From contig NZ_LMFB01000016.1 in assembly GCF_001426685.1 (NCBI RefSeq), forward strand, positions 133,898 to 197,897: 64,000 bases of DNA, written 5' to 3'. This DNA is from Rhizobium sp. Root483D2. GTDB taxonomy: Bacteria; Pseudomonadota; Alphaproteobacteria; Rhizobiales; Rhizobiaceae. Shown piece by piece: positions 1 to 64,000 of this stretch. Below the pieces are notes generated by a model. The model searched no databases. It had not been told where the DNA came from and saw only the letters and a program-made list of their open reading frames with translations. How positions within the stretch are numbered: the stretch's first letter is position 1; each line of letters starts with the position of its first letter. Position numbers and translations under genes: made by a program.

Positions 1-2
1 GG

Positions 3-71
3 GGCGAGGATGACGGAGAATGGGGTATCGCCCTCGCCAAACAATCTTGTTCACGGGTATCCGCAGCCTGA
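3..71 (+). CDS. possible C-terminal end of an unidentified plus-strand gene (5' end outside window)
   Basis: One plus-strand frame is open from the window edge to a TGA at 69-71, giving about 22 residues that end in RVSAA. A hairpin that looks like a terminator starts directly at the stop. A stop followed at once by a terminator suggests a real gene end. The peptide is too short to assign to a family, and the other plus frame that stays open is equally short evidence. Confidence 0.3.
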   Translation, partial: GEDDGEWGIALAKQSCSRVSAA

Positions 72-101
72 GTCCGGAAAACTATGGTTTTCCGGGCTTT
101 T
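71..101 (+). terminator. rho-independent terminator at the left edge
   Basis: CCGGAAAAC (74-82), loop tatg, GTTTTCCGG (87-95), extended by weaker pairs and followed by GCTTTT. The T-run is on the plus-strand side, so it fits a plus-strand gene ending upstream. It may also separate that gene from the minus-strand oxidoreductase whose stop is at 114. Confidence 0.6.
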
Positions 102-113
102 CATTATCCCAGA

Positions 114-1403
114 TCAAAACCGGCGATCGATGAAATGCTTGGCTTGCGCGCCGGCGTGATAGAAGGCCGATTTGAGGCTGCGCAGGGGGTCTGGGGTGAT
201 GGGGCTTTCGGCGAGCGGAAGCGCGTTTGGGTGACCCATGACGTGGTTTGCGAGCGCGCGGCCGAAGACCGTGCCGGGGGCAATGCCGCGGCCGTTATAG
301 CCGCTGACCGAGACGACATTTTCGGCCATCGCGTGCATCTGCGGCAGGTTGTTGGTGGTCATGCCGATGCGGCCGTCCCACCAGTATTCGAAGCGAAAAT
401 CGCCAAGTGCGGGAAACAGCTTGCGCAGCGAGCGTGCGGCAAAGGCGCGGTGCGTGCCTTCTGCGAGCGCATCCAGGCGGCCGACGCTGCCGAAGATCAG
501 GCGGTTTTGCTGATCCATCCTGAACGAGGTCATGACCAGCCCCGTGTCCCAGCAGCCCTGGCGTTCCGGCAGGATGGTGCGGGCGATATTGTCGGAGAGC
601 GGGTTCGTGGCGAACTGGAAATAGGGCAGGATCGTCAGTTCCTGCGTATAGGACGTCCACGGCGTCTGGCTCAGCATGTCGCCATAGGCGTTGGTCGCGA
701 CGATGACCGATTTGGCGGTGATGGTGCCGTTTCCGGTTGTCAGCTTCCACAGATCGCCCACGCGTTCGGCGGAGCGCAGCGGCGTTTCGGTGTAGATCTG
801 CGCGCCGGCAGCAAGGGCAGCGCTCGCAAGGCCGCGGGCATAGGCCAATGGCTGGATCGTCCCCGCGCGCCGGTCGAGCAGAGCGCCGGCAAAGCCTTCC
901 GCGCCAGTCAGCACCGTGGCACGATCGGCATTGACCACCTCGACGGGTGCACCAAAGGTCTGCCACTGGCGTTCACGGTCCTGAATATCCTTCAGGCCCT
1001 CGGGGCCGACGGCCAGATGCAGCGTGCCGTTGCGCACCGCCTCACAAGCGATCGCATGTTTTTCGACCAGCTCATAAACCAGCGACGGACCATCGCCCAG
1101 TTCGGTCAGCAACCGTGTCCCGGTCTCGATGCCGAGCGTTGCGATGAGGTCTTCGGGCTTTGTCCACATGCCGGCATTGACGAGGCCGACATTGCGGCCG
1201 GAGCCGCCGAAGCCGATCATCTTCGCCTCGGCGATGGCGACGCTGACGCCTTTTTCGGCAAGATGCAGGGCGGCTGAAAGACCGGTGAAGCCGCCGCCGA
1301 TGACAGCGACATCAACGGTGATATCGTTTGTGAGCGGCCCGGTTTTGGGAGCTGCGGGTGCCGTGGCATGCCAGAGGTTGGGAAGAGTACGTTCGGCGGC
1401 CAT
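114..1403 (-). CDS. FAD-dependent amine/amino-acid oxidoreductase (DAO family, OrdL/PuuB-like)
   Basis: A 429-residue protein. After about 30 residues it has an FAD/dinucleotide-binding strand-turn-helix with GGGFTG at about 36-41, then the conserved GSGRNVG region typical of DAO-fold flavoproteins close to gamma-glutamylputrescine oxidase and OrdL. The C-terminal GYNGRGIAPGT segment is the usual flavin-closing motif of the group. The family oxidises secondary or primary amines to imine/aldehyde plus hydrogen peroxide; the substrate cannot be read from sequence. The ATG is preceded by AAGGAA at good spacing. It stands alone, with a palindrome-bearing intergenic region upstream. Confidence 0.85.
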   Translation of the reverse strand: MAAERTLPNLWHATAPAAPKTGPLTNDITVDVAVIGGGFTGLSAALHLAEKGVSVAIAEAKMIGFGGSGRNVGLVNAGMWTKPEDLIATLGIETGTRLLTELGDGPSLVYELVEKHAIACEAVRNGTLHLAVGPEGLKDIQDRERQWQTFGAPVEVVNADRATVLTGAEGFAGALLDRRAGTIQPLAYARGLASAALAAGAQIYTETPLRSAERVGDLWKLTTGNGTITAKSVIVATNAYGDMLSQTPWTSYTQELTILPYFQFATNPLSDNIARTILPERQGCWDTGLVMTSFRMDQQNRLIFGSVGRLDALAEGTHRAFAARSLRKLFPALGDFRFEYWWDGRIGMTTNNLPQMHAMAENVVSVSGYNGRGIAPGTVFGRALANHVMGHPNALPLAESPITPDPLRSLKSAFYHAGAQAKHFIDRRF

Positions 1404-1793
1404 TACGGCATTCCTTGTCTGTCGGAAGTGATGGTTCGGTTTTCCGACAGATAAAGCATCGCTGCAATCTGTTTTAATGACAATATCAGATGAGGTTATG
1501 ACGGCTTTGACATCAGTCTTGGAATATCAAGCTTGGGGTATATCGGGCCTGAAGACATTCGTGGACGCGTTCGGGTGAGGTCGCGGCGTTACCAAGCTAA
1601 ACGCCACGACCCCCGATCTCCGCCTGCGCGAAACTGTGCCCTATCATATCGCGTATGCGTACCGGCAAGCCGGCACGGTGACGGGTCATGCGCGTCAAGG
1701 CTGCATTTGATCAAATCCTTGACGCAACCATCTTGACCCATGTTGGCGAGCCGTCACCCCCCAAATAGGGGAGGTTCTGGCAAATACACGCCT
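1404..1793. other. intergenic region, 390 bp, no gene seen
   Basis: This lies between the start of the FAD oxidoreductase and the stop of the L,D-transpeptidase, both on the minus strand. Short open frames here have no recognisable product or ribosome site. The only structure is a nested palindrome at 1692-1725, listed separately. Confidence 0.6.
1692..1725. repeat. nested inverted repeat
   Basis: The outer arms are GCGTCAAGG (1692-1700) and CCTTGACGC (1717-1725), a perfect 9-bp match. The 16-nt loop contains a perfect 12-bp palindrome, ATTTGATCAAAT (1705-1716). There is no T-run, so a terminator is unlikely. It could be an operator or an RNA hairpin upstream of the oxidoreductase. Confidence 0.6.
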
Positions 1794-3170
1794 TTAATCG
1801 AGGAATTCCACAGTCGTGCCAACGCTGACCATCTTGGCAAGCTCGGTGGCGTCCCAGTTGGTCAGGCGCACGCAGCCATGGCTTTGGGTCTTCCCAATCT
1901 TGGATGGTTCCGGGGTGCCGTGAATGCCATAGGTCGGCTTCGACAGAGCGATCCAGACGGTCCCGACCGGACCGTTCGGACCGGGCTGAAGCGTCAGCAC
2001 CTTGTCGTTTTCACCCTGCTTGAAGTTGATCTTCGGATTGTAGGTATAGCCGGGGTTCAGCGCGATGCGATCGACCTGAACGGTTCCGGAGGGCGAGGGC
2101 GTGTCGGATGAGCCGATCGTGGCCGGATAGGCGGCAATCAGGGTGCCGGCCTCGTCATAGGCAAAGACCTGCTTGCGGTATTTGTCGGCGACGATGCGCG
2201 TCACCTTGCCCGATTTCGGCTCGCCCGGATTGATCACCTTGATGATGGTGCCGGGAATGGTGAAGTCGATGCCGGGGTTCAATTCGCGCAGGTAAGCCTC
2301 GTCCATGTGGAATTTCTCGCCCAGCATTTCGACCGTCGAGGTGAAGGACAGGTGCGGCAGGACCGCTTTATGGGCGTAGTCTTCCGGGATGGAAGCAACA
2401 TAGGGACCGGCGGCGTCGGCCGCCGTGATCGTGTAGGTGGTGATCGGCAGGCCGCCGGTGAAGCGCAGGCGCTCCAGGATATCGTCGGTATTGTTCGGGT
2501 CCAGCGTTTCGCCGGTTGCCTGCTGCCAGGCTTCGATCGCCTTAGTGACATTGGAACCGGTCTTGCCGTCGATCACGCCGGGGGAGAAGCCCTCGCGATC
2601 GAGGAACACCTGCAGCGCGGTGATCTCGGCGCTCGACTTCTTGGTGATCCGGGCAGCCGAGGGCAGGGTCTGGCGGCTGGGAGCGTTGTCCTCCGGCGGC
2701 AGGGCCGCCATATCGTTTTCGTCCTGCATCGGCAGGCTTGTGGGCAATTCCTGGCGATCAACATTGCCGGGCGAGACATCGCGGTAGTCTGGAACCGAAC
2801 CGGTGATTTCGCCCTGGCGCGTATAGCCCTGGTCGGTGAAGGCCGGATCGGAATAGCCGTAGTCAGGATTGGTATAGACGTCGTGGTTGCGTTCGCGGCG
2901 GCGCGTGTCGTTGCGCTCGCGGCCCGATCCCATCACGGTCGCGACGACATTGCCCCAGCTGTCAACCAGAACGGTACGGCCGCGGCGGTCGCGCATCATC
3001 TGCACGTCGCCGTTTTCGGGGATGTAATCGAGAATTTCGCCCTGTGGCGTCACCAGAACCGAATTGGGCGGCAGACGGCCAAAGCTGTCCTGCGCCTCGG
3101 CGGCAGTGGCAAACGCGAGCACGCTGACGGCGGAAATAAGGGCAAGGCGGGTTCTGGAAACGAACGTCAC
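1794..3170 (-). CDS. secreted L,D-transpeptidase (YkuD domain)
   Basis: A 458-residue exported protein. Signal peptide at 1-26 (hydrophobic core, then AEA before QDSF). A central peptidoglycan-binding-like segment lies at about 185-235 and the YkuD catalytic domain at about 315-458. The catalytic motif is complete: HGT, then SHGCVR with the nucleophile near Cys433. The family forms 3-3 (mDAP-mDAP) crosslinks or attaches proteins to peptidoglycan in the periplasm; L,D-crosslinking is prominent in Rhizobiales, which grow from the pole. The start codon is GTG at 3170. It is divergent from the DUF4432 gene, so a shared upstream region of about 200 bp carries both promoters. Confidence 0.9.
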   Translation of the reverse strand: MTFVSRTRLALISAVSVLAFATAAEAQDSFGRLPPNSVLVTPQGEILDYIPENGDVQMMRDRRGRTVLVDSWGNVVATVMGSGRERNDTRRRERNHDVYTNPDYGYSDPAFTDQGYTRQGEITGSVPDYRDVSPGNVDRQELPTSLPMQDENDMAALPPEDNAPSRQTLPSAARITKKSSAEITALQVFLDREGFSPGVIDGKTGSNVTKAIEAWQQATGETLDPNNTDDILERLRFTGGLPITTYTITAADAAGPYVASIPEDYAHKAVLPHLSFTSTVEMLGEKFHMDEAYLRELNPGIDFTIPGTIIKVINPGEPKSGKVTRIVADKYRKQVFAYDEAGTLIAAYPATIGSSDTPSPSGTVQVDRIALNPGYTYNPKINFKQGENDKVLTLQPGPNGPVGTVWIALSKPTYGIHGTPEPSKIGKTQSHGCVRLTNWDATELAKMVSVGTTVEFLD

Positions 3171-3229
3171 GGTGAAACCTGTTATCTGGCAGTTGAACTC
3201 GGGGCGTACAAATCAATTGGGACGGTAAT

Positions 3230-3248
3230 ATGAATAAACTGAATTCAT
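3230..3248. promoter_or_regulatory. small inverted repeat between divergent genes
   Basis: ATGAAT (3230-3235) and ATTCAT (3243-3248), with a 7-bp AT-rich spacer. It sits between the divergent L,D-transpeptidase and DUF4432 genes, where an operator could act on either. The arms are short and AT-rich, so chance is possible. Confidence 0.25.
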
Positions 3249-3379
3249 TATGAACGGTTCCCTAAAATCCTTCGATTTCGGTGGGTTGCCGATTTATAGG
3301 CGTGATGATGCCGTTTCCTTGCGTTAGTTTTTCCGGGGTGAACGGATAGAGCCGGACGGACGCGAGGGGAAAATAATCG

Positions 3380-4228
3380 ATGCCGATGCGAATCTCTACC
3401 GGTGGACCGGATTTCCAGATTCTTCTCGATCGCCAGTCCGCTCTCGATATCAGTGCCTTTGTCGTTGGTGGTGTCGATCTTTCGCCGGGCACGGCCATTC
3501 CATCCGATGGCGACCGGCGCATTGACCATGCGCTGCAGGGGTTCTTCTTCACCTGTGGTCCCGATCACATCCGCCATCCCGAGCCGATCGAAGGCCGCGA
3601 GGACGGACAGAAATATCCATTGCACGGATCGCTCTGCGGCACGCCTGCTGGCGAAACCTGGATGTCGCAGCCGGGCGAGCCGCCGGGCTGCAACGCGCAC
3701 ACCGAGGTCCTGCTTGCCAACGGAGGACAGGCCCGCATCTCTAGGCAATGGGCTGTCAGTCCGGATAATCGCGAGGTCACGCTTAACGACCGGGTCACCA
3801 ATATCGGTGATCGCCCGTTTTCGCCGATGCTGATGTATCACATGAATATTGGCGGCCGGCTTGCCGGGACTGACACGCAGATCGGCGGGACGATGTTTGG
3901 AGAGGAACGGTTTGGCTGGCGATTCGGCGAAGGGGATCGCGGGCTGTTGTGCGTGCCGGCAACGGCCGGTGCGAAAGACGGCTGGGCCGAGGTCGTGCTG
4001 GGACCGTTCGAGGCGTTCAGCGGCCGGTCGCTTGCCGTGCGGTTTTCCACGCACACATTGCCGTTTCTGCAGATGTGGCGGTGCCAGAGCGGCGGCGCCG
4101 ATGTCATTGGCATCGAACCGGTGTCGCACCGGCTCGCCAAGCGGGCCGAGCTTGCCGCCGCCGGCGAAATGCCGCTGCTGGCCTCAGGCGGGACGGTGGA
4201 TTATGCGCTGGCGTTCCGGATCCGCTGA
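3380..4228 (+). CDS. DUF4432 / aldose 1-epimerase-like protein
   Basis: A 282-residue cytoplasmic protein with the beta-rich layout of the galactose-mutarotase-like superfamily. It has PLHGSLCGTPA at about 75-85 and DRVTNIGDRPFSPMLMYHMNIGG at the core, as in DUF4432 proteins annotated as aldose 1-epimerases. The role is probably anomer interconversion or binding of an unknown sugar. GAGGGG lies 10 bases before the first ATG. The next gene, a rhodanese-like domain, follows on the same strand after about 70 bp. Function beyond the fold is not established. Confidence 0.75.
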   Translation: MPMRISTGGPDFQILLDRQSALDISAFVVGGVDLSPGTAIPSDGDRRIDHALQGFFFTCGPDHIRHPEPIEGREDGQKYPLHGSLCGTPAGETWMSQPGEPPGCNAHTEVLLANGGQARISRQWAVSPDNREVTLNDRVTNIGDRPFSPMLMYHMNIGGRLAGTDTQIGGTMFGEERFGWRFGEGDRGLLCVPATAGAKDGWAEVVLGPFEAFSGRSLAVRFSTHTLPFLQMWRCQSGGADVIGIEPVSHRLAKRAELAAAGEMPLLASGGTVDYALAFRIR

Positions 4229-4301
4229 CCCGCTTTGCAATTGACGCGTGACACTGCCGGTCTTACATCAGTCCGGGCATTATTTTGAGGAAGGCACAGC
4301 C

Positions 4302-4640
4302 ATGGACATTCGCCAGATCAACGATGAATATTCGGTCACCGGACAGATTTCGGTCGAGGACCTCGATACGATCAAGGCGCTGGGTTTCAAGTCCATCGTT
4401 TGCCATCGCCCGGATTTCGAGCAGCCCGACCAGCCGCAGTTCGAAACCATCGCCGCCCGCGCCACGGAGCTGGGCCTCGATATTACCCATATTCCGGTCG
4501 GCCCGATGGGCGTGACCGCCGATGCCGTGCGCGAGATGGTCGATGCGCTCGATGCGTTCGAGCGTCCGATGCTCGGCTATTGCCGTTCCGGCGCGCGCTC
4601 GACCAATGTCTACCAGCAGACCCAGCACATTCGCGGCTGA
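4302..4640 (+). CDS. free-standing TIGR01244/DUF442 rhodanese-like sulfurtransferase domain
   Basis: A 112-residue protein. The ATG at 4302 is chosen because GAGGAAGG lies just upstream; an in-frame earlier start at 4248 lacks this. It matches the small 'beta-lactamase hydrolase-like' (Blh) phosphatase/sulfurtransferase domain, which in other bacteria is fused to an ETHE1-type persulfide dioxygenase. The active loop is Cys94-R-S-G-A-Arg99, a C-x4-R loop as in rhodaneses, not the C-x5-R loop of tyrosine phosphatases. No dioxygenase partner or CstR-like regulator is adjacent. Likely role: moving sulfane sulfur; inferred only. Confidence 0.75.
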   Translation: MDIRQINDEYSVTGQISVEDLDTIKALGFKSIVCHRPDFEQPDQPQFETIAARATELGLDITHIPVGPMGVTADAVREMVDALDAFERPMLGYCRSGARSTNVYQQTQHIRG

Positions 4641-4649
4641 AGCCTATCA

Positions 4650-4679
4650 CCGGCGCGCATGTGAGCGATTGCGCGCCGG
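4650..4679. terminator. hairpin between convergent genes
   Basis: CCGGCGCGC (4650-4658) pairs perfectly with GCGCGCCGG (4671-4679) across a 12-nt loop, between the stop of the DUF442 gene (plus) and the stop of ugpC (minus). Its position fits a bidirectional transcription stop, but neither side has a T-run. Confidence 0.4.
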
Positions 4680-4694
4680 GCCATGATTACAAGA

Positions 4695-5741
4695 TCATCG
4701 CAGCCGCTGACCGCTTTCATCGAAGAAGTGAAGGCTGTCCCAGGCCGCATGCACGGTGGCGAGATCATCCAGCACGATCTTTGAGCGGCCGGGCACGCGA
4801 AATACGATCGGCTGGCGGTCCGGCAATTCGCCGTGGACATAGCTTTCCGCGCCGACCAGTTCCACCGCCGCCACTTTCACGTCGATCGTCAAGCCGTTGT
4901 CCGTTTCGTTCGCGGATGACAGATGCAAGTCTTCGGGGCGCACACCCAGTGTCGCGGTGCCTGCCGGAAGAGCGGCGCCATTGCCGAGGCGCCAATCTTT
5001 CGAGGTGGTTTTTGGCAGGAGGTTCATCGAGGGCGAGCCGATAAAGGTTGCGACAAAGGTCGTCTGCGGTTTTTCGTAAAGCTCGATCGGGGTTCCGACT
5101 TGCTCGATCCGTCCGGCGTTGAGGACCACAAGCCTGTCGGCCAGCGTCATCGCTTCCATCTGGTCGTGTGTCACGTAGACGCTTGTTGTCGCGAGCGCGC
5201 GCTGCAGGCGCTTGATCTCGACGCGCATCTGGACACGCAGCTTGGCATCGAGATTGGAGAGGGGCTCGTCGAAGAGGAAGGCCGCCGGTTCGCGCACGAT
5301 GGCGCGGCCCATGGCGACGCGCTGCCGCTGGCCGCCCGACAATTGCCTTGGCTTGCGATCGAGAAAGGGTTCGATTTCCAGCGCCTTGGCGGCACCGGCG
5401 ATGCGCCGGTCGATCTCGTCCTGCGGCGTGTTGCGGTTCTTCAGGCCGTAGGCGAGATTTTGGCGTACCGTCATATGCGGATAGAGCGCATAGTTCTGGA
5501 AGACCATGGCGATGTCGCGCTCGGACGGCTCAAGTTCGTTCACAATGCGGCCGCCAATCGAGATCGTGCCGCCGGTAATGCTTTCAAGCCCGGCAATCAT
5601 GCGCAACAGCGTGGATTTTCCGCAGCCGGACGGGCCGACCAGCACGACCAGTTCGCCATCGGCAATATCGAGGGAAACGCCCTGGATCGCATGGACCGGG
5701 CCATATTTCTTGCGGACGTCGTTTAGGATGATGTTGGCCAT
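4695..5741 (-). CDS. ugpC: glycerol-3-phosphate ABC importer, ATP-binding subunit UgpC
   Basis: A 348-residue MalK/UgpC-type ATPase. Walker [10 protein letters not shown] at 36-44, Q-loop near 82, signature LSGGQ at 134-138, Walker B FLFDEP at 155-160 with the D-loop following, H-loop in YVTHDQMEA. The C-terminal third is the TOBE/OB regulatory domain of MalK-like ATPases. It powers import of sn-glycerol-3-phosphate or its diesters at the inner membrane. It is the last gene of ugpB-A-E-C; its ATG overlaps the ugpE stop by one base (TAATG). MalK-type ATPases can serve several importers, but the operon makes UgpC the best name. Confidence 0.92.
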
Positions 5742-6589
5742 TATTTCTCCGTATCCACGAGACCTTTGACGAACCAGCGCTGCATCAGCACCACGACGAG
5801 AATGGGCGGTATGATGGCGAGGATCGCGGTCACCATGACGTAGTTCCAGGGTGTCGAAGCGTCGGTGAAATCGACCATGCGCCGCAGGCCGATGATGATC
5901 GTGTTCATCTTGGCATCGTTGGTGACGAGCAATGGCCAGAGATATTGTGTCCAGCCATAGATGAAGAGAATGACGAAGAGCGCGGCGATATTGGTGCTCG
6001 ACAGCGGCAACAGGATATCGCGCATGAAGCGGAACGGTCCGGCATTGTCGATGCGGGCCGCCTCCACCAGTTCGCCGGGGATCGTCAGGAAGAACTGGCG
6101 AAACAGGAATGTCGCGGTGGCGGAAGCCATCAGGGGCAGCGTCAGTCCGGCATAGGTGTCGATCATGCCGAGATCGACGATAACCTTGTAAGTCGGCAGG
6201 ATGCGCACCTCCACCGGCAGCATCAGCGTGACAAAGATCATCCAGAAGAATGCCATACGGAAGGGAAAGCGGAAGAAAACGATGGCAAAAGCGGACAGAA
6301 ACGAAATGACGATCTTGCCGACGGCAATGGCGATGGCCACCACGAAGGAGTTGAACAGCAATCGTTCCAGGCTGACGCCGACGACCCGCTCGACACCGCC
6401 GGACATGGCTTCGGTATAGTTCTCCACCATATGCCCGCCGGGCAGCAGCGACATGGGCGGCCGGATGATTGCCTCCGATGTCGTCGTCGAGGCGATGAAC
6501 GTATAGTAGATCGGGAAGGCGACGATGATGATCCCGAGGATCAATATCAGGTGGCCGACCAGATTGGCGACAGGACGTTTTTCAATCAT
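5741..6589 (-). CDS. ugpE: glycerol-3-phosphate ABC importer, permease UgpE
   Basis: A 282-residue inner-membrane permease with six predicted membrane segments, beginning with a long N-terminal helix (about 11-32). The EAA loop [21 protein letters not shown], near residue 190, contacts the ATPase. It is the MalG-type partner of UgpA. It starts 9 bases after the ugpA stop with GAGGG upstream. Together with UgpA it forms the translocation channel for glycerol-3-phosphate. Confidence 0.92.
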
Positions 6590-6598
6590 TTCCAGCCC

Positions 6599-7480
6599 TC
6601 AGCCATAATGCACCCGTTTCTCGACGAAGCGGAATTGGAAGGCGGTGAGCCCGATGACGATCACCATCAAAATGACGGATTGGGCAGCGGACGAGCCGAG
6701 GTTCAAATTGACGAAGCCGTCATTGTAGACCTTGTAGACCAGCGTTTCCGTCGCCTTGGCCGGGCCGCCGCCGGTCACCGAGTGAATGATGCCGAACGTG
6801 TCGAAGAAGGCATAGACCGTGTTGACGACCAGGAGAAAGAAGGTGGTGGGCGCCAGAAGCGGAAAGACGATCGTCCAAAAGCGCCTGCTGCCGCGCGCGC
6901 CGTCGATGGCGGCAGCCTCGATCAGCGATTTCGGAATGGCCTGCAGGCCCGCCACGAAGAACAGGAAGTTGTAGCTGATCTGCTTCCAGGCGGCGGCGAC
7001 CACCACCAGCGCCATCGCCTGATTGCCGTTCAACAGCGGATCCCAAGCAAAACCGTTGCGGCGCAGAAGGTAGGCCAGCGTGCCCATTGCCGGGTTGAAC
7101 ATGAACAGCCACAGCATGCCGGCCACCGCCGGTGCGACGGCGTAGGGCCAGATCATCAAGGTGCGATAGAAGGACTGACCGCGCACCACCTTGTCTGCGG
7201 CCGTCGCCAAAAGCAGAGCGACGCCCATGGAGACGATGGCGGTCAAAAGACTGAAGACGACCGTGACCTGCAGGGCGTGAATATAATTGGGATCGGACAG
7301 GACCGCCTTGAAATTGGCAAGGCCGACGAAACCACTTTTCAGGCCGAACGGGTCCTGCCTGACCATGGATTGATAGAGCGCCTGGCTGGCTGGCCAGAAA
7401 AAGAAAATGATCGTCAGGATGATCTGCGGCGCGACCAGCAGATAAGGCAGGATCTTGTTGGGAAACGCAACGTTGTGCAC
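6599..7480 (-). CDS. ugpA: glycerol-3-phosphate ABC importer, permease UgpA
   Basis: A 293-residue permease of the MalF/UgpA type. It has six predicted membrane segments and the EAA loop [21 protein letters not shown] near residue 195. The start is GTG at 7480 with GAGGAG eight bases upstream. A strong GC hairpin lies between it and ugpB, which fits lower expression of the membrane genes than of the binding protein. Confidence 0.92.
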
Positions 7481-7522
7481 GGGTTCTCCTCGGGCATGGA
7501 AACAGGCGGCAACAGGGCGATC

Positions 7523-7552
7523 ACGCCGCCCGCAAGATCGTGCGGGCGGCGT
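7523..7552 (-). promoter_or_regulatory. intercistronic stem-loop between ugpB and ugpA
   Basis: ACGCCGCCCGCA (7523-7534) and TGCGGGCGGCGT (7541-7552) form a perfect 12-bp GC stem with a 6-nt loop, starting 14 bases after the ugpB stop in transcript order. There is no T-run, so complete termination is unlikely. Such hairpins after binding-protein genes commonly protect the upstream mRNA 3' end; this function is inferred. Confidence 0.6.
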
Positions 7553-7565
7553 CTGGCCTTACGGG

Positions 7566-8870
7566 TTAGTTGCCGACAGCCTCGGTGATCGCTGCATTGC
7601 CGCGTTCGACGGCCTTGTCGAGGGCGGTCTTGGCATCCTGCTGGCCCGCCAGCATGGCCTCGAACTCCTCGTTCATGATGTCGCGAACCTGCGGCAGGTT
7701 GACGAGGCGCACACCCTTGGAATTTTCGGTCGGCGCCTTGCCCATCATCTGCAGGATTGGCGTTTCGCGGCCGGGATTCTTGTCATAGAAACCGGATTTC
7801 TTGGTTTCCTCGTAGGCCGCGTTGGTCACCGGCATATAGCCGGACACCTGATGCAGGCGGGCCTGGATTTCGGTCTGTGACAGGAAATTGAAGAACTGGG
7901 CGACGCCCTTGTATTCCTCGTCGCTCTTTCCGCCGAACACCCAGAGGCTTGCGCCGCCCGGAATGGTGTTTTGCGGCCCATGTCCCTCATAATAAGGGAG
8001 CTGGCCGATGCCGTATTTCACGCCCGACTTGATGATGTCGCCAAGGCCGCCGGAGGATTCAGTCAGGATCGCGCATTCGCCGGACATGAACAGCTGCTTG
8101 GCCTCGGAGGTGCGGCCGCCATAGCGGAAGGTGCCGTCCTTGGCGAGATCGGCGATCGACTGGAAATGCTGGACGAAAAGGGGAGAATTGAACTCGAGCT
8201 TGACATCATTGCCGCCGAGGCCGTTTTCCAGGGTGCCATAGGCGACATTGTTCCAGGCGGCGAGATTTTCGGTCTGGATCCAGGTGAGCCATGTCGAGGT
8301 AAAGCCGCAGGACGCCGCGCCACTCGTCTTGATCTTCTTGGCAGCGTCGAACACTTCCGGCCAGGTCTTCGGCGGATTTTCGGTGTCGAGACCGGCTTTT
8401 TCGAAAATATCCTTGTTGTAATAGAGGATCGGCGAGGATGAATTATAGGGGAAGGACAGCATCGTGCCATCCGGCTTCGAATAATAGGCTGCGATGCCTG
8501 CGAGATATTGCGACTTGTCGAATGTGTAGCCGCCCTTCTGCAGGACATCGGCTGCCGGAACGATAGCGCCCTCCGCGCCCATCATCACGCCGCTGCCGGC
8601 ATCAAAAACCTGAATGATGGCGGGGGGCTGCTGCGAACGGAAGGCGGCGATACCGGCGTTCAGGGTCTCGGGATAGGTGCCCTTGAAGACCGGTGTTATC
8701 GTGTACTCTTTCTGGCTCTCGTTGAATTCCTTGGCCAGCTGGTTGACGACCTCGTTATTGGCGCCTGTCATGGCATGCCACCATTGCAGATCCGTTGCCG
8801 CATGCGCACTGACGGGCAGCGCCAGCGTCAGCGCAACGAGTGCGGTCGATGTGGAAAATGAGCGTGTCAT
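7566..8870 (-). CDS. ugpB: glycerol-3-phosphate-binding periplasmic protein UgpB
   Basis: A 434-residue exported solute-binding protein, close to the usual UgpB length. The signal peptide ends with AHA at 23-25. The mature part begins ATDLQWWHAMTGANNEVVNQL, the typical UgpB opening, and FPYNSSSPILYYNKDIFEKAGLD is a cluster 1 binding-protein hinge motif. It captures glycerol-3-phosphate or glycerophosphodiesters in the periplasm and is the first gene of ugpBAEC. Two hairpins lie in its leader and a PHO-box-like repeat lies about 130 bp upstream, consistent with phosphate-starvation control as in other proteobacteria. Confidence 0.93.
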   Translation of the reverse strand: MTRSFSTSTALVALTLALPVSAHAATDLQWWHAMTGANNEVVNQLAKEFNESQKEYTITPVFKGTYPETLNAGIAAFRSQQPPAIIQVFDAGSGVMMGAEGAIVPAADVLQKGGYTFDKSQYLAGIAAYYSKPDGTMLSFPYNSSSPILYYNKDIFEKAGLDTENPPKTWPEVFDAAKKIKTSGAASCGFTSTWLTWIQTENLAAWNNVAYGTLENGLGGNDVKLEFNSPLFVQHFQSIADLAKDGTFRYGGRTSEAKQLFMSGECAILTESSGGLGDIIKSGVKYGIGQLPYYEGHGPQNTIPGGASLWVFGGKSDEEYKGVAQFFNFLSQTEIQARLHQVSGYMPVTNAAYEETKKSGFYDKNPGRETPILQMMGKAPTENSKGVRLVNLPQVRDIMNEEFEAMLAGQQDAKTALDKAVERGNAAITEAVGN

Positions 8871-8903
8871 GGTTATTCCTCCCTGGTGGTGACAAACGGA
8901 ACA

Positions 8904-8951
8904 GATGGTCTTTCAAACCATTCCGGTAGCGATCCTCCCCGATCGCTACCG
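8904..8951 (-). promoter_or_regulatory. structured leader upstream of ugpB
   Basis: CGGTAGCGATC (8924-8934) pairs with GATCGCTACCG (8941-8951), an 11-bp perfect stem with a 6-nt loop. A second small stem, ATGGT/ACCAT, lies at 8905-8921. Read on the minus strand, both precede ugpB. The loop of the large stem reads GGGGAG in the transcript, resembling a ribosome site. Neither has a terminator T-run. Confidence 0.45.
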
Positions 8952-9000
8952 CAAGCCGGTATATCCACACCCGCACGGAAAACCATGCCGGCGACTGTGG

Positions 9001-9019
9001 ATGTCACAGTGTTGTCACA
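9001..9019 (+). promoter_or_regulatory. PHO-box-like direct repeat upstream of ugpB
   Basis: TGTCACA (9002-9008) is repeated exactly at 9013-9019 with a 4-bp spacer. This is the 7-4-7 layout of PhoB boxes, and each half matches the CTGTCAY consensus except its first base. PhoB control of ugp operons is well established in other proteobacteria. Caveat: the repeat points along the plus strand, opposite to ugpB transcription, and no plus-strand gene follows it. Confidence 0.5.
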
Positions 9020-9097
9020 TAGACATAGAAGGCGGAAGCGGTTTGTCCACCCAAAGATGACAGCTTTGCTCCGGCGCAACCGTCTGGTTAGTATTGC

Positions 9098-10747
9098 TTA
9101 ATTAGCATTTCTGATTTGGCTCAACGTTCGCATTGGCGTAATCGCCTCCGGATCGAGCCTGATCTCGATGATCGACGGCTTGCCGCTTTGCCGGGCGCGC
9201 TCGAAGGCTGCGGCAAAATCCTCGGTCTTTTCGACGCATTCGCCATGGCCGCCATAGGCACGGGCAAAGGCTGCAAAATCCGGATTGGTCAGGTCCGTGC
9301 CGCTGACCCGGCCGGGATATTCCCGCTCCTGGTGCATGCGGATCGTCCCGTAGATACCGTTGTTGATCACCAGCGTGATGATCGGCAGATCATAGCGGAC
9401 GGCGGTGGCAAATTCCTGGCCGTGCATCATGAAGCAGCCATCGCCGGCAAAGCAGATCACTTCGCGGTCGGGATGAAGATGTTTGGCCGCAACGGCAGCC
9501 GGCAGGCCATAGCCCATGGAGCCGGATGTCGGCGCTGCCTGCGTGTTGAAGCGCTGGAACCGGTGAAAGCGATGCAGCCAGGTGGCATAGTTGCCGGCGC
9601 CATTGGTGAAAATGGTATCGGGCGCCGTATTGGCTTCGATATGGCGCATGACCGGCCCCATCTGCACATCGCCCGGCCCGGTTTCGGGGGGCGTCGACCA
9701 GGTGAGATAGGCCTCATGCATGCGTGCCGTCCGCCCGGACCGATGGCGCGGTTGGGCTGGCTTCAGCTCTGCCAGGGCATTGGCAAAATCGGCAGGCGAG
9801 GCGGCGATGGCAAGATCCGGGCGGTAGACGCGGCCGAGTTCGCCGGGATCGGGATAGACATGCACCAGCGTCTGCTGCGGGTAGGGCACGTTCAGCAGGG
9901 TATAGCCCGAGGACGGCATTTCGGAGAAGCGGCCGCCGATCAACAGCACCAGGTCTGCCTCGCGGATCTCCCTGGCAAGCGCCGGGTTGATGCCGATGCC
10001 GACATCACCGGCATAATTGGGATGAAGATGGTCAAACAGCATCTGGCGGCGGAAGGAGCAGCCGGTGGGCAGGTCGAAGCGTTCGGCGAAAGCCTGGAAC
10101 TGCGCGACGGCCTCTTGGCTCCAGCGTGTGCCGCCGAGAATGGCGATCGGCCGCTCCGCCTTGGCAAGCAGGGCTTCCAGCTGTTTCAACTGACCGGGAC
10201 CCGGATGGCTTTCCACCGGCTGATAGGGTCTTGCCGGAACCGCCTCTGTCTTTTGCGTCAGCATGTCTTCCGGCAGGGTTAGAACCACCGGGCCGGGGCG
10301 GCCCGATGTCGCGACCGCAAAGGCGCGGGTGACGAATTCCGGGATGCGGGCGGGATCGTCGATCTCGCCCACCCATTTGGCAATCTCGGTGAAGGCGCGG
10401 CGATATTCAATTTCCTGGAAGGCTTCGCGCTCACGCGCATCGCGCTGCACCTGGCCGATGAACAGGATCATCGGGATCGAATCCTGGCGGGCGATATGCA
10501 GGCCGGCGGATGCGTTCATCGCGCCCGGACCGCGCGTCACCATGCAGATGCCGGGTTCGCCGGTGAGCCGGCCCCAGGCATCGGCCATCATCGCGGCGCC
10601 GCCTTCCTGGCGGCAGACCACGACATCGATATCGGTATCGTAGAGCGCGTCGAGCACGGCGAGATAGCTTTCTCCCGGCACGCAGGACACCCGCCTGACG
10701 CCGTTTGCCTTCAGCGCCTCAACGATCAATTCTCCGCCTGTTTTCAT
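9098..10747 (-). CDS. thiamine-diphosphate-dependent enzyme, acetolactate-synthase large-subunit-like
   Basis: A 549-residue protein with the three domains of the ALS/POX family. The N-terminal Pyr domain has the catalytic glutamate in CRQEGG (Glu48), followed by the central FAD/nucleotide-type domain. The C-terminal PP domain has the ThDP/Mg motif starting GDGCFMMHG and ending INNG. The family decarboxylates 2-oxo acids. No small regulatory ilvH-like subunit is nearby, so biosynthetic acetolactate synthase is unlikely and the substrate is unknown. The start is ATG at 10747 with GGGAGGAG; an upstream in-frame TTG would place that site inside the gene. It is the third gene after a hydrolase and an EamA transporter. 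Confidence 0.82.
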   Translation of the reverse strand: MKTGGELIVEALKANGVRRVSCVPGESYLAVLDALYDTDIDVVVCRQEGGAAMMADAWGRLTGEPGICMVTRGPGAMNASAGLHIARQDSIPMILFIGQVQRDAREREAFQEIEYRRAFTEIAKWVGEIDDPARIPEFVTRAFAVATSGRPGPVVLTLPEDMLTQKTEAVPARPYQPVESHPGPGQLKQLEALLAKAERPIAILGGTRWSQEAVAQFQAFAERFDLPTGCSFRRQMLFDHLHPNYAGDVGIGINPALAREIREADLVLLIGGRFSEMPSSGYTLLNVPYPQQTLVHVYPDPGELGRVYRPDLAIAASPADFANALAELKPAQPRHRSGRTARMHEAYLTWSTPPETGPGDVQMGPVMRHIEANTAPDTIFTNGAGNYATWLHRFHRFQRFNTQAAPTSGSMGYGLPAAVAAKHLHPDREVICFAGDGCFMMHGQEFATAVRYDLPIITLVINNGIYGTIRMHQEREYPGRVSGTDLTNPDFAAFARAYGGHGECVEKTEDFAAAFERARQSGKPSIIEIRLDPEAITPMRTLSQIRNAN

Positions 10748-10782
10748 GTCTGCTCCTCCCAAAGCACGTCACTTAAAGCTTA

Positions 10783-11733
10783 TCAGATGGCCGGCGATAC
10801 CGGCGCGATACTGGCTGTCTTGTTCACCCGGCGCTCGCGCCAGATGATGTAGAGGCCCGAGCTGATGATGATGGCGATGCCAAGCCATTTCAGCGCATCC
10901 GGCAGATGGCCGAACACCAGCCAGCCAAAGATCGTCGCCGAAACGATTTCCAGATATTGGAGCGGCGCCAGCACCGAGGCGGGTGCCGCACGATAGGCAT
11001 AGACGCCAAGCACGCCGGAAATCGTGGCGGTGACGCCGACGCCGATGAGATAAAGACCAGCGGCCATATCCGGCACGACCGGATCGAAAATCTCCGACCC
11101 CGTGCCATTGCCGAAATACAGCAGGATACCGCAGAACAGCGCGCCCCAGACGCCCGCATGAAACTGCATCGACCAGGGATCCTCGTTCTGCGCGACCAAA
11201 CGCGTCACCAGAAGGAAGACTGCAAGGCCGAAGGCGGAGACCACAGGCAAAAGCGCGATCCAGCCGACTTCCTGCATGCTTGGCTGGATGACCAGCAGCG
11301 CGCCTGAAAAGCCGACTGCGCAGGCCGTATAGCGCCGCCAGCCGATGGTTTCCTTGAGGAAAATGCTGCCGAGAATGGTGAGGATGATCGGCTCGACGAA
11401 GAAGATTGCGATGGCATCGGCCACTTCCATCGCCTTCAGCGTGGTGATGAAGGACAGCATGGTGACGACGAGCAGGCCGCCGCGCAGCATATGCAGCCCG
11501 GTCTTTTTCCAGGTCAGATCAAACAGCGTGCCACGGACGAGGACGACCGGCAGGATGAAGATCATCTGCAGCACGAAACGCATCGCGGTGATTTCAGCCG
11601 ATGGAATGGTGGTGATGGCCAGTTTTGCAAAAATATCGATCAGCGGCGAGATCAGCACCGCAATCACCATCAGGCCGAGGCCGAAGGAAATGTCGTTGCT
11701 GCGGATTGCCGGTTTTATGGACATTTCAGTCAT
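10783..11733 (-). CDS. EamA/DMT-family transporter
   Basis: A 316-residue membrane protein with about ten predicted helices in two EamA repeats, typical of drug/metabolite exporters. The ATG at 11733 gives an N-terminus MTEMSIKP; a second ATG lies three codons later. It begins 13 bases after the stop of the alpha/beta hydrolase and ends 35 bases before the ThDP enzyme start, so the three genes are probably one transcript. The exported compound is unknown. A second, unrelated EamA gene lies at 18062-18997. Confidence 0.85.
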   Translation of the reverse strand: MTEMSIKPAIRSNDISFGLGLMVIAVLISPLIDIFAKLAITTIPSAEITAMRFVLQMIFILPVVLVRGTLFDLTWKKTGLHMLRGGLLVVTMLSFITTLKAMEVADAIAIFFVEPIILTILGSIFLKETIGWRRYTACAVGFSGALLVIQPSMQEVGWIALLPVVSAFGLAVFLLVTRLVAQNEDPWSMQFHAGVWGALFCGILLYFGNGTGSEIFDPVVPDMAAGLYLIGVGVTATISGVLGVYAYRAAPASVLAPLQYLEIVSATIFGWLVFGHLPDALKWLGIAIIISSGLYIIWRERRVNKTASIAPVSPAI

Positions 11734-11746
11734 GCCAGGTCTTTGC

Positions 11747-12682
11747 TCACGTCCGCTGCGGGACTGCGGCACGGCACCACGCGGCAAAATCCTGCATGGC
11801 GCGGTCGCGCTCGATTTCGTTCAGGGTTTCGTGGCGCATGCTGGGATGGATCACCGCCGTCACCTGCTTCAGCCCGGCTTTTTGCATCTGCTGCGCCAAC
11901 CACGAGATTTCGCGGCCGCCATTGGTGGCCGGGTCCTGCCCGCCGCCGGTGAGGTGGATCGGCAGGTTTTTAGGCAGATGGCTGAGGCGCTCCGGCCTGG
12001 CACCATCGAAGGTCAGCCGGAACAGGTCGATCCAGAGCGAAACGCTGGCATCAAAACCGCAAAGCGGGTCGTCGATATATTTTGCAACCTCCACCGGGTC
12101 ATGCGACAGCCAGTCATAGTCCGTCTTGTGGTTGGGGATCGACTTCGCCCAAGCGCCGAAGGTGAGTTGCGACAGCAGTCCGCTCGGCACGTCGGAGCCT
12201 TTCAGTGCTTTCTCGATGGAAAGCACGATTTGTGCGGCACGCCCGGCCAGGCCCGGATTGAAATTCGAGTTCCAGACGGCCAGTACATCGTAAAGGCCGG
12301 GATCGGTTTCTGCCGCGTTGAGCGCGATCAGGCCGCCCATGGAATGGCCGAACAGGATGACGGGAAGGCCGGCATGGCGGCTGGCCGCCATGTCCCGCAT
12401 CGCCCTGACGTCGGCAATGACCTTGGCTGCCCCTTGCGACTGGGCATACCGGCCAAGGGGGGCGTCGGCGGCTTTGGTGAGGCCGTGGCCGCGATGATCG
12501 TGCGCGTAAACGTTGAAGCCGTTATTGGCCATGACTTCGGCGAAGCGGGCGTAACGGGCGGAATGTTCGGCCAGTCCGTGGCAGATGATCAGCACACCCA
12601 CGGGCTCTCCACCCGCTGGCCAATGGCGCCAGGCGAGGGCAGCTCCGCTTGGGGTTTGCAACGTTTCGACCTTGGCGAACAC
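11747..12682 (-). CDS. alpha/beta hydrolase, monoacylglycerol lipase / lysophospholipase type
   Basis: A 311-residue alpha/beta hydrolase (Hydrolase_4 / PldB-like). An oxyanion-loop segment CHGLAEHSARY lies near residue 34. The nucleophile elbow GHSMGG is near residue 115, and the conserved tail has the acid in TGGGQDPATNGG and a histidine in MRHETLNE. It probably cleaves a lipid ester, in the cytoplasm since no signal peptide is seen. The start is GTG at 12682 with GGGAGG nine bases upstream. First gene of a three-gene unit with a transporter and a ThDP enzyme, divergent from the RNase T2 gene. Confidence 0.82.
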   Translation of the reverse strand: MFAKVETLQTPSGAALAWRHWPAGGEPVGVLIICHGLAEHSARYARFAEVMANNGFNVYAHDHRGHGLTKAADAPLGRYAQSQGAAKVIADVRAMRDMAASRHAGLPVILFGHSMGGLIALNAAETDPGLYDVLAVWNSNFNPGLAGRAAQIVLSIEKALKGSDVPSGLLSQLTFGAWAKSIPNHKTDYDWLSHDPVEVAKYIDDPLCGFDASVSLWIDLFRLTFDGARPERLSHLPKNLPIHLTGGGQDPATNGGREISWLAQQMQKAGLKQVTAVIHPSMRHETLNEIERDRAMQDFAAWCRAAVPQRT

Positions 12683-12876
12683 CCCTTAGATCCTCCCAGG
12701 CGCAGTTCCGGCACTCACCGCTATCAACTTGATTTAACAGCCAAAGGCAACCGGCGCTTGGTGCTTGTTTGGTATCAGGTCAGAAAAGATTCGCGTGTAT
12801 GTCGATTCCAGGTTGCAATTTTCCCGTTTTAATCGCTAAATGATCTTGTTTTGTTCCTTTTTTGATGGAGATGGGC

Positions 12877-13644
12877 ATGCAAGGGAATGTGAGGGCTATT
12901 GTTGTATTGCTAGTGTTTTGCCTGCACGTGTTTGCGCTGATCGTGATCTCTGCCTCAGGGGCGCTCGCGCAGGAGATGGACGTGCGGGAAACGGGCAGGA
13001 CGGAGTATATTCTGGCCATAAGCTGGCAGCCGGGATTTTGCGAGACGCGGCCGGACCGCAAGGAATGTGCCGGGCAAGACGCCGGGCGGTATGACGCGAC
13101 GAATTTCTCCCTGCATGGCCTCTGGCCGGTGAAGAAGAGCTATTGCGGCGTCGCTGACGATATCAAGGCGCGCGACCGGACCGGCAATTGGCTGGACCTG
13201 CCGCAGCTGGCAATCGTGCAGGAGACGGCAGCCAAGCTGATGGTGGCGATGCCTGGAACGCAATCGGGGCTTGAGCGGCACCAATGGCTGCGCAGCGGCA
13301 CGTGCCATGGCGGCACGGCACAGGATTATTTTGCCACGCAGCTTCGTTTTCTTGATGAAATCAATGGCTCGGCGGTGCGGACCCTGTTTGCGGGGCGCAT
13401 CGGGCAGGATGTCACCGAAGGCGAGGTCAAGCAGGCCTTTGCCGCCAGTTTCGGCAAGGGTGCCGGCGACCGCGTCCGGATGCGGTGCGAACAGGTACGT
13501 GCACGGAGTGTCGTCACGGGGCTGACGATCGGTCTGTCGGGCGATGTTTCCGCCAATGCCGGGCTTTCGGATCTGATCCTTGCGGCCGGCAGTACCGATT
13601 TCAAATGCGCGAAAGGGGCGGTCGATCCGGCCGGCATTCAGTGA
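12877..13644 (+). CDS. exported ribonuclease T2 family protein with altered CAS-II motif
   Basis: A 255-residue protein with a hydrophobic signal at about 5-31 (ending GALA), so it is periplasmic. The first active-site motif is intact: FSLHGLWP with His80. The second reads H135-Q-W-L-R139-S140-GTC, where the family has Glu, Lys and the second catalytic His (E. coli RNase I keeps E-Y-A-K-H-G). So the general-acid/base partner residues are Q and S here. Cysteines for the fold remain. It may be a weak enzyme or a non-catalytic RNA binder. ATG 12877 is chosen for GGAG six bases upstream; ATG 12865 is possible. Confidence 0.82.
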   Translation: MQGNVRAIVVLLVFCLHVFALIVISASGALAQEMDVRETGRTEYILAISWQPGFCETRPDRKECAGQDAGRYDATNFSLHGLWPVKKSYCGVADDIKARDRTGNWLDLPQLAIVQETAAKLMVAMPGTQSGLERHQWLRSGTCHGGTAQDYFATQLRFLDEINGSAVRTLFAGRIGQDVTEGEVKQAFAASFGKGAGDRVRMRCEQVRARSVVTGLTIGLSGDVSANAGLSDLILAAGSTDFKCAKGAVDPAGIQ

Positions 13645-13737
13645 ATGAAGCGCTCTAAAACCGGTTTCTTCATTGCTCCGCCGGGATAATTCGCCTACAT
13701 AGCGGGCAAAATCCCATTCCGTCGGAGCAGTTTCTCT

Positions 13738-15387
13738 ATGGCACGTCAATTCATTTATCATATGTCCGGACTGAACAAGTCCTACGGCACCAAGAAGGTG
13801 CTGGAGAATGTCAATCTGTCGTTCTATCCGGACGCCAAGATCGGTATCCTCGGCCCGAACGGTGCGGGTAAATCGACCGTGCTGCGCATCATGGCCGGCC
13901 TCGACAAGGAATATACCGGCGAAGCCTGGGTCGCTCAGGGTGCGACCGTCGGCTATCTCGCGCAGGAACCACAGCTCGATCCGACCAAGACGGCGATGGA
14001 AAACGTCATGGAGGGCGTGGCCGACAAGACGGCGATCCTCGAGCGCTACAACGAACTGATGATGAACTATTCCGATGAGACGGCGGAAGAGGGCTCTAAG
14101 CTTCAGGACATTATCGACGGCCAGAACCTGTGGGATCTCGAAAGCCAGGTCGAAATGGCCATGGAGGCGCTGCGCTGCCCGCCCGGCGATGCGGATGTGA
14201 CCAGCCTGTCGGGTGGTGAACGCCGCCGTCTGGCTTTGTGCAAGCTTTTGCTCTCCAAGCCCGACCTGCTGCTCCTCGACGAACCGACCAACCATCTCGA
14301 TGCCGAAACCATCGGCTGGCTGGAAAACCATCTGCGCCAATATCCCGGCGCCGTGATGATGATCACCCACGATCGCTACTTCCTCGACAATGTCACCGGC
14401 TGGATCCTCGAACTCGACCGTGGCCGCAGCATTCCCTATGAGGGCAACTATTCGGCTTACCTGCTCGCCAAGGCCAAGCGCATGCAGCAGGAAAACCGCG
14501 AGGACGCGTCCCGCCAGAAGGCGATCAGCCGCGAACAGGAATGGATCGCCTCCAGCCCGAAGGCCCGCCAGTCGAAGTCGAAAGCCCGTATCAAGGCCTA
14601 TGACGAACTGGTGGAAGCAGCCGACAAGATGCGTCTGGGCGATGCGCAGATCATCATTCCGATCGGCGAGCGTCTCGGCCAGGTTGTTATCGAAGCCGAG
14701 AACATCACCAAGGGTTACGGCGACCGCGTGCTGATCGAAGACCTGTCGATCAAGCTGCCGCCGGGCGGCATCGTCGGTGTCATCGGCCCGAACGGCGCCG
14801 GCAAGACCACGCTGTTTCGCATGATCACCGGCCAGGAAAAGCCCGATAGCGGCACGTTCCGCGTCGGCGATTCCGTCAAGCTCGGTTATGTCGACCAGAG
14901 CCGCGATGCGCTCGATGGTAACAAGACCGTCTGGGAAGAGATTTCCGGCGGTGCCGAAGTCATCAAGCTCGGCAAGCTGGAGATGAACTCGCGTGCCTAT
15001 TGCGGCGCCTTCAACTTCAAGGGCACCGACCAGCAGCAGAAGGTCGGCAATCTCTCCGGCGGTCAGCGCAACCGCGTTCACTTGGCCAAGATGCTGAAGG
15101 CCGGCGGCAACGTGCTGCTGCTCGACGAACCGACCAACGACCTCGATACGGAAACGCTGGCGGCGCTGGAAATCGCGCTTGAAAACTTCGCCGGCTGCGC
15201 TGTCATCATCAGCCATGATCGCATGTTCCTCGACCGGTTGGCGACGCATATCCTCGCCTTCGAAGGCGATAGCCATGTGGAGTGGTTCGAAGGCAACTTC
15301 GAGGACTACGAGAAGGACAAGATCCGCCGCCTTGGCCCGGAATCGGTCAACCCAAGCCGCGTCAGCTACAAGCGCTTGACGCGCTAA
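13738..15387 (+). CDS. ettA: energy-dependent translational throttle protein EttA (ABC-F)
   Basis: A 549-residue soluble ABC-F ATPase with two nucleotide-binding domains and no membrane segment. Walker [10 protein letters not shown] at 39-47 and again near 350. The signatures are [11 protein letters not shown] and [11 protein letters not shown], and both Walker B regions read [11 protein letters not shown] or [11 protein letters not shown]. The basic linker between domains (about 235-300) is the P-site tRNA interaction motif of ABC-F proteins. EttA binds the ribosomal E site and gates the first elongation step according to ADP/ATP ratio. Monocistronic, with its own terminator. Confidence 0.95.
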
Positions 15388-15457
15388 GCGGCAGCAGGCG
15401 GTCTGCGCCTGCGTCCGTTGCGGTGCATTCGTGTCGCCGTGCCGTGTGAAATTGTCG

Positions 15458-15484
15458 AAGGCGGTCCTTTCGGGCCGCCTTTTG
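15458..15484 (+). terminator. rho-independent terminator after ettA
   Basis: AAGGCGGTCC (15458-15467), loop tttc, GGGCCGCCTT (15472-15481) with one T-G pair, followed by TTTTG. It lies 70 bp after the ettA stop and isolates ettA from the regulator gene. Confidence 0.75.
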
Positions 15485-15540
15485 TCTGTCCGGATGTCCG
15501 TGGTGAAAGCCACATTTCAACTTGCGGAAAACTCGAAAAT

Positions 15541-15562
15541 CACATAAACATATCTTTATGTG
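15541..15562. promoter_or_regulatory. palindromic operator before the ArsR-methyltransferase gene
   Basis: CACATAAA (15541-15548), 6-bp spacer, TTTATGTG (15555-15562): a perfect 8-bp inverted repeat ending 15 bp before the start codon. Position and symmetry fit binding of an ArsR-type dimer, most simply the regulator encoded next. SahR-type ArsR-methyltransferase fusions are known to control methionine-cycle genes in proteobacteria; autoregulation and control of metF are inferred. Confidence 0.65.
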
Positions 15563-15577
15563 TTGATGGGGTTTATG

Positions 15578-16606
15578 ATGGCGCGAGAACACGGGCTGGG
15601 ACTGGACGAACTGGTCGATGTGCTGAAGGCAGCGGGCGAGCCGACGCGCATGCGTCTTCTGGCGCTTCTGGCCGCCGGCGACCTGACCGTGACCGATCTT
15701 ACCGAAATTCTCGGACAATCGCAGCCCCGGATTTCGCGGCATCTGAAGTTGCTCGCCGAAGTCGCCCTGATTGATCGTTATCAGGAGGGCGCCTGGGCCT
15801 ATTTTCGCCTGCGCGGCGAGGGCGCAGGCGTGGCGCTGGTGCGCGACTTGCTCTCGGCCTCCGATAGCGCAGACGCCGTGTTGACCCGCGATGGCGAGCG
15901 CCTAGTGGCGCTGAAACAGGCGCGCTCCGAAAAAGCCCAAGCCTATTTCAGCCGCAATGCGGCCGAATGGGACGAGCTTCGCCGCCTGCATGTCAGCGAA
16001 GCCGATGTCGAGGCGGCCTTGAAAAAGGTGATCGGGACGGATCCGGTCGATGGTCTGCTTGATCTGGGAACCGGAACCGGGCGCATCCTGCAGCTTCTCG
16101 AAGGCCTGTACCGCCGCGGTGTCGGCGTCGATGCCAGCCGCGACATGCTGGCGGTTGCCCGCGCCAATCTCGACCGCGCCGGGATCACCAAGGCTTCGAT
16201 CCGGCACGGCGATATCTTCAACCTGCCGCTCGACGGCCGGCAGTTCGATCTCGTCACCATCCACCAAGTGCTGCACTTCCTGCCGCAGCCGCAGGCGGCG
16301 ATTGCCGAGGCAGCCCGCATGCTGGTGCCCGGAGGCCGGCTGGCAATCATCGATCTGGCGCCGCATACGCTGGAATATCTGCGGGACGAGCATGCACATA
16401 TGCGCCTTGGCTTTTCGCGCCAGACGATGGCCGACTGGCTGGAAAAGGCCGGGCTGAGCGTCGAGGAGACGGTGGATCTCAGCCCCGGCACCGACCGGGA
16501 CCGGCTTCTGACGGTGACCATCTGGCTTGCGCGCGACAAACGGCAGGCCGCGACTATCGATACACCCGAGGGCAAGCGCGCTCTCGCCTATGCCGGGAGG
16601 ACATGA
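15578..16606 (+). CDS. ArsR-family regulator fused to SAM-dependent methyltransferase domain (SahR-like)
   Basis: A 342-residue two-domain protein. Residues 8-80 form an ArsR winged helix with the recognition region GQSQPRISRHLKLL. There are no metal-binding cysteine pairs. From about 150 there is a class I methyltransferase fold with LLDLGTGTGRILQLL near 160-176. This layout matches SahR, which senses S-adenosylhomocysteine/SAM and represses methionine-cycle genes. It is followed by metF after one base and preceded by a perfect palindrome, which supports that role. ATG 15578 is taken because of GGGG upstream; ATG 15575 and upstream GTG/TTG codons are possible. The methyltransferase domain may act only as a ligand sensor. 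Confidence 0.8.
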   Translation: MAREHGLGLDELVDVLKAAGEPTRMRLLALLAAGDLTVTDLTEILGQSQPRISRHLKLLAEVALIDRYQEGAWAYFRLRGEGAGVALVRDLLSASDSADAVLTRDGERLVALKQARSEKAQAYFSRNAAEWDELRRLHVSEADVEAALKKVIGTDPVDGLLDLGTGTGRILQLLEGLYRRGVGVDASRDMLAVARANLDRAGITKASIRHGDIFNLPLDGRQFDLVTIHQVLHFLPQPQAAIAEAARMLVPGGRLAIIDLAPHTLEYLRDEHAHMRLGFSRQTMADWLEKAGLSVEETVDLSPGTDRDRLLTVTIWLARDKRQAATIDTPEGKRALAYAGRT

Positions 16607-16607
16607 C

Positions 16608-17534
16608 ATGCCGATACACACCCTTTACCCGGCCGAACGCGGCAATCTGCGCCTGTCTTTCGAATATTTTCCGCCGAAAAATGACGATATGGAAAGCCAG
16701 CTGTTCCAGACCGCTGGAGACCTGTCGGCGTTCGATCCGGCTTTCGTGACGATGACCTATGGTGCTGGCGGCTCCACCAAGGAGCGCTCGCTCACGGCCG
16801 TGCGGCGGATGATCGATGACGAGGGCTTTGCCAATACGGCAGCGCACCTGACCTGCGTCGGGGCGACGAAGGCGGAGGTCGATGCCGTCGTCGCCGAGTT
16901 CATCGGCAGCGGCGTTCGGCATTTCGTGGTTTTGCGCGGAGATCCGCAAGGGGGCGTCGGCGCGCGCTACGAGCCGTTTGCAGACGGATACGAGAATGCT
17001 GCGGCCCTGGTGGCGGCCATCCGGGCGAAGGGTGATTTCGAGATTTCCGTGTCCGCCTATCCGGAGAAACACCCGGAAAGCCCGGATGTGGCTGCCGATA
17101 TCGACATGCTGAAGCGCAAGGTCGACAATGGCGCAACGCGTGCGCTCACCCAGTTCTTCTTTGATAACAATGATTTCGAGCGGTATCTTGAGCGTGTGCG
17201 GCGCGCCGGCATCCAGATTCCGGTCGTTCCCGGCATCATGCCGATCAATAATCTGGCTGGCATCACCAAATTTGCCGGGCTCTGTGGGGCAAAGGTGCCC
17301 GAGGCGATCGTCACGCGGCTGGTGCATCTGGATGAGAGCCCGGAGGAACGCTTCAAGGAAGCCACCCATATCGCCGCCGAGCAGATCGTCGATCTGGCGC
17401 GGCGCGGTCTTCGCGATTTCCATCTCTATACGATGAACCGTTCGCCGCTGGTGGCGGCCGTCTGCGATCTCGTTGGTTTTGAGCGGGTGCCATCGGCTGT
17501 GGTCCAGCCACGCTCGGCCGGTGCTGCCGCCTGA
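16608..17534 (+). CDS. metF: 5,10-methylenetetrahydrofolate reductase
   Basis: A 308-residue TIM-barrel flavoprotein of normal MetF length. It opens with the family motif LSFEYFPPKND (about 15-25). FVTMTYGAGGSTKERS binds folate/FAD and HFVVLRGDPQGG lies in the middle. It reduces methylene-THF to methyl-THF for methionine synthesis. The ATG at 16608 overlaps no upstream codon; GGGAGG sits eight bases before it, inside the end of the regulator gene. The one-base gap to the ArsR-methyltransferase gene indicates a joint transcript, ended by a strong hairpin at 17577-17611. Confidence 0.95.
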   Translation: MPIHTLYPAERGNLRLSFEYFPPKNDDMESQLFQTAGDLSAFDPAFVTMTYGAGGSTKERSLTAVRRMIDDEGFANTAAHLTCVGATKAEVDAVVAEFIGSGVRHFVVLRGDPQGGVGARYEPFADGYENAAALVAAIRAKGDFEISVSAYPEKHPESPDVAADIDMLKRKVDNGATRALTQFFFDNNDFERYLERVRRAGIQIPVVPGIMPINNLAGITKFAGLCGAKVPEAIVTRLVHLDESPEERFKEATHIAAEQIVDLARRGLRDFHLYTMNRSPLVAAVCDLVGFERVPSAVVQPRSAGAAA

Positions 17535-17576
17535 GGACAGGTTGCGACAGCGGCGAAACAGGCAAACCGGACATGG

Positions 17577-17611
17577 AAAAGCCCTTGAGACCGATGGTTT
17601 CAAGGGCTTTT
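17577..17611. terminator. bidirectional terminator after metF
   Basis: AAAAGCCCTTGA (17577-17588) pairs perfectly with TCAAGGGCTTTT (17600-17611), and the stem extends inward with G-T pairs. The A and T runs on both sides let it serve metF on plus and the small gene ending at 17730 on minus. Confidence 0.8.
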
Positions 17612-17729
17612 GAGTGTTTCAGTCTCAGGTCCGGGGTCCTTGTCGGAGCGCGTTACCTGGCTGGATCCTGATGCAATGGATTGCGGTTCTTAAAGTCCTT
17701 GATGATCGACCGGACTATTTGCGGATGCT

Positions 17730-17807
17730 TTAGATAAAAAGCATGGTTGCAACGAATACGAACGCTGCACTTATCATGAGGACATTCAACGAATGTGTTA
17801 TTCCCAT
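17730..17807 (-). CDS. 25-residue hydrophobic small protein (single membrane helix)
   Basis: A very small gene. AAGGAGG (17815-17821, read on minus) lies exactly seven bases before an ATG at 17807. The frame runs 25 codons to TAA. The peptide starts MGITHSLNVLMIS and ends in a hydrophobic stretch AAFVFVATMLFI, so it is probably one membrane-spanning helix. The ribosome site is the best match to the anti-Shine-Dalgarno seen in this part of the window. It has its own shared terminator downstream and about 250 bp of gene-free DNA upstream. No function can be assigned; it could modulate a membrane complex. Confidence 0.6.
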   Translation of the reverse strand: MGITHSLNVLMISAAFVFVATMLFI

Positions 17808-18061
17808 AACCGGCCCTCCTTGCGTTGACAGCCGAAAGATAGGGGGAAAATGTCACGCGTGAAAGGAAAAGTTATGCTGCGTTGCGGCATCGGAGGTGCC
17901 GCAGAGGCTTATTCACAGGGCTAAGCACATGATTGAATGCACTTTTGCCGCCCGCCACAATTTTTTCACAATGTCTTTACTTTGGTTAATGTAACGGCGT
18001 GAAATGCGCTGTGAGTGGCCAATTGGACACATGCTTTCCTTGCTTGATTCCGCTTTGCCTG

Positions 18062-18997
18062 TCAGGTCCGGCGGCGGGGCAAAAGGCGGCCATCCAGCAC
18101 CACGAGGCCTGCCGCAATCAGCAGCATGCCGGCAATATCTGTTGTCTCCAGCGTTTCGCCGAGGAAAAGGATGCCGAGCAGAATGGCGCTCGGCGGGACG
18201 AGCAGGGTGACCAGCGAGGTATTGGTCGCGCCGGCGAGGCCCATGATGCGGAAGAACAGGATGTAGCCATAGGCCGTCGATACCAGCGCCAAGGCAAGGA
18301 TCGCCAGCACCGATGTCAGCGGCGGGAAGGCCAGCTGCCAGGGCTGGTCGATCATCAGCGATAGCGGCAGCATGATCAGCGTCGATGCGGTCAGCTGTCC
18401 CGCCGCCGTGACGGGGGCGGCGAGCCCGCGGAAGCGCTTGCCATAGGTTGCCGCAAACCCATAGCTGATCGCGGCTGCGACCGGAAAGAGCAGCGCCCAG
18501 AGCGGAATGTTGCTGTTTGCATGGGTGAGGCCGGGCAGGGCGCTTGGACCGATCAGGACCGCCGTGCCGGTCAGGCCCAGCAGGCAGCCGGCGATCTTGG
18601 CAAGGCTCAGCTTTTCGTCCTGCGTCAACGCATTGGCGATCAGCACCGTGAAGACTGGCGTGGTGGCATTGAGGATGGCAGCAAGGCCGGCGCCGATCTG
18701 CGTCTGGCCAAGAAAGATGAAGGTGTGCGGGATGGCATTGTTGATCAGGCCCAAAAGCAGGAATTGCGGCCAGCGGGCCGTCAGCTCGCGGTAGATGTCA
18801 TAGCGTCCAAAGATGTAGATGTGCAGCGCGATGGCCGCCAGCGCCACGCGCAGCAGGACCAGCGTGAACGCCGGAACATGCTGGATGGCGATCCGCGCGA
18901 AAAAGAAAGAGCCGCCCCAGATCAGCCCGAGCAGGACCAGCAGCCCCCAGGTGGCCATCGTCATGCGGCTCTGCAGACTCGTCGTTGTTGCATCCAT
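18062..18997 (-). CDS. EamA/DMT-family transporter
   Basis: A 311-residue membrane protein with about ten predicted helices in two EamA repeats; the first starts LLVLLGLIWGGSFFFARIAI, the second repeats the pattern from about residue 160. AGGGGACAG lies before the ATG at 18997. The substrate is unknown. It stands alone, divergent from the Kef-type antiporter gene and unrelated in context to the EamA gene at 10783-11733. Confidence 0.85.
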   Translation of the reverse strand: MDATTTSLQSRMTMATWGLLVLLGLIWGGSFFFARIAIQHVPAFTLVLLRVALAAIALHIYIFGRYDIYRELTARWPQFLLLGLINNAIPHTFIFLGQTQIGAGLAAILNATTPVFTVLIANALTQDEKLSLAKIAGCLLGLTGTAVLIGPSALPGLTHANSNIPLWALLFPVAAAISYGFAATYGKRFRGLAAPVTAAGQLTASTLIMLPLSLMIDQPWQLAFPPLTSVLAILALALVSTAYGYILFFRIMGLAGATNTSLVTLLVPPSAILLGILFLGETLETTDIAGMLLIAAGLVVLDGRLLPRRRT

Positions 18998-19112
18998 CTG
19001 ACTGTCCCCTGCTTCGCTCGAAACATAGCCCGCGTTATAGTTTACTTATCCTACAAGCCTCTAAGGCGTAAGGTGGGATCTATCCACCCGATTCTTGACC
19101 GACGTCACAGAT

Positions 19113-20516
19113 ATGAAGGACGATCTGCTGGAGCCTTTGACGACACAATCCATCGCCGCCGCACATGACGGCCAGGGGCTTGTCTCCATTGCGATCGTCG
19201 TGGCGGTCGCAGCCATTCTCGGACTGGGGTTCCTGCGCCTGCGCCAGCCGCCGCTGGTCGGTTTCATCCTGGCAGGCGTGGCCTTGGGGCCGACCGGGTT
19301 CGGCCTTATCTCCAACAGTGCCAATGTCACGCTTTTGGCCGAAATGGGCGTCGTCGTCCTCCTGTTTTTCATCGGCATGGAATTGTCGATCAAGGCCTTC
19401 GTGCTTAGCCTGCGGCAAGCTTTGCTGGTGGCGGGCGGACAGGTGATCGCGGCAATCGCTGCCGCAGGGCTGATTGCGCTGATCACGGGCGCAAGCATGG
19501 CCGAGGGGCTCATCCTCGGTTTCGTCATCGCAATGTCGTCCACGGTCGTTGCCATGAAGATGCTGGAAGATATGGGGGAGTTGCGCAGCGAAACCGGGCG
19601 GATCGCCGTCGGCGTGCTGATTGCGCAGGATATCGCCGTGGTGCCGATGCTCATCCTGGTCTCGAGTCTCGGCGGCGAGGAACTGCATATCGGCATCATC
19701 GCGGTCAAAATGGTGATCGCAATTGCCATTCTCGCGGCCCTGCTCTGGTGGTTTGGCCGCCACGGCAAGTTGCGGGTTCCCTATAGCGAGGCGGTCGAGG
19801 ACAAGGTGGAGATATTGGCGCTCGGCGCGCTCGCCGTCTGCTTCGGGGCCGCCGCGATTTCGGGCCTTGCCGGCATGTCGCCAGCCTATGGGGCGTTTCT
19901 GTCGGGCATCGTCATCGGCAATTCGACGCTGCGCAGCCGCGTCATTCCGGTGATCGAGCCGATCCAGAGCGTGTTGCTGGTGGTGTTCTTCCTGTCGATC
20001 GGCCTGTTGATCGACCTCACTTTCATCGGTGAGAATTTCTGGTCGGTGCTGAGTGCTGCGCTGATCGTGATTGCGGCAAAGACGCTTTTGAACATCTTTC
20101 TGTTGCGCAAGACCGGCTCATCGCCACAGATTGCGCTCGTGGCGGGCCTGTCGATGGCGCAGATCGGCGAGTTCTCGTTTGTGCTGGCCGCCGCCGGTCT
20201 GGGGGCCGGTGTTCTGCAGTTCGATACCTACAAGGTGGCGATCGCGGTGACTGCGGTTTCCCTGCTCGTCTCGCCGCTCTGGGTCAGCATGATGCACCGG
20301 CTGGAAAACATCGCGTCCGAACATCTGCTCACCTACCGCAAGGCCTTTGCCGTCGCCTATGCGCGCGAACTGAACGAAGTGTCGAAACGGGGAGCGGCGC
20401 TTGCGGGCGCCCGTTGGTCGTTGAAGCTGCGCTACCGCGCCTTGCGGCTTGCCCGTCACCACCGGCGGCGGGCAAGAGCGCTGAAACAGCGTGAAGCGGA
20501 TATTACAGAGCGCTGA
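19113..20516 (+). CDS. Kef-type K+/H+ or Na+/H+ antiporter (CPA2), no RCK domain
   Basis: A 467-residue membrane protein with about twelve helices of the NaHexchanger domain, including RLRQPPLVGFILAGVALGP (the KefB/C opening) and AEMGVVVLLFFIGMELS. The gating TrkA-N/RCK domain of true KefB/KefC is absent. Instead the C-terminus (about 400-467) is a basic, Arg-rich helical tail. It probably exchanges a monovalent cation for protons at the inner membrane. The first ATG is 19113; an in-frame TTG lies 18 bases earlier. Its 3' end overlaps the convergent MltB-like gene by 14 bp. Confidence 0.85.
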   Translation: MKDDLLEPLTTQSIAAAHDGQGLVSIAIVVAVAAILGLGFLRLRQPPLVGFILAGVALGPTGFGLISNSANVTLLAEMGVVVLLFFIGMELSIKAFVLSLRQALLVAGGQVIAAIAAAGLIALITGASMAEGLILGFVIAMSSTVVAMKMLEDMGELRSETGRIAVGVLIAQDIAVVPMLILVSSLGGEELHIGIIAVKMVIAIAILAALLWWFGRHGKLRVPYSEAVEDKVEILALGALAVCFGAAAISGLAGMSPAYGAFLSGIVIGNSTLRSRVIPVIEPIQSVLLVVFFLSIGLLIDLTFIGENFWSVLSAALIVIAAKTLLNIFLLRKTGSSPQIALVAGLSMAQIGEFSFVLAAAGLGAGVLQFDTYKVAIAVTAVSLLVSPLWVSMMHRLENIASEHLLTYRKAFAVAYARELNEVSKRGAALAGARWSLKLRYRALRLARHHRRRARALKQREADITER

Positions 20517-21720
20517 GGACAGCCGGTGTGGCCCAGCCGTCGGCCGGCATGCCGAGGCGCAGCTGCTCTTTCTGCAACGCTGCACGGGTGCCGGAGCCAA
20601 GGATCCCGTCGATCTTGCCGACATCATGGCCGAGCGCCTGCAGCTTCGTCTGCAGCGCCTTCATCTCTTCGTCGTTCAGACCCGGTTCCGGCGTGTGGTT
20701 GTCATAGGTGGGGGCGCCTGCAAGCCGCGTTGCGAAATAGGCGGCCGAGGTCGTGTAGATGAACGACTGGTTCCATTCGAGATAGACGTTGAAGTTCGGA
20801 TAGGTCAGGAAGGCGACGCCGTGGCGGCCCTGCGGGATGACCAGCGAGGAGGCAAGCTGCGGGAACGCCGTATTGCCGTCGCGCGGCTTGACGCCAAGCT
20901 TGAACCAGTCGCCTGCAGTCATGCCGGTCTGCAGGCCGGTCTTTTCCCAGGGCAGGTTTTCCGGCAGGTTGACTTCCTGGATCCAGGGCTGGCCGGCGGT
21001 GAAGCCGAGGCTCTTGATGAACTTGGCGGCTGTCAGGATGGCATCCGGCGCGCTCTGCTTCAGGTTGACGTGACCGTCGCCATCGCCGTCCATGCCCTGC
21101 GCGATAATGTCTTCCGGCAGCATCTGCACCTGGCCGATTTCGCCGGCCCATGCACCGGTCGTCGTTTCCGGATCGAGGTCGCCATGCTGGACCATCTCGA
21201 TGGCCGAGATCAGCTGCGGGCGGAACATTTCCGGGCGGCGGCAATCATGCGCCAGCGTCACCAGGGCGTTGCGGGTGTTGAAATCGCCCTGAACGGCGCC
21301 GAAGTCGGTTTCCATCGCCCAGAAGGCGGTGATCACCGGAGCTGGAACGCCGAATTCCTTGTCGGCCCGATCAAAGATCGCGGCATATTCCTTCATCTTC
21401 TTTGCGCCGATATCCAGCCGCGCCTTGCTGACAGTGCGCTGCGAGAATTCGGTAAAACTCTGCTTGAAGACACCCTGGGCGCGGTCGCGGCTCAGCACTT
21501 TTTCGGAAATCGCAGCACCGGCAAGGGCGCGATCCGCCACATCGGCCGGGATGCCCTTGGCAACAGCCTCAGCCTTGACGCCCTGCAGGAAGGTGGCGAG
21601 ATCGCCGCCGCAGGCTTGTGCCGGTGTGGCTGGTGCCGCCGCCTGCTGCGCAAGCGCCGTTGAGGTCAAAAGGGTGAGGAAGCCGATCGAAAGAACGGAG
21701 CGCAGTGTGCTGCGTGTCAT
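20503..21720 (-). CDS. lytic murein transglycosylase, MltB-like with C-terminal peptidoglycan-binding domain
   Basis: A 405-residue exported enzyme. A signal peptide ends near TALAQQ (about 25). The SLT_2 (MltB-type) domain has the catalytic Glu in FWAMETDFG and the MLPEDIIAQGMDGDGDG segment that follows. The last ~60 residues are a PG_binding_1 domain (LQTKLQALGHDVGKIDGILG). It cleaves the MurNAc-GlcNAc bond giving 1,6-anhydro ends. ATG 21720 has AAGGAC upstream; a longer in-frame start has no signal peptide and no ribosome site. A GH25 lysozyme gene lies directly upstream on the same strand. Confidence 0.9.
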   Translation of the reverse strand: MTRSTLRSVLSIGFLTLLTSTALAQQAAAPATPAQACGGDLATFLQGVKAEAVAKGIPADVADRALAGAAISEKVLSRDRAQGVFKQSFTEFSQRTVSKARLDIGAKKMKEYAAIFDRADKEFGVPAPVITAFWAMETDFGAVQGDFNTRNALVTLAHDCRRPEMFRPQLISAIEMVQHGDLDPETTTGAWAGEIGQVQMLPEDIIAQGMDGDGDGHVNLKQSAPDAILTAAKFIKSLGFTAGQPWIQEVNLPENLPWEKTGLQTGMTAGDWFKLGVKPRDGNTAFPQLASSLVIPQGRHGVAFLTYPNFNVYLEWNQSFIYTTSAAYFATRLAGAPTYDNHTPEPGLNDEEMKALQTKLQALGHDVGKIDGILGSGTRAALQKEQLRLGMPADGWATPAVLSAL

Positions 21721-21852
21721 CGCAAGTCCTTGTTGTAAGGCCGGAAACCGGCTGAAAGCAGCGGAAATACGGCTGCTCGTATCTGGCGGAAAATATGGCA
21801 GCGTCTTTCGCACGGCAATGGGGCGGAAAGAAGAAATGACGCTGCGTTTCTA

Positions 21853-22653
21853 TCAGTTTTGCGCCATTGCCTTGGGCTTGGAAACGGCCGCCACCCAGCT
21901 CTTCCAGTTCTTGTGCGAGCCGGCAAACACATTGATATCGGTATTGCCGCTGATGCCGGGGATGACGCCGGTGCTGGTATATTGCCAGAAGGCCCAGCGG
22001 CGCTCGGTGTAGATTTCCGTCGGGTGGGCTGCGACCGAGCGGACCCAGAAATGATAGTCCTTGAACTGGCCGACGAGATTGTCGCGGTGGAAATCGACCG
22101 AGGTATAGATGATCGGGCGCTTGCCGTAATAGGCTTCCAGCCGGTCCATGAAGCGCTTCATTTCGCTTTGCACGGTCAGGGCCGAGGGCCTGTAGCGGCA
22201 CGTCTTGGATTCGCCGTTCCATTCGACATCGAGAACCGGAGGCAGGTAGACGGCGCTCTTGGGCACATTGGCGATGAACCAATCGGCCTGCTGGTCGGCT
22301 GTCGAACAGAAATAGTAGAAATGATAGGGCGCATAGGGCAGGCCGGCGGCACGCGCCTCTTGCCAGTATTCGTTGAACTTGGCGTCGATCCGGTCCTTGC
22401 CTTCGGTCGCCTTGATGAAGGCGAAGGAGACGCCGGAGGTCTTCACCTTGGCCCAGTCGATATCGCCCTGCCATTTCGAGACGTCGATGCCGTGGACCGT
22501 GTGATGCTGCGGCGTCTTTGCGCCAAAATCCTGCGGGTCCTTGTCCTGGAACTTGGGCGGGATCGATGCCGTGGAGACGAGATCGTAATCTGTCGATGTG
22601 CAGGCGGAAAGAAGCGAGACAATAGGCAGAAGAGCCAGGAATAGCCGGCGCAT
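21853..22653 (-). CDS. glycoside hydrolase family 25 lysozyme, lipoprotein
   Basis: A 266-residue protein. The N-terminus is a lipoprotein signal with lipobox LLSAC (Cys at about 18). The GH25 domain starts with HGIDVSKWQGDIDW, and the acidic LDVEWNG lies at the barrel end. GH25 enzymes hydrolyse peptidoglycan glycan strands. Lipid anchoring suggests action from the inner face of the outer membrane. The ATG at 22653 is chosen because the lipoprotein signal begins there. It is probably independent of btaB upstream, with a 219-bp gap. Confidence 0.87.
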   Translation of the reverse strand: MRRLFLALLPIVSLLSACTSTDYDLVSTASIPPKFQDKDPQDFGAKTPQHHTVHGIDVSKWQGDIDWAKVKTSGVSFAFIKATEGKDRIDAKFNEYWQEARAAGLPYAPYHFYYFCSTADQQADWFIANVPKSAVYLPPVLDVEWNGESKTCRYRPSALTVQSEMKRFMDRLEAYYGKRPIIYTSVDFHRDNLVGQFKDYHFWVRSVAAHPTEIYTERRWAFWQYTSTGVIPGISGNTDINVFAGSHKNWKSWVAAVSKPKAMAQN

Positions 22654-22872
22654 GAGGTTTCCGTTCTGAAACGATCGACGTTGCTGCCTCACGCGATGAT
22701 ATCCGCTGATGTGAATCCCCCAGGAGGCATGAACCTCATTTTCACCATATCATCGTAAAAATTGAGTTAGTTTCAAGCGGCAATTGCGAAAGCGGCCCGG
22801 CTAACCGTTAACACGGCCTGTTTACCGGTGACAAATCATGAAGCACGATGATGTCGCGGGGCTTGTGCCGGA

Positions 22873-23541
22873 TCAGCTGCCGGTGCGCCGATAGGTGAAT
22901 AGCCAGGCGTAGCCGCGTCCGATGGGGCGGAATTCCAAAGTGTCGCCGCGGTCTGCAGCAATGCCTCTGAGCACGCTCTCCATCGACGGGCGCGGCGTGA
23001 CGTGAAAGCGGCGCAGCCAGGCCTGCAATCCGCGTTTGAAGAATACTGGCAGGCGTTCCTGCTGGCCGAAATCGGCGATATGCAGCGATCCGCCGGGATT
23101 GAGTGCTGCGATGGCTGCGCCGATCGCCTTTTCCCAGTCCGGGATCATCGACAGGGCATAGGATATGACGATCCGGTCGAAACCGGCTTCTCCGAATTCG
23201 GCTGCCTTAAAATCGGAGGCATCGGCGACGCGCAGCACCGTCCCGGTACGGCCGGGCCTGCTCAATTTCGCTTCGGCGGACACCAGCATTTCTGCTGAGA
23301 TATCCAGCCCGAACAGCCGCGCATGCGGGAAACGATTGCCGATCAGCGCCAGATTGCGGCCGGTGCCGCAGCCGACTTCCAGAACGCTGGCGCCAGCTGG
23401 AACGTCCAGCTCGCGGATCAGCGTGTCGCGGCCGAACAGATAATATTTGCGGGTCAGGTCGTAGAAATGCCGCTGGGTGCGATACATCCGGTCCATGCGC
23501 TCGGCATGGCTGCCGCCTGCACCGGTCTCGATCGCCGTCAT
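22873..23541 (-). CDS. btaB: betaine-lipid N-methyltransferase BtaB
   Basis: A 222-residue class I SAM methyltransferase with motif I VLEVGCGTGRNLALIG near 57-72. BtaB adds three methyl groups to diacylglyceryl-homoserine to give DGTS, a phosphorus-free membrane lipid. The assignment rests on its position: its ATG overlaps the btaA stop (ATGA), the same order and coupling as in Rhodobacter and Sinorhizobium. Size is close to known BtaB. GGAAGACGG precedes the start. Confidence 0.9.
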   Translation of the reverse strand: MTAIETGAGGSHAERMDRMYRTQRHFYDLTRKYYLFGRDTLIRELDVPAGASVLEVGCGTGRNLALIGNRFPHARLFGLDISAEMLVSAEAKLSRPGRTGTVLRVADASDFKAAEFGEAGFDRIVISYALSMIPDWEKAIGAAIAALNPGGSLHIADFGQQERLPVFFKRGLQAWLRRFHVTPRPSMESVLRGIAADRGDTLEFRPIGRGYAWLFTYRRTGS

Positions 23542-24788
23542 GCCGTCTTCCTGTAGATGTGGAAGCCGCCATAGATGGCCGAGCGGTCCTTGAGATTGAG
23601 CGCCTGCGACTGCTCGCCATCATACTGCCATTGGCCAAGCACGTTTTCGGAGACGCGGCCCTCCAGAATGCTGGCTTCGGCGGCCGTGCGGAAGATGACC
23701 ATGGCGCCCTCCGCCGATGTGCGGGTGATTTCGCTCCACAGGTCGTTCAGCTGCCGGTCGTTCATCCAGTCCTGCGCATCGAGCAGCACGTAGCGATCGA
23801 CGGAGCCGGCGGCTTTCCTGGCCAGGAGTTCGGTGAAGCTTTCGTGATGAACATGCACGCGCCCGGCATTGTTGCGGATGGTCTCGTGGCGGCCGGCGTG
23901 CAGATAGTCCGGCAGGTCGCCTTCATGCGGCAGCGGGTAACGGCGGGCGAAGGCCTGCCAGGCGAAGTAGTTGTCCTTCAGCGGAAAATGGCAGCAGAGC
24001 TTTTCCAGCCGGTGGCGCAGGACGCCGGCGAGTGATTTTTCCGCGCTGAGGCTTGCCAGTTCGTCGAACTGCTGCGGCGGAATGCCAAGGCCGAACAGCG
24101 AGCTCTTGCGGCTGGTGATCCAGCGGATGACCGGGCGGTCGAACAGCGGGGAAAGCCGTTCGTCGAAGAACTGGCGCTGCTCGCGCATCGAGCGGGCATT
24201 GGCAAGTTCGCTCGGATCGACGCCGTGCAGGCGCGCCAGGAGATGACCAAGGCCGATGAAGCGGCCGAGCAGGCCGGTGCGGTAAATGTTCTTCCCAAAG
24301 ACAGTGATGCGGCGCTGGCCGGTCAGGCTGCGGGCATTCCAGTATTGGCGGGTTGCATTGTCGAGCTTCGGCGCAATGAAGAGATCATAGGCCTGGACGT
24401 TGCTGGCATTATCATGCCGGGCGAGGAAGCGGACGATATCCGCATGGCCCGGAAGATGGCGGAACGCGGCGAGCTTCAAGCGGTTCAGCGCCACGTGATG
24501 CCGGTTGAGATCGACCACATCAATGCGCTCGGGGGCTGCCGAGAGATAGGCGAGCATGTTGCAGCCGCCCGATCCGATGGTGACGATATGATGTTCCGGG
24601 CGTAGCTGCATCGCCGCCATATCGACGGCCGGATCCTCCCAGATCTGGGGGTAGACGAGGCCGGTGAAGAGCAGGCCGAACAGACGTTCCGACAGGCCTT
24701 CCAAACTCAGCGCCTTGTGCTGGATCAGCGCGGTTTTCAGCTTGCGGTTCCGTTTGCCGTAGCCTGCATCGGGTGCGAGATCGGTCAT
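23538..24788 (-). CDS. btaA: S-adenosylmethionine:diacylglycerol 3-amino-3-carboxypropyltransferase BtaA
   Basis: A 416-residue DUF3419/BtaA protein. After the opening FGLLFTGLVYPQIWEDP it has an SAM-binding segment, ITIGSGGCNMLAYLSA-like, then DLNRHHVALNRLKL; the C-terminal part has a second methyltransferase-like core. BtaA transfers the aminocarboxypropyl group of SAM to diacylglycerol, the first step of DGTS synthesis. In Sinorhizobium this pathway replaces phospholipids under phosphate limitation. ATG 24788 is the only ATG near the N-terminus; the frame extends to a TTG at 24857. A palindrome lies between it and the divergent GGDEF-EAL gene. Confidence 0.92.
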   Translation of the reverse strand: MTDLAPDAGYGKRNRKLKTALIQHKALSLEGLSERLFGLLFTGLVYPQIWEDPAVDMAAMQLRPEHHIVTIGSGGCNMLAYLSAAPERIDVVDLNRHHVALNRLKLAAFRHLPGHADIVRFLARHDNASNVQAYDLFIAPKLDNATRQYWNARSLTGQRRITVFGKNIYRTGLLGRFIGLGHLLARLHGVDPSELANARSMREQRQFFDERLSPLFDRPVIRWITSRKSSLFGLGIPPQQFDELASLSAEKSLAGVLRHRLEKLCCHFPLKDNYFAWQAFARRYPLPHEGDLPDYLHAGRHETIRNNAGRVHVHHESFTELLARKAAGSVDRYVLLDAQDWMNDRQLNDLWSEITRTSAEGAMVIFRTAAEASILEGRVSENVLGQWQYDGEQSQALNLKDRSAIYGGFHIYRKTA

Positions 24789-24866
24789 GTCTGCCTGCCA
24801 TCCGTTGACGTTGGATGGAGCTTCTAAGACGAGTCCGCTACATTTTGATGACGGCAAATTTCTATG

Positions 24867-24886
24867 AATTCTTACCCGTAAGAATT
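24867..24886. promoter_or_regulatory. 20-bp palindrome between btaA and the GGDEF-EAL gene
   Basis: AATTCTTAC (24867-24875), CC, GTAAGAATT (24878-24886): a perfect 9-bp inverted repeat. It sits between the divergent start codons (24788 and 24935) and touches a candidate -35 element at 24885. This is the position expected for an operator acting on one or both genes. The regulator is unknown. Confidence 0.6.
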
Positions 24887-24914
24887 GATTAAACCTGTCT
24901 ATGTTAGGTAGAAT
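24885..24914 (+). promoter_or_regulatory. candidate sigma-70 promoter of the GGDEF-EAL gene
   Basis: TTGATT (24885-24890), an 18-bp spacer and TAGAAT (24909-24914), 20 bp before the start codon. The -35 overlaps the right arm of the palindrome, so a bound regulator would block it. Confidence 0.4.
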
Positions 24915-24934
24915 AAGTTTTTCGGGGCGCTAAC

Positions 24935-26512
24935 ATGATGTTAAAGGCTTTTCTGCCGAAGTCCGAGCAGCGGTATGCTGTGATGGGCGCGGCGATCGGG
25001 GCATTGTTTCCGGCAGTTGGTATTATTTATGATAGCATGAGCGGCAATGCTCACGGATTTTTGGGCAGCGGCACGCTGGCCGCATCGCATGTTTCACTCG
25101 TCCTGATGCCGCTTGTCTGCGGTCTGTTCTTTTACCAGCGCGGGCGCACGCAAAGCCGGCTGTTGGACGAGCTTGAGCTGCGCCGCAAGACGGAAGAAAA
25201 CCTGTCGCATATCGTCCACACCGATCAGCTGACCGGCATGGCCAACCGGGTGGCGCTGGAGCGCGATCTTCGCGACATTCTTGCCACCGGGCCGGTGCCT
25301 GCGGGCCGTACCGCTCTTTTGATGCTGGACCTCGACCGTTTCAAATTCGTCAATGATTCCATGGGGCATGATGCCGGAGACGCCTTGCTCGTGGCGCTCG
25401 GCAGGCGGCTGATCCAGGCGATGTCGGGGATTGCTTCGGTCTACCGGATGGGGGGCGACGAGTTTGTCATCGTCGTCGCAGGGTCTCCCTCCGACGGCAA
25501 GCTTGACGATATCTGCGTGACCATCAAGGGGCTGTTTGCCGAACCGTTCCAGCTTGCGTCCGCGCAGTTCTGGACGGGCGGCAGCATCGGCGTTGCCTAT
25601 GTGGAACCGGACGACCCGTCGATTTCCGCAGTGCTCAAACGCGCCGATCTCGCGCTCTACAAGGCCAAGGAAATTGCCGGCAACAGCCACGTGGTCTACG
25701 CGCCCGATATGGCCGAGGAGGCAACACGCAAGGGTGAGATCGAGTACGACCTGTCCCGCGCTCTGGCGGCCGGTGAATTCTACCTGGAGTATCAGCCGAT
25801 CGTCGGGATCGAAAGCCGGGCTATCCGCGCCTTTGAAGCACTGATTCGCTGGCGCCACCCCGACAAGGGCATCATTCCGCCCGATCATTTCATCGCTTCT
25901 GCCGAAAAGACCGGGCTTATCTTGCCGATCGGCAACTGGGTTCTGCGGACCGCCTGCCTGGAGGCGGCGCGGTGGCCGGCCCCGACCGGCATTGCTGTCA
26001 ATGTCGCCGGCGACCAGTTCAAGGATCGGGCTTTCGTTCCGCATGTGAAGGCATGCCTCGCTGAGGCGGGACTTGCGCCCGGCCGCCTGACCATCGAGGT
26101 CACCGAATCGATCTTTTACGTCGATGCGGCCATTATCAGCGACAGCCTGACGGAGCTTCGGGCGCACGGCGTGCGCATTGCGCTTGACGATTTCGGCATC
26201 GGCTTTTCGTCGATCAACAATCTCCGGCGCTTCCCGCTCGACCAGCTCAAGGTCGATCGCTCGTTCACGCAGGCAATGCTTGGCAATCAGCGGGATGCCG
26301 AAATCGTCGATATCATCCTGCAGCTGGGAAACACGTTCCAGGTCTCCACCACCATAGAGGGTATCGAAACCGAGGGGCAGATGGAATTCGTGCGCGCGCT
26401 CGGTGCTTCGGAAGCGCAGGGCTATCTGATTTCGCGGCCTGTGTCGGCGGAGGGGGCGATGGCCATCCTGAAGCGCGAACCGGAGCAGCTGGCGGCACGA
26501 TCCATCGGTTAG
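24935..26512 (+). CDS. membrane-bound GGDEF-EAL protein (diguanylate cyclase / phosphodiesterase)
   Basis: A 525-residue protein. Two membrane helices (about 13-34 and 48-67), a short linker helix, a GGDEF domain (about 92-255) and an EAL domain (about 270-515). GGDEF is intact at 173-177. There is no RxxD inhibitory site five residues before it. EAL is intact (301-303), with DDFG at 418-421, KVD at 439-441 and an EGIETEGQ tail. Both activities are thus possible, making and breaking cyclic di-GMP. The short periplasmic loop leaves little room for a sensor. Divergent from btaA. Confidence 0.92.
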   Translation: MMLKAFLPKSEQRYAVMGAAIGALFPAVGIIYDSMSGNAHGFLGSGTLAASHVSLVLMPLVCGLFFYQRGRTQSRLLDELELRRKTEENLSHIVHTDQLTGMANRVALERDLRDILATGPVPAGRTALLMLDLDRFKFVNDSMGHDAGDALLVALGRRLIQAMSGIASVYRMGGDEFVIVVAGSPSDGKLDDICVTIKGLFAEPFQLASAQFWTGGSIGVAYVEPDDPSISAVLKRADLALYKAKEIAGNSHVVYAPDMAEEATRKGEIEYDLSRALAAGEFYLEYQPIVGIESRAIRAFEALIRWRHPDKGIIPPDHFIASAEKTGLILPIGNWVLRTACLEAARWPAPTGIAVNVAGDQFKDRAFVPHVKACLAEAGLAPGRLTIEVTESIFYVDAAIISDSLTELRAHGVRIALDDFGIGFSSINNLRRFPLDQLKVDRSFTQAMLGNQRDAEIVDIILQLGNTFQVSTTIEGIETEGQMEFVRALGASEAQGYLISRPVSAEGAMAILKREPEQLAARSIG

Positions 26513-26625
26513 GGCCTCATTTCCTGTATGAGGCTTCAGAAACATGTTTAGCGTCAATGTGATTGCCACAAAGCCTTCCTAAATGCGTGAAATCCTGTTT
26601 CTGTAAAATTAGCGAAGCAGGGGCG

Positions 26626-27984
26626 ATGCGCATGCGGAAAAACAGGTGGTTCTGGCTCGCGGGCTCGGTCTCGGCAGCGTTGGCTGCCGTGGCGGGCTGG
26701 CTTGTCGTCGCCCCGCCGGACCTTCTGCGGATCGGTGACGGTTATGCGGCCAAGATTGTGTGCTCGAACGTTTTCATCGCAGACAGGGACGCCAATGCCG
26801 TTCTTGCCGATGATGTCCAGGCGCCGGGACACCCGCTTTTGCGGCTGGTGCGGATTTCCGTCGATGATACCCGAAAGACAGTGACGGCGCGCCTGTTCGG
26901 TTTTGCAGCGCCCGGCCGGGCGATCTATCGCGAGGGGCTCGGCTGCACCAATGTGACCGAGGGCGAATTTGCAGCCTTTCCGGGCAACAGGCAGCTGCGC
27001 CGCCGGCCGTCGCAATCGGACGAGGGCAAGCCCTGGCCGGATGGGAGCGGCACGGCGATCAACCCGGCAGTCCAGACACTTTTGACCGATCCGCAGCTGG
27101 TCGGCCCCGGCATGCGCGCCGTCGTCGTCGTCAAGGATGGCAGGATCGTTGCGGAAAATTACGGCGAAGGCTTCAACAGCGCGACGCCTTTGCTTGGCTG
27201 GTCGATGACCAAGTCGGTGACGGCTGCGCTGATTGGCCTTCGAATCCGCGACGGCCAGATGGCGCTTGATCGTACCGAGCTTCTGCCGCAATGGCGAAAC
27301 GATCCGCGCAGCCAGATCAAGCTGGCCGATCTGATGGCCATGCAGAGCGGGCTTCAATTCAACGAGGGCTATGGCGACGTCGCCGACGTCACGCGCATGC
27401 TCTATCTGGAAGGCGACATGGCCAGTTTCTCGGCGTCCAAGCCGCTGGAGGCAAAGCCGGGCGAACGCTTCAGCTATTCCAGCGGCACGACCACCATCCT
27501 GTCGCGGCTCTGGATGGACACGTTCGGCAGCGTGCGCGAGGCGCTGACCTTTCCGCGCGCCGCGCTCTTCAGGCCGCTCGGCATGAACAGTGCGGTGTTG
27601 GAGCCGGACGCGCACGGAACCTTCGTCGGCTCTTCCTATATGTATGCGACGGCGCGTGACTGGGCGCGCTTCGGCCTCTTCCTGCTTCAGAATGGCAGCT
27701 GGAACGGTGAGCAATTGCTGCCGCAGGATTTCGTCAGCTATATGCGCACGCCGACCCAGGCCTCCGGCGGCCGCTATGGGGCAGGGCAGGTCTGGACCAA
27801 GTTCGGAAATGACGGCGGCCCGCCCTTGCCCGGCGATGCCTATTGGATGCAGGGGCATGACGGCCAAAGCGTCATGCTGGTACCCTCACATGGTCTTGCG
27901 GTCGTGCGTCTGGGATTGACGCCGTCCCGCAGCGGCTATGACGTGCGCCAGCTGCAGGCCAAAATAATAGAGGCGGTCAACTGA
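26626..27984 (+). CDS. serine hydrolase, beta-lactamase class C / esterase type
   Basis: A 452-residue protein with an N-terminal membrane anchor or signal (about 8-28). The beta-lactamase-related domain has the nucleophile motif S193-M-T-K196 and Y284-S-S as the Y-x-N position, with GHDGQS near the C-terminus in place of KTG. This pattern fits the 6-aminohexanoate-dimer-hydrolase / EstB branch more than true beta-lactamases. It probably acts in the periplasm on an ester or amide. ATG 26626 has GCAGGGGCG upstream; ATG 26632 is an alternative. No antibiotic-resistance role is implied. Confidence 0.82.
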   Translation: MRMRKNRWFWLAGSVSAALAAVAGWLVVAPPDLLRIGDGYAAKIVCSNVFIADRDANAVLADDVQAPGHPLLRLVRISVDDTRKTVTARLFGFAAPGRAIYREGLGCTNVTEGEFAAFPGNRQLRRRPSQSDEGKPWPDGSGTAINPAVQTLLTDPQLVGPGMRAVVVVKDGRIVAENYGEGFNSATPLLGWSMTKSVTAALIGLRIRDGQMALDRTELLPQWRNDPRSQIKLADLMAMQSGLQFNEGYGDVADVTRMLYLEGDMASFSASKPLEAKPGERFSYSSGTTTILSRLWMDTFGSVREALTFPRAALFRPLGMNSAVLEPDAHGTFVGSSYMYATARDWARFGLFLLQNGSWNGEQLLPQDFVSYMRTPTQASGGRYGAGQVWTKFGNDGGPPLPGDAYWMQGHDGQSVMLVPSHGLAVVRLGLTPSRSGYDVRQLQAKIIEAVN

Positions 27985-28018
27985 CCGCCCCTGAAGTTAA
28001 AATTTCGAATTGAAATTC

Positions 28019-28042
28019 AAAAGACGAAGGCTTTGCGGCCTT
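28019..28042 (-). terminator. weak terminator of the lytic transglycosylase gene
   Basis: On the minus strand AAGGC, loop cgcaaa, GCCTT, then CGTCTTTT directly after the stop codon. The stem is only five pairs. Confidence 0.4.
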
Positions 28043-29003
28043 ACCGCATGCCGAGCGTGTCAAGCAGGCCCTTGCGCTTGGCGTGGTAATAATAGCCGCT
28101 GGCATAGAGCTTGACTGCGCCGTCGTTCTGGTTGTCGGCCACCATCCAGGCGCCGGCCAGATATTTCGTGGCATATTTCAGATTGGTTTCGGCATCGAAC
28201 AGGCCTTCAGCCGGGCCTTCATAACCAAGACCCTTGGCCGTGTTGTAGCGGATCTGCATCAGGCCGTAATTGCCGGAGTGATAGGCGCGCGGATTGTAGG
28301 TGCTTTCGCGCTTCACGACGCGGTGAACCAGGTCTTCCGGGATATTGTTGAGCTTGGCGTAATAGGTGATGAGACGATCGAGTTCCGGGCGCGAGCTGGT
28401 CGGCTTCTGCGTGATGCCGAGGGACGCGGGGATCGATTTGGCCATGGCATAGGCGCTGGCACCAATCGACGGCTTGGCAACGGGAACGATCATGCGCTTG
28501 GCGACCAATGTTTCCAGGCCCATGGGTTCGCCGGTATCGAAATCCGATTCCATCGCGGCCATCATCATGCCTTCGGGAATCTGCGGCACGCGATCGGATT
28601 TTGCCGATGCTTGTGCGTTTGCGGTTTCCGGCACAATGGCAGCCGAAGCGGCCTGCGCGGCTGCGGATGTCTGGGGCGCCACCAGTGCATTGGCGGCCAC
28701 CGCGGGAACCGCAGCCGGGTTGGCAGCCGCAGTAGTCTGTGCCGGTGCTGTTTCGCCGGGCTTCATCATCGCTGTTTCAGCTGCAAGCGCTGCCGCTGTG
28801 GCCGATGCTGCGCCGTCCGGGGCCGGCAAAGCGTAGGCCGTCATTTCCGTTCCGGGTTTTGGCAGCGGGGTGACCGTCTGCACTGCCATCAGCTGTTCCA
28901 TCGGCGTTCGCTCGACGCTCGAACAACCGGTAACCAGCGATACCGAGATCAGGGCGCAGGCTGTAACAGCCGGTTTTGAAACGGAAAAACGGAAATTCGC
29001 CAT
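28041..29003 (-). CDS. SLT-type lytic transglycosylase lipoprotein
   Basis: A 320-residue protein with lipoprotein signal and lipobox VTGC (Cys27). Residues about 60-150 are Ala-rich low complexity, likely a flexible spacer across the periplasm. The C-terminal SLT domain (about 205-320) has the catalytic Glu in VVKRESTYNP and the partner GLMQIRYNTA. It cuts glycan strands and is possibly a paralogue of the short SLT protein at 33223-33753, whose SLT core has the same order of motifs. Confidence 0.88.
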   Translation of the reverse strand: MANFRFSVSKPAVTACALISVSLVTGCSSVERTPMEQLMAVQTVTPLPKPGTEMTAYALPAPDGAASATAAALAAETAMMKPGETAPAQTTAAANPAAVPAVAANALVAPQTSAAAQAASAAIVPETANAQASAKSDRVPQIPEGMMMAAMESDFDTGEPMGLETLVAKRMIVPVAKPSIGASAYAMAKSIPASLGITQKPTSSRPELDRLITYYAKLNNIPEDLVHRVVKRESTYNPRAYHSGNYGLMQIRYNTAKGLGYEGPAEGLFDAETNLKYATKYLAGAWMVADNQNDGAVKLYASGYYYHAKRKGLLDTLGMR

Positions 29004-29120
29004 GCTGTCACTTTCGTGCTGTCAGGCCCCACAGCCCTATGCAAATCAGCAGCCAGAGGCCACCATGCGCTGGATGTCATTAACCTATGAGACGCTGCAC
29101 CGCAAGCGTGGGACGCTTTT

Positions 29121-29756
29121 TCAGGTGCCGGCGCGCCGCAAACCGGCCGTCAGAAGGCCCGCGCCGATCAAAAGCGACCCGCCCGCGCGGTTGACGATGG
29201 CCTGAACTTTGGGCTTTCGAATCGTCTGGCGCGCCGCCGAAGCCATCAGTGCGTAGAGCGTCGCATTCAGGGTCGCGAGCACCAGGAACGTGGTCTCGAA
29301 GATCATCATCTGGTTGAACAGTGGGCGGCTGAGATCGAGGAACTGCGGCAGGAAGGCCACGAAAAACACGATGCTTTTCGGGTTGAGCGCCGTGACCACG
29401 TAGGTGTGCAGGAAGATGCGCAAGGGGCGCTCTGCCGGGACCGACATCGTGCCGTCGGCAGCCTCGGTTGCGATCGACGCGCGCCAGAGCTTGATGCCGA
29501 GCCAGATGAGATAGGCGGCGCCCACCCATTTCAGGACGGTGAAAACCGCAGCCGATGTGGCGAGCAGCGCGCCAAGGCCGAGCATCGAGGCGGTCATTGC
29601 GGTGAAATCACCGAGGGCTACGCCGGCGACCGTGGCGGTCGCTACCTTGCGGCCGTGACCGAGCGCATAGGAGATGACGAGCAGGATCGTCGGGCCGGGA
29701 ATGGCAAGCAGGATGGCGGAGGCGGCAACGAAGGCCAGCCAGTGTTCGATCGACAT
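29121..29756 (-). CDS. LysE/RhtB-family amino-acid exporter
   Basis: A 211-residue membrane protein with about six helices. The opening has AIPGPTILLVISYALGHGRKVA and the LGLGALLATSAAVFTVLKWVGAAYLIWLG region typical of RhtB proteins. It likely exports a small amino acid or homoserine-like compound. ATG 29756 fits the family start; the longer frame adds 21 non-conserved residues. It lies downstream of pfp on the same strand with an 84-bp gap. Confidence 0.85.
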   Translation of the reverse strand: MSIEHWLAFVAASAILLAIPGPTILLVISYALGHGRKVATATVAGVALGDFTAMTASMLGLGALLATSAAVFTVLKWVGAAYLIWLGIKLWRASIATEAADGTMSVPAERPLRIFLHTYVVTALNPKSIVFFVAFLPQFLDLSRPLFNQMMIFETTFLVLATLNATLYALMASAARQTIRKPKVQAIVNRAGGSLLIGAGLLTAGLRRAGT

Positions 29757-29840
29757 GAAAACGGCTCCGTTTGGGTGTGGCGTCCGATCGAGGAAGCCAT
29801 GCGCAAACGAAGCCGTCAATAGGCGTTTATGAGCCAGATA

Positions 29841-31055
29841 TCAGTTCGCCGGCAACCATTTTTGGCCGATCACGTCCATGACCTCGCCAAACCATTTGAC
29901 CGAGGTGTCGAAGTGCTTGCCGCCGCGGATGCGCGGGAATTCGATCGTGCGCAGTTTGCCGCCCTGGTCCTCGTCGTGACCGGTGACGCCGGAGATCTTG
30001 TTCAACGCGCTTTCGACCGCGAGATCGACCATGCCCTGAATGAGGCGCAGGTCGTCGGCATTGGCCGGTGCCGAACGGGCATAGTAGCCGGACTTCTGCA
30101 CCATCGAGCGTTCGGCACCCAGGAGCGCTGCGAACTGCTTGGAGAACCAGCCGCCGACATTGATCGTGTCGATCTTCACATGGCCGAAGGCGTCGCGCTT
30201 GACGGATTCACCGGCTGCTTCGCGCTCGGCAACGACGGCATCGAGGCAGGCGCCTTCCGAAACGAACAGCGTGACGAAGCCCGTCTTGTCCATGATGGCG
30301 CGCAGACGCTGGGATTCGGCTTCCAGATTGAACGCGGTCTCGGGCAGGTAGAGGCCGTCGATATTCTTCATCTGCCGGTTCATCATGAAGCCATCGACAA
30401 ATTCGCGGTCGTCGATGTGCTGGATATAGGAGCGGGCGGTGGCCGCAGTCAGCCAGCCGCAATGGCGGCCCATGACTTCATGCACGACGAGCGTGCGCGG
30501 TGCGGCACTCTGTTCGTTGCTGACATTGTCGAAGAACTTGGCGCCGTATTCGGCTGCCGTCCAGGCGCCGAGCGACTGGCGGATCGGCACGACGTCGTTA
30601 TCGACGGTCTTGGGCAGGCCGACGACGGTGAGGTCGTACCCGTTGGCGCCGAGATAGGCGGCAAGGTCTGCGGCAGTCGTGTTGGTGTCGTCGCCGCCGA
30701 TCGTGTGCAGGATGGTGATGCCGTCGGCAGCCAGCCGTTCGGCCGCGACGCGCAACGGGTTCTGGCCTTCCTTGACCAGGCCACGCTTGATGCAATCGGC
30801 GGTGTTGGTGAGCTTTACCCGGCTGTTGCCGATCGGCGAGCCGCCATGGCGGTGCAGGATATGCGCCTTTTCGCGCATGTCGCGGGTGATTTCGATGCGG
30901 TCGGCCAGCAGAAGGCCCTGATAGCCGGAACGGTAGGCAACCAGTTCGATATCCGGCGCGATGTCGGTATAGCGCTCGATCAGGCCACCCACGGCGGAGG
31001 ACAGACACGGCGCGAGCCCGCCTGCGGTCAGCATTGCAACTTTCTGTTTGGCCAT
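29841..31055 (-). CDS. pfp: pyrophosphate--fructose-6-phosphate 1-phosphotransferase
   Basis: A 404-residue phosphofructokinase. GGDDT at 120-124 carries Asp where ATP-dependent enzymes have Gly, and P148-K-T-V-D-N-D154 carries Lys where ATP enzymes have Gly. These two residues mark use of pyrophosphate. MGRHCGWLTA follows. The enzyme is reversible between fructose-6-P and fructose-1,6-bisP. It gives a phosphofructokinase step in a bacterial group that mostly uses the Entner-Doudoroff route. ATG 31055 has AAGGAGG at good spacing. Confidence 0.92.
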   Translation of the reverse strand: MAKQKVAMLTAGGLAPCLSSAVGGLIERYTDIAPDIELVAYRSGYQGLLLADRIEITRDMREKAHILHRHGGSPIGNSRVKLTNTADCIKRGLVKEGQNPLRVAAERLAADGITILHTIGGDDTNTTAADLAAYLGANGYDLTVVGLPKTVDNDVVPIRQSLGAWTAAEYGAKFFDNVSNEQSAAPRTLVVHEVMGRHCGWLTAATARSYIQHIDDREFVDGFMMNRQMKNIDGLYLPETAFNLEAESQRLRAIMDKTGFVTLFVSEGACLDAVVAEREAAGESVKRDAFGHVKIDTINVGGWFSKQFAALLGAERSMVQKSGYYARSAPANADDLRLIQGMVDLAVESALNKISGVTGHDEDQGGKLRTIEFPRIRGGKHFDTSVKWFGEVMDVIGQKWLPAN

Positions 31056-31525
31056 GGAGTCCTCCTTGGAGATTGCGGCACGATCGTTCGCGGTTTCTCT
31101 AGCGCAATTCCCATGGAAGTTAAATGACATGCTGCAGGTATCACGGTGGATGGTGCAGCCAGGCCGGAAGATCAGGGCCGGGCGATTGCCTTTGGGCAAA
31201 AAAACGAACCGGAAACTTCAGCGGAACGGCCGGTCATCTACCCATGATAGGACCGGTTCTGCGTAAAATGTGTCGATGGGAATGGACGGTCACGGCAGCG
31301 CCTGCTACAATAATGAGGTGCCATCACAAATTCGTCATTTCGGCCAAATGCGCGGGTTTGCCGCCTTGCAATATGCCGCAACATCTGGTCATGCTGTTTG
31401 GTGAGCTGCACGAATACCGTGGCGGCACAGCCGTGCGAGCCACCCTGCATTTGCGCATGGACGCGCTGCCCGTGCCATACCACCGCAACGACGTGGATCA
31501 GCCAACAATGGGAAAGAACGTGCCT
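31056..31525. other. intergenic region, 470 bp, between divergent pfp and the TerB/DnaJ gene
   Basis: No RNA gene, repeat or convincing promoter was recognised. One plus-strand frame stays open from 31124 and joins the TerB/DnaJ frame without a stop, but its translation looks like non-coding sequence and has no ribosome site. I treat it as chance. Confidence 0.5.
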
Positions 31526-32233
31526 ATGTCATTCTGGGATAGCATCCTCAGCATCGTCACCGCGACGGGCAATGCGCTCGCCGGTGTCATCGAAGCTGTG
31601 CGGACGCTGTTTGAAGGTGATCCGGAAACCCGCCGCAAGGTGGCGTTTTCCGTCGCCATGATCGCGCTGTCCGCCAAGATGGCAAAAGCCGACGGCATCG
31701 TCACCGAGGCTGAAGTGTCGGCGTTCCGCGATATTTTCAAGTTTCCCGATGACCAGGCGCAGAACGTCGCCCGGCTTTACAATCTCGCCCGTCAGGACGT
31801 TGCGGGCTATGAGGCCTATGCCGAAAAACTGGCGTCGCTTTGCGTGTCCTGCGATCAGAATTGCCCGGTGCTCGAAGATATTATCGACGGGCTCTTCCAT
31901 ATCGCCAAGTCCGACGGCGCTGTGCATGAGAAGGAATTGAACTTCCTGACGCGGGTTGCCGAGATTTTCCACATCAAGGAAGAGCGTTTCCAGGAGATCA
32001 TGGCCCGCCACGTCCACAGCGCCGGTGCCGATCCCTACAAGATCCTCGGCGTTTCGCCGAAGGACGATTTCTCGATCATCCGCAAGCGGTACCGCGTGCT
32101 GGTATCGGAGAACCACCCCGACGTCTTGGTCGCCCGGGGCGTTCCCCAGGAATTGCAGGCGATCGCCAACGATCGCATGGCAGAATTGAACGCCGCCTAT
32201 GAGGCGATCGAGAAAGAACGCCGCGCCGCATGA
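31526..32233 (+). CDS. TerB domain plus C-terminal J domain (DjlA-like co-chaperone)
   Basis: A 235-residue protein. Residues about 35-160 form an alpha-helical TerB-like domain (SVAMIALSAKMAKADGIVT and HIAKSDGAVHEKEL repeats). Residues 168-235 form a J domain with the essential HPD at 197-199. This is the DjlA arrangement, but the N-terminal membrane helix of E. coli DjlA is replaced by a moderately hydrophobic segment. It should stimulate DnaK ATPase. The ATG at 31526 begins MSFWDS; ATG 31508 is possible. Its stop overlaps the amidase start (ATGA), so the two are translated together. Confidence 0.85.
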   Translation: MSFWDSILSIVTATGNALAGVIEAVRTLFEGDPETRRKVAFSVAMIALSAKMAKADGIVTEAEVSAFRDIFKFPDDQAQNVARLYNLARQDVAGYEAYAEKLASLCVSCDQNCPVLEDIIDGLFHIAKSDGAVHEKELNFLTRVAEIFHIKEERFQEIMARHVHSAGADPYKILGVSPKDDFSIIRKRYRVLVSENHPDVLVARGVPQELQAIANDRMAELNAAYEAIEKERRAA

Positions 32234-32994
32234 CGGACTTCGCCTGTGACTATCCCGCCGCACGCTTCGTGCCGTCGCCCAACCATGGCGAAAGGGCAGG
32301 CGGGCTGAAGCCCGACATGATCATCCTGCATTATACCGGCATGCCGACAGCGGCGGCAGCGCTCGACTGGCTCTGCCGAGAGGAAAGCCAGGTCTCCAGC
32401 CACTATTTCGTTCACGAGGACGGACGCGTCGATCAGCTGGTCCCTGAGGACCGCCGCGCCTGGCATGCGGGCAAGAGCATCTGGAAGGGCGAGACCGACA
32501 TCAATTCGCACTCGATCGGCATCGAAATCGCCAATGCCGGCCATCCCGGCGGGCTGCCTGATTTCCCGTCCGTGCAGATCGATGTGGTCGTCGAACTGTG
32601 TCGAAACTGCGGCAAACGCTGGTCGATCGCCCCTGAGCGGGTGCTGGCCCACAGCGATATCGCCCCTATTCGCAAGGTTGATCCGGGAGAAAAATTTCCC
32701 TGGGAACGGCTGCATGCCGGCGGTGTCGGGCATTGGGTTCCACCGGCGCCGATCGGCGGCGGCAGATTTTTCCAGCGCGGCGACCAGGGCCAGCCCGTCG
32801 AGGCCGTGCAGACGATGCTCTCGCTCTACGGCTACGGAATTGAAGTGACAGGTGTTTTCTGCGAGAAAACCGAGGGTGCTGTGGCGGCATTCCAGCGCCA
32901 TTTCCGCCCTTCTCAGGTCGATGGCATCGCCGATATTTCGACGCTCGACACGCTGCACAGACTGCTGTCCGGCCTGCCGGATTTTAGCCGCTGA
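32230..32994 (+). CDS. N-acetylmuramoyl-L-alanine amidase (Amidase_2) with peptidoglycan-binding domain
   Basis: A 254-residue protein. The Amidase_2 domain has zinc-ligand histidines in ILHYTGM (His34) and in LAHSDIAPIRKVDPGEKFPW, plus the HSIGIEIANAG core. A PG_binding_1 domain covers about 180-250. No signal peptide is seen, so it resembles AmpD-type recycling amidases with an added binding domain, as in AmiD without its lipid anchor. Translation is coupled to the TerB/DnaJ gene by ATGA. Often named AmpD, but the extra domain makes the exact role uncertain. Confidence 0.85.
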   Translation: MTDFACDYPAARFVPSPNHGERAGGLKPDMIILHYTGMPTAAAALDWLCREESQVSSHYFVHEDGRVDQLVPEDRRAWHAGKSIWKGETDINSHSIGIEIANAGHPGGLPDFPSVQIDVVVELCRNCGKRWSIAPERVLAHSDIAPIRKVDPGEKFPWERLHAGGVGHWVPPAPIGGGRFFQRGDQGQPVEAVQTMLSLYGYGIEVTGVFCEKTEGAVAAFQRHFRPSQVDGIADISTLDTLHRLLSGLPDFSR

Positions 32995-33222
32995 CCCTCG
33001 CGTCCCGGCAGTGATTCCGCTGTCCGTTTCATGCCGTCTCCAGACTAATTTTGTGCACTGCCACATCATCACCATGATGCCGGGGTCTTTTGCGGCCGTA
33101 CCGAACCGCAGGTAATTCTGGCCTCCAGCCCTTCCTGTTGATGACGAAAATCGGGATGCGAGACGGCAGGGCGGGGTGCGCCCTGAAAGCCGCGGCGCCT
33201 GAAAGTGGAGACTTCAAACTAA

Positions 33223-33753
33223 ATGAGAATATCGCATCTTGCTGCGGCTGCGGCATGCTTCTGCATGCTGTTTTCCGGGGTTGAAACGTCGTATGCCGGG
33301 GGCACCGACAAGACCATCACATCCTCCATCAAGCCTGTCACCCGTACAACCGGTTATCCCGCACCGGGCGTCACCTCGCTCAAGACCTCCGCCTATAGCG
33401 GCCTGATCCAGACATATGCCAAGCAATATGGCGTGCCCGTCGATCTCGCCCATGCGGTGATCAAGGTCGAGAGCAATTTCAATCCGAAGGCACGCGGAAG
33501 TGCTGGTGAGGTGGGTCTCATGCAGATCAAGCCCGCCACGGCCCGGATGATGGGGTATTCCGGCGGCAAGCGCGGCCTGTTCGATCCCGAGACCAACATC
33601 AAGTTCGGCATGAAATATCTCGCCATGGCGCATGAACTGTCCGGCGGTTTCACCTGCGGCACGATCCTGCGCTACAATGCCGGGCACGGTGCCAAGAAGA
33701 TGAACCCGGTGTCGCGCCGCTATTGCGGCAAGGTGCAGGCGATCATCGACTGA
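33223..33753 (+). CDS. small SLT-type lytic transglycosylase
   Basis: A 176-residue exported protein. A signal peptide covers about 1-25 (AAAAACFCMLF, then TSYA). The SLT domain from about 60 has the catalytic Glu in VIKVESNFNPKA and GLMQIKPATA, and a late RYNAGHG motif. At this size it is a bare catalytic domain. ATG 33223 is preceded by GTGGAGA. It stands alone, with about 230 bp of featureless DNA upstream. Confidence 0.87.
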   Translation: MRISHLAAAAACFCMLFSGVETSYAGGTDKTITSSIKPVTRTTGYPAPGVTSLKTSAYSGLIQTYAKQYGVPVDLAHAVIKVESNFNPKARGSAGEVGLMQIKPATARMMGYSGGKRGLFDPETNIKFGMKYLAMAHELSGGFTCGTILRYNAGHGAKKMNPVSRRYCGKVQAIID

Positions 33754-33843
33754 ACTCTCCAAGACCGGAATTTTTTCCAGTTCGCGGGTGCCAGCCGGCC
33801 GATGCCATGATATTGCGCAAGGACCATTTTCCAAGGGTGCGAT

Positions 33844-35034
33844 ATGGCAGACACATTCGATTTCATCATTGTTGGCAAGGGCATGATGGGGGCAGCGGCT
33901 GCCCGGCACCTGGCACGCAGCGGCGCCAAGATCGCATTGATCGGGCCGGACGAGCCGGAAGACTGGGCAAGCCATGGCGGTGTCTTCAGCAGTCACTACG
34001 ACAATGGCCGCATCACCCGCACGATCGATCCGGACCCGGTCTGGGCGCTTCTGGCGCAGCGGTCCATCGAACGCTACGCCGAGATCGCGGCAGAGAGCGG
34101 TGTCGAATTCTACAGCGAGGCCGGCTGCCTGATCGCCGCGCCCTTGCCGGGTGGGGCGGACCATACGCTCGACCATGTGATTGCCGCCCGCAACCGTCTC
34201 GGGGTGGAGGCGCCCTTCGTCAGCGAGCGGGATCTTGAAGGGCAGTTTCCCTGGTTCCGGTTTCCGGCGGGCTATGGCGGCGTGTTCGAGCCGCGCAATG
34301 CCGGCCACATCAATCCGCGCGCGCTGGTCAAGGCGCAGGTCATCCTGGCGGAAAAAGCCGGTGTGACGGTCGTGCGCTCCGAGGTTTCGGCCGTTGCCCG
34401 TGTCGGCAGCGCCGTCAATGTCGCGACGGTGGATGGCGCCATCTTCAGGGGTGGCCGCGCGATCATCGCTGCCGGGGGATTTTCGATTTCCGGGCCGCTT
34501 CTCGCCCGGCCGCTGGATCTGACCGTCAAGGCGCGCACCGTGCTGTTTGCCGAGGTGGGGGAGGCCGATCTGCAGCGGTTTGCGGCAATGCCGTCGCTGA
34601 TCGGCTCGGCGCTCGAGCAGGACGAGAGCTATTATCTCCTGCCGCCGATTCTTTATCCCGACGGCAAGCATTATATCAAGATCGGTGGCGATCCCAGCGA
34701 CGTCCATATCGGCTCCGAGCCTGAGGTTCGCGCCTGGTTCAGGGGCGAGGCCAACCGGTCCGCAGCCGATCATATGGCTGCCTTGCTGTCGCGCGTCATG
34801 CCGTCGTTTGTGCCGGCGTCGCTGAAGTGGAGCCCTTGCGTCACCACGTTCACGCGCCACGGTTATCCCTATATCGGCTTTGCCGATACGGATCGCATCG
34901 CCGTGTTGACCGGCGGCAACGGGACGGCGGCCAAGAGTTCGGACGAGATCGGCCGGCTCGGGGCGTCGCTGCTTCTCAATGGCGTGCTTGATGCCAGCGA
35001 ATACGATAGCGATTTTGCCGTCTGCTTCCGGTAG
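33844..35034 (+). CDS. FAD-dependent oxidoreductase (DAO family)
   Basis: A 396-residue flavoprotein with the N-terminal dinucleotide fold DFIIVGKGMMGAAAARHLA (GxGxxG at about 11-16). The layout resembles sarcosine-oxidase/N-methyl-amino-acid oxidase proteins, with the conserved CVTTFTRHGYPYIG and GGNGTAAKSSDEIG near the end. It probably oxidises a secondary amine with oxygen. The Lys in GKGMMG is unusual for this motif. The ATG is preceded by AAGGGTGCG. It is the last protein gene before the RNase P RNA. Confidence 0.82.
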   Translation: MADTFDFIIVGKGMMGAAAARHLARSGAKIALIGPDEPEDWASHGGVFSSHYDNGRITRTIDPDPVWALLAQRSIERYAEIAAESGVEFYSEAGCLIAAPLPGGADHTLDHVIAARNRLGVEAPFVSERDLEGQFPWFRFPAGYGGVFEPRNAGHINPRALVKAQVILAEKAGVTVVRSEVSAVARVGSAVNVATVDGAIFRGGRAIIAAGGFSISGPLLARPLDLTVKARTVLFAEVGEADLQRFAAMPSLIGSALEQDESYYLLPPILYPDGKHYIKIGGDPSDVHIGSEPEVRAWFRGEANRSAADHMAALLSRVMPSFVPASLKWSPCVTTFTRHGYPYIGFADTDRIAVLTGGNGTAAKSSDEIGRLGASLLLNGVLDASEYDSDFAVCFR

Positions 35035-35103
35035 GATGACGCCGTTGCCAGCTTTTTGCTTTTGCCGCTTTCAATTGGCTGGCACCTCGGCTATGCACCG
35101 CGT

Positions 35104-35498
35104 GCCAGTTGGCCGGGCAGCCGCGCTCCGCTAGGACCGAAAGGTTGCGGGGGGAGGAAAGTCCGGGCTCCACGGAAAAACGGTGCCGGATAACGTCCGG
35201 CGGGGGCGACCCCAGGGAAAGTGCCACAGAGAGAATACCGCCTGCCTTGGCAGGTAAGGGTGAAAGGGTGGGGTAAGAGCCCACCGCACGCATGGCAACA
35301 TGGGTGGCAAGGCAAACCCCACCGGGAGCAAAACCGAATAGGGATGACGTGGTTCGCGCAAGCGTTCCGGCCTTTTCCGGGTCAGTCATCCGGGTGGGTT
35401 GCAGGAGGCAGCGCGCAAGCGTTGTCCCAGATGAATGGCTGCCACGTTCCGGCTTTCGGGCCGGAGCCATACAGAACCCGGCTTACAGGCCAACTGGC
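35104..35498 (+). ncRNA. rnpB: RNase P RNA (bacterial type A)
   Basis: The ends pair perfectly as helix P1: GCCAGTTGGCC (35104-35114) with GGCCAACTGGC (35488-35498). The universal core GAGGAAAGTCCGGGCTCCAC lies at about 35154-35173 and its partner ACAGAACCCGGCTTA near the 3' end. GGTAAGGGTGAAAGGGTG and the GCGCAAGCGTT repeats fit the type A architecture. The catalytic RNA of tRNA 5' processing. It lies immediately before the dcw cluster. Confidence 0.95.
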
Positions 35499-35635
35499 AA
35501 TTTCCCTTATTTTTCAAGTTTACGGATGGCGGTTTTCAAAATCGCTTATCTGCTTGAATAGCCATATCAATTATAAATTACTTAAATAATATATATGGAA
35601 TCACTGAAGCGGAATTCGCCGGTGAATCCAAAGTC

Positions 35636-35664
35636 TTGACTGTGCATTTGTAACCATTTGTTAA
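35636..35664 (+). promoter_or_regulatory. candidate promoter of the dcw cluster
   Basis: TTGACT (35636-35641), a 17-bp spacer and TGTTAA (35659-35664). It is the only well-spaced -35/-10 pair seen between rnpB and mraZ. The -10 is weak, which fits an activator-dependent or regulated promoter. Confidence 0.4.
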
Positions 35665-35672
35665 ACTTAACA
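35650..35672. promoter_or_regulatory. CtrA-like site and palindrome overlapping the dcw promoter
   Basis: GTAA (35650-35653), 7 bp, TTAA (35661-35664): one mismatch from the CtrA consensus TTAA-N7-TTAA. It overlaps TGTTAA-AC-TTAACA (35659-35672), a perfect 6-bp inverted repeat. CtrA controls division genes in alphaproteobacteria; binding here is inferred. Confidence 0.35.
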
Positions 35673-35923
35673 GACTATCAATATTTGCTGACGACGCGTG
35701 CCCAAATAGACCAATTCCCATTGACGCCCATATGGTCCCATGTTATCCCAGTCATGCACTGCACACGGGCTGATTCAAGCCTACTCACCGCAAGTTTCGG
35801 AGGTGCTCCGCAAGGGGTTTTCGAACGGGCATGTCGCCCGGCTGTGGGGTGTTGCGCGTCCTTTTGATGGTGTGTGTGGGCTGTTGGGGCTGGCGTGCCC
35901 ACCGGGAACGGCTGTATCGTGTC

Positions 35924-36364
35924 ATGAACCGCTTCCTTTCGCATGCGACAAACCGGATCGATTCCAAGGGGCGGGTTTCTGTTCCCTCGATGTTTCGTTC
36001 CGTCTTGTCGGCGCTCGATATCCGGGAGCTTTACTGCTTTCAGGATTTCGTCTTTCCGGCTATCAGCGCCGGCGGTCCGGATTTGCTGGACCGGTTCGAA
36101 AGGCAAATCAGCAGCGAGGATCCGTTCTCGCCGCAGGCCAATCAGATGTCGCTCCTGGTTCATGGGGGCGGGGTCTTCATGAAGCTCGACCAGGAAGGCC
36201 GGTTGATGGTCACGGATTTTATCCGCGATTTCACCGGCATCGACACGGAAGTCACTTTCGTGGGGCGGGCGGATCATTTTCAGCTGTGGGCGCCGCATGT
36301 TTTTGCGCAAACGCAGGCAGCGGCACGGGAAGAGCACAGATTGCGAGGTCTGCGTTCGGGCTAG
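35924..36364 (+). CDS. mraZ: transcriptional regulator MraZ
   Basis: A 146-residue protein with two SpoVT/AbrB-like repeats: the first opens [23 protein letters not shown], the second has [16 protein letters not shown]. MraZ is the conserved first gene of dcw clusters and represses its own operon. The start ATG 35924 matches the family N-terminus (MNRFLS); upstream in-frame residues are not conserved. rsmH follows after 14 bp. Confidence 0.93.
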
Positions 36365-36378
36365 AGTGGAGAGGCGGA

Positions 36379-37404
36379 ATGATGACGGATCAAGGCACAG
36401 GTTTTACTGATGCCGAAGGCGGACCGGTCCGTCACATTCCGGTTCTTCTCCCCGAGGTTCTCGCCAGTCTGGATATTGCTCCAGGCAAGATCATTCTTGA
36501 TGGCACGTTTGGCGCTGGCGGCTATACGTCGGCGATCCTTGCTGCCGGTGCCGATGTGATCGCGCTTGACCGCGATCCGGCCGCCATTCTCGGCGGTCAG
36601 CCGCTGGCGGAAGCCAGTGCCGGGCGCCTGACGCTTGTTCAGTCGCAGTTTTCCGATCTGGCGCAGCACGCCCCGGCCGATGGCCTGGATGGCATCGTGC
36701 TCGATATCGGCGTTTCCTCGATGCAGATCGACGAGGCGGATCGCGGTTTTTCCTTTCAGCGCAAGGGCCCGCTCGACATGCGCATGTCGTCTTCCGGTGT
36801 CTCTGCCGCCGATGTCGTCAACAGGGCCAAGGTCACCGATCTCACCCGGATTTTCGGCTTTCTCGGCGAGGAGCCGCAGTCGGGCCGCATCGCGCGCGCC
36901 ATCGAAAAGCGGCGTCTCGAAGAGCCGTTCGTCACGACCCGTGATCTTGCCGGGCTGATCGAAGTGGTCACGCCGCGCAAGGCCAAGGACAAGATCCATC
37001 CCGCCACGCGCGTCTTCCAGGCGCTGCGCATCTTCGTGAATGACGAACTTGGTGAACTGGCCGGAGCGCTGTTTGCGGCCGAACGTGCGCTGAAGCCCGG
37101 CGGACGGCTGACGGTTGTCACGTTCCACTCGCTGGAAGACCGGATCGTCAAGAAATTCTTTCAGGACCGCGCCGGCAAGGCATCGGGCTCGCGGCATCTG
37201 CCGATTGCCCATGAACGCGCGGCAACCTTCGCACCAGTTGGCAAGTCTATGGTGGCGGCAAGCGAAGAAGAAGCGTCGCGCAATCCGCGCGCCCGGTCCG
37301 CCAAGATGCGGGTCGGTGCGCGTACAGAGGCCCCGCCCGAGGCAGATGACCTATCCATTTTCGATTTGCCGAACCTTGCAAGCCTTGGAAAGATGGGGGG
37401 CTGA
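36379..37404 (+). CDS. rsmH: 16S rRNA (cytosine1402-N4)-methyltransferase
   Basis: A 341-residue RsmH/MraW with the opening [14 protein letters not shown] and SAM motif [16 protein letters not shown] at about 36-51. The family-specific middle domain and the C-terminal [16 protein letters not shown] follow. It methylates 16S rRNA near the P site. GGAGAGGCGG precedes ATG 36379; a second ATG follows immediately. Its frame is open far upstream, but that stretch is not conserved. Only 3 bp separate it from ftsL. Confidence 0.95.
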
Positions 37405-37407
37405 GAG

Positions 37408-37824
37408 ATGTTGCGTAGTTTTGACATCGTCCTGATCGTCGTCATGACAGCCGCTGCCACGGTCACCTACACGATCAAGCATCAGGCCGAAAACAAGCTT
37501 GAGGAAGTGCGCAAGCTCGAAGCAGGCATTAAGCTTGAGGAAGACACGATCGATCTCCTGCGGGCAGACTGGGCGCTGCTGACGCAGCCGAACCGGCTGG
37601 AGAAGCTGGTCGGCGTCTACCAGCAGGACCTGCAGCTTTCGCCCACCGATCCGACCCAGCTTTCCCGGCCCGAGGAATTGCCGATGCTGAGGGCGGACCT
37701 GCCGCCCCCGGCCGATGTTCTGGAGGCGATGGGGCTGGCGAAGGCCAAGACCAAGGGCAATGCCAAATCGAAGAAGCCGGTGGCTGACACCGACGATATC
37801 GCAACAGGTTCGGTGGAGCGCTGA
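37408..37824 (+). CDS. ftsL: cell division protein FtsL
   Basis: A 138-residue bitopic protein. A membrane helix covers about 6-25 (IVLIVVMTAAATVTYTI), followed by a heptad-rich coiled coil (about 28-75, EDTIDLLRADWALLTQPNRLEKL), which is the FtsL signature. A Pro/Lys-rich C-terminal tail is extra relative to short enterobacterial FtsL. It links FtsB/FtsQ to FtsW/FtsI in the divisome. The assignment rests on topology and position between rsmH and ftsI. Its stop overlaps the ftsI start by one base (TGATG). Confidence 0.85.
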   Translation: MLRSFDIVLIVVMTAAATVTYTIKHQAENKLEEVRKLEAGIKLEEDTIDLLRADWALLTQPNRLEKLVGVYQQDLQLSPTDPTQLSRPEELPMLRADLPPPADVLEAMGLAKAKTKGNAKSKKPVADTDDIATGSVER

Positions 37825-39569
37825 TGTCCTTTCTCTCCCGCATCATGGTCGTCAAGAGCAAGGCGCACTTCTCCGCTGGCGGCAACAATCATCCGGGCGA
37901 TCTCGGCCGGCCGTTCGAGGGAACGCGCAAGCGGACCAGTAACCAGGCGAAAAGCCGCGTCGCCATCGTGATCGCCAGCTTCACGGCCGTCTACTGCATC
38001 ATCGGCGGCCGCCTCGTGCAATATGGCTTGGCCCAGCCGGAGATGGTCTCCAGCATTGGCCGTGCCGATAATCTGATGGCATCGCGCCCGGATATTCTCG
38101 ATCGCAACGGGGAAATCCTGGCGACCGATATCCGCACCGTGTCGCTCTATGCGGAGCCGCACAAGATTGTCGATGCCGACGAGGCCGTCGAGCAGCTTTC
38201 CACCGTTCTGCCGAGCCTCAACGTCGCTGATATCTACAACAAGCTGAAATCCCCATCGCGCTTCCAGTGGCTTCGCCGCCAGTTGACGCCGAAGCAGCAG
38301 AGCGAAATTCTGGCGCTCGGCATTCCCGGCATCGGCTTCCGGCCGGAAAAGCGCCGCTTCTATCCGGGCGGCGCCACCGCCTCGCATATTGTCGGCCATG
38401 TCAATGTCGACAATCGCGGCATTGCCGGCATGGAGCGCTGGATCGACAACCAGGGGCTTGCCGATCTCGCCGCCATCGGCATGACCAGCGATGCCAAGCT
38501 CGAGCCGGTCAAGCTGTCGATCGACCTGCGCGTCCAGAACATCCTGCGCGATGTCGTCGTCGATGCGATGACCAAGTTCCGCTCGATTGCCGCCGGTGGC
38601 GTGGTGATGGATGTGACAACCGGCGAAATTCTCGCCATGGTTTCCTATCCCGATTACGATCCGAACAAGCCGGCCGATGGCGCCAAGGAAGGCTGGATGA
38701 ACCGCATGTCGAACGGCACGTTCGAGATGGGATCGACGTTCAAGTCGTTTACGACGGCGATGGCGCTTGATTCGGGTAAGGTAAAGCTGACCGATAGCTT
38801 CGATGCGACCAACCCGATCCGCATCGGCGGCTTCACCATCAAGGACTTCCACGGCAAGCGCCGGGTCCTGACTGTGCCGGAAATCTTCCAGTATTCGTCC
38901 AATATCGGCACCGCCAAGATGGCCGACCTTGTCGGCATCGAAGGTCACAAGGAATTCCTGACCCGTATCGGGCTGCTGACCAGAATGCAGACGGAACTGC
39001 CGGAAGTGAAGATGCCGAGCCAGCCGCGCGAATGGAAGAAGATCAATTCGATCACCATCTCGTTCGGCCACGGCGTCTCCACCACGCCGCTGCAAACGGC
39101 CGTGGCCGGGGCAGCGCTGCTGAACGGTGGCAATCTGATCGAGCCGACCTTCCTGCCGCGTACGCCCGAGCAGGCGCAGGCGGCCTCCACCAAGGTCATC
39201 AAGCAATCCACCAGCGACGACATGCGCTTCCTGTTCCGCTGGAACGGCGTCAACGGTTCGGGCCGCAATGCCCGCGTGCCCGGCTTCAATGTCGGCGGCA
39301 AGACCGGGACGGCCGACAAGGTCGTCAACGGCCGCTATTCGAACGATGCCAACTTCAACGCATTTCTCGCCGGCTTTCCGATCGACAAGCCGCGCTATGT
39401 GGTGCTGACCTTTATCGACGAGCCGAAGACCGACAAGGGCAATGGTGCGGCACTGGCAGGCAATACGGCAGCGCCGATGGTGCATGACATCATCAGCCGG
39501 TCGGCGCCGCTTCTCGGCGTAGAGCCGAAATTCGGCGAAGACGGTTCTGCCTTGCTTGTGTCTTATTGA
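37824..39569 (+). CDS. ftsI: septal peptidoglycan transpeptidase FtsI (PBP3)
   Basis: A 581-residue class B penicillin-binding protein. A cytoplasmic tail of about 45 residues, one membrane helix (about 48-68), a dimerisation domain, then the transpeptidase. Active-site motifs: S304-T-F-K307, SSN (in YSSNIGT) and K493-T-G495. It makes septal 4-3 crosslinks and is the partner of FtsW, whose gene lies in the same operon. Translation is coupled to ftsL. Confidence 0.95.
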   Translation: MSFLSRIMVVKSKAHFSAGGNNHPGDLGRPFEGTRKRTSNQAKSRVAIVIASFTAVYCIIGGRLVQYGLAQPEMVSSIGRADNLMASRPDILDRNGEILATDIRTVSLYAEPHKIVDADEAVEQLSTVLPSLNVADIYNKLKSPSRFQWLRRQLTPKQQSEILALGIPGIGFRPEKRRFYPGGATASHIVGHVNVDNRGIAGMERWIDNQGLADLAAIGMTSDAKLEPVKLSIDLRVQNILRDVVVDAMTKFRSIAAGGVVMDVTTGEILAMVSYPDYDPNKPADGAKEGWMNRMSNGTFEMGSTFKSFTTAMALDSGKVKLTDSFDATNPIRIGGFTIKDFHGKRRVLTVPEIFQYSSNIGTAKMADLVGIEGHKEFLTRIGLLTRMQTELPEVKMPSQPREWKKINSITISFGHGVSTTPLQTAVAGAALLNGGNLIEPTFLPRTPEQAQAASTKVIKQSTSDDMRFLFRWNGVNGSGRNARVPGFNVGGKTGTADKVVNGRYSNDANFNAFLAGFPIDKPRYVVLTFIDEPKTDKGNGAALAGNTAAPMVHDIISRSAPLLGVEPKFGEDGSALLVSY

Positions 39570-39632
39570 CCATGGAATGACAATCTTGAGGATTCGCCGC
39601 CCGGCGGGTCGGTATAACTGAAAAGTGCATCC

Positions 39633-41093
39633 ATGAAGATCAAAGACCTGATCGGGAAGGATTTCCCGGAAATTGCGGCACAGCTGGACAATGCGGCCGG
39701 TGATATCGATATCGCCGCGATCACCGCCGACAGCCGGCAGGTTGCGCCGGGGTCTTTGTTCGTGGCCGTTGCAGGCAGCAAGGCCGACGGCAAGGGCTTT
39801 ATCGACGAGGCGATCAGCCGGGGCGCCGCAGCCGTCGTCACAGGCGTGAAATCTGCGGGTGACACGCCGGTTCCGGTTCTCTCCGCCTTCACGCCGCGCC
39901 GCGTGCTCGCGATTGCCGCCGCCAACTTTTACAGCCGCCAGCCCGATACGATGGTTGCCGTCACCGGTACGGCGGGCAAGACCTCGGTTGCGTCCTTTGC
40001 CCGGCAGATCTGGGCGCATGCGGGTTTTGCAGCCGCGATGATCGGCACCACCGGCGTGATCGCGCCGGGCCGCAACGATTATGGCTCGCTGACGACGCCC
40101 GATCCTGTCTCCCTGCACAAGCTTCTGGCCGAACTTGCCGATTCAGGCGTCACCCATGCGGCGATGGAAGCCTCCAGCCATGGATTGGACCAGAACCGCC
40201 TCGATGGCGTACGCCTTGCCGCCGCCGGGTTCACCAACCTTGGCCGCGATCACATGGATTACCATCCGACCATCGAGGACTACATGGCCGCCAAGATGCG
40301 GCTGTTCGACGGAGTCCTGCCCAAGGGCTCGCCGGCCGTCATCTTTTCCGACGATGCCTGGTCGGGGCAGGCGATTGCTGCGGCACGGGCTGCCGGGCAT
40401 CTGGTGCTGACCGTCGGCCGCAAGGGCGACTACCTGTCGCTGAAACGCGTCGAGCATTTCCGTCACAAGCAGATTGCCGAGATCCATGTCGGCGACGAAA
40501 TTTTCGAAGTGCATGTGCCGCTGGCCGGCGATTTCCAGATCTCGAATGCTTTGGTTGCGGCCGGGCTTGCCATGTCGACCGGCGTCAGCGCCAGGGCGAC
40601 CATGGCGGCGCTTGAAAAGCTGCAGGGTGCGTCCGGCCGCCTTGAACTGGTCGGGCACACCAAGGAGGGCGCGCTTGCCTATGTGGACTATGCCCACAAG
40701 CCGGACGCGCTGGAAAACGTCCTGACCTCGGTTCGCCCATTCACCACCGGCCGCGTCATCGTGGTGTTCGGCTGTGGCGGCGACCGGGACAAGGGAAAGC
40801 GCCCGATCATGGGCGAGATCGCCACGCGGCTGGCCGACGTCGTGATCGTGACCGACGACAATCCGCGCTCGGAAGTGCCATCCGTCATACGCAGTGAAAT
40901 CATGGCTGCGGCCAAGGGCGCCACCGAGATCGCCGACCGCGCCGAAGCCATCCAGGCTGCCGTCGATATGCTGAAATCGGGCGACACGCTGATCGTTGCG
41001 GGCAAGGGACATGAGGAGGGGCAGACCATCGGCTCCGTCACCTTGCCGTTCTCCGATCACGCCGAACTGCGCAAGGCATTGGGAGGTCATTGA
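39633..41093 (+). CDS. murE: UDP-MurNAc-L-Ala-D-Glu:meso-DAP ligase
   Basis: A 486-residue Mur ligase. N-terminal UDP-binding domain, then the ATP loop [12 protein letters not shown] near residue 110, where the usual GTNGKT has Ala for Asn. DNPRSE near residue 412 is the meso-diaminopimelate-selecting motif (Lys-adding enzymes lack DNPR). It adds the third residue of the stem peptide in the cytoplasm. It sits 63 bp after ftsI. Its TGA is one base before the murF TTG start. Confidence 0.95.
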
Positions 41094-41094
41094 T

Positions 41095-42528
41095 TTGAAC
41101 TTTCTGTGGACCACAAGCGATCTGATGGCGGCCATGCATGGCCGTCCGATGGGCAATCTGCCTGCGGGCATCACCGGCATTTCCATCGACAGCCGGTCCA
41201 TCGGCAAGGGCGAGGCCTTTTTCGCCATCAAGGGCGACCGGGTCGATGGTCATGACTATGCGGGTATCGCGATGGCCAATGGCGCAACGCTGCTGGTTGT
41301 CAGCGAAGCCAAGCTTCCGGCGCTCGGGCGGCTCAACGCGCCGATGATCGTCGTCGATGATGTGCTGGATGCCATGGTGCGGCTCGGTTGTGCTGCGCGC
41401 GATCGCAGTGCGGCCAAGATCATCGCCGTCACCGGATCGGTCGGCAAAACCACGACCAAGGAGATGCTGCGGCACATGCTGCAGCCATCCGGCCGGGTTC
41501 ACGCCTCCGTCGCCTCGTTCAACAATCACTGGGGTGTGCCGCTCACCCTGTCGCGCATGCCGGAAAATACCGATTTCGGCATTTTCGAAATCGGCATGAA
41601 CCATGCCGACGAAATCCGGCCGCTGGTCAAGATGGTGCGCCCGCATGTGGCCATCATCACCACGATCGCAGCCGCCCATCTCGGCAATTTCAAGGACCTT
41701 GAGGAAATCGCCGCAGCCAAGGCTGAAATCATGGAAGGCCTTGTCGATGACGGCCATGTGATCCTCAATCGCGACAACGATCAGTTTGCAGCACTCGAGA
41801 AAACCGCCAACGCGCTGGGCGTTGCCCATGTCCATAGTTTCGGCAGCAGCGCGAAAGCCGATTTCCGCATGGTCGAATATGCGGGCGGTTCCGAAGGTGG
41901 CGTGTTGTGGGCGGCGCTGGATGGCAGGACGCTGGAAATCCAGATGGGGGCTCCCGGGCGCCATATTGCCGAAAATGCCCTGGCGGCGCTTGGGGCTGTC
42001 AGCCTCGTCGGCGCGGATATGAATGCAGCACTTGCCGCGCTGACAACGCTTCAGCCTGAGAAAGGCCGCGGCGCCCGTCATCGGCTGTCCATCGGGCAGG
42101 GGACATTTGTCCTGATCGACGAAAGCTACAATGCCAATCCCGCCTCGATGCGGGCTGCGATCTCGCTTCTGCAGGATGCGGCTCTGCCGGACGGTGGCCG
42201 CAGGATCGCCATTCTCGGCGACATGCTGGAAATGGGCGCCTCTTCCAGTGCCGTTCATGCCGGGCTTGCCGCGCCGCTGGTCGAGGCCGGCATTACCGAT
42301 ATCTGGCTTGCGGGCGAAGACATGGCGCATCTGCGCGATGCTTTGCCCGAAGGCATGCGGGTCGAATACCGCCAGGCGGTCGATGAGTTGAAGGAATTTG
42401 CGCTTGACGCCATCGCCGCCGGGGATGTGGTGATGATCAAATCGTCGAAGGGTACGGGCTGCGGCAGGATCGTTTCGGCTCTTCTTGAGACATATCCGGC
42501 CTCTGCAAGTCCGGATCGCGCTGAATAA
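41095..42528 (+). CDS. murF: UDP-MurNAc-tripeptide:D-Ala-D-Ala ligase
   Basis: A 477-residue Mur ligase with ATP loop VTGSVGKTTTKEM near residue 118 and the central NNHWGVPLTLSRMP motif of MurF. The end domain holds LIDESYNANPASMRAA. It completes the UDP-MurNAc pentapeptide. The start is TTG at 41095 (LNFLWTT): GGGAGG lies eight bases upstream, inside the end of murE, and no ATG occurs until MAAMHG, inside the conserved N-terminus. Confidence 0.94.
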   Translation: MNFLWTTSDLMAAMHGRPMGNLPAGITGISIDSRSIGKGEAFFAIKGDRVDGHDYAGIAMANGATLLVVSEAKLPALGRLNAPMIVVDDVLDAMVRLGCAARDRSAAKIIAVTGSVGKTTTKEMLRHMLQPSGRVHASVASFNNHWGVPLTLSRMPENTDFGIFEIGMNHADEIRPLVKMVRPHVAIITTIAAAHLGNFKDLEEIAAAKAEIMEGLVDDGHVILNRDNDQFAALEKTANALGVAHVHSFGSSAKADFRMVEYAGGSEGGVLWAALDGRTLEIQMGAPGRHIAENALAALGAVSLVGADMNAALAALTTLQPEKGRGARHRLSIGQGTFVLIDESYNANPASMRAAISLLQDAALPDGGRRIAILGDMLEMGASSSAVHAGLAAPLVEAGITDIWLAGEDMAHLRDALPEGMRVEYRQAVDELKEFALDAIAAGDVVMIKSSKGTGCGRIVSALLETYPASASPDRAE

Positions 42529-42650
42529 AGGCAGGACAAGGCATTCTTCGCCGCTGTTCTATGCTGACACTTTTGATAGGACGCAGTTATCCTTCCATCA
42601 GGTGATTCTGATGGATGAATCTGCAACGAACCTTTGGGGAAAGGTCCCTC

Positions 42651-43751
42651 ATGCTCATCTGGCTTGTCGAACTGGCGGACCATTTTCAATTCTTCAACCT
42701 GTTCCGCTACATCACGTTCCGGACCGGCGCCGCCCTGTTCACCTCGGCATTGATCGTATTCCTGTTCGGACCGCGGATGATTTCGTCATTGCGCGTGCGC
42801 CAGGGACGCGGACAGCCGATCCGCGCGGATGGCCCGCAGACCCATTTCAAGAAGGCAGGCACGCCGACCATGGGCGGCCTGATGATCCTTGCGGGTATCG
42901 TCGGTAGCTCGCTGCTCTGGGCCGATCTTTCCAGCGTCTACGTCGTCTCGACGCTCCTGGTGACGCTCGGTTTCGGCGCCATCGGCTTTTACGACGATTA
43001 TCTGAAGGTGACGAAACAGTCCGACAAGGGCTTTTCCGGCAAGGCGCGGCTCGGGATCGAATTCCTGGTCGCGGGCATCGCCGTGTACTTCATGATGCGC
43101 ACGGCGCTTTCGGCCGGTGTCTCGGGCTCGACCTTCGGCTCATCGCTGACATTCCCGTTCCTGAAGGATTTCACGCTCAACCTCGGCTATTTCTTCATCC
43201 TGTTCGGCGGTTTCGTGATTGTCGGCGCCGGCAATGCCGTCAACCTGACCGACGGTCTCGACGGGCTTGCCATCGTGCCGGTGATGATCGCTGCCGCGTC
43301 CTTCGGCGTGATTGCCTATCTCGCCGGTAACGCCGTGTTTGCAAACTACCTGCAGATTCATTTCGTGCCGGGGACCGGTGAGCTCGCCGTGATTCTTGGG
43401 GCTGTCATCGGGGCCGGGCTTGGTTTCCTGTGGTTCAACGCACCGCCCGCCGCCATCTTCATGGGCGATACCGGTTCGCTGGCGCTCGGCGGCCTGATCG
43501 GTGCCGTGGCCGTCGCCACCAAGCATGAAATCGTCATGGTCATCATCGGCGGCCTGTTCGTGATGGAAACCCTGTCGGTGATCATCCAGGTCTTCTGGTT
43601 CAAGCGCACGGGAAAGCGCGTCTTCCTGATGGCGCCGATTCATCACCATTTCGAAAAGCTTGGCTGGACCGAAAGCCAGGTGGTGATCCGGTTCTGGATC
43701 ATCGCGGTCATTCTGGCCATGGTCGGCCTTTCGACCCTGAAGCTGCGGTAA
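42651..43751 (+). CDS. mraY: phospho-MurNAc-pentapeptide translocase
   Basis: A 366-residue inner-membrane enzyme with about ten helices. Signature motifs: [44 protein letters not shown] and [12 protein letters not shown]. It transfers phospho-MurNAc-pentapeptide to undecaprenyl phosphate to form lipid I. ATG 42651 gives the standard N-terminus MLIWLVEL with GGGGAAAGG upstream; the frame also has an ATG at 42615. The 122-bp gap after murF is the longest inside the first half of the cluster. Confidence 0.96.
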
Positions 43752-43757
43752 GAGACG

Positions 43758-45149
<1,392 letters not shown>

Positions 45150-45209
45150 GGGCGATGACCCTGACTTTGCGATAGTGGCGCCGGACGCGCCGTTGAAGGG
45201 GACGAAGAA

Positions 45210-46364
45210 ATGGTAAGCCGTGCCGAACGTGGCCCCGTGGCCGACTGGTTCTGGACGATCGACAGGTTCTTCCTGGCGACCTTCATTCTGTTGATGGGCA
45301 TCGGTTTCATGTTGTCCTTCGCGGCAAGCCCGGCTGTGGCCGAGCGGCTCAATCTCGACAGCTTCCATTTCGTCAAGCGGCATGCGGCCTTCCTTTTGCC
45401 GTCGCTCGCCGTGATGATCGGCATTTCCTTCATGTCGCCGCGCCAGGTGCGCCGCACCGCGATGATCCTGCTTCTGGCGTCGCTCGCCATGATGGTTCTG
45501 GCGCTGTTTTTCGGAGCGGAGGTCAAGGGATCGCGGCGCTGGATCTCGCTAGCCGGATTGTCGGTGCAGCCGTCGGAATTCATGAAGCCGGCCTTCGTCG
45601 TCGTCTGTGCCTGGCTGTTTTCCGAGCATGCCCGCCAACCGGAAATTCCCGGCAACCTGTTTGCCATCCTGCTGTTCGGCATTGTCGCCGCACTTCTGGT
45701 CGCGCAGCCCGACCTTGGCCAGACGATCCTCACCACCGCCGTCTGGGGCGGCATGTTCTTCATGGCCGGCATGCCGTGGCTGTGGATCGTGGTGCTCGGC
45801 GGCTCGGCTGTCGGCGGCCTGGTCGTTGCCTATACGGTTCTGCCGCACGTGGCTGGCCGTATCGACCGGTTCATGACCGGCGAGGGCGATACGTTTCAGG
45901 TGGATACGGCGCTGCAGGCGATCATCCGGGGCGACTGGTTCGGCCAGGGGCCGGGCGAGGGCATTGTCAAGCGGATCATACCCGACAGCCATACCGACTT
46001 CATCTTCTCGGTTGCGGCCGAGGAATTCGGCATCGTCTTTTGCATGGTCATCGTGCTGATCTTCGCGTTTCTCGTCATGCGGGGCCTCAGCCACGCCTTT
46101 CGCGAGCGCAACGATTTCAACCGTTTTGCCGTGGCTGGGCTTGTCCTGCAGATTGGCATCCAGTCGATGATCAATATCGGCGTCAATCTGCAGTTGCTGC
46201 CGGCCAAGGGCATGACCCTGCCGTTGATCTCCTACGGCGGTTCGTCCATGGTGGCGATCTGCGTGACGGCGGGGTTCATCCTGGCGTTGACCCGCCATCG
46301 TCCGGAAAAGCGCGCTGTCGAGCGCAGCCTGTTTCGCTCCGGCATGGGCGTTCCGGCCGAATAG
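45210..46364 (+). CDS. ftsW: septal peptidoglycan glycosyltransferase FtsW
   Basis: A 384-residue SEDS membrane protein with about ten helices. Conserved regions: GSRRWISLAGLSVQPSEFMK, LVAQPDLGQTIL, the catalytic-loop area around EGIVKRIIPDSHTDFIFSVAAEEFG, and LPLISYGGSSM. It polymerises lipid II at the septum with FtsI. Start ATG with GGGGACGAAGAA upstream. Confidence 0.95.
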   Translation: MVSRAERGPVADWFWTIDRFFLATFILLMGIGFMLSFAASPAVAERLNLDSFHFVKRHAAFLLPSLAVMIGISFMSPRQVRRTAMILLLASLAMMVLALFFGAEVKGSRRWISLAGLSVQPSEFMKPAFVVVCAWLFSEHARQPEIPGNLFAILLFGIVAALLVAQPDLGQTILTTAVWGGMFFMAGMPWLWIVVLGGSAVGGLVVAYTVLPHVAGRIDRFMTGEGDTFQVDTALQAIIRGDWFGQGPGEGIVKRIIPDSHTDFIFSVAAEEFGIVFCMVIVLIFAFLVMRGLSHAFRERNDFNRFAVAGLVLQIGIQSMINIGVNLQLLPAKGMTLPLISYGGSSMVAICVTAGFILALTRHRPEKRAVERSLFRSGMGVPAE

Positions 46365-46385
46365 GCCGGAGATTAAGGACTGAAC

Positions 46386-47510
46386 ATGACCAAAGGCATT
46401 ATCATGCTCGCCGCCGGTGGTACCGGCGGCCATCTGTTTCCGGCGGAGGCGTTGGCGCACGAGTTGAAGGCGCTCGGCTATTCCATCCATCTGGTCACGG
46501 ACAGCCGGGCGGAGCGCTTCGCCGGCAAGTTTCCGGCCGATGAAATCCATGTCGTGCCCTCAGCGACGATCGGCTCGAAGAACCCGCTGAAGGTGGCGTC
46601 GTCGCTGTGGATGCTCTGGTCCGGCATCCGTGTTGCCGGCCGTCTCATGAAAAAGGTGCGGCCGAAGGTGGTTGTCGGCTTCGGCGGTTATCCGACCATT
46701 CCGCCGCTGCTTGCGGCAGTGCGCGCCGGCATTCCCTCGATGATCCATGAGCAGAACGCCGTCATGGGCCGCGCCAACAAGGCGCTGGCCAACCGCGTCC
46801 GGGCAATTGCCGGCGGCTTTCTGCCGGAAACCAACGGCCCCTATGCGGCGAAGACTGTGACGACCGGCAATCCGGTGCGGCCGGCGGTTCTGGAGGCGGC
46901 AAAGGTGCCCTACCAGCCATCCGGCGAGGGTGAGGAATTCCGCCTTGTCGTGTTCGGCGGCAGCCAGGGCGCGCAATATTTCTCCAAGACCGTGCCAACA
47001 GCGATCAGCCTTCTCGACGACAGTTTGAGACGGCGCCTGAAGATCACACAGCAGGCGCGCGCCGAAGACATGCCGATGGTCGAGGGCTGCGTCGCCAGGC
47101 TTGAGATGAATGCCGATATCGCGCCGTTCTTTACCGATATGGCCGAGCGGATCGCGAGAGCCCATCTGGTCATCTGCCGTTCCGGCGCGTCCACGGTTTC
47201 GGAAATCGCCGTGATCGGCCGGCCGGCGGTCCTGGTGCCTTATCCCTATGCGCTCGATCATGATCAGGCGGCCAATGCCGCAGCGCTGGCGGCAACCGGG
47301 GGCGCCAAGGTGATCGTCCAGTCGGAATTGTCTGCGGAGAAACTCAGCAAGATCCTCACGGGCGCGATGACCAACCCGGAGAAGCTCGCCACGATGGCGG
47401 CCAATGCCAAACAGGCGGGTAAACCGGATGCGGCCCGCTTGCTTGCCGCCATGGTTGAAGCTATTGCCAGCGGTTCGACGATTGCACAGTTCAAGGAAAC
47501 ACGCTCATGA
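46386..47510 (+). CDS. murG: UDP-GlcNAc--lipid I GlcNAc transferase
   Basis: A 374-residue GT28 enzyme. [19 protein letters not shown] (about 9-27) is the first glycine loop, [13 protein letters not shown] follows, and [25 protein letters not shown] is the donor-binding signature. It makes lipid II at the cytoplasmic face. AAGGAC precedes the ATG. Its TGA overlaps the murC ATG. Confidence 0.96.
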
Positions 47511-48922
47511 AAATGCCGCAGACGATCGGCCTGGTTCATTTCATCGGTATCGGTGGTATCGGCATGAGCGGTATTGCCGAGGTGCTGCACAATCTCGGTC
47601 ATAAGGTCCAGGGTTCCGACCAGGCCGATAGCGCCAACGTCCAGCGCCTGCGCGACAAAGGCATCGAGGTCTTTGTCGGCCACAAGGCGGAGAATATCGG
47701 CGAGGCCGAAGTGGTCGTGGTGTCGACTGCCATCAAGAAGAGCAATCCGGAACTGATCGCGGCGCGTGAAAAGCTGCTGCCGGTGGTCCGCCGCGCCGAA
47801 ATGCTCGCAGAACTTATGCGCTTCCGCAATGCGATCGCCATTGGCGGCACGCACGGCAAGACGACGACGACCTCGATGGTTGCCACACTTCTGGAAGCCG
47901 GTGGTCTCGATCCGACCGTCATCAATGGCGGCATCATCAATGCCTATGGCACCAATGCCCGCATGGGTGAGGGCGAGTGGATGGTGGTGGAGGCCGACGA
48001 ATCCGACGGCACTTTCCTGAAACTGCCGGCCGACGTTGCCGTCGTCACCAATATCGATCCTGAACATCTCGATCACTACGGCAATTTCGATGCCGTGCGC
48101 GCCGCGTTCCGTCAGTTTGTCGAGAATGTGCCGTTCTACGGTTTCGGCGTCATGTGCCTCGATCATCCGGAAGTCCAGACGATGGTCTCCAAGATCGAAG
48201 ACCGCAAGGTCATCACTTACGGCGAAAACCCGCAGGCCGACGTGCGCTTTTCCAACATCCGCATGGATGGCGCCACCTCCGTGTTCGATGTGGAGATCCG
48301 CCGCCGCCGCACCGGCAAGGTGATCCAGATGAAGGACCTGCGCCTGCCGATGCCGGGCCGCCACAATGTGTCCAATGCGACCGCCGCAATCGCCGTTGCC
48401 CAGCGCCTGGGCATTTCGCCGGAGGATATCGCCAAGGGACTGGCCGCCTTTGCCGGCGTCAAGCGCCGCTTCACCTTTACCGGCGAATGGAACAATGTCC
48501 GCGTCTACGACGACTATGGACATCACCCCGTCGAGATCAAGGCCGTGCTGAAAGCGGCGCGCGAAGCCTGCCAGGGCCGGGTCATCGCGGTGCACCAGCC
48601 GCACCGGTTCTCACGCCTGCACAGCCTGTTTGAGGATTTTTCCGCCTGCTTCAACGAGGCCGATACGATCCTTCTGGCGCCGGTCTATTCGGCCGGCGAA
48701 GATCCGATCGAGGGCATCAATTCACAGGAACTCGTTTCCCGCATCAAGGCCGGTGGCCATCGCGACGCGCGGTTCATCGAAGGTCCGGAAGCAATCGCTC
48801 CGATTGTATCAGCCATTGCACAACCGGGTGACTTTGTGGTTCTCTTGGGGGCTGGCAGCATCACCTATTGGGCTGCCGCACTTCCGAAGGAACTCGCAGG
48901 CATTTCAGGACATTCCGCATGA
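47507..48922 (+). CDS. murC: UDP-MurNAc:L-alanine ligase
   Basis: A 471-residue Mur ligase: N-terminal [19 protein letters not shown] loop [13 protein letters not shown] near 118, then [12 protein letters not shown] and [15 protein letters not shown]. It adds the first residue of the stem peptide. It overlaps murG upstream and murB downstream, both by ATGA. Confidence 0.96.
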
Positions 48923-49893
48923 AACAGGTAAATGGTGAAAAGCTACTGGCCTCGCTCGGGGACAGCGTCAAGGAGTTGCGCGGACGTCTGACGCCGGATG
49001 CGCCGATGGACCGGGTGACCTGGTTTCGTGCCGGTGGTCTGGCCGAGCTGATGTTCCAGCCGCATGACGCCGGCGATCTCGTCGCCTTCCTGAAATTGCT
49101 GCCGGAAGACGTCCCCGTCATGGTCGCCGGTGTCGGCTCCAACCTCCTGGTGCGCGATGGCGGCATTCCGGGCGTTGTCATCCGGCTGTCTGCCAAGGGT
49201 TTTGGCGATGTGGAACTGATTTCAGAGACGCGCGTGAAAGCCGGAGCGATCTGCCCGGACAAGAATCTGGCGGCGATGACGCTCGATCACGGCATTGGCG
49301 GGTTTGCGTTCTACTACGGCATTCCCGGCACGATCGGCGGCGCGCTGCGTATGAACGCCGGGGCCAATGGCGGCGAGACGCGCGAGCGGGTCGTCGAGGT
49401 TCACGCGGTCGACCGCAGGGGCAATACGCATGTGCTGTCGAATGCGGACATGGGGTACAGCTACCGCCATTCCTCGGCGCCGAAGGACCTGATCTTCACC
49501 CATGCCGTTTTCGAGGGCTATCTCGAAGACAAGGCCAAGATCCGCGCCGACATGGATGCGGTGCGCCAGCATCGCGAGACCGTGCAGCCGATCCGCGAAA
49601 AGACCGGCGGCTCGACTTTCAAGAACCCGGACGGCCATTCCGCCTGGAAGCTGATCGACGAGGCCGGTTGCCGCGGCATGATGATCGGCGGCGCGCAGAT
49701 GTCGCCGATGCATTGCAATTTCATGATCAATACCGGCCAGGCGAGCGGCTACGAACTCGAATATCTCGGCGAGACCGTGCGCCAGCGCGTGTTCGAGACC
49801 TCGGGCATTTCGCTCGAATGGGAAATCAAGCGCATCGGCACGTTCATGCCGGGCTACGAGGTCAAGGAATTCCTGGGTGAACTGACGGCATGA
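48919..49893 (+). CDS. murB: UDP-N-acetylenolpyruvoylglucosamine reductase
   Basis: A 324-residue FAD enzyme of type I. The FAD loop is [40 protein letters not shown] lies near 151. The proton-donor serine is in [19 protein letters not shown], with an AGCRG after it. It reduces enolpyruvyl-UDP-GlcNAc to UDP-MurNAc. The ATG overlaps the murC stop. It is the last gene of the first dcw block; a terminator follows 23 bp later. Confidence 0.96.
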
Positions 49894-49915
49894 GCTGTCA
49901 ATGCTCTGATATAAC

Positions 49916-49949
49916 AAAGCCGCTGCGGAGCGATCCGCAGCGGCTTTTT
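49916..49949. terminator. strong terminator between murB and the convergent MFS gene
   Basis: AAAGCCGCTGCGGA (49916-49929), loop gcga, TCCGCAGCGGCTTT (49934-49947), then TT. A perfect 14-bp stem with T-run on plus and a short one on minus. It closes the mraZ-murB block. Confidence 0.88.
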
Positions 49950-49970
49950 GTGTTTGAGGCGTGCTGAAGC

Positions 49971-51272
49971 TTAGACTTCGTCCTTGCCGGAGAGCAGGAT
50001 GCAGATCAGCGTGATGACGGCGGCGGCGCCGAGATAGTAGCCGACATAGGCCATGCCGTAGTTCACCTGCAGCCAGGTCGCTGCATAAGGTGCAAGCGAA
50101 GCTCCGAAAATACCTGCGAGGTTGAAGGTGATCGACGAGCCGGTGTAGCGCACGTTGGTCGGGAAGGGGGCGGCGAGCGCCGTGCCGATCAGGCCGTAGG
50201 TCATGCCCATCAGCGCCATGGCAATGATTGCAAAGACGAAGATTGCACCTTCGCCCGATGTCATCAGGACGTTCAGGAAGAACGAGAAGATGCCGATCAG
50301 GACTGTCGTTGCAATCAGCACCTCGCGGCGGCCGAAGCGTTCGGCCAGCTTGCCGGCGATCGGGATGAAGATGCCGAACAGGATCGAGCCGACGATCTGG
50401 ATTTCCAGCGCATCGAGGAACGGGATGTTCAGGACCTTGACGTTGTAGGACAAAAGATAGGCCGAGCCGATATAGAACAGCACGAAGGTTGCCAGCGCAA
50501 CGAACGTGCCGAGGAAGAGGCTGCGCTTGTGATGGCGAAACAGTTCCATCACCGGAACCTCGACGCGCTCGTGCTTGTCGATGGCCTTCTGGAAGGCCGG
50601 CGTTTCGGTGATCGACAGGCGAACCCAAAGGCCGACGGCAATGAGGACGATCGAGGCAACGAAGGGGATGCGCCAGCCCCAGCTGAGCAACTGCTCCTGG
50701 GTCATCAGATGGAGAAGCAGCCAGAAGGCGCCCGAGGAGAGGAACAGGCCGACGGGCGCGCCGAGCTGCGGGAACATGCCGTACCAGCTGCGCTTGCCTT
50801 CCGGCGCATTTTCCGTGGCCAGAAGGACGGCACCGCCCCATTCGCCGCCGAGACCAAAACCCTGGCCGAACCGGCACAGCGCCAGCAGCAGCGGTGCGAT
50901 GACGCCGATCTGCTCGTAGGTTGGCAGCAGGCCGATGATGACGGTCGAGACGCCCATGGTCAAAAGAGCCGCAACCAGCGTGGTCTTGCGGCCGATGCGG
51001 TCGCCGAAATGGCCGAACACCACGGCACCGAGCGGGCGCGCGAAAAAGGCGATCGAGAAGGTGGCAAAGGAGGCCAGAAGTGCGGTGGTCGGATCGGTGT
51101 TCGGGAAGAACAGCACCGGGAACACCAGCACGGCGGCGGTGGCGTAGACGTAGAAGTCAAAGAATTCGATGGTCGTGCCGACCAGGCTTGCAAGCAGAAC
51201 GCGGGCCGGCGAATTGAGCGGGCCCTTGTTCAACGGCGCTGCCGTCGGCGACTTGGAAACTGTGTCGCTCAT
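49971..51272 (-). CDS. MFS transporter, metabolite:H+ symporter (MHS) type
   Basis: A 433-residue protein with about twelve helices. TIEFFDFYVYATAAVLVFPVLFF and the loop GHFGDRIGRKTTLVAALLTMG between helices 2 and 3 mark the MHS subfamily (citrate, proline-betaine, shikimate carriers). FGLGGEWGGAVLLATENAP is the helix-4/5 motif. The substrate is unknown. It interrupts the dcw cluster on the opposite strand. Start ATG 51272 (MSDTV) or 51278 (MIMSD); neither has a strong ribosome site. Confidence 0.87.
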   Translation of the reverse strand: MSDTVSKSPTAAPLNKGPLNSPARVLLASLVGTTIEFFDFYVYATAAVLVFPVLFFPNTDPTTALLASFATFSIAFFARPLGAVVFGHFGDRIGRKTTLVAALLTMGVSTVIIGLLPTYEQIGVIAPLLLALCRFGQGFGLGGEWGGAVLLATENAPEGKRSWYGMFPQLGAPVGLFLSSGAFWLLLHLMTQEQLLSWGWRIPFVASIVLIAVGLWVRLSITETPAFQKAIDKHERVEVPVMELFRHHKRSLFLGTFVALATFVLFYIGSAYLLSYNVKVLNIPFLDALEIQIVGSILFGIFIPIAGKLAERFGRREVLIATTVLIGIFSFFLNVLMTSGEGAIFVFAIIAMALMGMTYGLIGTALAAPFPTNVRYTGSSITFNLAGIFGASLAPYAATWLQVNYGMAYVGYYLGAAAVITLICILLSGKDEV

Positions 51273-51651
51273 TATCATGTATCCGTATTGGAATGGGTGT
51301 TGCCGTCTTGGATGGCAGCGGCCCGGCTTTAACGCAGACGCTGCAGCAATAAAACCCTTCATGCGCAACTATCGGCAAGTATTCGGGGTGATTCGATCAC
51401 AAAACTGTCGCCAAAACAGCGATATCGCCTTTCATTTCAGCAGATTGACCAAAAATGCCACTTAAAGGCGTAGATTTTCGCGCAATCCTTGACCAGACTC
51501 AAATTGTGGCAAATCTTGAGTTGTGTATCCGGCGACCGGGTGCGGCAAACAGGCTGGGATGCGCATGCGTTTCCTTCAGGGGGTCTGATGGAGGCGCTGA
51601 TCATGCGCATCAGGCACTTTAGGGGCATTTGCTTCGTGCGAAGGGGAAATC
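51273..51651. other. intergenic region, 379 bp, between the divergent MFS and aqpZ genes
   Basis: It should hold both promoters, but no -35/-10 pair is convincing. The only symmetry seen is ACTCAA ... TTGAGT with a 13-bp spacer near 51,498-51,522, weak as an operator. Short open frames have no ribosome sites. Confidence 0.45.
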
Positions 51652-52338
51652 ATGTTCAAGAAGCTTTCTGCTGAATTTTTAGGAACGTTCTGGCTGGTGT
51701 TTGGCGGTTGCGGCAGCGCGGTGCTGGCGGCAGCCTTTCCGGACGTTGGTATCGGCCTTCTCGGGGTCTCGTTTGCCTTTGGCCTGACGGTGCTGACCAT
51801 GGCCTATGCCGTCGGCGGCATTTCGGGCGGCCATTTCAATCCGGCGGTGTCGGTGGGACTGACGGTTGCCGGCAAGTTTCCGGCCGCCTCGCTGCCGGGC
51901 TACATCATTGCGCAGGTGTTGGGCGGCATCGCTGCAGCGGCAGCCCTCTATCTGGTTGCAAGCGGCAAGGCTGATTTCCAGCTCGGCGGTTTTGCCGCCA
52001 ATGGTTACGGCGAGCATTCGCCGGGCGGCTATTCGCTGACATCGGCTCTGGTCATCGAAGTGCTTTTGACCGGCTTCTTCATCTTCGTCATTCTGGGCGC
52101 CACCCATGGCCGCGTGCCTGTCGGCTTTGCGCCGATCGCCATCGGTCTCACCCTGACGCTCATTCACCTGATCTCGATCCCGGTCACCAATACGTCGGTC
52201 AATCCGGCCCGCTCCACCGGCCAGGCGCTGTTTGTGGGCGGTTGGGCGCTGCAGCAGTTGTGGCTGTTCTGGCTTGCCCCGATCGCCGGCGCCGCCATTG
52301 GCGCGATCGTCTGGAAAGTGGTCGGCGAAGACGACTAG
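51652..52338 (+). CDS. aqpZ: aquaporin Z
   Basis: A 228-residue channel with six helices and two NPA half-helices: [12 protein letters not shown] (about 60-71) and [15 protein letters not shown] (about 181-195). The residues around the second NPA (TSVNPARS) match water-selective AqpZ. AAGGGGAAATC precedes the ATG. It lies inside the dcw region but has its own terminator. Confidence 0.95.
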
Positions 52339-52369
52339 GACACTGCCATTTGCCAGGCTTTTACGTTCG

Positions 52370-52399
52370 AAGGCCCTGCGCGGACAGCGCGGGGCCTTT
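52370..52399 (+). terminator. terminator after aqpZ
   Basis: AAGGCCC (52370-52376) pairs with GGGCCTT (52392-52398), with an inner GCGC/GCGC stem, followed by a short TTG. The T-run is weak. Confidence 0.5.
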
Positions 52400-52533
52400 G
52401 CCATTTTATCGGCCCCGTCACCGGCCTTTTTTCTTGCGCCGCAATTAACACTCTGATTCTAAGAGATGAATCGAAGCGCAATTTTGAGTCGGTGCGAAAT
52501 ATTTTACCGATCTCTTGGATAGAGTTAACCAAA

Positions 52534-52549
52534 GTAAACGGTTCATTAA
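52534..52549 (-). promoter_or_regulatory. CtrA-like site upstream of ddl-ftsQA
   Basis: On the minus strand TTAA, 7 bp, TTTAC: one mismatch from TTAA-N7-TTAAC. Another TTAACC half lies at 52525-52530. CtrA regulates ftsQA and ftsZ in Caulobacter; control here is inferred. Confidence 0.35.
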
Positions 52550-52656
52550 CCATAATGACGCTCTAGTGGGGATGTGCCTGACGGACGCGACTCGCGCCGG
52601 AAACAAGCTAGGCGCAAGCGGCGATTTGTAAGGCTGGCGTAATGTCGGGGGTTTTG

Positions 52657-53580
52657 ATGAGCAAGCATGTGGCTGTCCTTATGGGCGGATTTTCTTCGGA
52701 GCGGCCGGTCAGCCTGTCTTCGGGGACTGCGTGCGCCGATGCGCTGGAAGCCGAAGGCTACCGCGTCACCCGAATCGATGTCGATCGTGATGTTGCGTCC
52801 GTTCTTTCGGCCCTGCGCCCGGATGTCGCCTTCAATGCCCTGCATGGCCCTTTCGGCGAGGATGGCACGATCCAGGGCATCCTCGAATATCTGCAAATTC
52901 CCTATACCCATTCCGGCGTGCTTGCCTCGGCGCTCGCCATGGACAAGGCGCAGGCCAAGCTTGTCGCCAGTGCCGCCGGCATTCCGGTGGCCGAGGCGCG
53001 CGTCATGGACCGCCATGATTTCGGCTCCGATCATCCGATGAAGCCGCCTTATGTGGTCAAGCCGGTTCGTGAGGGCTCCAGCTTCGGTGTGGTGATGGTC
53101 AAGGAAGACCAGTCGCATCCGCCGCAGATCGTCACCTCCAGCGAGTGGCGCTATGGCGACAGGGTGATGGTCGAGCGCTACGTCTATGGCCGCGAGTTCA
53201 CCTGCGGCGTGATGGGCGATACGGCGCTTGGCGTCACGGAAGTGATACCCCAGGGACACGCCTTTTACGATTACGATTCAAAGTATGTGAAAGGCGGTTC
53301 AAAACACGTCATCCCGGCGGATATTTTACCGAATATTTACCAAAAAATACAAACACTCTCAGTCATGGCGCATCAGGCGATTGGATGCCGCGGCGTAAGC
53401 CGCTCCGACTTCCGCTTCGACGACCGTTTCTCTGCAGAAGGAGAGCTCATCTGGCTGGAGGTCAATACCCAGCCAGGCATGACTCCTACCTCTCTGGTTC
53501 CTGAAATGGCTGTTCATGCTGGCCATACGTTTGGTGAATTCCTCAAGTGGATCGTGGAGGACGCGTCGTGTTTGCGTTGA
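52657..53580 (+). CDS. ddl: D-alanine--D-alanine ligase
   Basis: A 307-residue ATP-grasp enzyme. [20 protein letters not shown] opens it (substrate-binding Glu in SSER). [16 protein letters not shown] and [15 protein letters not shown] bind ATP, and [17 protein letters not shown] holds Mg ligands. It makes the D-Ala-D-Ala used by MurF. ATG 52657 has GGGGG upstream; ATG 52642 is possible. Its end overlaps ftsQ by 13 bases. Confidence 0.95.
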
Positions 53581-54500
53581 AGGGCAGGAAAGCAGGTCGA
53601 GGACGGGCTCCGCTGGAAGCGGCTGATCTTGATGGTCAGCGCGTTTTGCCGCGGCCGCTGCGCCGCGTCGTGCGTTTCCTCGTCAGCCTCGGAACGGGCC
53701 GCATTCACTTCGTGCCCCATACCGGAACGGCGTCCGCGCTGGCATTTTTTGCAGCGACCGGTTTCTATGGCATGTCGCTCGGCGGCCATAGCCAGGATTT
53801 TGCCCAGACCACCACGTCGGCCGTCGGCTTTGCGATCGAGGACGTCAAGGTGTCCGGCAATGACCAGACCTCGGAAATCGACATCCTGCAGCAGCTGGGC
53901 CTTGACGGCGCGACCTCGCTGGTTGCGCTTGATATCGGCATGGCGCGCAAGCTGATCAGCGAAATGCCCTGGGTCGAGGATGTTGCCGTGCGCAAGGTCT
54001 ATCCGGGCACGATCGAGGTCAATCTCAAGGAGCGCAAGGCATTCGGCATCTGGCAGCACGGTTCCGACCTGTCGCTGATCGAAGCCAGCGGCAGCGTGAT
54101 TGCGCCGCTGCGCGACAATAAATTCTCCGAGCTGCCGCTGTTCGTCGGCCGCGATGCCGAGACTACGGCTGCCGGTTTCTATGCCCGCTTCGAGCAATGG
54201 CCGGAAATCAGCAAGCGGGTCAAAGCCTATGTCCGCGTTGCTGGCCGCCGCTGGGACCTGATCCTCGACAACGGCATCAACATCAAGCTGCCCGAGCACG
54301 ATCTCGACCGTGCCATGCAGGTGCTGTCGACGATGGAAGAGGGCCAGCAATTGCTCGAGCGTGATATTGCCGCGGTCGATCTGAGGCTGGAGGACCGCAC
54401 CACGATCCAGTTGACCCCCGAAGCCGCGGCCCGCCGCCAGACCGTTCTGGAAGCCCGCACGAAGATGTTGAAGAAGCAGGAAAAGGAAGGCCGTACATGA
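53568..54500 (+). CDS. ftsQ: cell division protein FtsQ
   Basis: A 310-residue bitopic protein: basic cytoplasmic part, one membrane helix near 55-75, POTRA domain ([22 protein letters not shown]) and FtsQ domain ([27 protein letters not shown]). It anchors FtsB/FtsL in the divisome. The start is GTG at 53568 with GGAGG seven bases before it; no ATG lies near. It overlaps ddl by 13 bp and ftsA by ATGA. Confidence 0.93.
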
Positions 54501-55828
54501 GCATCTTCGGCTCCTCTAATTTTGGGCTGCCGCGTCTGAAGCCGCTTTCTTCGAAGCGGTCGCATGTCGTTTCCGTGCTCGATATCGGTTCTACCAAGGT
54601 TGTCTGCATGATCGGCCGGCTGACGCCGAAGGCCGAAAGCGCCATCCTGCCGGGCCGCACCCATTCGATCGAGATCATCGGCATCGGCCATCACAAGTCG
54701 CGCGGCATGAAGAACGGCGTGATCGCTGATCTCGATGCGGCCGAAAGTGTCGTCCGTCTCGCGGTCGATGCCGCCGAGCGTATGGCTGGGCTTACCATCG
54801 ACAGCCTGATCGTCAATATTTCCGCCGGCCGTCTGCAGAGTGATATCTACACGGCCTCGATCGATCTGGGTGGCCAGGAAGTCGATGCCGCCGATCTGAA
54901 GAAGGTTCTGGCGGCTGCCGGTCAGCAGTCGCTGCGCCAGGACCGTGTCATCCTGCATTCGCTGCCAACGGGGTTTTCGCTCGACGGCGAGCGCGGCATC
55001 CGCGATCCGCTGGCGATGTTCGGCGATGCGCTTGGCGTCGATATGCATGTGCTGACGGCGGAACGCGCTGCCCTGAAAAACCTCGAACTGTGCATCAACC
55101 GCGCTCATCTGTCGGTCGAAGGCATCGTGGCGACACCGTATGCAAGCGGTCTTGCGGCGCTGGTCGATGACGAAGTCGAACTCGGTTGCGCCGCCATCGA
55201 CATGGGCGGCGGCACCACGACGATCTCGGTCTTTGCCGAGGGCAAGCTGGTTCACGCAGACGCCATCAGCCTCGGCGGCCATCATGTCACCACGGATCTG
55301 GCGCGTGGTCTTTCGACCCGCATCGAGGATGCGGAGCGCCTGAAGGTCGTTCACGGCTCTGCACTGCCCAACAGCGCCGACGAGCGCGACATCGTATCTG
55401 TTCCGCCGATCGGCGAGGACGACCGCGATCAGCCGACGCATGTGCCGCGCGCGCTCGTTTCGCGCATCGTGCGGGCCCGCATCGAGGAAACACTGGAACT
55501 GATCCGCGACCGCATCCAGCGGTCCGGCTTCTCGCCGATCGTCGGCAAACGCGTCGTTCTGACGGGTGGGGCGGCCCAGCTGACCGGCCTGCCGGAATCG
55601 GCGCGCCGGATTCTGGCCCGCAACGTGCGCATCGGCCGTCCGCTCGGCGTCTCCGGACTGCCGGCGGCAGCCAAGGGCCCGGCCTTTTCGACGGCTGTCG
55701 GCCTGATGATCTATCCGCAGGTCGCGGACATGGAAACACATGCGGCGCAGGGCGGTCTGCTCTCGTCGCTTGCAGGAAACAACAGCCGTATCGCCCGCAT
55801 GGGTCAATGGCTGAAGGAAAGCTTTTGA
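54497..55828 (+). CDS. ftsA: cell division protein FtsA
   Basis: A 443-residue actin-like ATPase. Phosphate-1 VLDIGSTKVVCMIG near 29-42, the SHS2 insertion IDSLIVNISAGRLQS, phosphate-2 AAIDMGGGTTTISVFAEG, adenosine motif VVLTGGAAQLTGLPE. The C-terminal MGQWLKESF is the amphipathic membrane-targeting helix. It tethers FtsZ to the membrane. ATGA overlap with ftsQ. Confidence 0.95.
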   Translation: MSIFGSSNFGLPRLKPLSSKRSHVVSVLDIGSTKVVCMIGRLTPKAESAILPGRTHSIEIIGIGHHKSRGMKNGVIADLDAAESVVRLAVDAAERMAGLTIDSLIVNISAGRLQSDIYTASIDLGGQEVDAADLKKVLAAAGQQSLRQDRVILHSLPTGFSLDGERGIRDPLAMFGDALGVDMHVLTAERAALKNLELCINRAHLSVEGIVATPYASGLAALVDDEVELGCAAIDMGGGTTTISVFAEGKLVHADAISLGGHHVTTDLARGLSTRIEDAERLKVVHGSALPNSADERDIVSVPPIGEDDRDQPTHVPRALVSRIVRARIEETLELIRDRIQRSGFSPIVGKRVVLTGGAAQLTGLPESARRILARNVRIGRPLGVSGLPAAAKGPAFSTAVGLMIYPQVADMETHAAQGGLLSSLAGNNSRIARMGQWLKESF

Positions 55829-55921
55829 GCCCTTCGGCATCGTGCTGAACGGGTGCAATACGGGATTTAGTGATTTGGCCGGCTCGGCAAGGCGGCCAGA
55901 AACCAGGAAGGAACGGGTACA

Positions 55922-57697
55922 ATGACGATCAACTTGCAAAAGCCGGATATCACCGAGCTGAAGCCCCGCATCACCGTCTTCGGTGTCGGCGGCGGCGGCG
56001 GCAATGCTGTCAACAACATGATCACCGCAGGCCTCGAAGGCGTCGATTTCGTCGTCGCCAATACCGATGCCCAGGCGCTGACCATGACCAAGGCGTCGCG
56101 CATCATCCAGATGGGTGTTGCCGTGACCGAAGGCCTGGGCGCCGGTTCGCAGCCGGAAGTCGGCCGCGCAGCCGCCGAAGAGTGCATCGATGAAATCATC
56201 GATCACCTCAACGGCACGCATATGTGCTTCGTCACCGCCGGCATGGGCGGCGGTACCGGTACCGGTGCTGCTCCAGTCGTTGCCCAGGCTGCCCGCAACA
56301 AGGGCATCCTGACGGTCGGCGTCGTCACCAAGCCGTTCCATTTTGAAGGCCAGCGCCGCATGCGCCTCGCCGACATGGGCATCCAGGAACTGCAGAAGTC
56401 CGTCGATACCCTGATCGTCATTCCGAACCAGAACCTGTTCCGGATCGCCAATGACCGCACCACGTTCGCCGATGCGTTCGCGATGGCCGACCAGGTTCTC
56501 TACTCCGGCGTTGCCTGCATCACCGACCTGATGGTCAAGGAAGGCCTGATCAATCTCGACTTCGCGGACGTTCGCTCCGTGATGCGCGAAATGGGCCGCG
56601 CCATGATGGGCACCGGCGAAGCATCCGGCGAAGGCCGCGCAATGGCTGCAGCCGAAGCTGCGATCGCCAACCCGCTGCTCGACGAAACCTCGATGAAGGG
56701 CGCGCAGGGCCTGCTGATCTCGATCACCGGTGGCCGCGACCTGACGCTGTTCGAAGTTGACGAAGCTGCGACCCGCATCCGCGAGGAAGTGGATCCGGAC
56801 GCCAACATCATCCTCGGCGCAACGTTCGACGAAGAACTCGAAGGTCTCATCCGCGTTTCGGTCGTGGCAACGGGTATCGATCGCACAGCTGCGGAGGTGG
56901 CCGGCCGCAATGCTGACTTTCGTCCGGTAGCTGCCAAGCCGATCGTTCGTCCGTCCATCGCCATCCCGGCAGCGCCGGTGCAGCAGACGGTTGCCGTTCA
57001 GCAGCCGGCTCCGGTTGCCCAGCAGCCGGTAGTCCAGCCGCAGGCCGCCCAGCCGGTCCAGCAGACCAGCGATTCGATCGCCGAAGCCATCCGTGCCGCC
57101 GAACTGGAACGCGAACTGTTCCTGTCGATGCCGCGCGGTGGTGCACCGGCACCGGTTCAGCAGGCTCAGGACGATTTCCGTCCGCAGAGCAAGCTGTTTG
57201 CAGGTGCAGCACCGGCCGAACAGCAGCCGATCGTTCAGGCGGCTCCGGTTCAGCGCGCTGTCGAAGCGCCGGTCTACCAGCAGCCGGTCGCTCAGGCACC
57301 GGTTCGCCAGGAACCCGTCGCTCCGGTGATCCGTCAGCAGGCCGAACAGGTCCGCATGCCACGCGTCGAAGACTTCCCGCCGATGGTCAAGGCCGAAGCT
57401 GAGCACCGTGCACAGCCGGTCCAGCACGAAGAGCGCGGCCCGATGGGCCTGCTCAAGCGAATCACCAATTCGCTCGGCCGCCGCGAAGAAGAAAGCCATG
57501 ATGTGGCTGCCGACATGACCGCCGGTGCGCCGGCTGCATCCTCGCAGCAGCGCCGTCCGTTGTCGCCCGAAGCCAGCGTTTACGCGCCGCGCCGGGCAGC
57601 TCCCCTCGATGACCGTGCCCGCGCTGCTTCGCAGCCGCGTGCCCATGAAGACGATCAGCTCGAAATCCCGGCGTTCCTGCGCCGTCAGTCGAACTGA
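55922..57697 (+). CDS. ftsZ: cell division GTPase FtsZ (long form)
   Basis: A 591-residue tubulin homologue. The polymerising domain covers about 14-318, with [13 protein letters not shown] and the GTP loop GGGTGTG at 109-115. A linker of about 250 residues, rich in Gln, Pro, Ala and Val, follows. The end, near 577-591, carries [10 protein letters not shown], the FtsA/ZapA-binding tail. FtsZ of this length is typical of Rhizobiales FtsZ1. The Z-ring guides septal synthesis. It is 93 bp after ftsA, with AGGAAGGAACGG before the ATG. Confidence 0.96.
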
Positions 57698-58036
57698 TTT
57701 TTTTGCCCACCTTCCTCCTTGCCGAAATGCCCGGGTTTGCGCCCGGGCATTTTTTATGAATTCCTGAATTTTTTCAAGGGCTAAGCACCCTGTGTGCAGT
57801 GCGTAACAAAGCGAAAGAAACAGTGATTTGGAATGACGGCCCACTGCAATTATCTTCACCATCAAGACTGATGGGTCAGCATTGCGATTCTAACCGCGAA
57901 AGCCTTGCAGATTGGACCGGATGGCGACGGCAAGCGTTGCTCTCCGACTGTGTAGTTTACGGCTTTTGACAGACGCGCGGCTTAGGCCCTAACGACATTC
58001 GGCGGCAACGCCACGTAGCATTTGAAGGCGATAAGC
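57698..58036. other. intergenic region between ftsZ and lpxC, 339 bp
   Basis: The first 60 bp hold the ftsZ terminator. The rest should hold the lpxC promoter, but no strong -35/-10 pair stands out. No RNA gene was recognised. Confidence 0.5.
57725..57755 (+). terminator. terminator after ftsZ
   Basis: ATGCCCGGG (57727-57735), loop tttgcg, CCCGGGCAT (57742-57750), then TTTTT. It separates ftsZ from lpxC. Confidence 0.88.
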
Positions 58037-58975
58037 ATGGGACTGGGAATTGGACTGCTGGGGTTTCAGACAACGATTGCACATTCTGTAACTCTGAGCG
58101 GCACGGGCGTACATTCTGGCGCCGAAGTAGCAATCACCTTTCATCCGGCGGAAGCAGATAGCGGCATCGTTTTCCAGCGTGTCGTCGGCGAGCAGACGAT
58201 CAGCGAATTCAAGGCTGTTTCCTCGCAGGTCGGCAATACCGATCTCTGCACCATCCTCGGTTTTTCGCCAGCCACCTCGATCGCCACGATCGAGCATGTG
58301 ATGGCGGCGATCTATGCGCTTGGCCTGGACAACCTCCTGATCGAAGTGCACGGCGCCGAAATGCCGATCATGGACGGCAGCTCCGCGCCGTTCATCGAGG
58401 CGATCGAGCAGACCGGCATCAAGGCGCTGTCCGTCAAGCGCCGCTCTATCCGTATCCTCAAGCCCGTCCGGATCGAATCGGGCGCTTCCTGGTCGGAATT
58501 TACGCCTTACGACGGCATGCGCTTCGAGGTGGAGATCGATTTCGATAGCCCGCTGATCGGCCGCCAGTCCTGGAAGGGCGATATCACGCCTTCGGTTTTC
58601 AAGACGGAATTGTCGCGTGCCCGGACGTTCGGCTTCATGCGCGATGTCGAGCGCATGTGGGCGGCCGGCCGTGGTCTCGGGTCGTCGCTGGAAAATTCGG
58701 TCGTTATTGCCGATGACAATACCGTCATCAACATGGAAGGCCTGCGTTACAAGGACGAGTTCGTTCGCCACAAGACGTTGGACGCCGTGGGTGACCTGGC
58801 GCTGGCCGGTGCGCCATTCATCGGCTGCTACCGTTCCTACCGGGGCGGACACAAGATGAACGCCAATGCGCTGAAGGCGCTGATGAGCGATCCGACGGCC
58901 TATGAAATCGTCGAAAGTGCACCGCAGCGCCAGCGCTCTGCACCCCGCGAAATGATTGCCGTCAACGCGCCGTGA
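58037..58975 (+). CDS. lpxC: UDP-3-O-acyl-N-acetylglucosamine deacetylase
   Basis: A 312-residue zinc enzyme. GFQTTIAHSVTLSGTGVHSG opens it. Zinc ligands: His in ATIEHVMAAIYALG, then His and Asp in RHKTLDAVGDLALAG. It is the committed step of lipid A synthesis. ATG 58037 has GAAGGCG upstream; an in-frame TTG lies 15 bases before. Its own terminator follows. Confidence 0.95.
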   Translation: MGLGIGLLGFQTTIAHSVTLSGTGVHSGAEVAITFHPAEADSGIVFQRVVGEQTISEFKAVSSQVGNTDLCTILGFSPATSIATIEHVMAAIYALGLDNLLIEVHGAEMPIMDGSSAPFIEAIEQTGIKALSVKRRSIRILKPVRIESGASWSEFTPYDGMRFEVEIDFDSPLIGRQSWKGDITPSVFKTELSRARTFGFMRDVERMWAAGRGLGSSLENSVVIADDNTVINMEGLRYKDEFVRHKTLDAVGDLALAGAPFIGCYRSYRGGHKMNANALKALMSDPTAYEIVESAPQRQRSAPREMIAVNAP

Positions 58976-59024
58976 TCTGCAGCCTTTTGTTCCTGAAAGG
59001 GAAAATCTGGTCTGATGTTTGATG

Positions 59025-59050
59025 AGAGCCGGTCTTTTGACCGGCTTTTT
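59025..59050 (+). terminator. terminator after lpxC
   Basis: AGCCGGTC (59027-59034), loop tttt, GACCGGCT (59039-59046), then TTTT. It isolates lpxC from bamD. Confidence 0.85.
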
Positions 59051-59176
59051 CATGATAAGACTGCCACAAAATTGCGTTAATCAATCATCATGACATTGCG
59101 GTCTTGTTGCATCTTGATCTAAAACGCGGTTCATAGGCGGCGGTATTCTTACCGGCGCGGGAGTTGGGATTTACGA

Positions 59177-60043
59177 ATGGTAATTGCAGGCCAGTTTGAA
59201 TTGAAGAAGATGGCACGTGTTGTTGCCATTACGCTTGTGGCTACCGCGACCAGTGTGCTGGTGACCGCCTGCCAGAACGATCCCGACATCGATATCACCA
59301 AGCTGAGCGCTGAGACCGATCCACCGGAAGTGCTCTACAATCAGGGTCTCGCCAATCTGAACGCCGGCAAGACCACGGAAGCGGCGCGCAAGTTCGACGC
59401 GATCGACCAGCAGCATCCGTTCTCCGAATATGCCCGCAAGGCGCTGGTGATGCGCTCCTTCGTCAATTACCGCAACGGCCAGTATCAGGAAGCCATCAAC
59501 GGCGCGACCCGGTACCTCAACCTCTATCCCGAATCCGAAGACGCAGCCTATGCGCAATACATTGTCGGTCTTGCCTATTCCAAGCAGATCCCGGCGGTGA
59601 CGCAGGACCAGAAGCCGGCCTTCAAGACCATCGAGGCAATGCAGGCGGTCATTTCCAAATATCCCGATTCCGAATATGTCGAGGATGCGCAGGCCAAGAT
59701 GCGGTTTGCCAAGGACCAGCTCGCCGGCAAGGAAATGCAGGTCGGCCGCTACTATCTGGAGCGCAAGGAATATCTGGCCGCGATCACACGCTTCCGCTCT
59801 GTGGTCGAAACCTATCCGAACACCAACCAGGTCGAAGAAGCGCTCGCACGTCTGGTCGAGACCTATTTCGCAATGGGCATCACCTCGGAAGCGCAGACGG
59901 CTGCCGCTGTTCTCGGGCATAACTATCCTGACAGCCAGTGGTATGCCGACAGCTACAAGCTCCTGCAGACCGGTGGTCTTGAGCCGCGTGAAAACGGTGG
60001 CTCCTGGATCTCGCGCGCCGGCAAGAAGCTTTTGGGCGCCTAG
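59177..60043 (+). CDS. bamD: outer-membrane assembly lipoprotein BamD
   Basis: A 288-residue lipoprotein. The signal ends with lipobox LVTAC (Cys at about 32). Five TPR-like repeats follow ([25 protein letters not shown] ... [23 protein letters not shown]). BamD is an essential part of the beta-barrel assembly machine. The first ATG (59177) gives a long n-region; ATG 59210 would also leave a working signal. recN follows after 33 bp. Confidence 0.94.
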
Positions 60044-60076
60044 AATCAGGACCAAGACGAAGAGATTTGAACCGGG

Positions 60077-61750
60077 ATGCTTTCACAGATTTCGATCCGC
60101 GATATCGTCCTGATCGAACGGCTTGATCTGTCCTTTGATGCCGGCCTGTCTGTGCTCACGGGGGAAACGGGTGCCGGAAAATCCATCCTGCTCGACAGTC
60201 TGTCGCTGGCGCTGGGTGGCCGGGGCGACGGTTCGCTGGTGCGCCACGGTGGCGACAAGGGGCAGGTGACGGCGGTTTTCGATGTCGGCATGGCCCATCC
60301 GGCCCGGCTGCTGGTGCGCGAAAACGGCATCGACGACGATGGCGATCTGATTTTCCGCCGGGTGCAGTCGGCCGATGGCCGCACCAAGGCCTATGTCAAC
60401 GACCAGCCTGTTTCCGTTCAGCTGATGCGTCAGGCAGGCCAGCTCTTGGTCGAGATCCATGGCCAGCACGATGACCGCGCCCTGGTCGATACCCATGCCC
60501 ATCGCACCCTTCTTGATGCCTTCGGTGGTCTGGCCGAGGAGGCGCAGTCTGTTTCCGGCCTTTACCGGATCTGGAAGGATGCCGAGCGGACGCTGAAAAA
60601 GCACCGCGACAAGGTCGAGGCCGCCGCCCGCGAGGCCGATTATCTGCGCGCCTCGGTCGAGGAACTGGAGGCTCTATCGCCGCAGGACGGCGAGGAAGAC
60701 GATCTGGCAGAGCGCCGTTCGCGGATGATGAAGGCGGAGCGCATCGCCGTCGATATCAACGAGGCAAGCGAGTTCCTCAACGGCAACGGTTCGCCGGTGC
60801 CCCTGATAGCCTCGATGGTCCGGCGCTTGGAGCGCAAGAGCCATGAGGCGCCCGGTCTTCTCGAAGAGACCGTGGAACTGCTCGACGCCGCGCTCAACCA
60901 GCTGTCCGACGCACAGATGGCGGTCGAAGCGGCCTTGCGGAAAACCGAGTATGATCCGAAGGAGCTGGAACGGACGGAGGAGCGGCTGTTTGCGCTGCGT
61001 GCCGCCGCCCGCAAATATTCCGTCCCGGTGACGACGCTGCCGGCGCTGGCGGTCCGGATGATCTCCGATCTTGCCGATCTGGATGCGGGCGAAGAAAAGC
61101 TGAAACAGCTGGAAGCGCAGCTTGGCCTGACCAAGGGCGCCTTCGATGCGGCGGCGGTGGCGCTTTCGGCCAAGCGCCACAATACCGCAACGGCTCTGTC
61201 GCAAGCGGTCATGGCCGAACTCCCGGCGCTGAAGCTGGAACGTGCCCGCTTCATGGTCGAAGTGACCTCCGATGCGCAGGCCGCTGCTGCCGAAGGTATC
61301 GACATCGTCGAATTCCATGTCCAGACCAATCCCGGCACGCGGCCGGGCCCGATCATGAAGGTGGCGTCGGGGGGCGAGCTGTCGCGCTTCCTTCTGGCGC
61401 TGAAAGTGGCGCTTGCCGATCGCGGCTCGGCGCCGACGCTGGTTTTCGACGAAATCGACACCGGGGTCGGCGGCGCCGTTGCCGATGCCATCGGCCAGCG
61501 TCTCAAGCGGTTGTCAAAGACCGTCCAGGTTCTGTCCGTCACCCACGCGCCGCAGGTGGCAGCGCGCGCTGCAACGCATCTGTTGATTTCCAAGGGCCCT
61601 TCTGCGGAAAAATCCGAAACGATCGCCACCCGCGTCGCCCGCATGGACGACAAGGCCCGCACCGAAGAGATCGCCCGCATGCTCGCCGGTGCCTCCGTAA
61701 CCGACGAGGCGAGGGCGGCTGCAGCGCGTCTGCTGGCGGGAAACGTCTAG
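60077..61750 (+). CDS. recN: DNA repair protein RecN
   Basis: A 557-residue SMC-like ATPase. Walker A GETGAGKS at 29-36. A coiled-coil middle (about 160-370, many Glu/Arg/Leu heptads). The C-terminal head has the signature ASGGELSRFLLALKVAL and Walker B LVFDEIDTGVGG. It acts on double-strand breaks with RecA. It probably shares a transcript with bamD. A cruciform repeat follows before ligA. Confidence 0.95.
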   Translation: MLSQISIRDIVLIERLDLSFDAGLSVLTGETGAGKSILLDSLSLALGGRGDGSLVRHGGDKGQVTAVFDVGMAHPARLLVRENGIDDDGDLIFRRVQSADGRTKAYVNDQPVSVQLMRQAGQLLVEIHGQHDDRALVDTHAHRTLLDAFGGLAEEAQSVSGLYRIWKDAERTLKKHRDKVEAAAREADYLRASVEELEALSPQDGEEDDLAERRSRMMKAERIAVDINEASEFLNGNGSPVPLIASMVRRLERKSHEAPGLLEETVELLDAALNQLSDAQMAVEAALRKTEYDPKELERTEERLFALRAAARKYSVPVTTLPALAVRMISDLADLDAGEEKLKQLEAQLGLTKGAFDAAAVALSAKRHNTATALSQAVMAELPALKLERARFMVEVTSDAQAAAAEGIDIVEFHVQTNPGTRPGPIMKVASGGELSRFLLALKVALADRGSAPTLVFDEIDTGVGGAVADAIGQRLKRLSKTVQVLSVTHAPQVAARAATHLLISKGPSAEKSETIATRVARMDDKARTEEIARMLAGASVTDEARAAAARLLAGNV

Positions 61751-61755
61751 TTTCT

Positions 61756-61870
61756 ACCCTCCCCTTGAGGGGGAGGGTCGGCACGCAGTGCCGGGGTGGG
61801 GTGATCCCTATACACACCTGACGTCACCCCACCCGCGCGTTCCGCGCGGCCTCCCCCTCAAGGGGAGGTG
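61756..61870. repeat. cruciform intergenic repeat element between recN and ligA
   Basis: The outer arms, 61758-61776 (CCTCCCCTTGAGGGGGAGG) and 61850-61868, are a perfect 19-bp inverted repeat; each arm is also nearly self-complementary. Inner arms GGTGGGGTGA (61795-61804) and TCACCCCACC (61824-61833) pair too. Between arms are small stems GGCAC/GTGCC and GCGCG/CGCGC. The plan resembles REP/BIME-like or RIME-type dispersed elements known in rhizobia. Only one copy is in this window. Confidence 0.7.
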
Positions 61871-61905
61871 GATACCCATCTTCCCATTCTTCGAAAATTC
61901 TCTAA

Positions 61906-64000
<2,095 letters not shown>

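Follow-up and report, generated by a model that had tools for sequence, protein, structure and literature searches.

The locus considered here, in a stretch of 64,000 nucleotides from Rhizobium sp. Root483D2 (the window; residue numbering is for the protein that it encodes), raises the question of whether an RNase T2 homologue with a substituted second active-site motif (CAS-II) is still a ribonuclease, a gene in decay or a protein kept for a different task. Catalysis by T2 enzymes is described as requiring both active-site histidines (PMC5598434, PMC4136927).

The protein is encoded by an uninterrupted frame of 255 residues at positions 12877–13644, open throughout as the earlier note had read it (Table 1). 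It matches the Pfam family PF00445 with 45.5 bits (E = 1.2e-11, cut-off 26) and E. coli RNase I in a phmmer sequence comparison (E = 2.2e-20), and an AF2 model of it (mean pLDDT 86.3) matches the fold of E. coli RNase I (2pqy) with a VIA-align Z of 22.7 over 206 aligned residues. By profile and by predicted fold alike, the protein is a member of the RNase T2 family by descent. In the model, CAS-I lies on the predicted strand 78–84 and CAS-II on the predicted helix 132–144; the two catalytic histidines of T2 enzymes are likewise carried by one strand and one helix (PMC4136927). A signal peptide, also claimed in the earlier note, is discernible by eye, and pLDDT is mostly low over residues 1–38 of the model. 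Six cysteines of the mature protein (55, 64, 90, 143, 204 and 244) are each conserved in at least 95% of the degenerate (n = 53) and of the canonical-type (n = 85) sequences compared below, Cys143 being the CAS-II cysteine that had been described as kept. A scan of positions 12600–13900 for promoters and terminators gave no signal exceeding those of shuffled sequences.

Table 1. Features of the T2 locus and its conserved neighbours in the window.
Feature	Positions	Strand	Basis or remark
Divergent alpha/beta hydrolase, conserved upstream neighbour	11747..12682	-	Product as annotated in S. meliloti Ak57 (L220) and R. leguminosarum (L221)
Catalytically degenerate RNase T2 homologue, 255 aa	12877..13644	+	Frame, PF00445, AF2, VIA-align
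Probable signal peptide, residues 1-31 (..SGALA/QE)	12877..12969	+	Read by eye
CAS-I FSLHGLWP, residues 77-84, His80 and Trp83 present	13105..13128	+	Sequence alignment
CAS-II RHQWLRSGTC, residues 134-143; Gln136/Arg139/Ser140 replace Glu/Lys/His	13276..13305	+	Alignment
Gly215	13519..13521	+	Gly in 52/52 readable degenerate sequences
ettA (energy-dependent translational throttle, ABC-F), conserved downstream neighbour	13738..15387	+	Named in L220 and L221

Aligned to E. coli RNase I by phmmer, the protein shows no gap across CAS-II (LERHQWLRSGTCHG over LERYEYAKHGACFG), and Gln136, Arg139 and Ser140 fall at the positions of the glutamate, the lysine and the catalytic histidine, respectively; the same alignment shows CAS-I intact, with His80 in place. 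Both observations had been made beforehand from the letters alone, and both are borne out. The protein thus has the first of the two catalytic histidines of an active T2 enzyme, and at the second motif has Ser140 in place of the other, together with Gln136. Chance or misalignment is ruled out, since the alignment across CAS-II is gapless and the substitution recurs across genera. None of the histidines in the 53 degenerate sequences reaches 95% conservation, so that His140 has no clade-wide substitute.

The further statement that other T2 enzymes keep both the glutamate and the histidine of CAS-II holds for RNase I but, as regards the glutamate, only in part for the second T2 genes of these bacteria. 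The window genome has such a paralogue (L001, 1273–2064, contig C44) with the canonical motif GHEWRKHGSC; a lipobox-like signal (ALAACSG) can be read by eye in L001. All 39 of the clade genomes searched, these being clade genomes outside the main window-genus set, carry a further T2 match away from the locus, which rules out that the cell has been left without any T2 gene. Readable paralogues from 30 of the 39, together with a further 20 of the window genus, the window genome's own L001 and an outsider (L217), give 52 sequences (51 from degenerate-clade genomes). The CAS-I histidine and the CAS-II Lys-His pair are present in all 52, and glutamine replaces the glutamate in 28. Glutamine at this position may thus be compatible with function, and because it occurs there with Lys-His intact the exchange of glutamate for glutamine is by itself weakly informative. 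The diagnostic change is the loss of the catalytic His140.

In a sample of the family, a T2 match (E 1e-20) was found in 166 of 394 genomes and 43 of 109 genera, and the degenerate kind in ten of the 43 (g1, g4, g12, g86, g95, g98, g112, g116, g133 and g135), a count based on at least one inspected copy per genus and not on all copies. The window genus, which is placed near Pararhizobium among named relatives, has a T2 match in 26 of 26 genomes examined. For comparison, 212 sequences of at least 185 residues (L001 and L217 excluded by hand) were thinned at <90% identity to 139, comprising the 53 degenerate sequences, the 85 canonical-type sequences and that of E. coli. A hand-chosen 87 of the 139, omitting 11 degenerate and 41 canonical sequences, were used for a tree with columns 80, 83, 135, 136, 139 and 140 blanked. 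The 42 degenerate sequences in this tree form a single clade (support 96/86) nested among canonical Rhizobiaceae sequences and taking in Pararhizobium-like, Sinorhizobium/Ensifer, Shinella-like and other genera. A number of the internal nodes remain open, and long terminal branches lead to L027, L181 and L185.

The fewest changes on the tree are two for His140, three for Glu136 and five for His80. Glu136 is present in none of the 42 clade members, His140 is missing in 40 and His80 was later lost in some. The reconstruction places the loss of Glu136 at the base of a single Rhizobiaceae clade, with His140 giving way to serine or asparagine (once to tyrosine) in nearly all members, and it appears that the cutting residues disappeared on a single occasion, in a common ancestor of about ten genera of rhizobia. 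Across the 53 degenerate sequences, residue 140 is Ser in 41, Asn in nine, His in two and Tyr in one, whereas it is His in 85 of 85 canonical-type sequences; residue 136 is Gln in 49, Thr in three and Val in one, compared with Glu in 83 and Gln in two. Position 139 is occupied by Arg, Gln, Met, Lys or Ala, and some members also lack His80. Thus, of the suggestion that Q-x-x-R-S marks a clade, the degenerate CAS-II is indeed clade-wide, as tree, synteny and dN/dS agree, but the exact motif is one of several forms. Within the clade, L163 and L175 (g95) have His140, kept or regained, together with Gln136 and Met139 (HQWLMHGTC). Outside it, changes are partial and His140 is always present: L153 has Asn80 and Gln136, L155 Met139, L187 Gln136 and L178 Tyr135, and L188 and L190 (g120) have valine for the CAS-II lysine (HEWWVHGTC) with the glutamate and histidine present. 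L153, from g125, could be an intermediate or a parallel loss, its His80 and Glu136 being gone and its His140 present.

The remainder of the pocket has been treated differently by different genera. The position of His135 is that of a substrate-binding residue in T2 enzymes. His80 is found in 44 and His135 in 45 of the 53 degenerate sequences, and parts of the His80/Trp83/His135 pocket are lost in Shinella-like, g135 and g12 sequences; on the sequence evidence, these three residues have been eroded afterwards in some genera of the clade. In the window genus and Sinorhizobium/Ensifer, all three are present in 76 of 76 intact loci (some genomes counted twice), so that the pocket has not simply been abandoned there. 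These loci are relied on here because a 29-sequence main set had been chosen by motif and is invariant at positions 80, 83, 135 and 136 by construction.

Residues outside the two motifs changed as well. Residue 215, a glycine throughout the degenerate sequences (Table 1), is Glu in 77 and Gly in eight of the 85 canonical-type sequences, and seven of these eight belong to genus g125 (L142, L145, L153, L155 and L169–L171, some of them with a basic pI), which the tree places beside the degenerate clade, a weakly supported position (87/50). Since Gly215 is found next to the clade, this change may have preceded the loss of the active site. Leu159 (53/53), Asp133 (52/53) and Arg201 (52/53) are near-fixed in the degenerate sequences, the window protein being of the exceptional type at residue 133, with Glu. 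The mean pI is 8.32 for the 53 degenerate sequences versus 6.59 for 42 close canonical relatives. However, the degenerate sequences range from 5.83 to 10.08, with the window protein at a hardly basic 7.77, and g125 sequences with His140 reach 9.0–9.3 (maximum 9.28); the shift in charge is therefore a trend and not a marker. A stepwise history can tentatively be drawn from these data, in which a periplasmic RNase would have turned once into a clade-wide non-catalytic protein binding RNA or another polyanion, possibly as a decoy, sensor or protector, through changes at Gly215, Glu136, His140 and, in some genera, His80, in that order. This history is possible but doubtful, and the weak support for the position of g125 slightly lowers its standing.

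Gene order at the locus is shared with that of canonical relatives. R. leguminosarum (L221) has the order DMT transporter, hydrolase, ribonuclease, ettA, ArsR/methyltransferase-type regulator and metF; S. meliloti Ak57 (L220) has the same neighbours, its T2 gene being unannotated and split between frames, and the open reading frames of the window match this order. With 'close' taken as less than 1000 bases for the hydrolase and less than 600 bases for ettA, both neighbours are close in 93 of 100 degenerate loci versus 53 of 109 canonical-type loci (some genomes counted twice). The misses among the degenerate loci concern ettA in six cases and the hydrolase in one, and many of the canonical-type misses have ettA farther away or come from more distant genera. 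Of the 42 canonical Rhizobium/Allorhizobium loci L096–L137, 29 have both the hydrolase and ettA close. As far as sequence and synteny can tell, the degenerate gene has a canonical T2 gene as its ancestor and has mostly stayed at the ancestral position.

Estimates of dN/dS are low in all five degenerate groups: 0.132 in the window genus, 0.072 in Sinorhizobium/Ensifer, 0.101 in the Shinella-like group (which includes L218, with its end in another frame), 0.090 in g95 and 0.092 in g135. Canonical Rhizobium orthologues give 0.087, and the canonical-type paralogue gives 0.165 in the window genus and 0.117 in Sinorhizobium/Ensifer. In the codon models, fixing ω at 1 (with κ fixed in the null) lowers the log-likelihood (lnL) by about 157 to 766 units. 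These estimates were made on random subsets of at most 16 sequences per group (16 of 20 for the window genus, 16 of 20 for its paralogue, 16 of 25 for Sinorhizobium/Ensifer and 16 of 35 for Rhizobium; the remaining groups, of 14, seven, six and five sequences, were used whole), excluding broken copies and the basal window-genus sequences L024, L025 and L028. The degenerate protein is therefore about as constrained as its active-looking relatives.

These values bear on slow decay, in which the canonical paralogue would cover the ribonuclease role and the degenerate copy would drift to loss. Broken copies exist that would fit it: the window genus has a copy with a stop in G013 (L023/L213), which matches that of Rhizobium sp. 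RCAM05350 (L095), and an 88-residue remnant in G003 (L034/L212); one stop interrupts the copy in G272, and the copies of S. meliloti Ak57 and Shinella sp. PSBB067 (L218) are split between frames. The degenerate protein is thus dispensable in some strains. As an account of the clade, however, decay is highly improbable given a dN/dS of 0.07–0.13 in five degenerate groups, the gain in likelihood over ω = 1, the conserved synteny and the fixation of Gly215 and Leu159 in the degenerate sequences. The earlier note's view that this is not simple decay finds support in the same dN/dS values, in the tree and in the synteny.

Selection that preserves the protein despite the lost cutting residues points to a second job without cutting, and the protein is probably a periplasmic pseudoenzyme with the RNase T2 fold, conserved under strong purifying selection. 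With the usual acid/base partner lost, no more than a trace of RNA cleavage, if any, would be left, and a non-catalytic job would be the reason why the protein is retained. The window's lineage still has His80, Trp83, His135 and several of the arginines, and there this job would most likely be the binding of RNA, oligonucleotides or another polyanion, for which the retained pocket and arginines could serve in the periplasm. Several observations count against this reading, namely the presence of His140 in L163 and L175, a pI that does not cleanly track the loss, the broken copies in some strains and the frequent retention of His80 and His135, as would be expected of a protein with some activity, residual or altered.

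A weak or altered ribonuclease, in which His80 with His135 or Arg139 would support slow or specialized cleavage, would agree with the complete retention of His80, Trp83 and His135 in the 76 intact loci and with the glutamine found at the glutamate position in 28 of the 52 paralogues with Lys-His intact. It is nevertheless unlikely, as the CAS-II histidine is described as essential for T2 activity (PMC5598434) and other genera of the clade also lack His80 or His135 while dN/dS is still low.

The main alternative form of a non-catalytic job would be to sense the state of the envelope, as has been proposed for RnaA of Acinetobacter. In a sensor of envelope or disulfide state of this type, the folding state or level of the protein, and not ligand binding, would be the signal. 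The six cysteines kept in the degenerate sequences are compatible with this, and there is a precedent in a predicted periplasmic T2 protein that is described as lacking the catalytic histidines and affecting BfmRS signalling (PMC10249906). However, these cysteines are kept equally in the canonical sequences and no sensor kinase is among the annotated neighbours in S. meliloti Ak57 and R. leguminosarum, making such a sensor rather improbable. The preferred reading is a periplasmic pseudoenzyme that probably only binds.

T2 orthologues, most of them from this one locus, can be arranged in a series that runs from active-looking to dead-looking, and the bacteria, Sinorhizobium meliloti among them, are tractable in the laboratory. 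A non-catalytic T2 role, suspected from plants, animals and Acinetobacter, thereby becomes directly testable, and the label 'ribonuclease' at the T2 locus is doubtful in about ten genera of the Rhizobiaceae.

Among known systems, E. coli RNase I (rna) shares the fold of the window protein (Z = 22.7 for 2pqy and 21.6 for 9iot; 206 residues, 31% identity) and its CAS-I, but has Glu, Lys and His in CAS-II where the window protein has Gln, Arg and Ser. The Rhizobium/Allorhizobium orthologues, such as that of R. leguminosarum annotated as a ribonuclease, are closer (about 45–55% identity, same neighbours) and differ in having RHEWxKHG(T/S)C with glutamate and histidine intact (L096–L137 and L221). 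The plant inactive T2 proteins (CalsepRRP, 1jy5, and a grass clade) have likewise lost a catalytic histidine and retained the fold (Z = 15.7 for 1jy5), but are eukaryotic paralogues, whereas the present protein is a bacterial orthologue. Loss of histidine in plant class I T2 proteins is described as going with a basic shift in pI, and six losses in class III as going with an acidic shift instead (PMC5598434). A fungal RNase-like effector has been proposed to be a ribosome-binding pseudoenzyme (PMC6464244).

A search of the open-access literature, which is weak evidence of absence, found no paper that, judged by its listing, deals with the degenerate protein in rhizobia. The bacterial protein that most invites comparison is A1S_3026 (RnaA) of A. 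baumannii. The CAS histidines are missing from it, and those who described it detected neither RNase activity in vitro (data not shown) nor an obvious motif for secretion (PMC3904860); a later paper reports a signal peptide, proposes a pseudoenzyme and ties it to DsbA and BfmRS (PMC10249906). RnaA and the window protein are both bacterial T2 homologues without the full catalytic histidine pair and with conserved cysteines and a signal peptide, the latter read by eye here. As described, RnaA lacks both CAS histidines and has eight cysteines, whereas the rhizobial protein has six mature cysteines and has mostly kept the CAS-I histidine; both catalytic histidines are absent in some clade members only, and the window protein is not one of these. 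Because the rhizobial clade arose inside the Rhizobiaceae, it is probably independent of RnaA. Bacterial pseudo-T2 proteins are thus already known from RnaA, and the rhizobial case looks like an independent and wider one.
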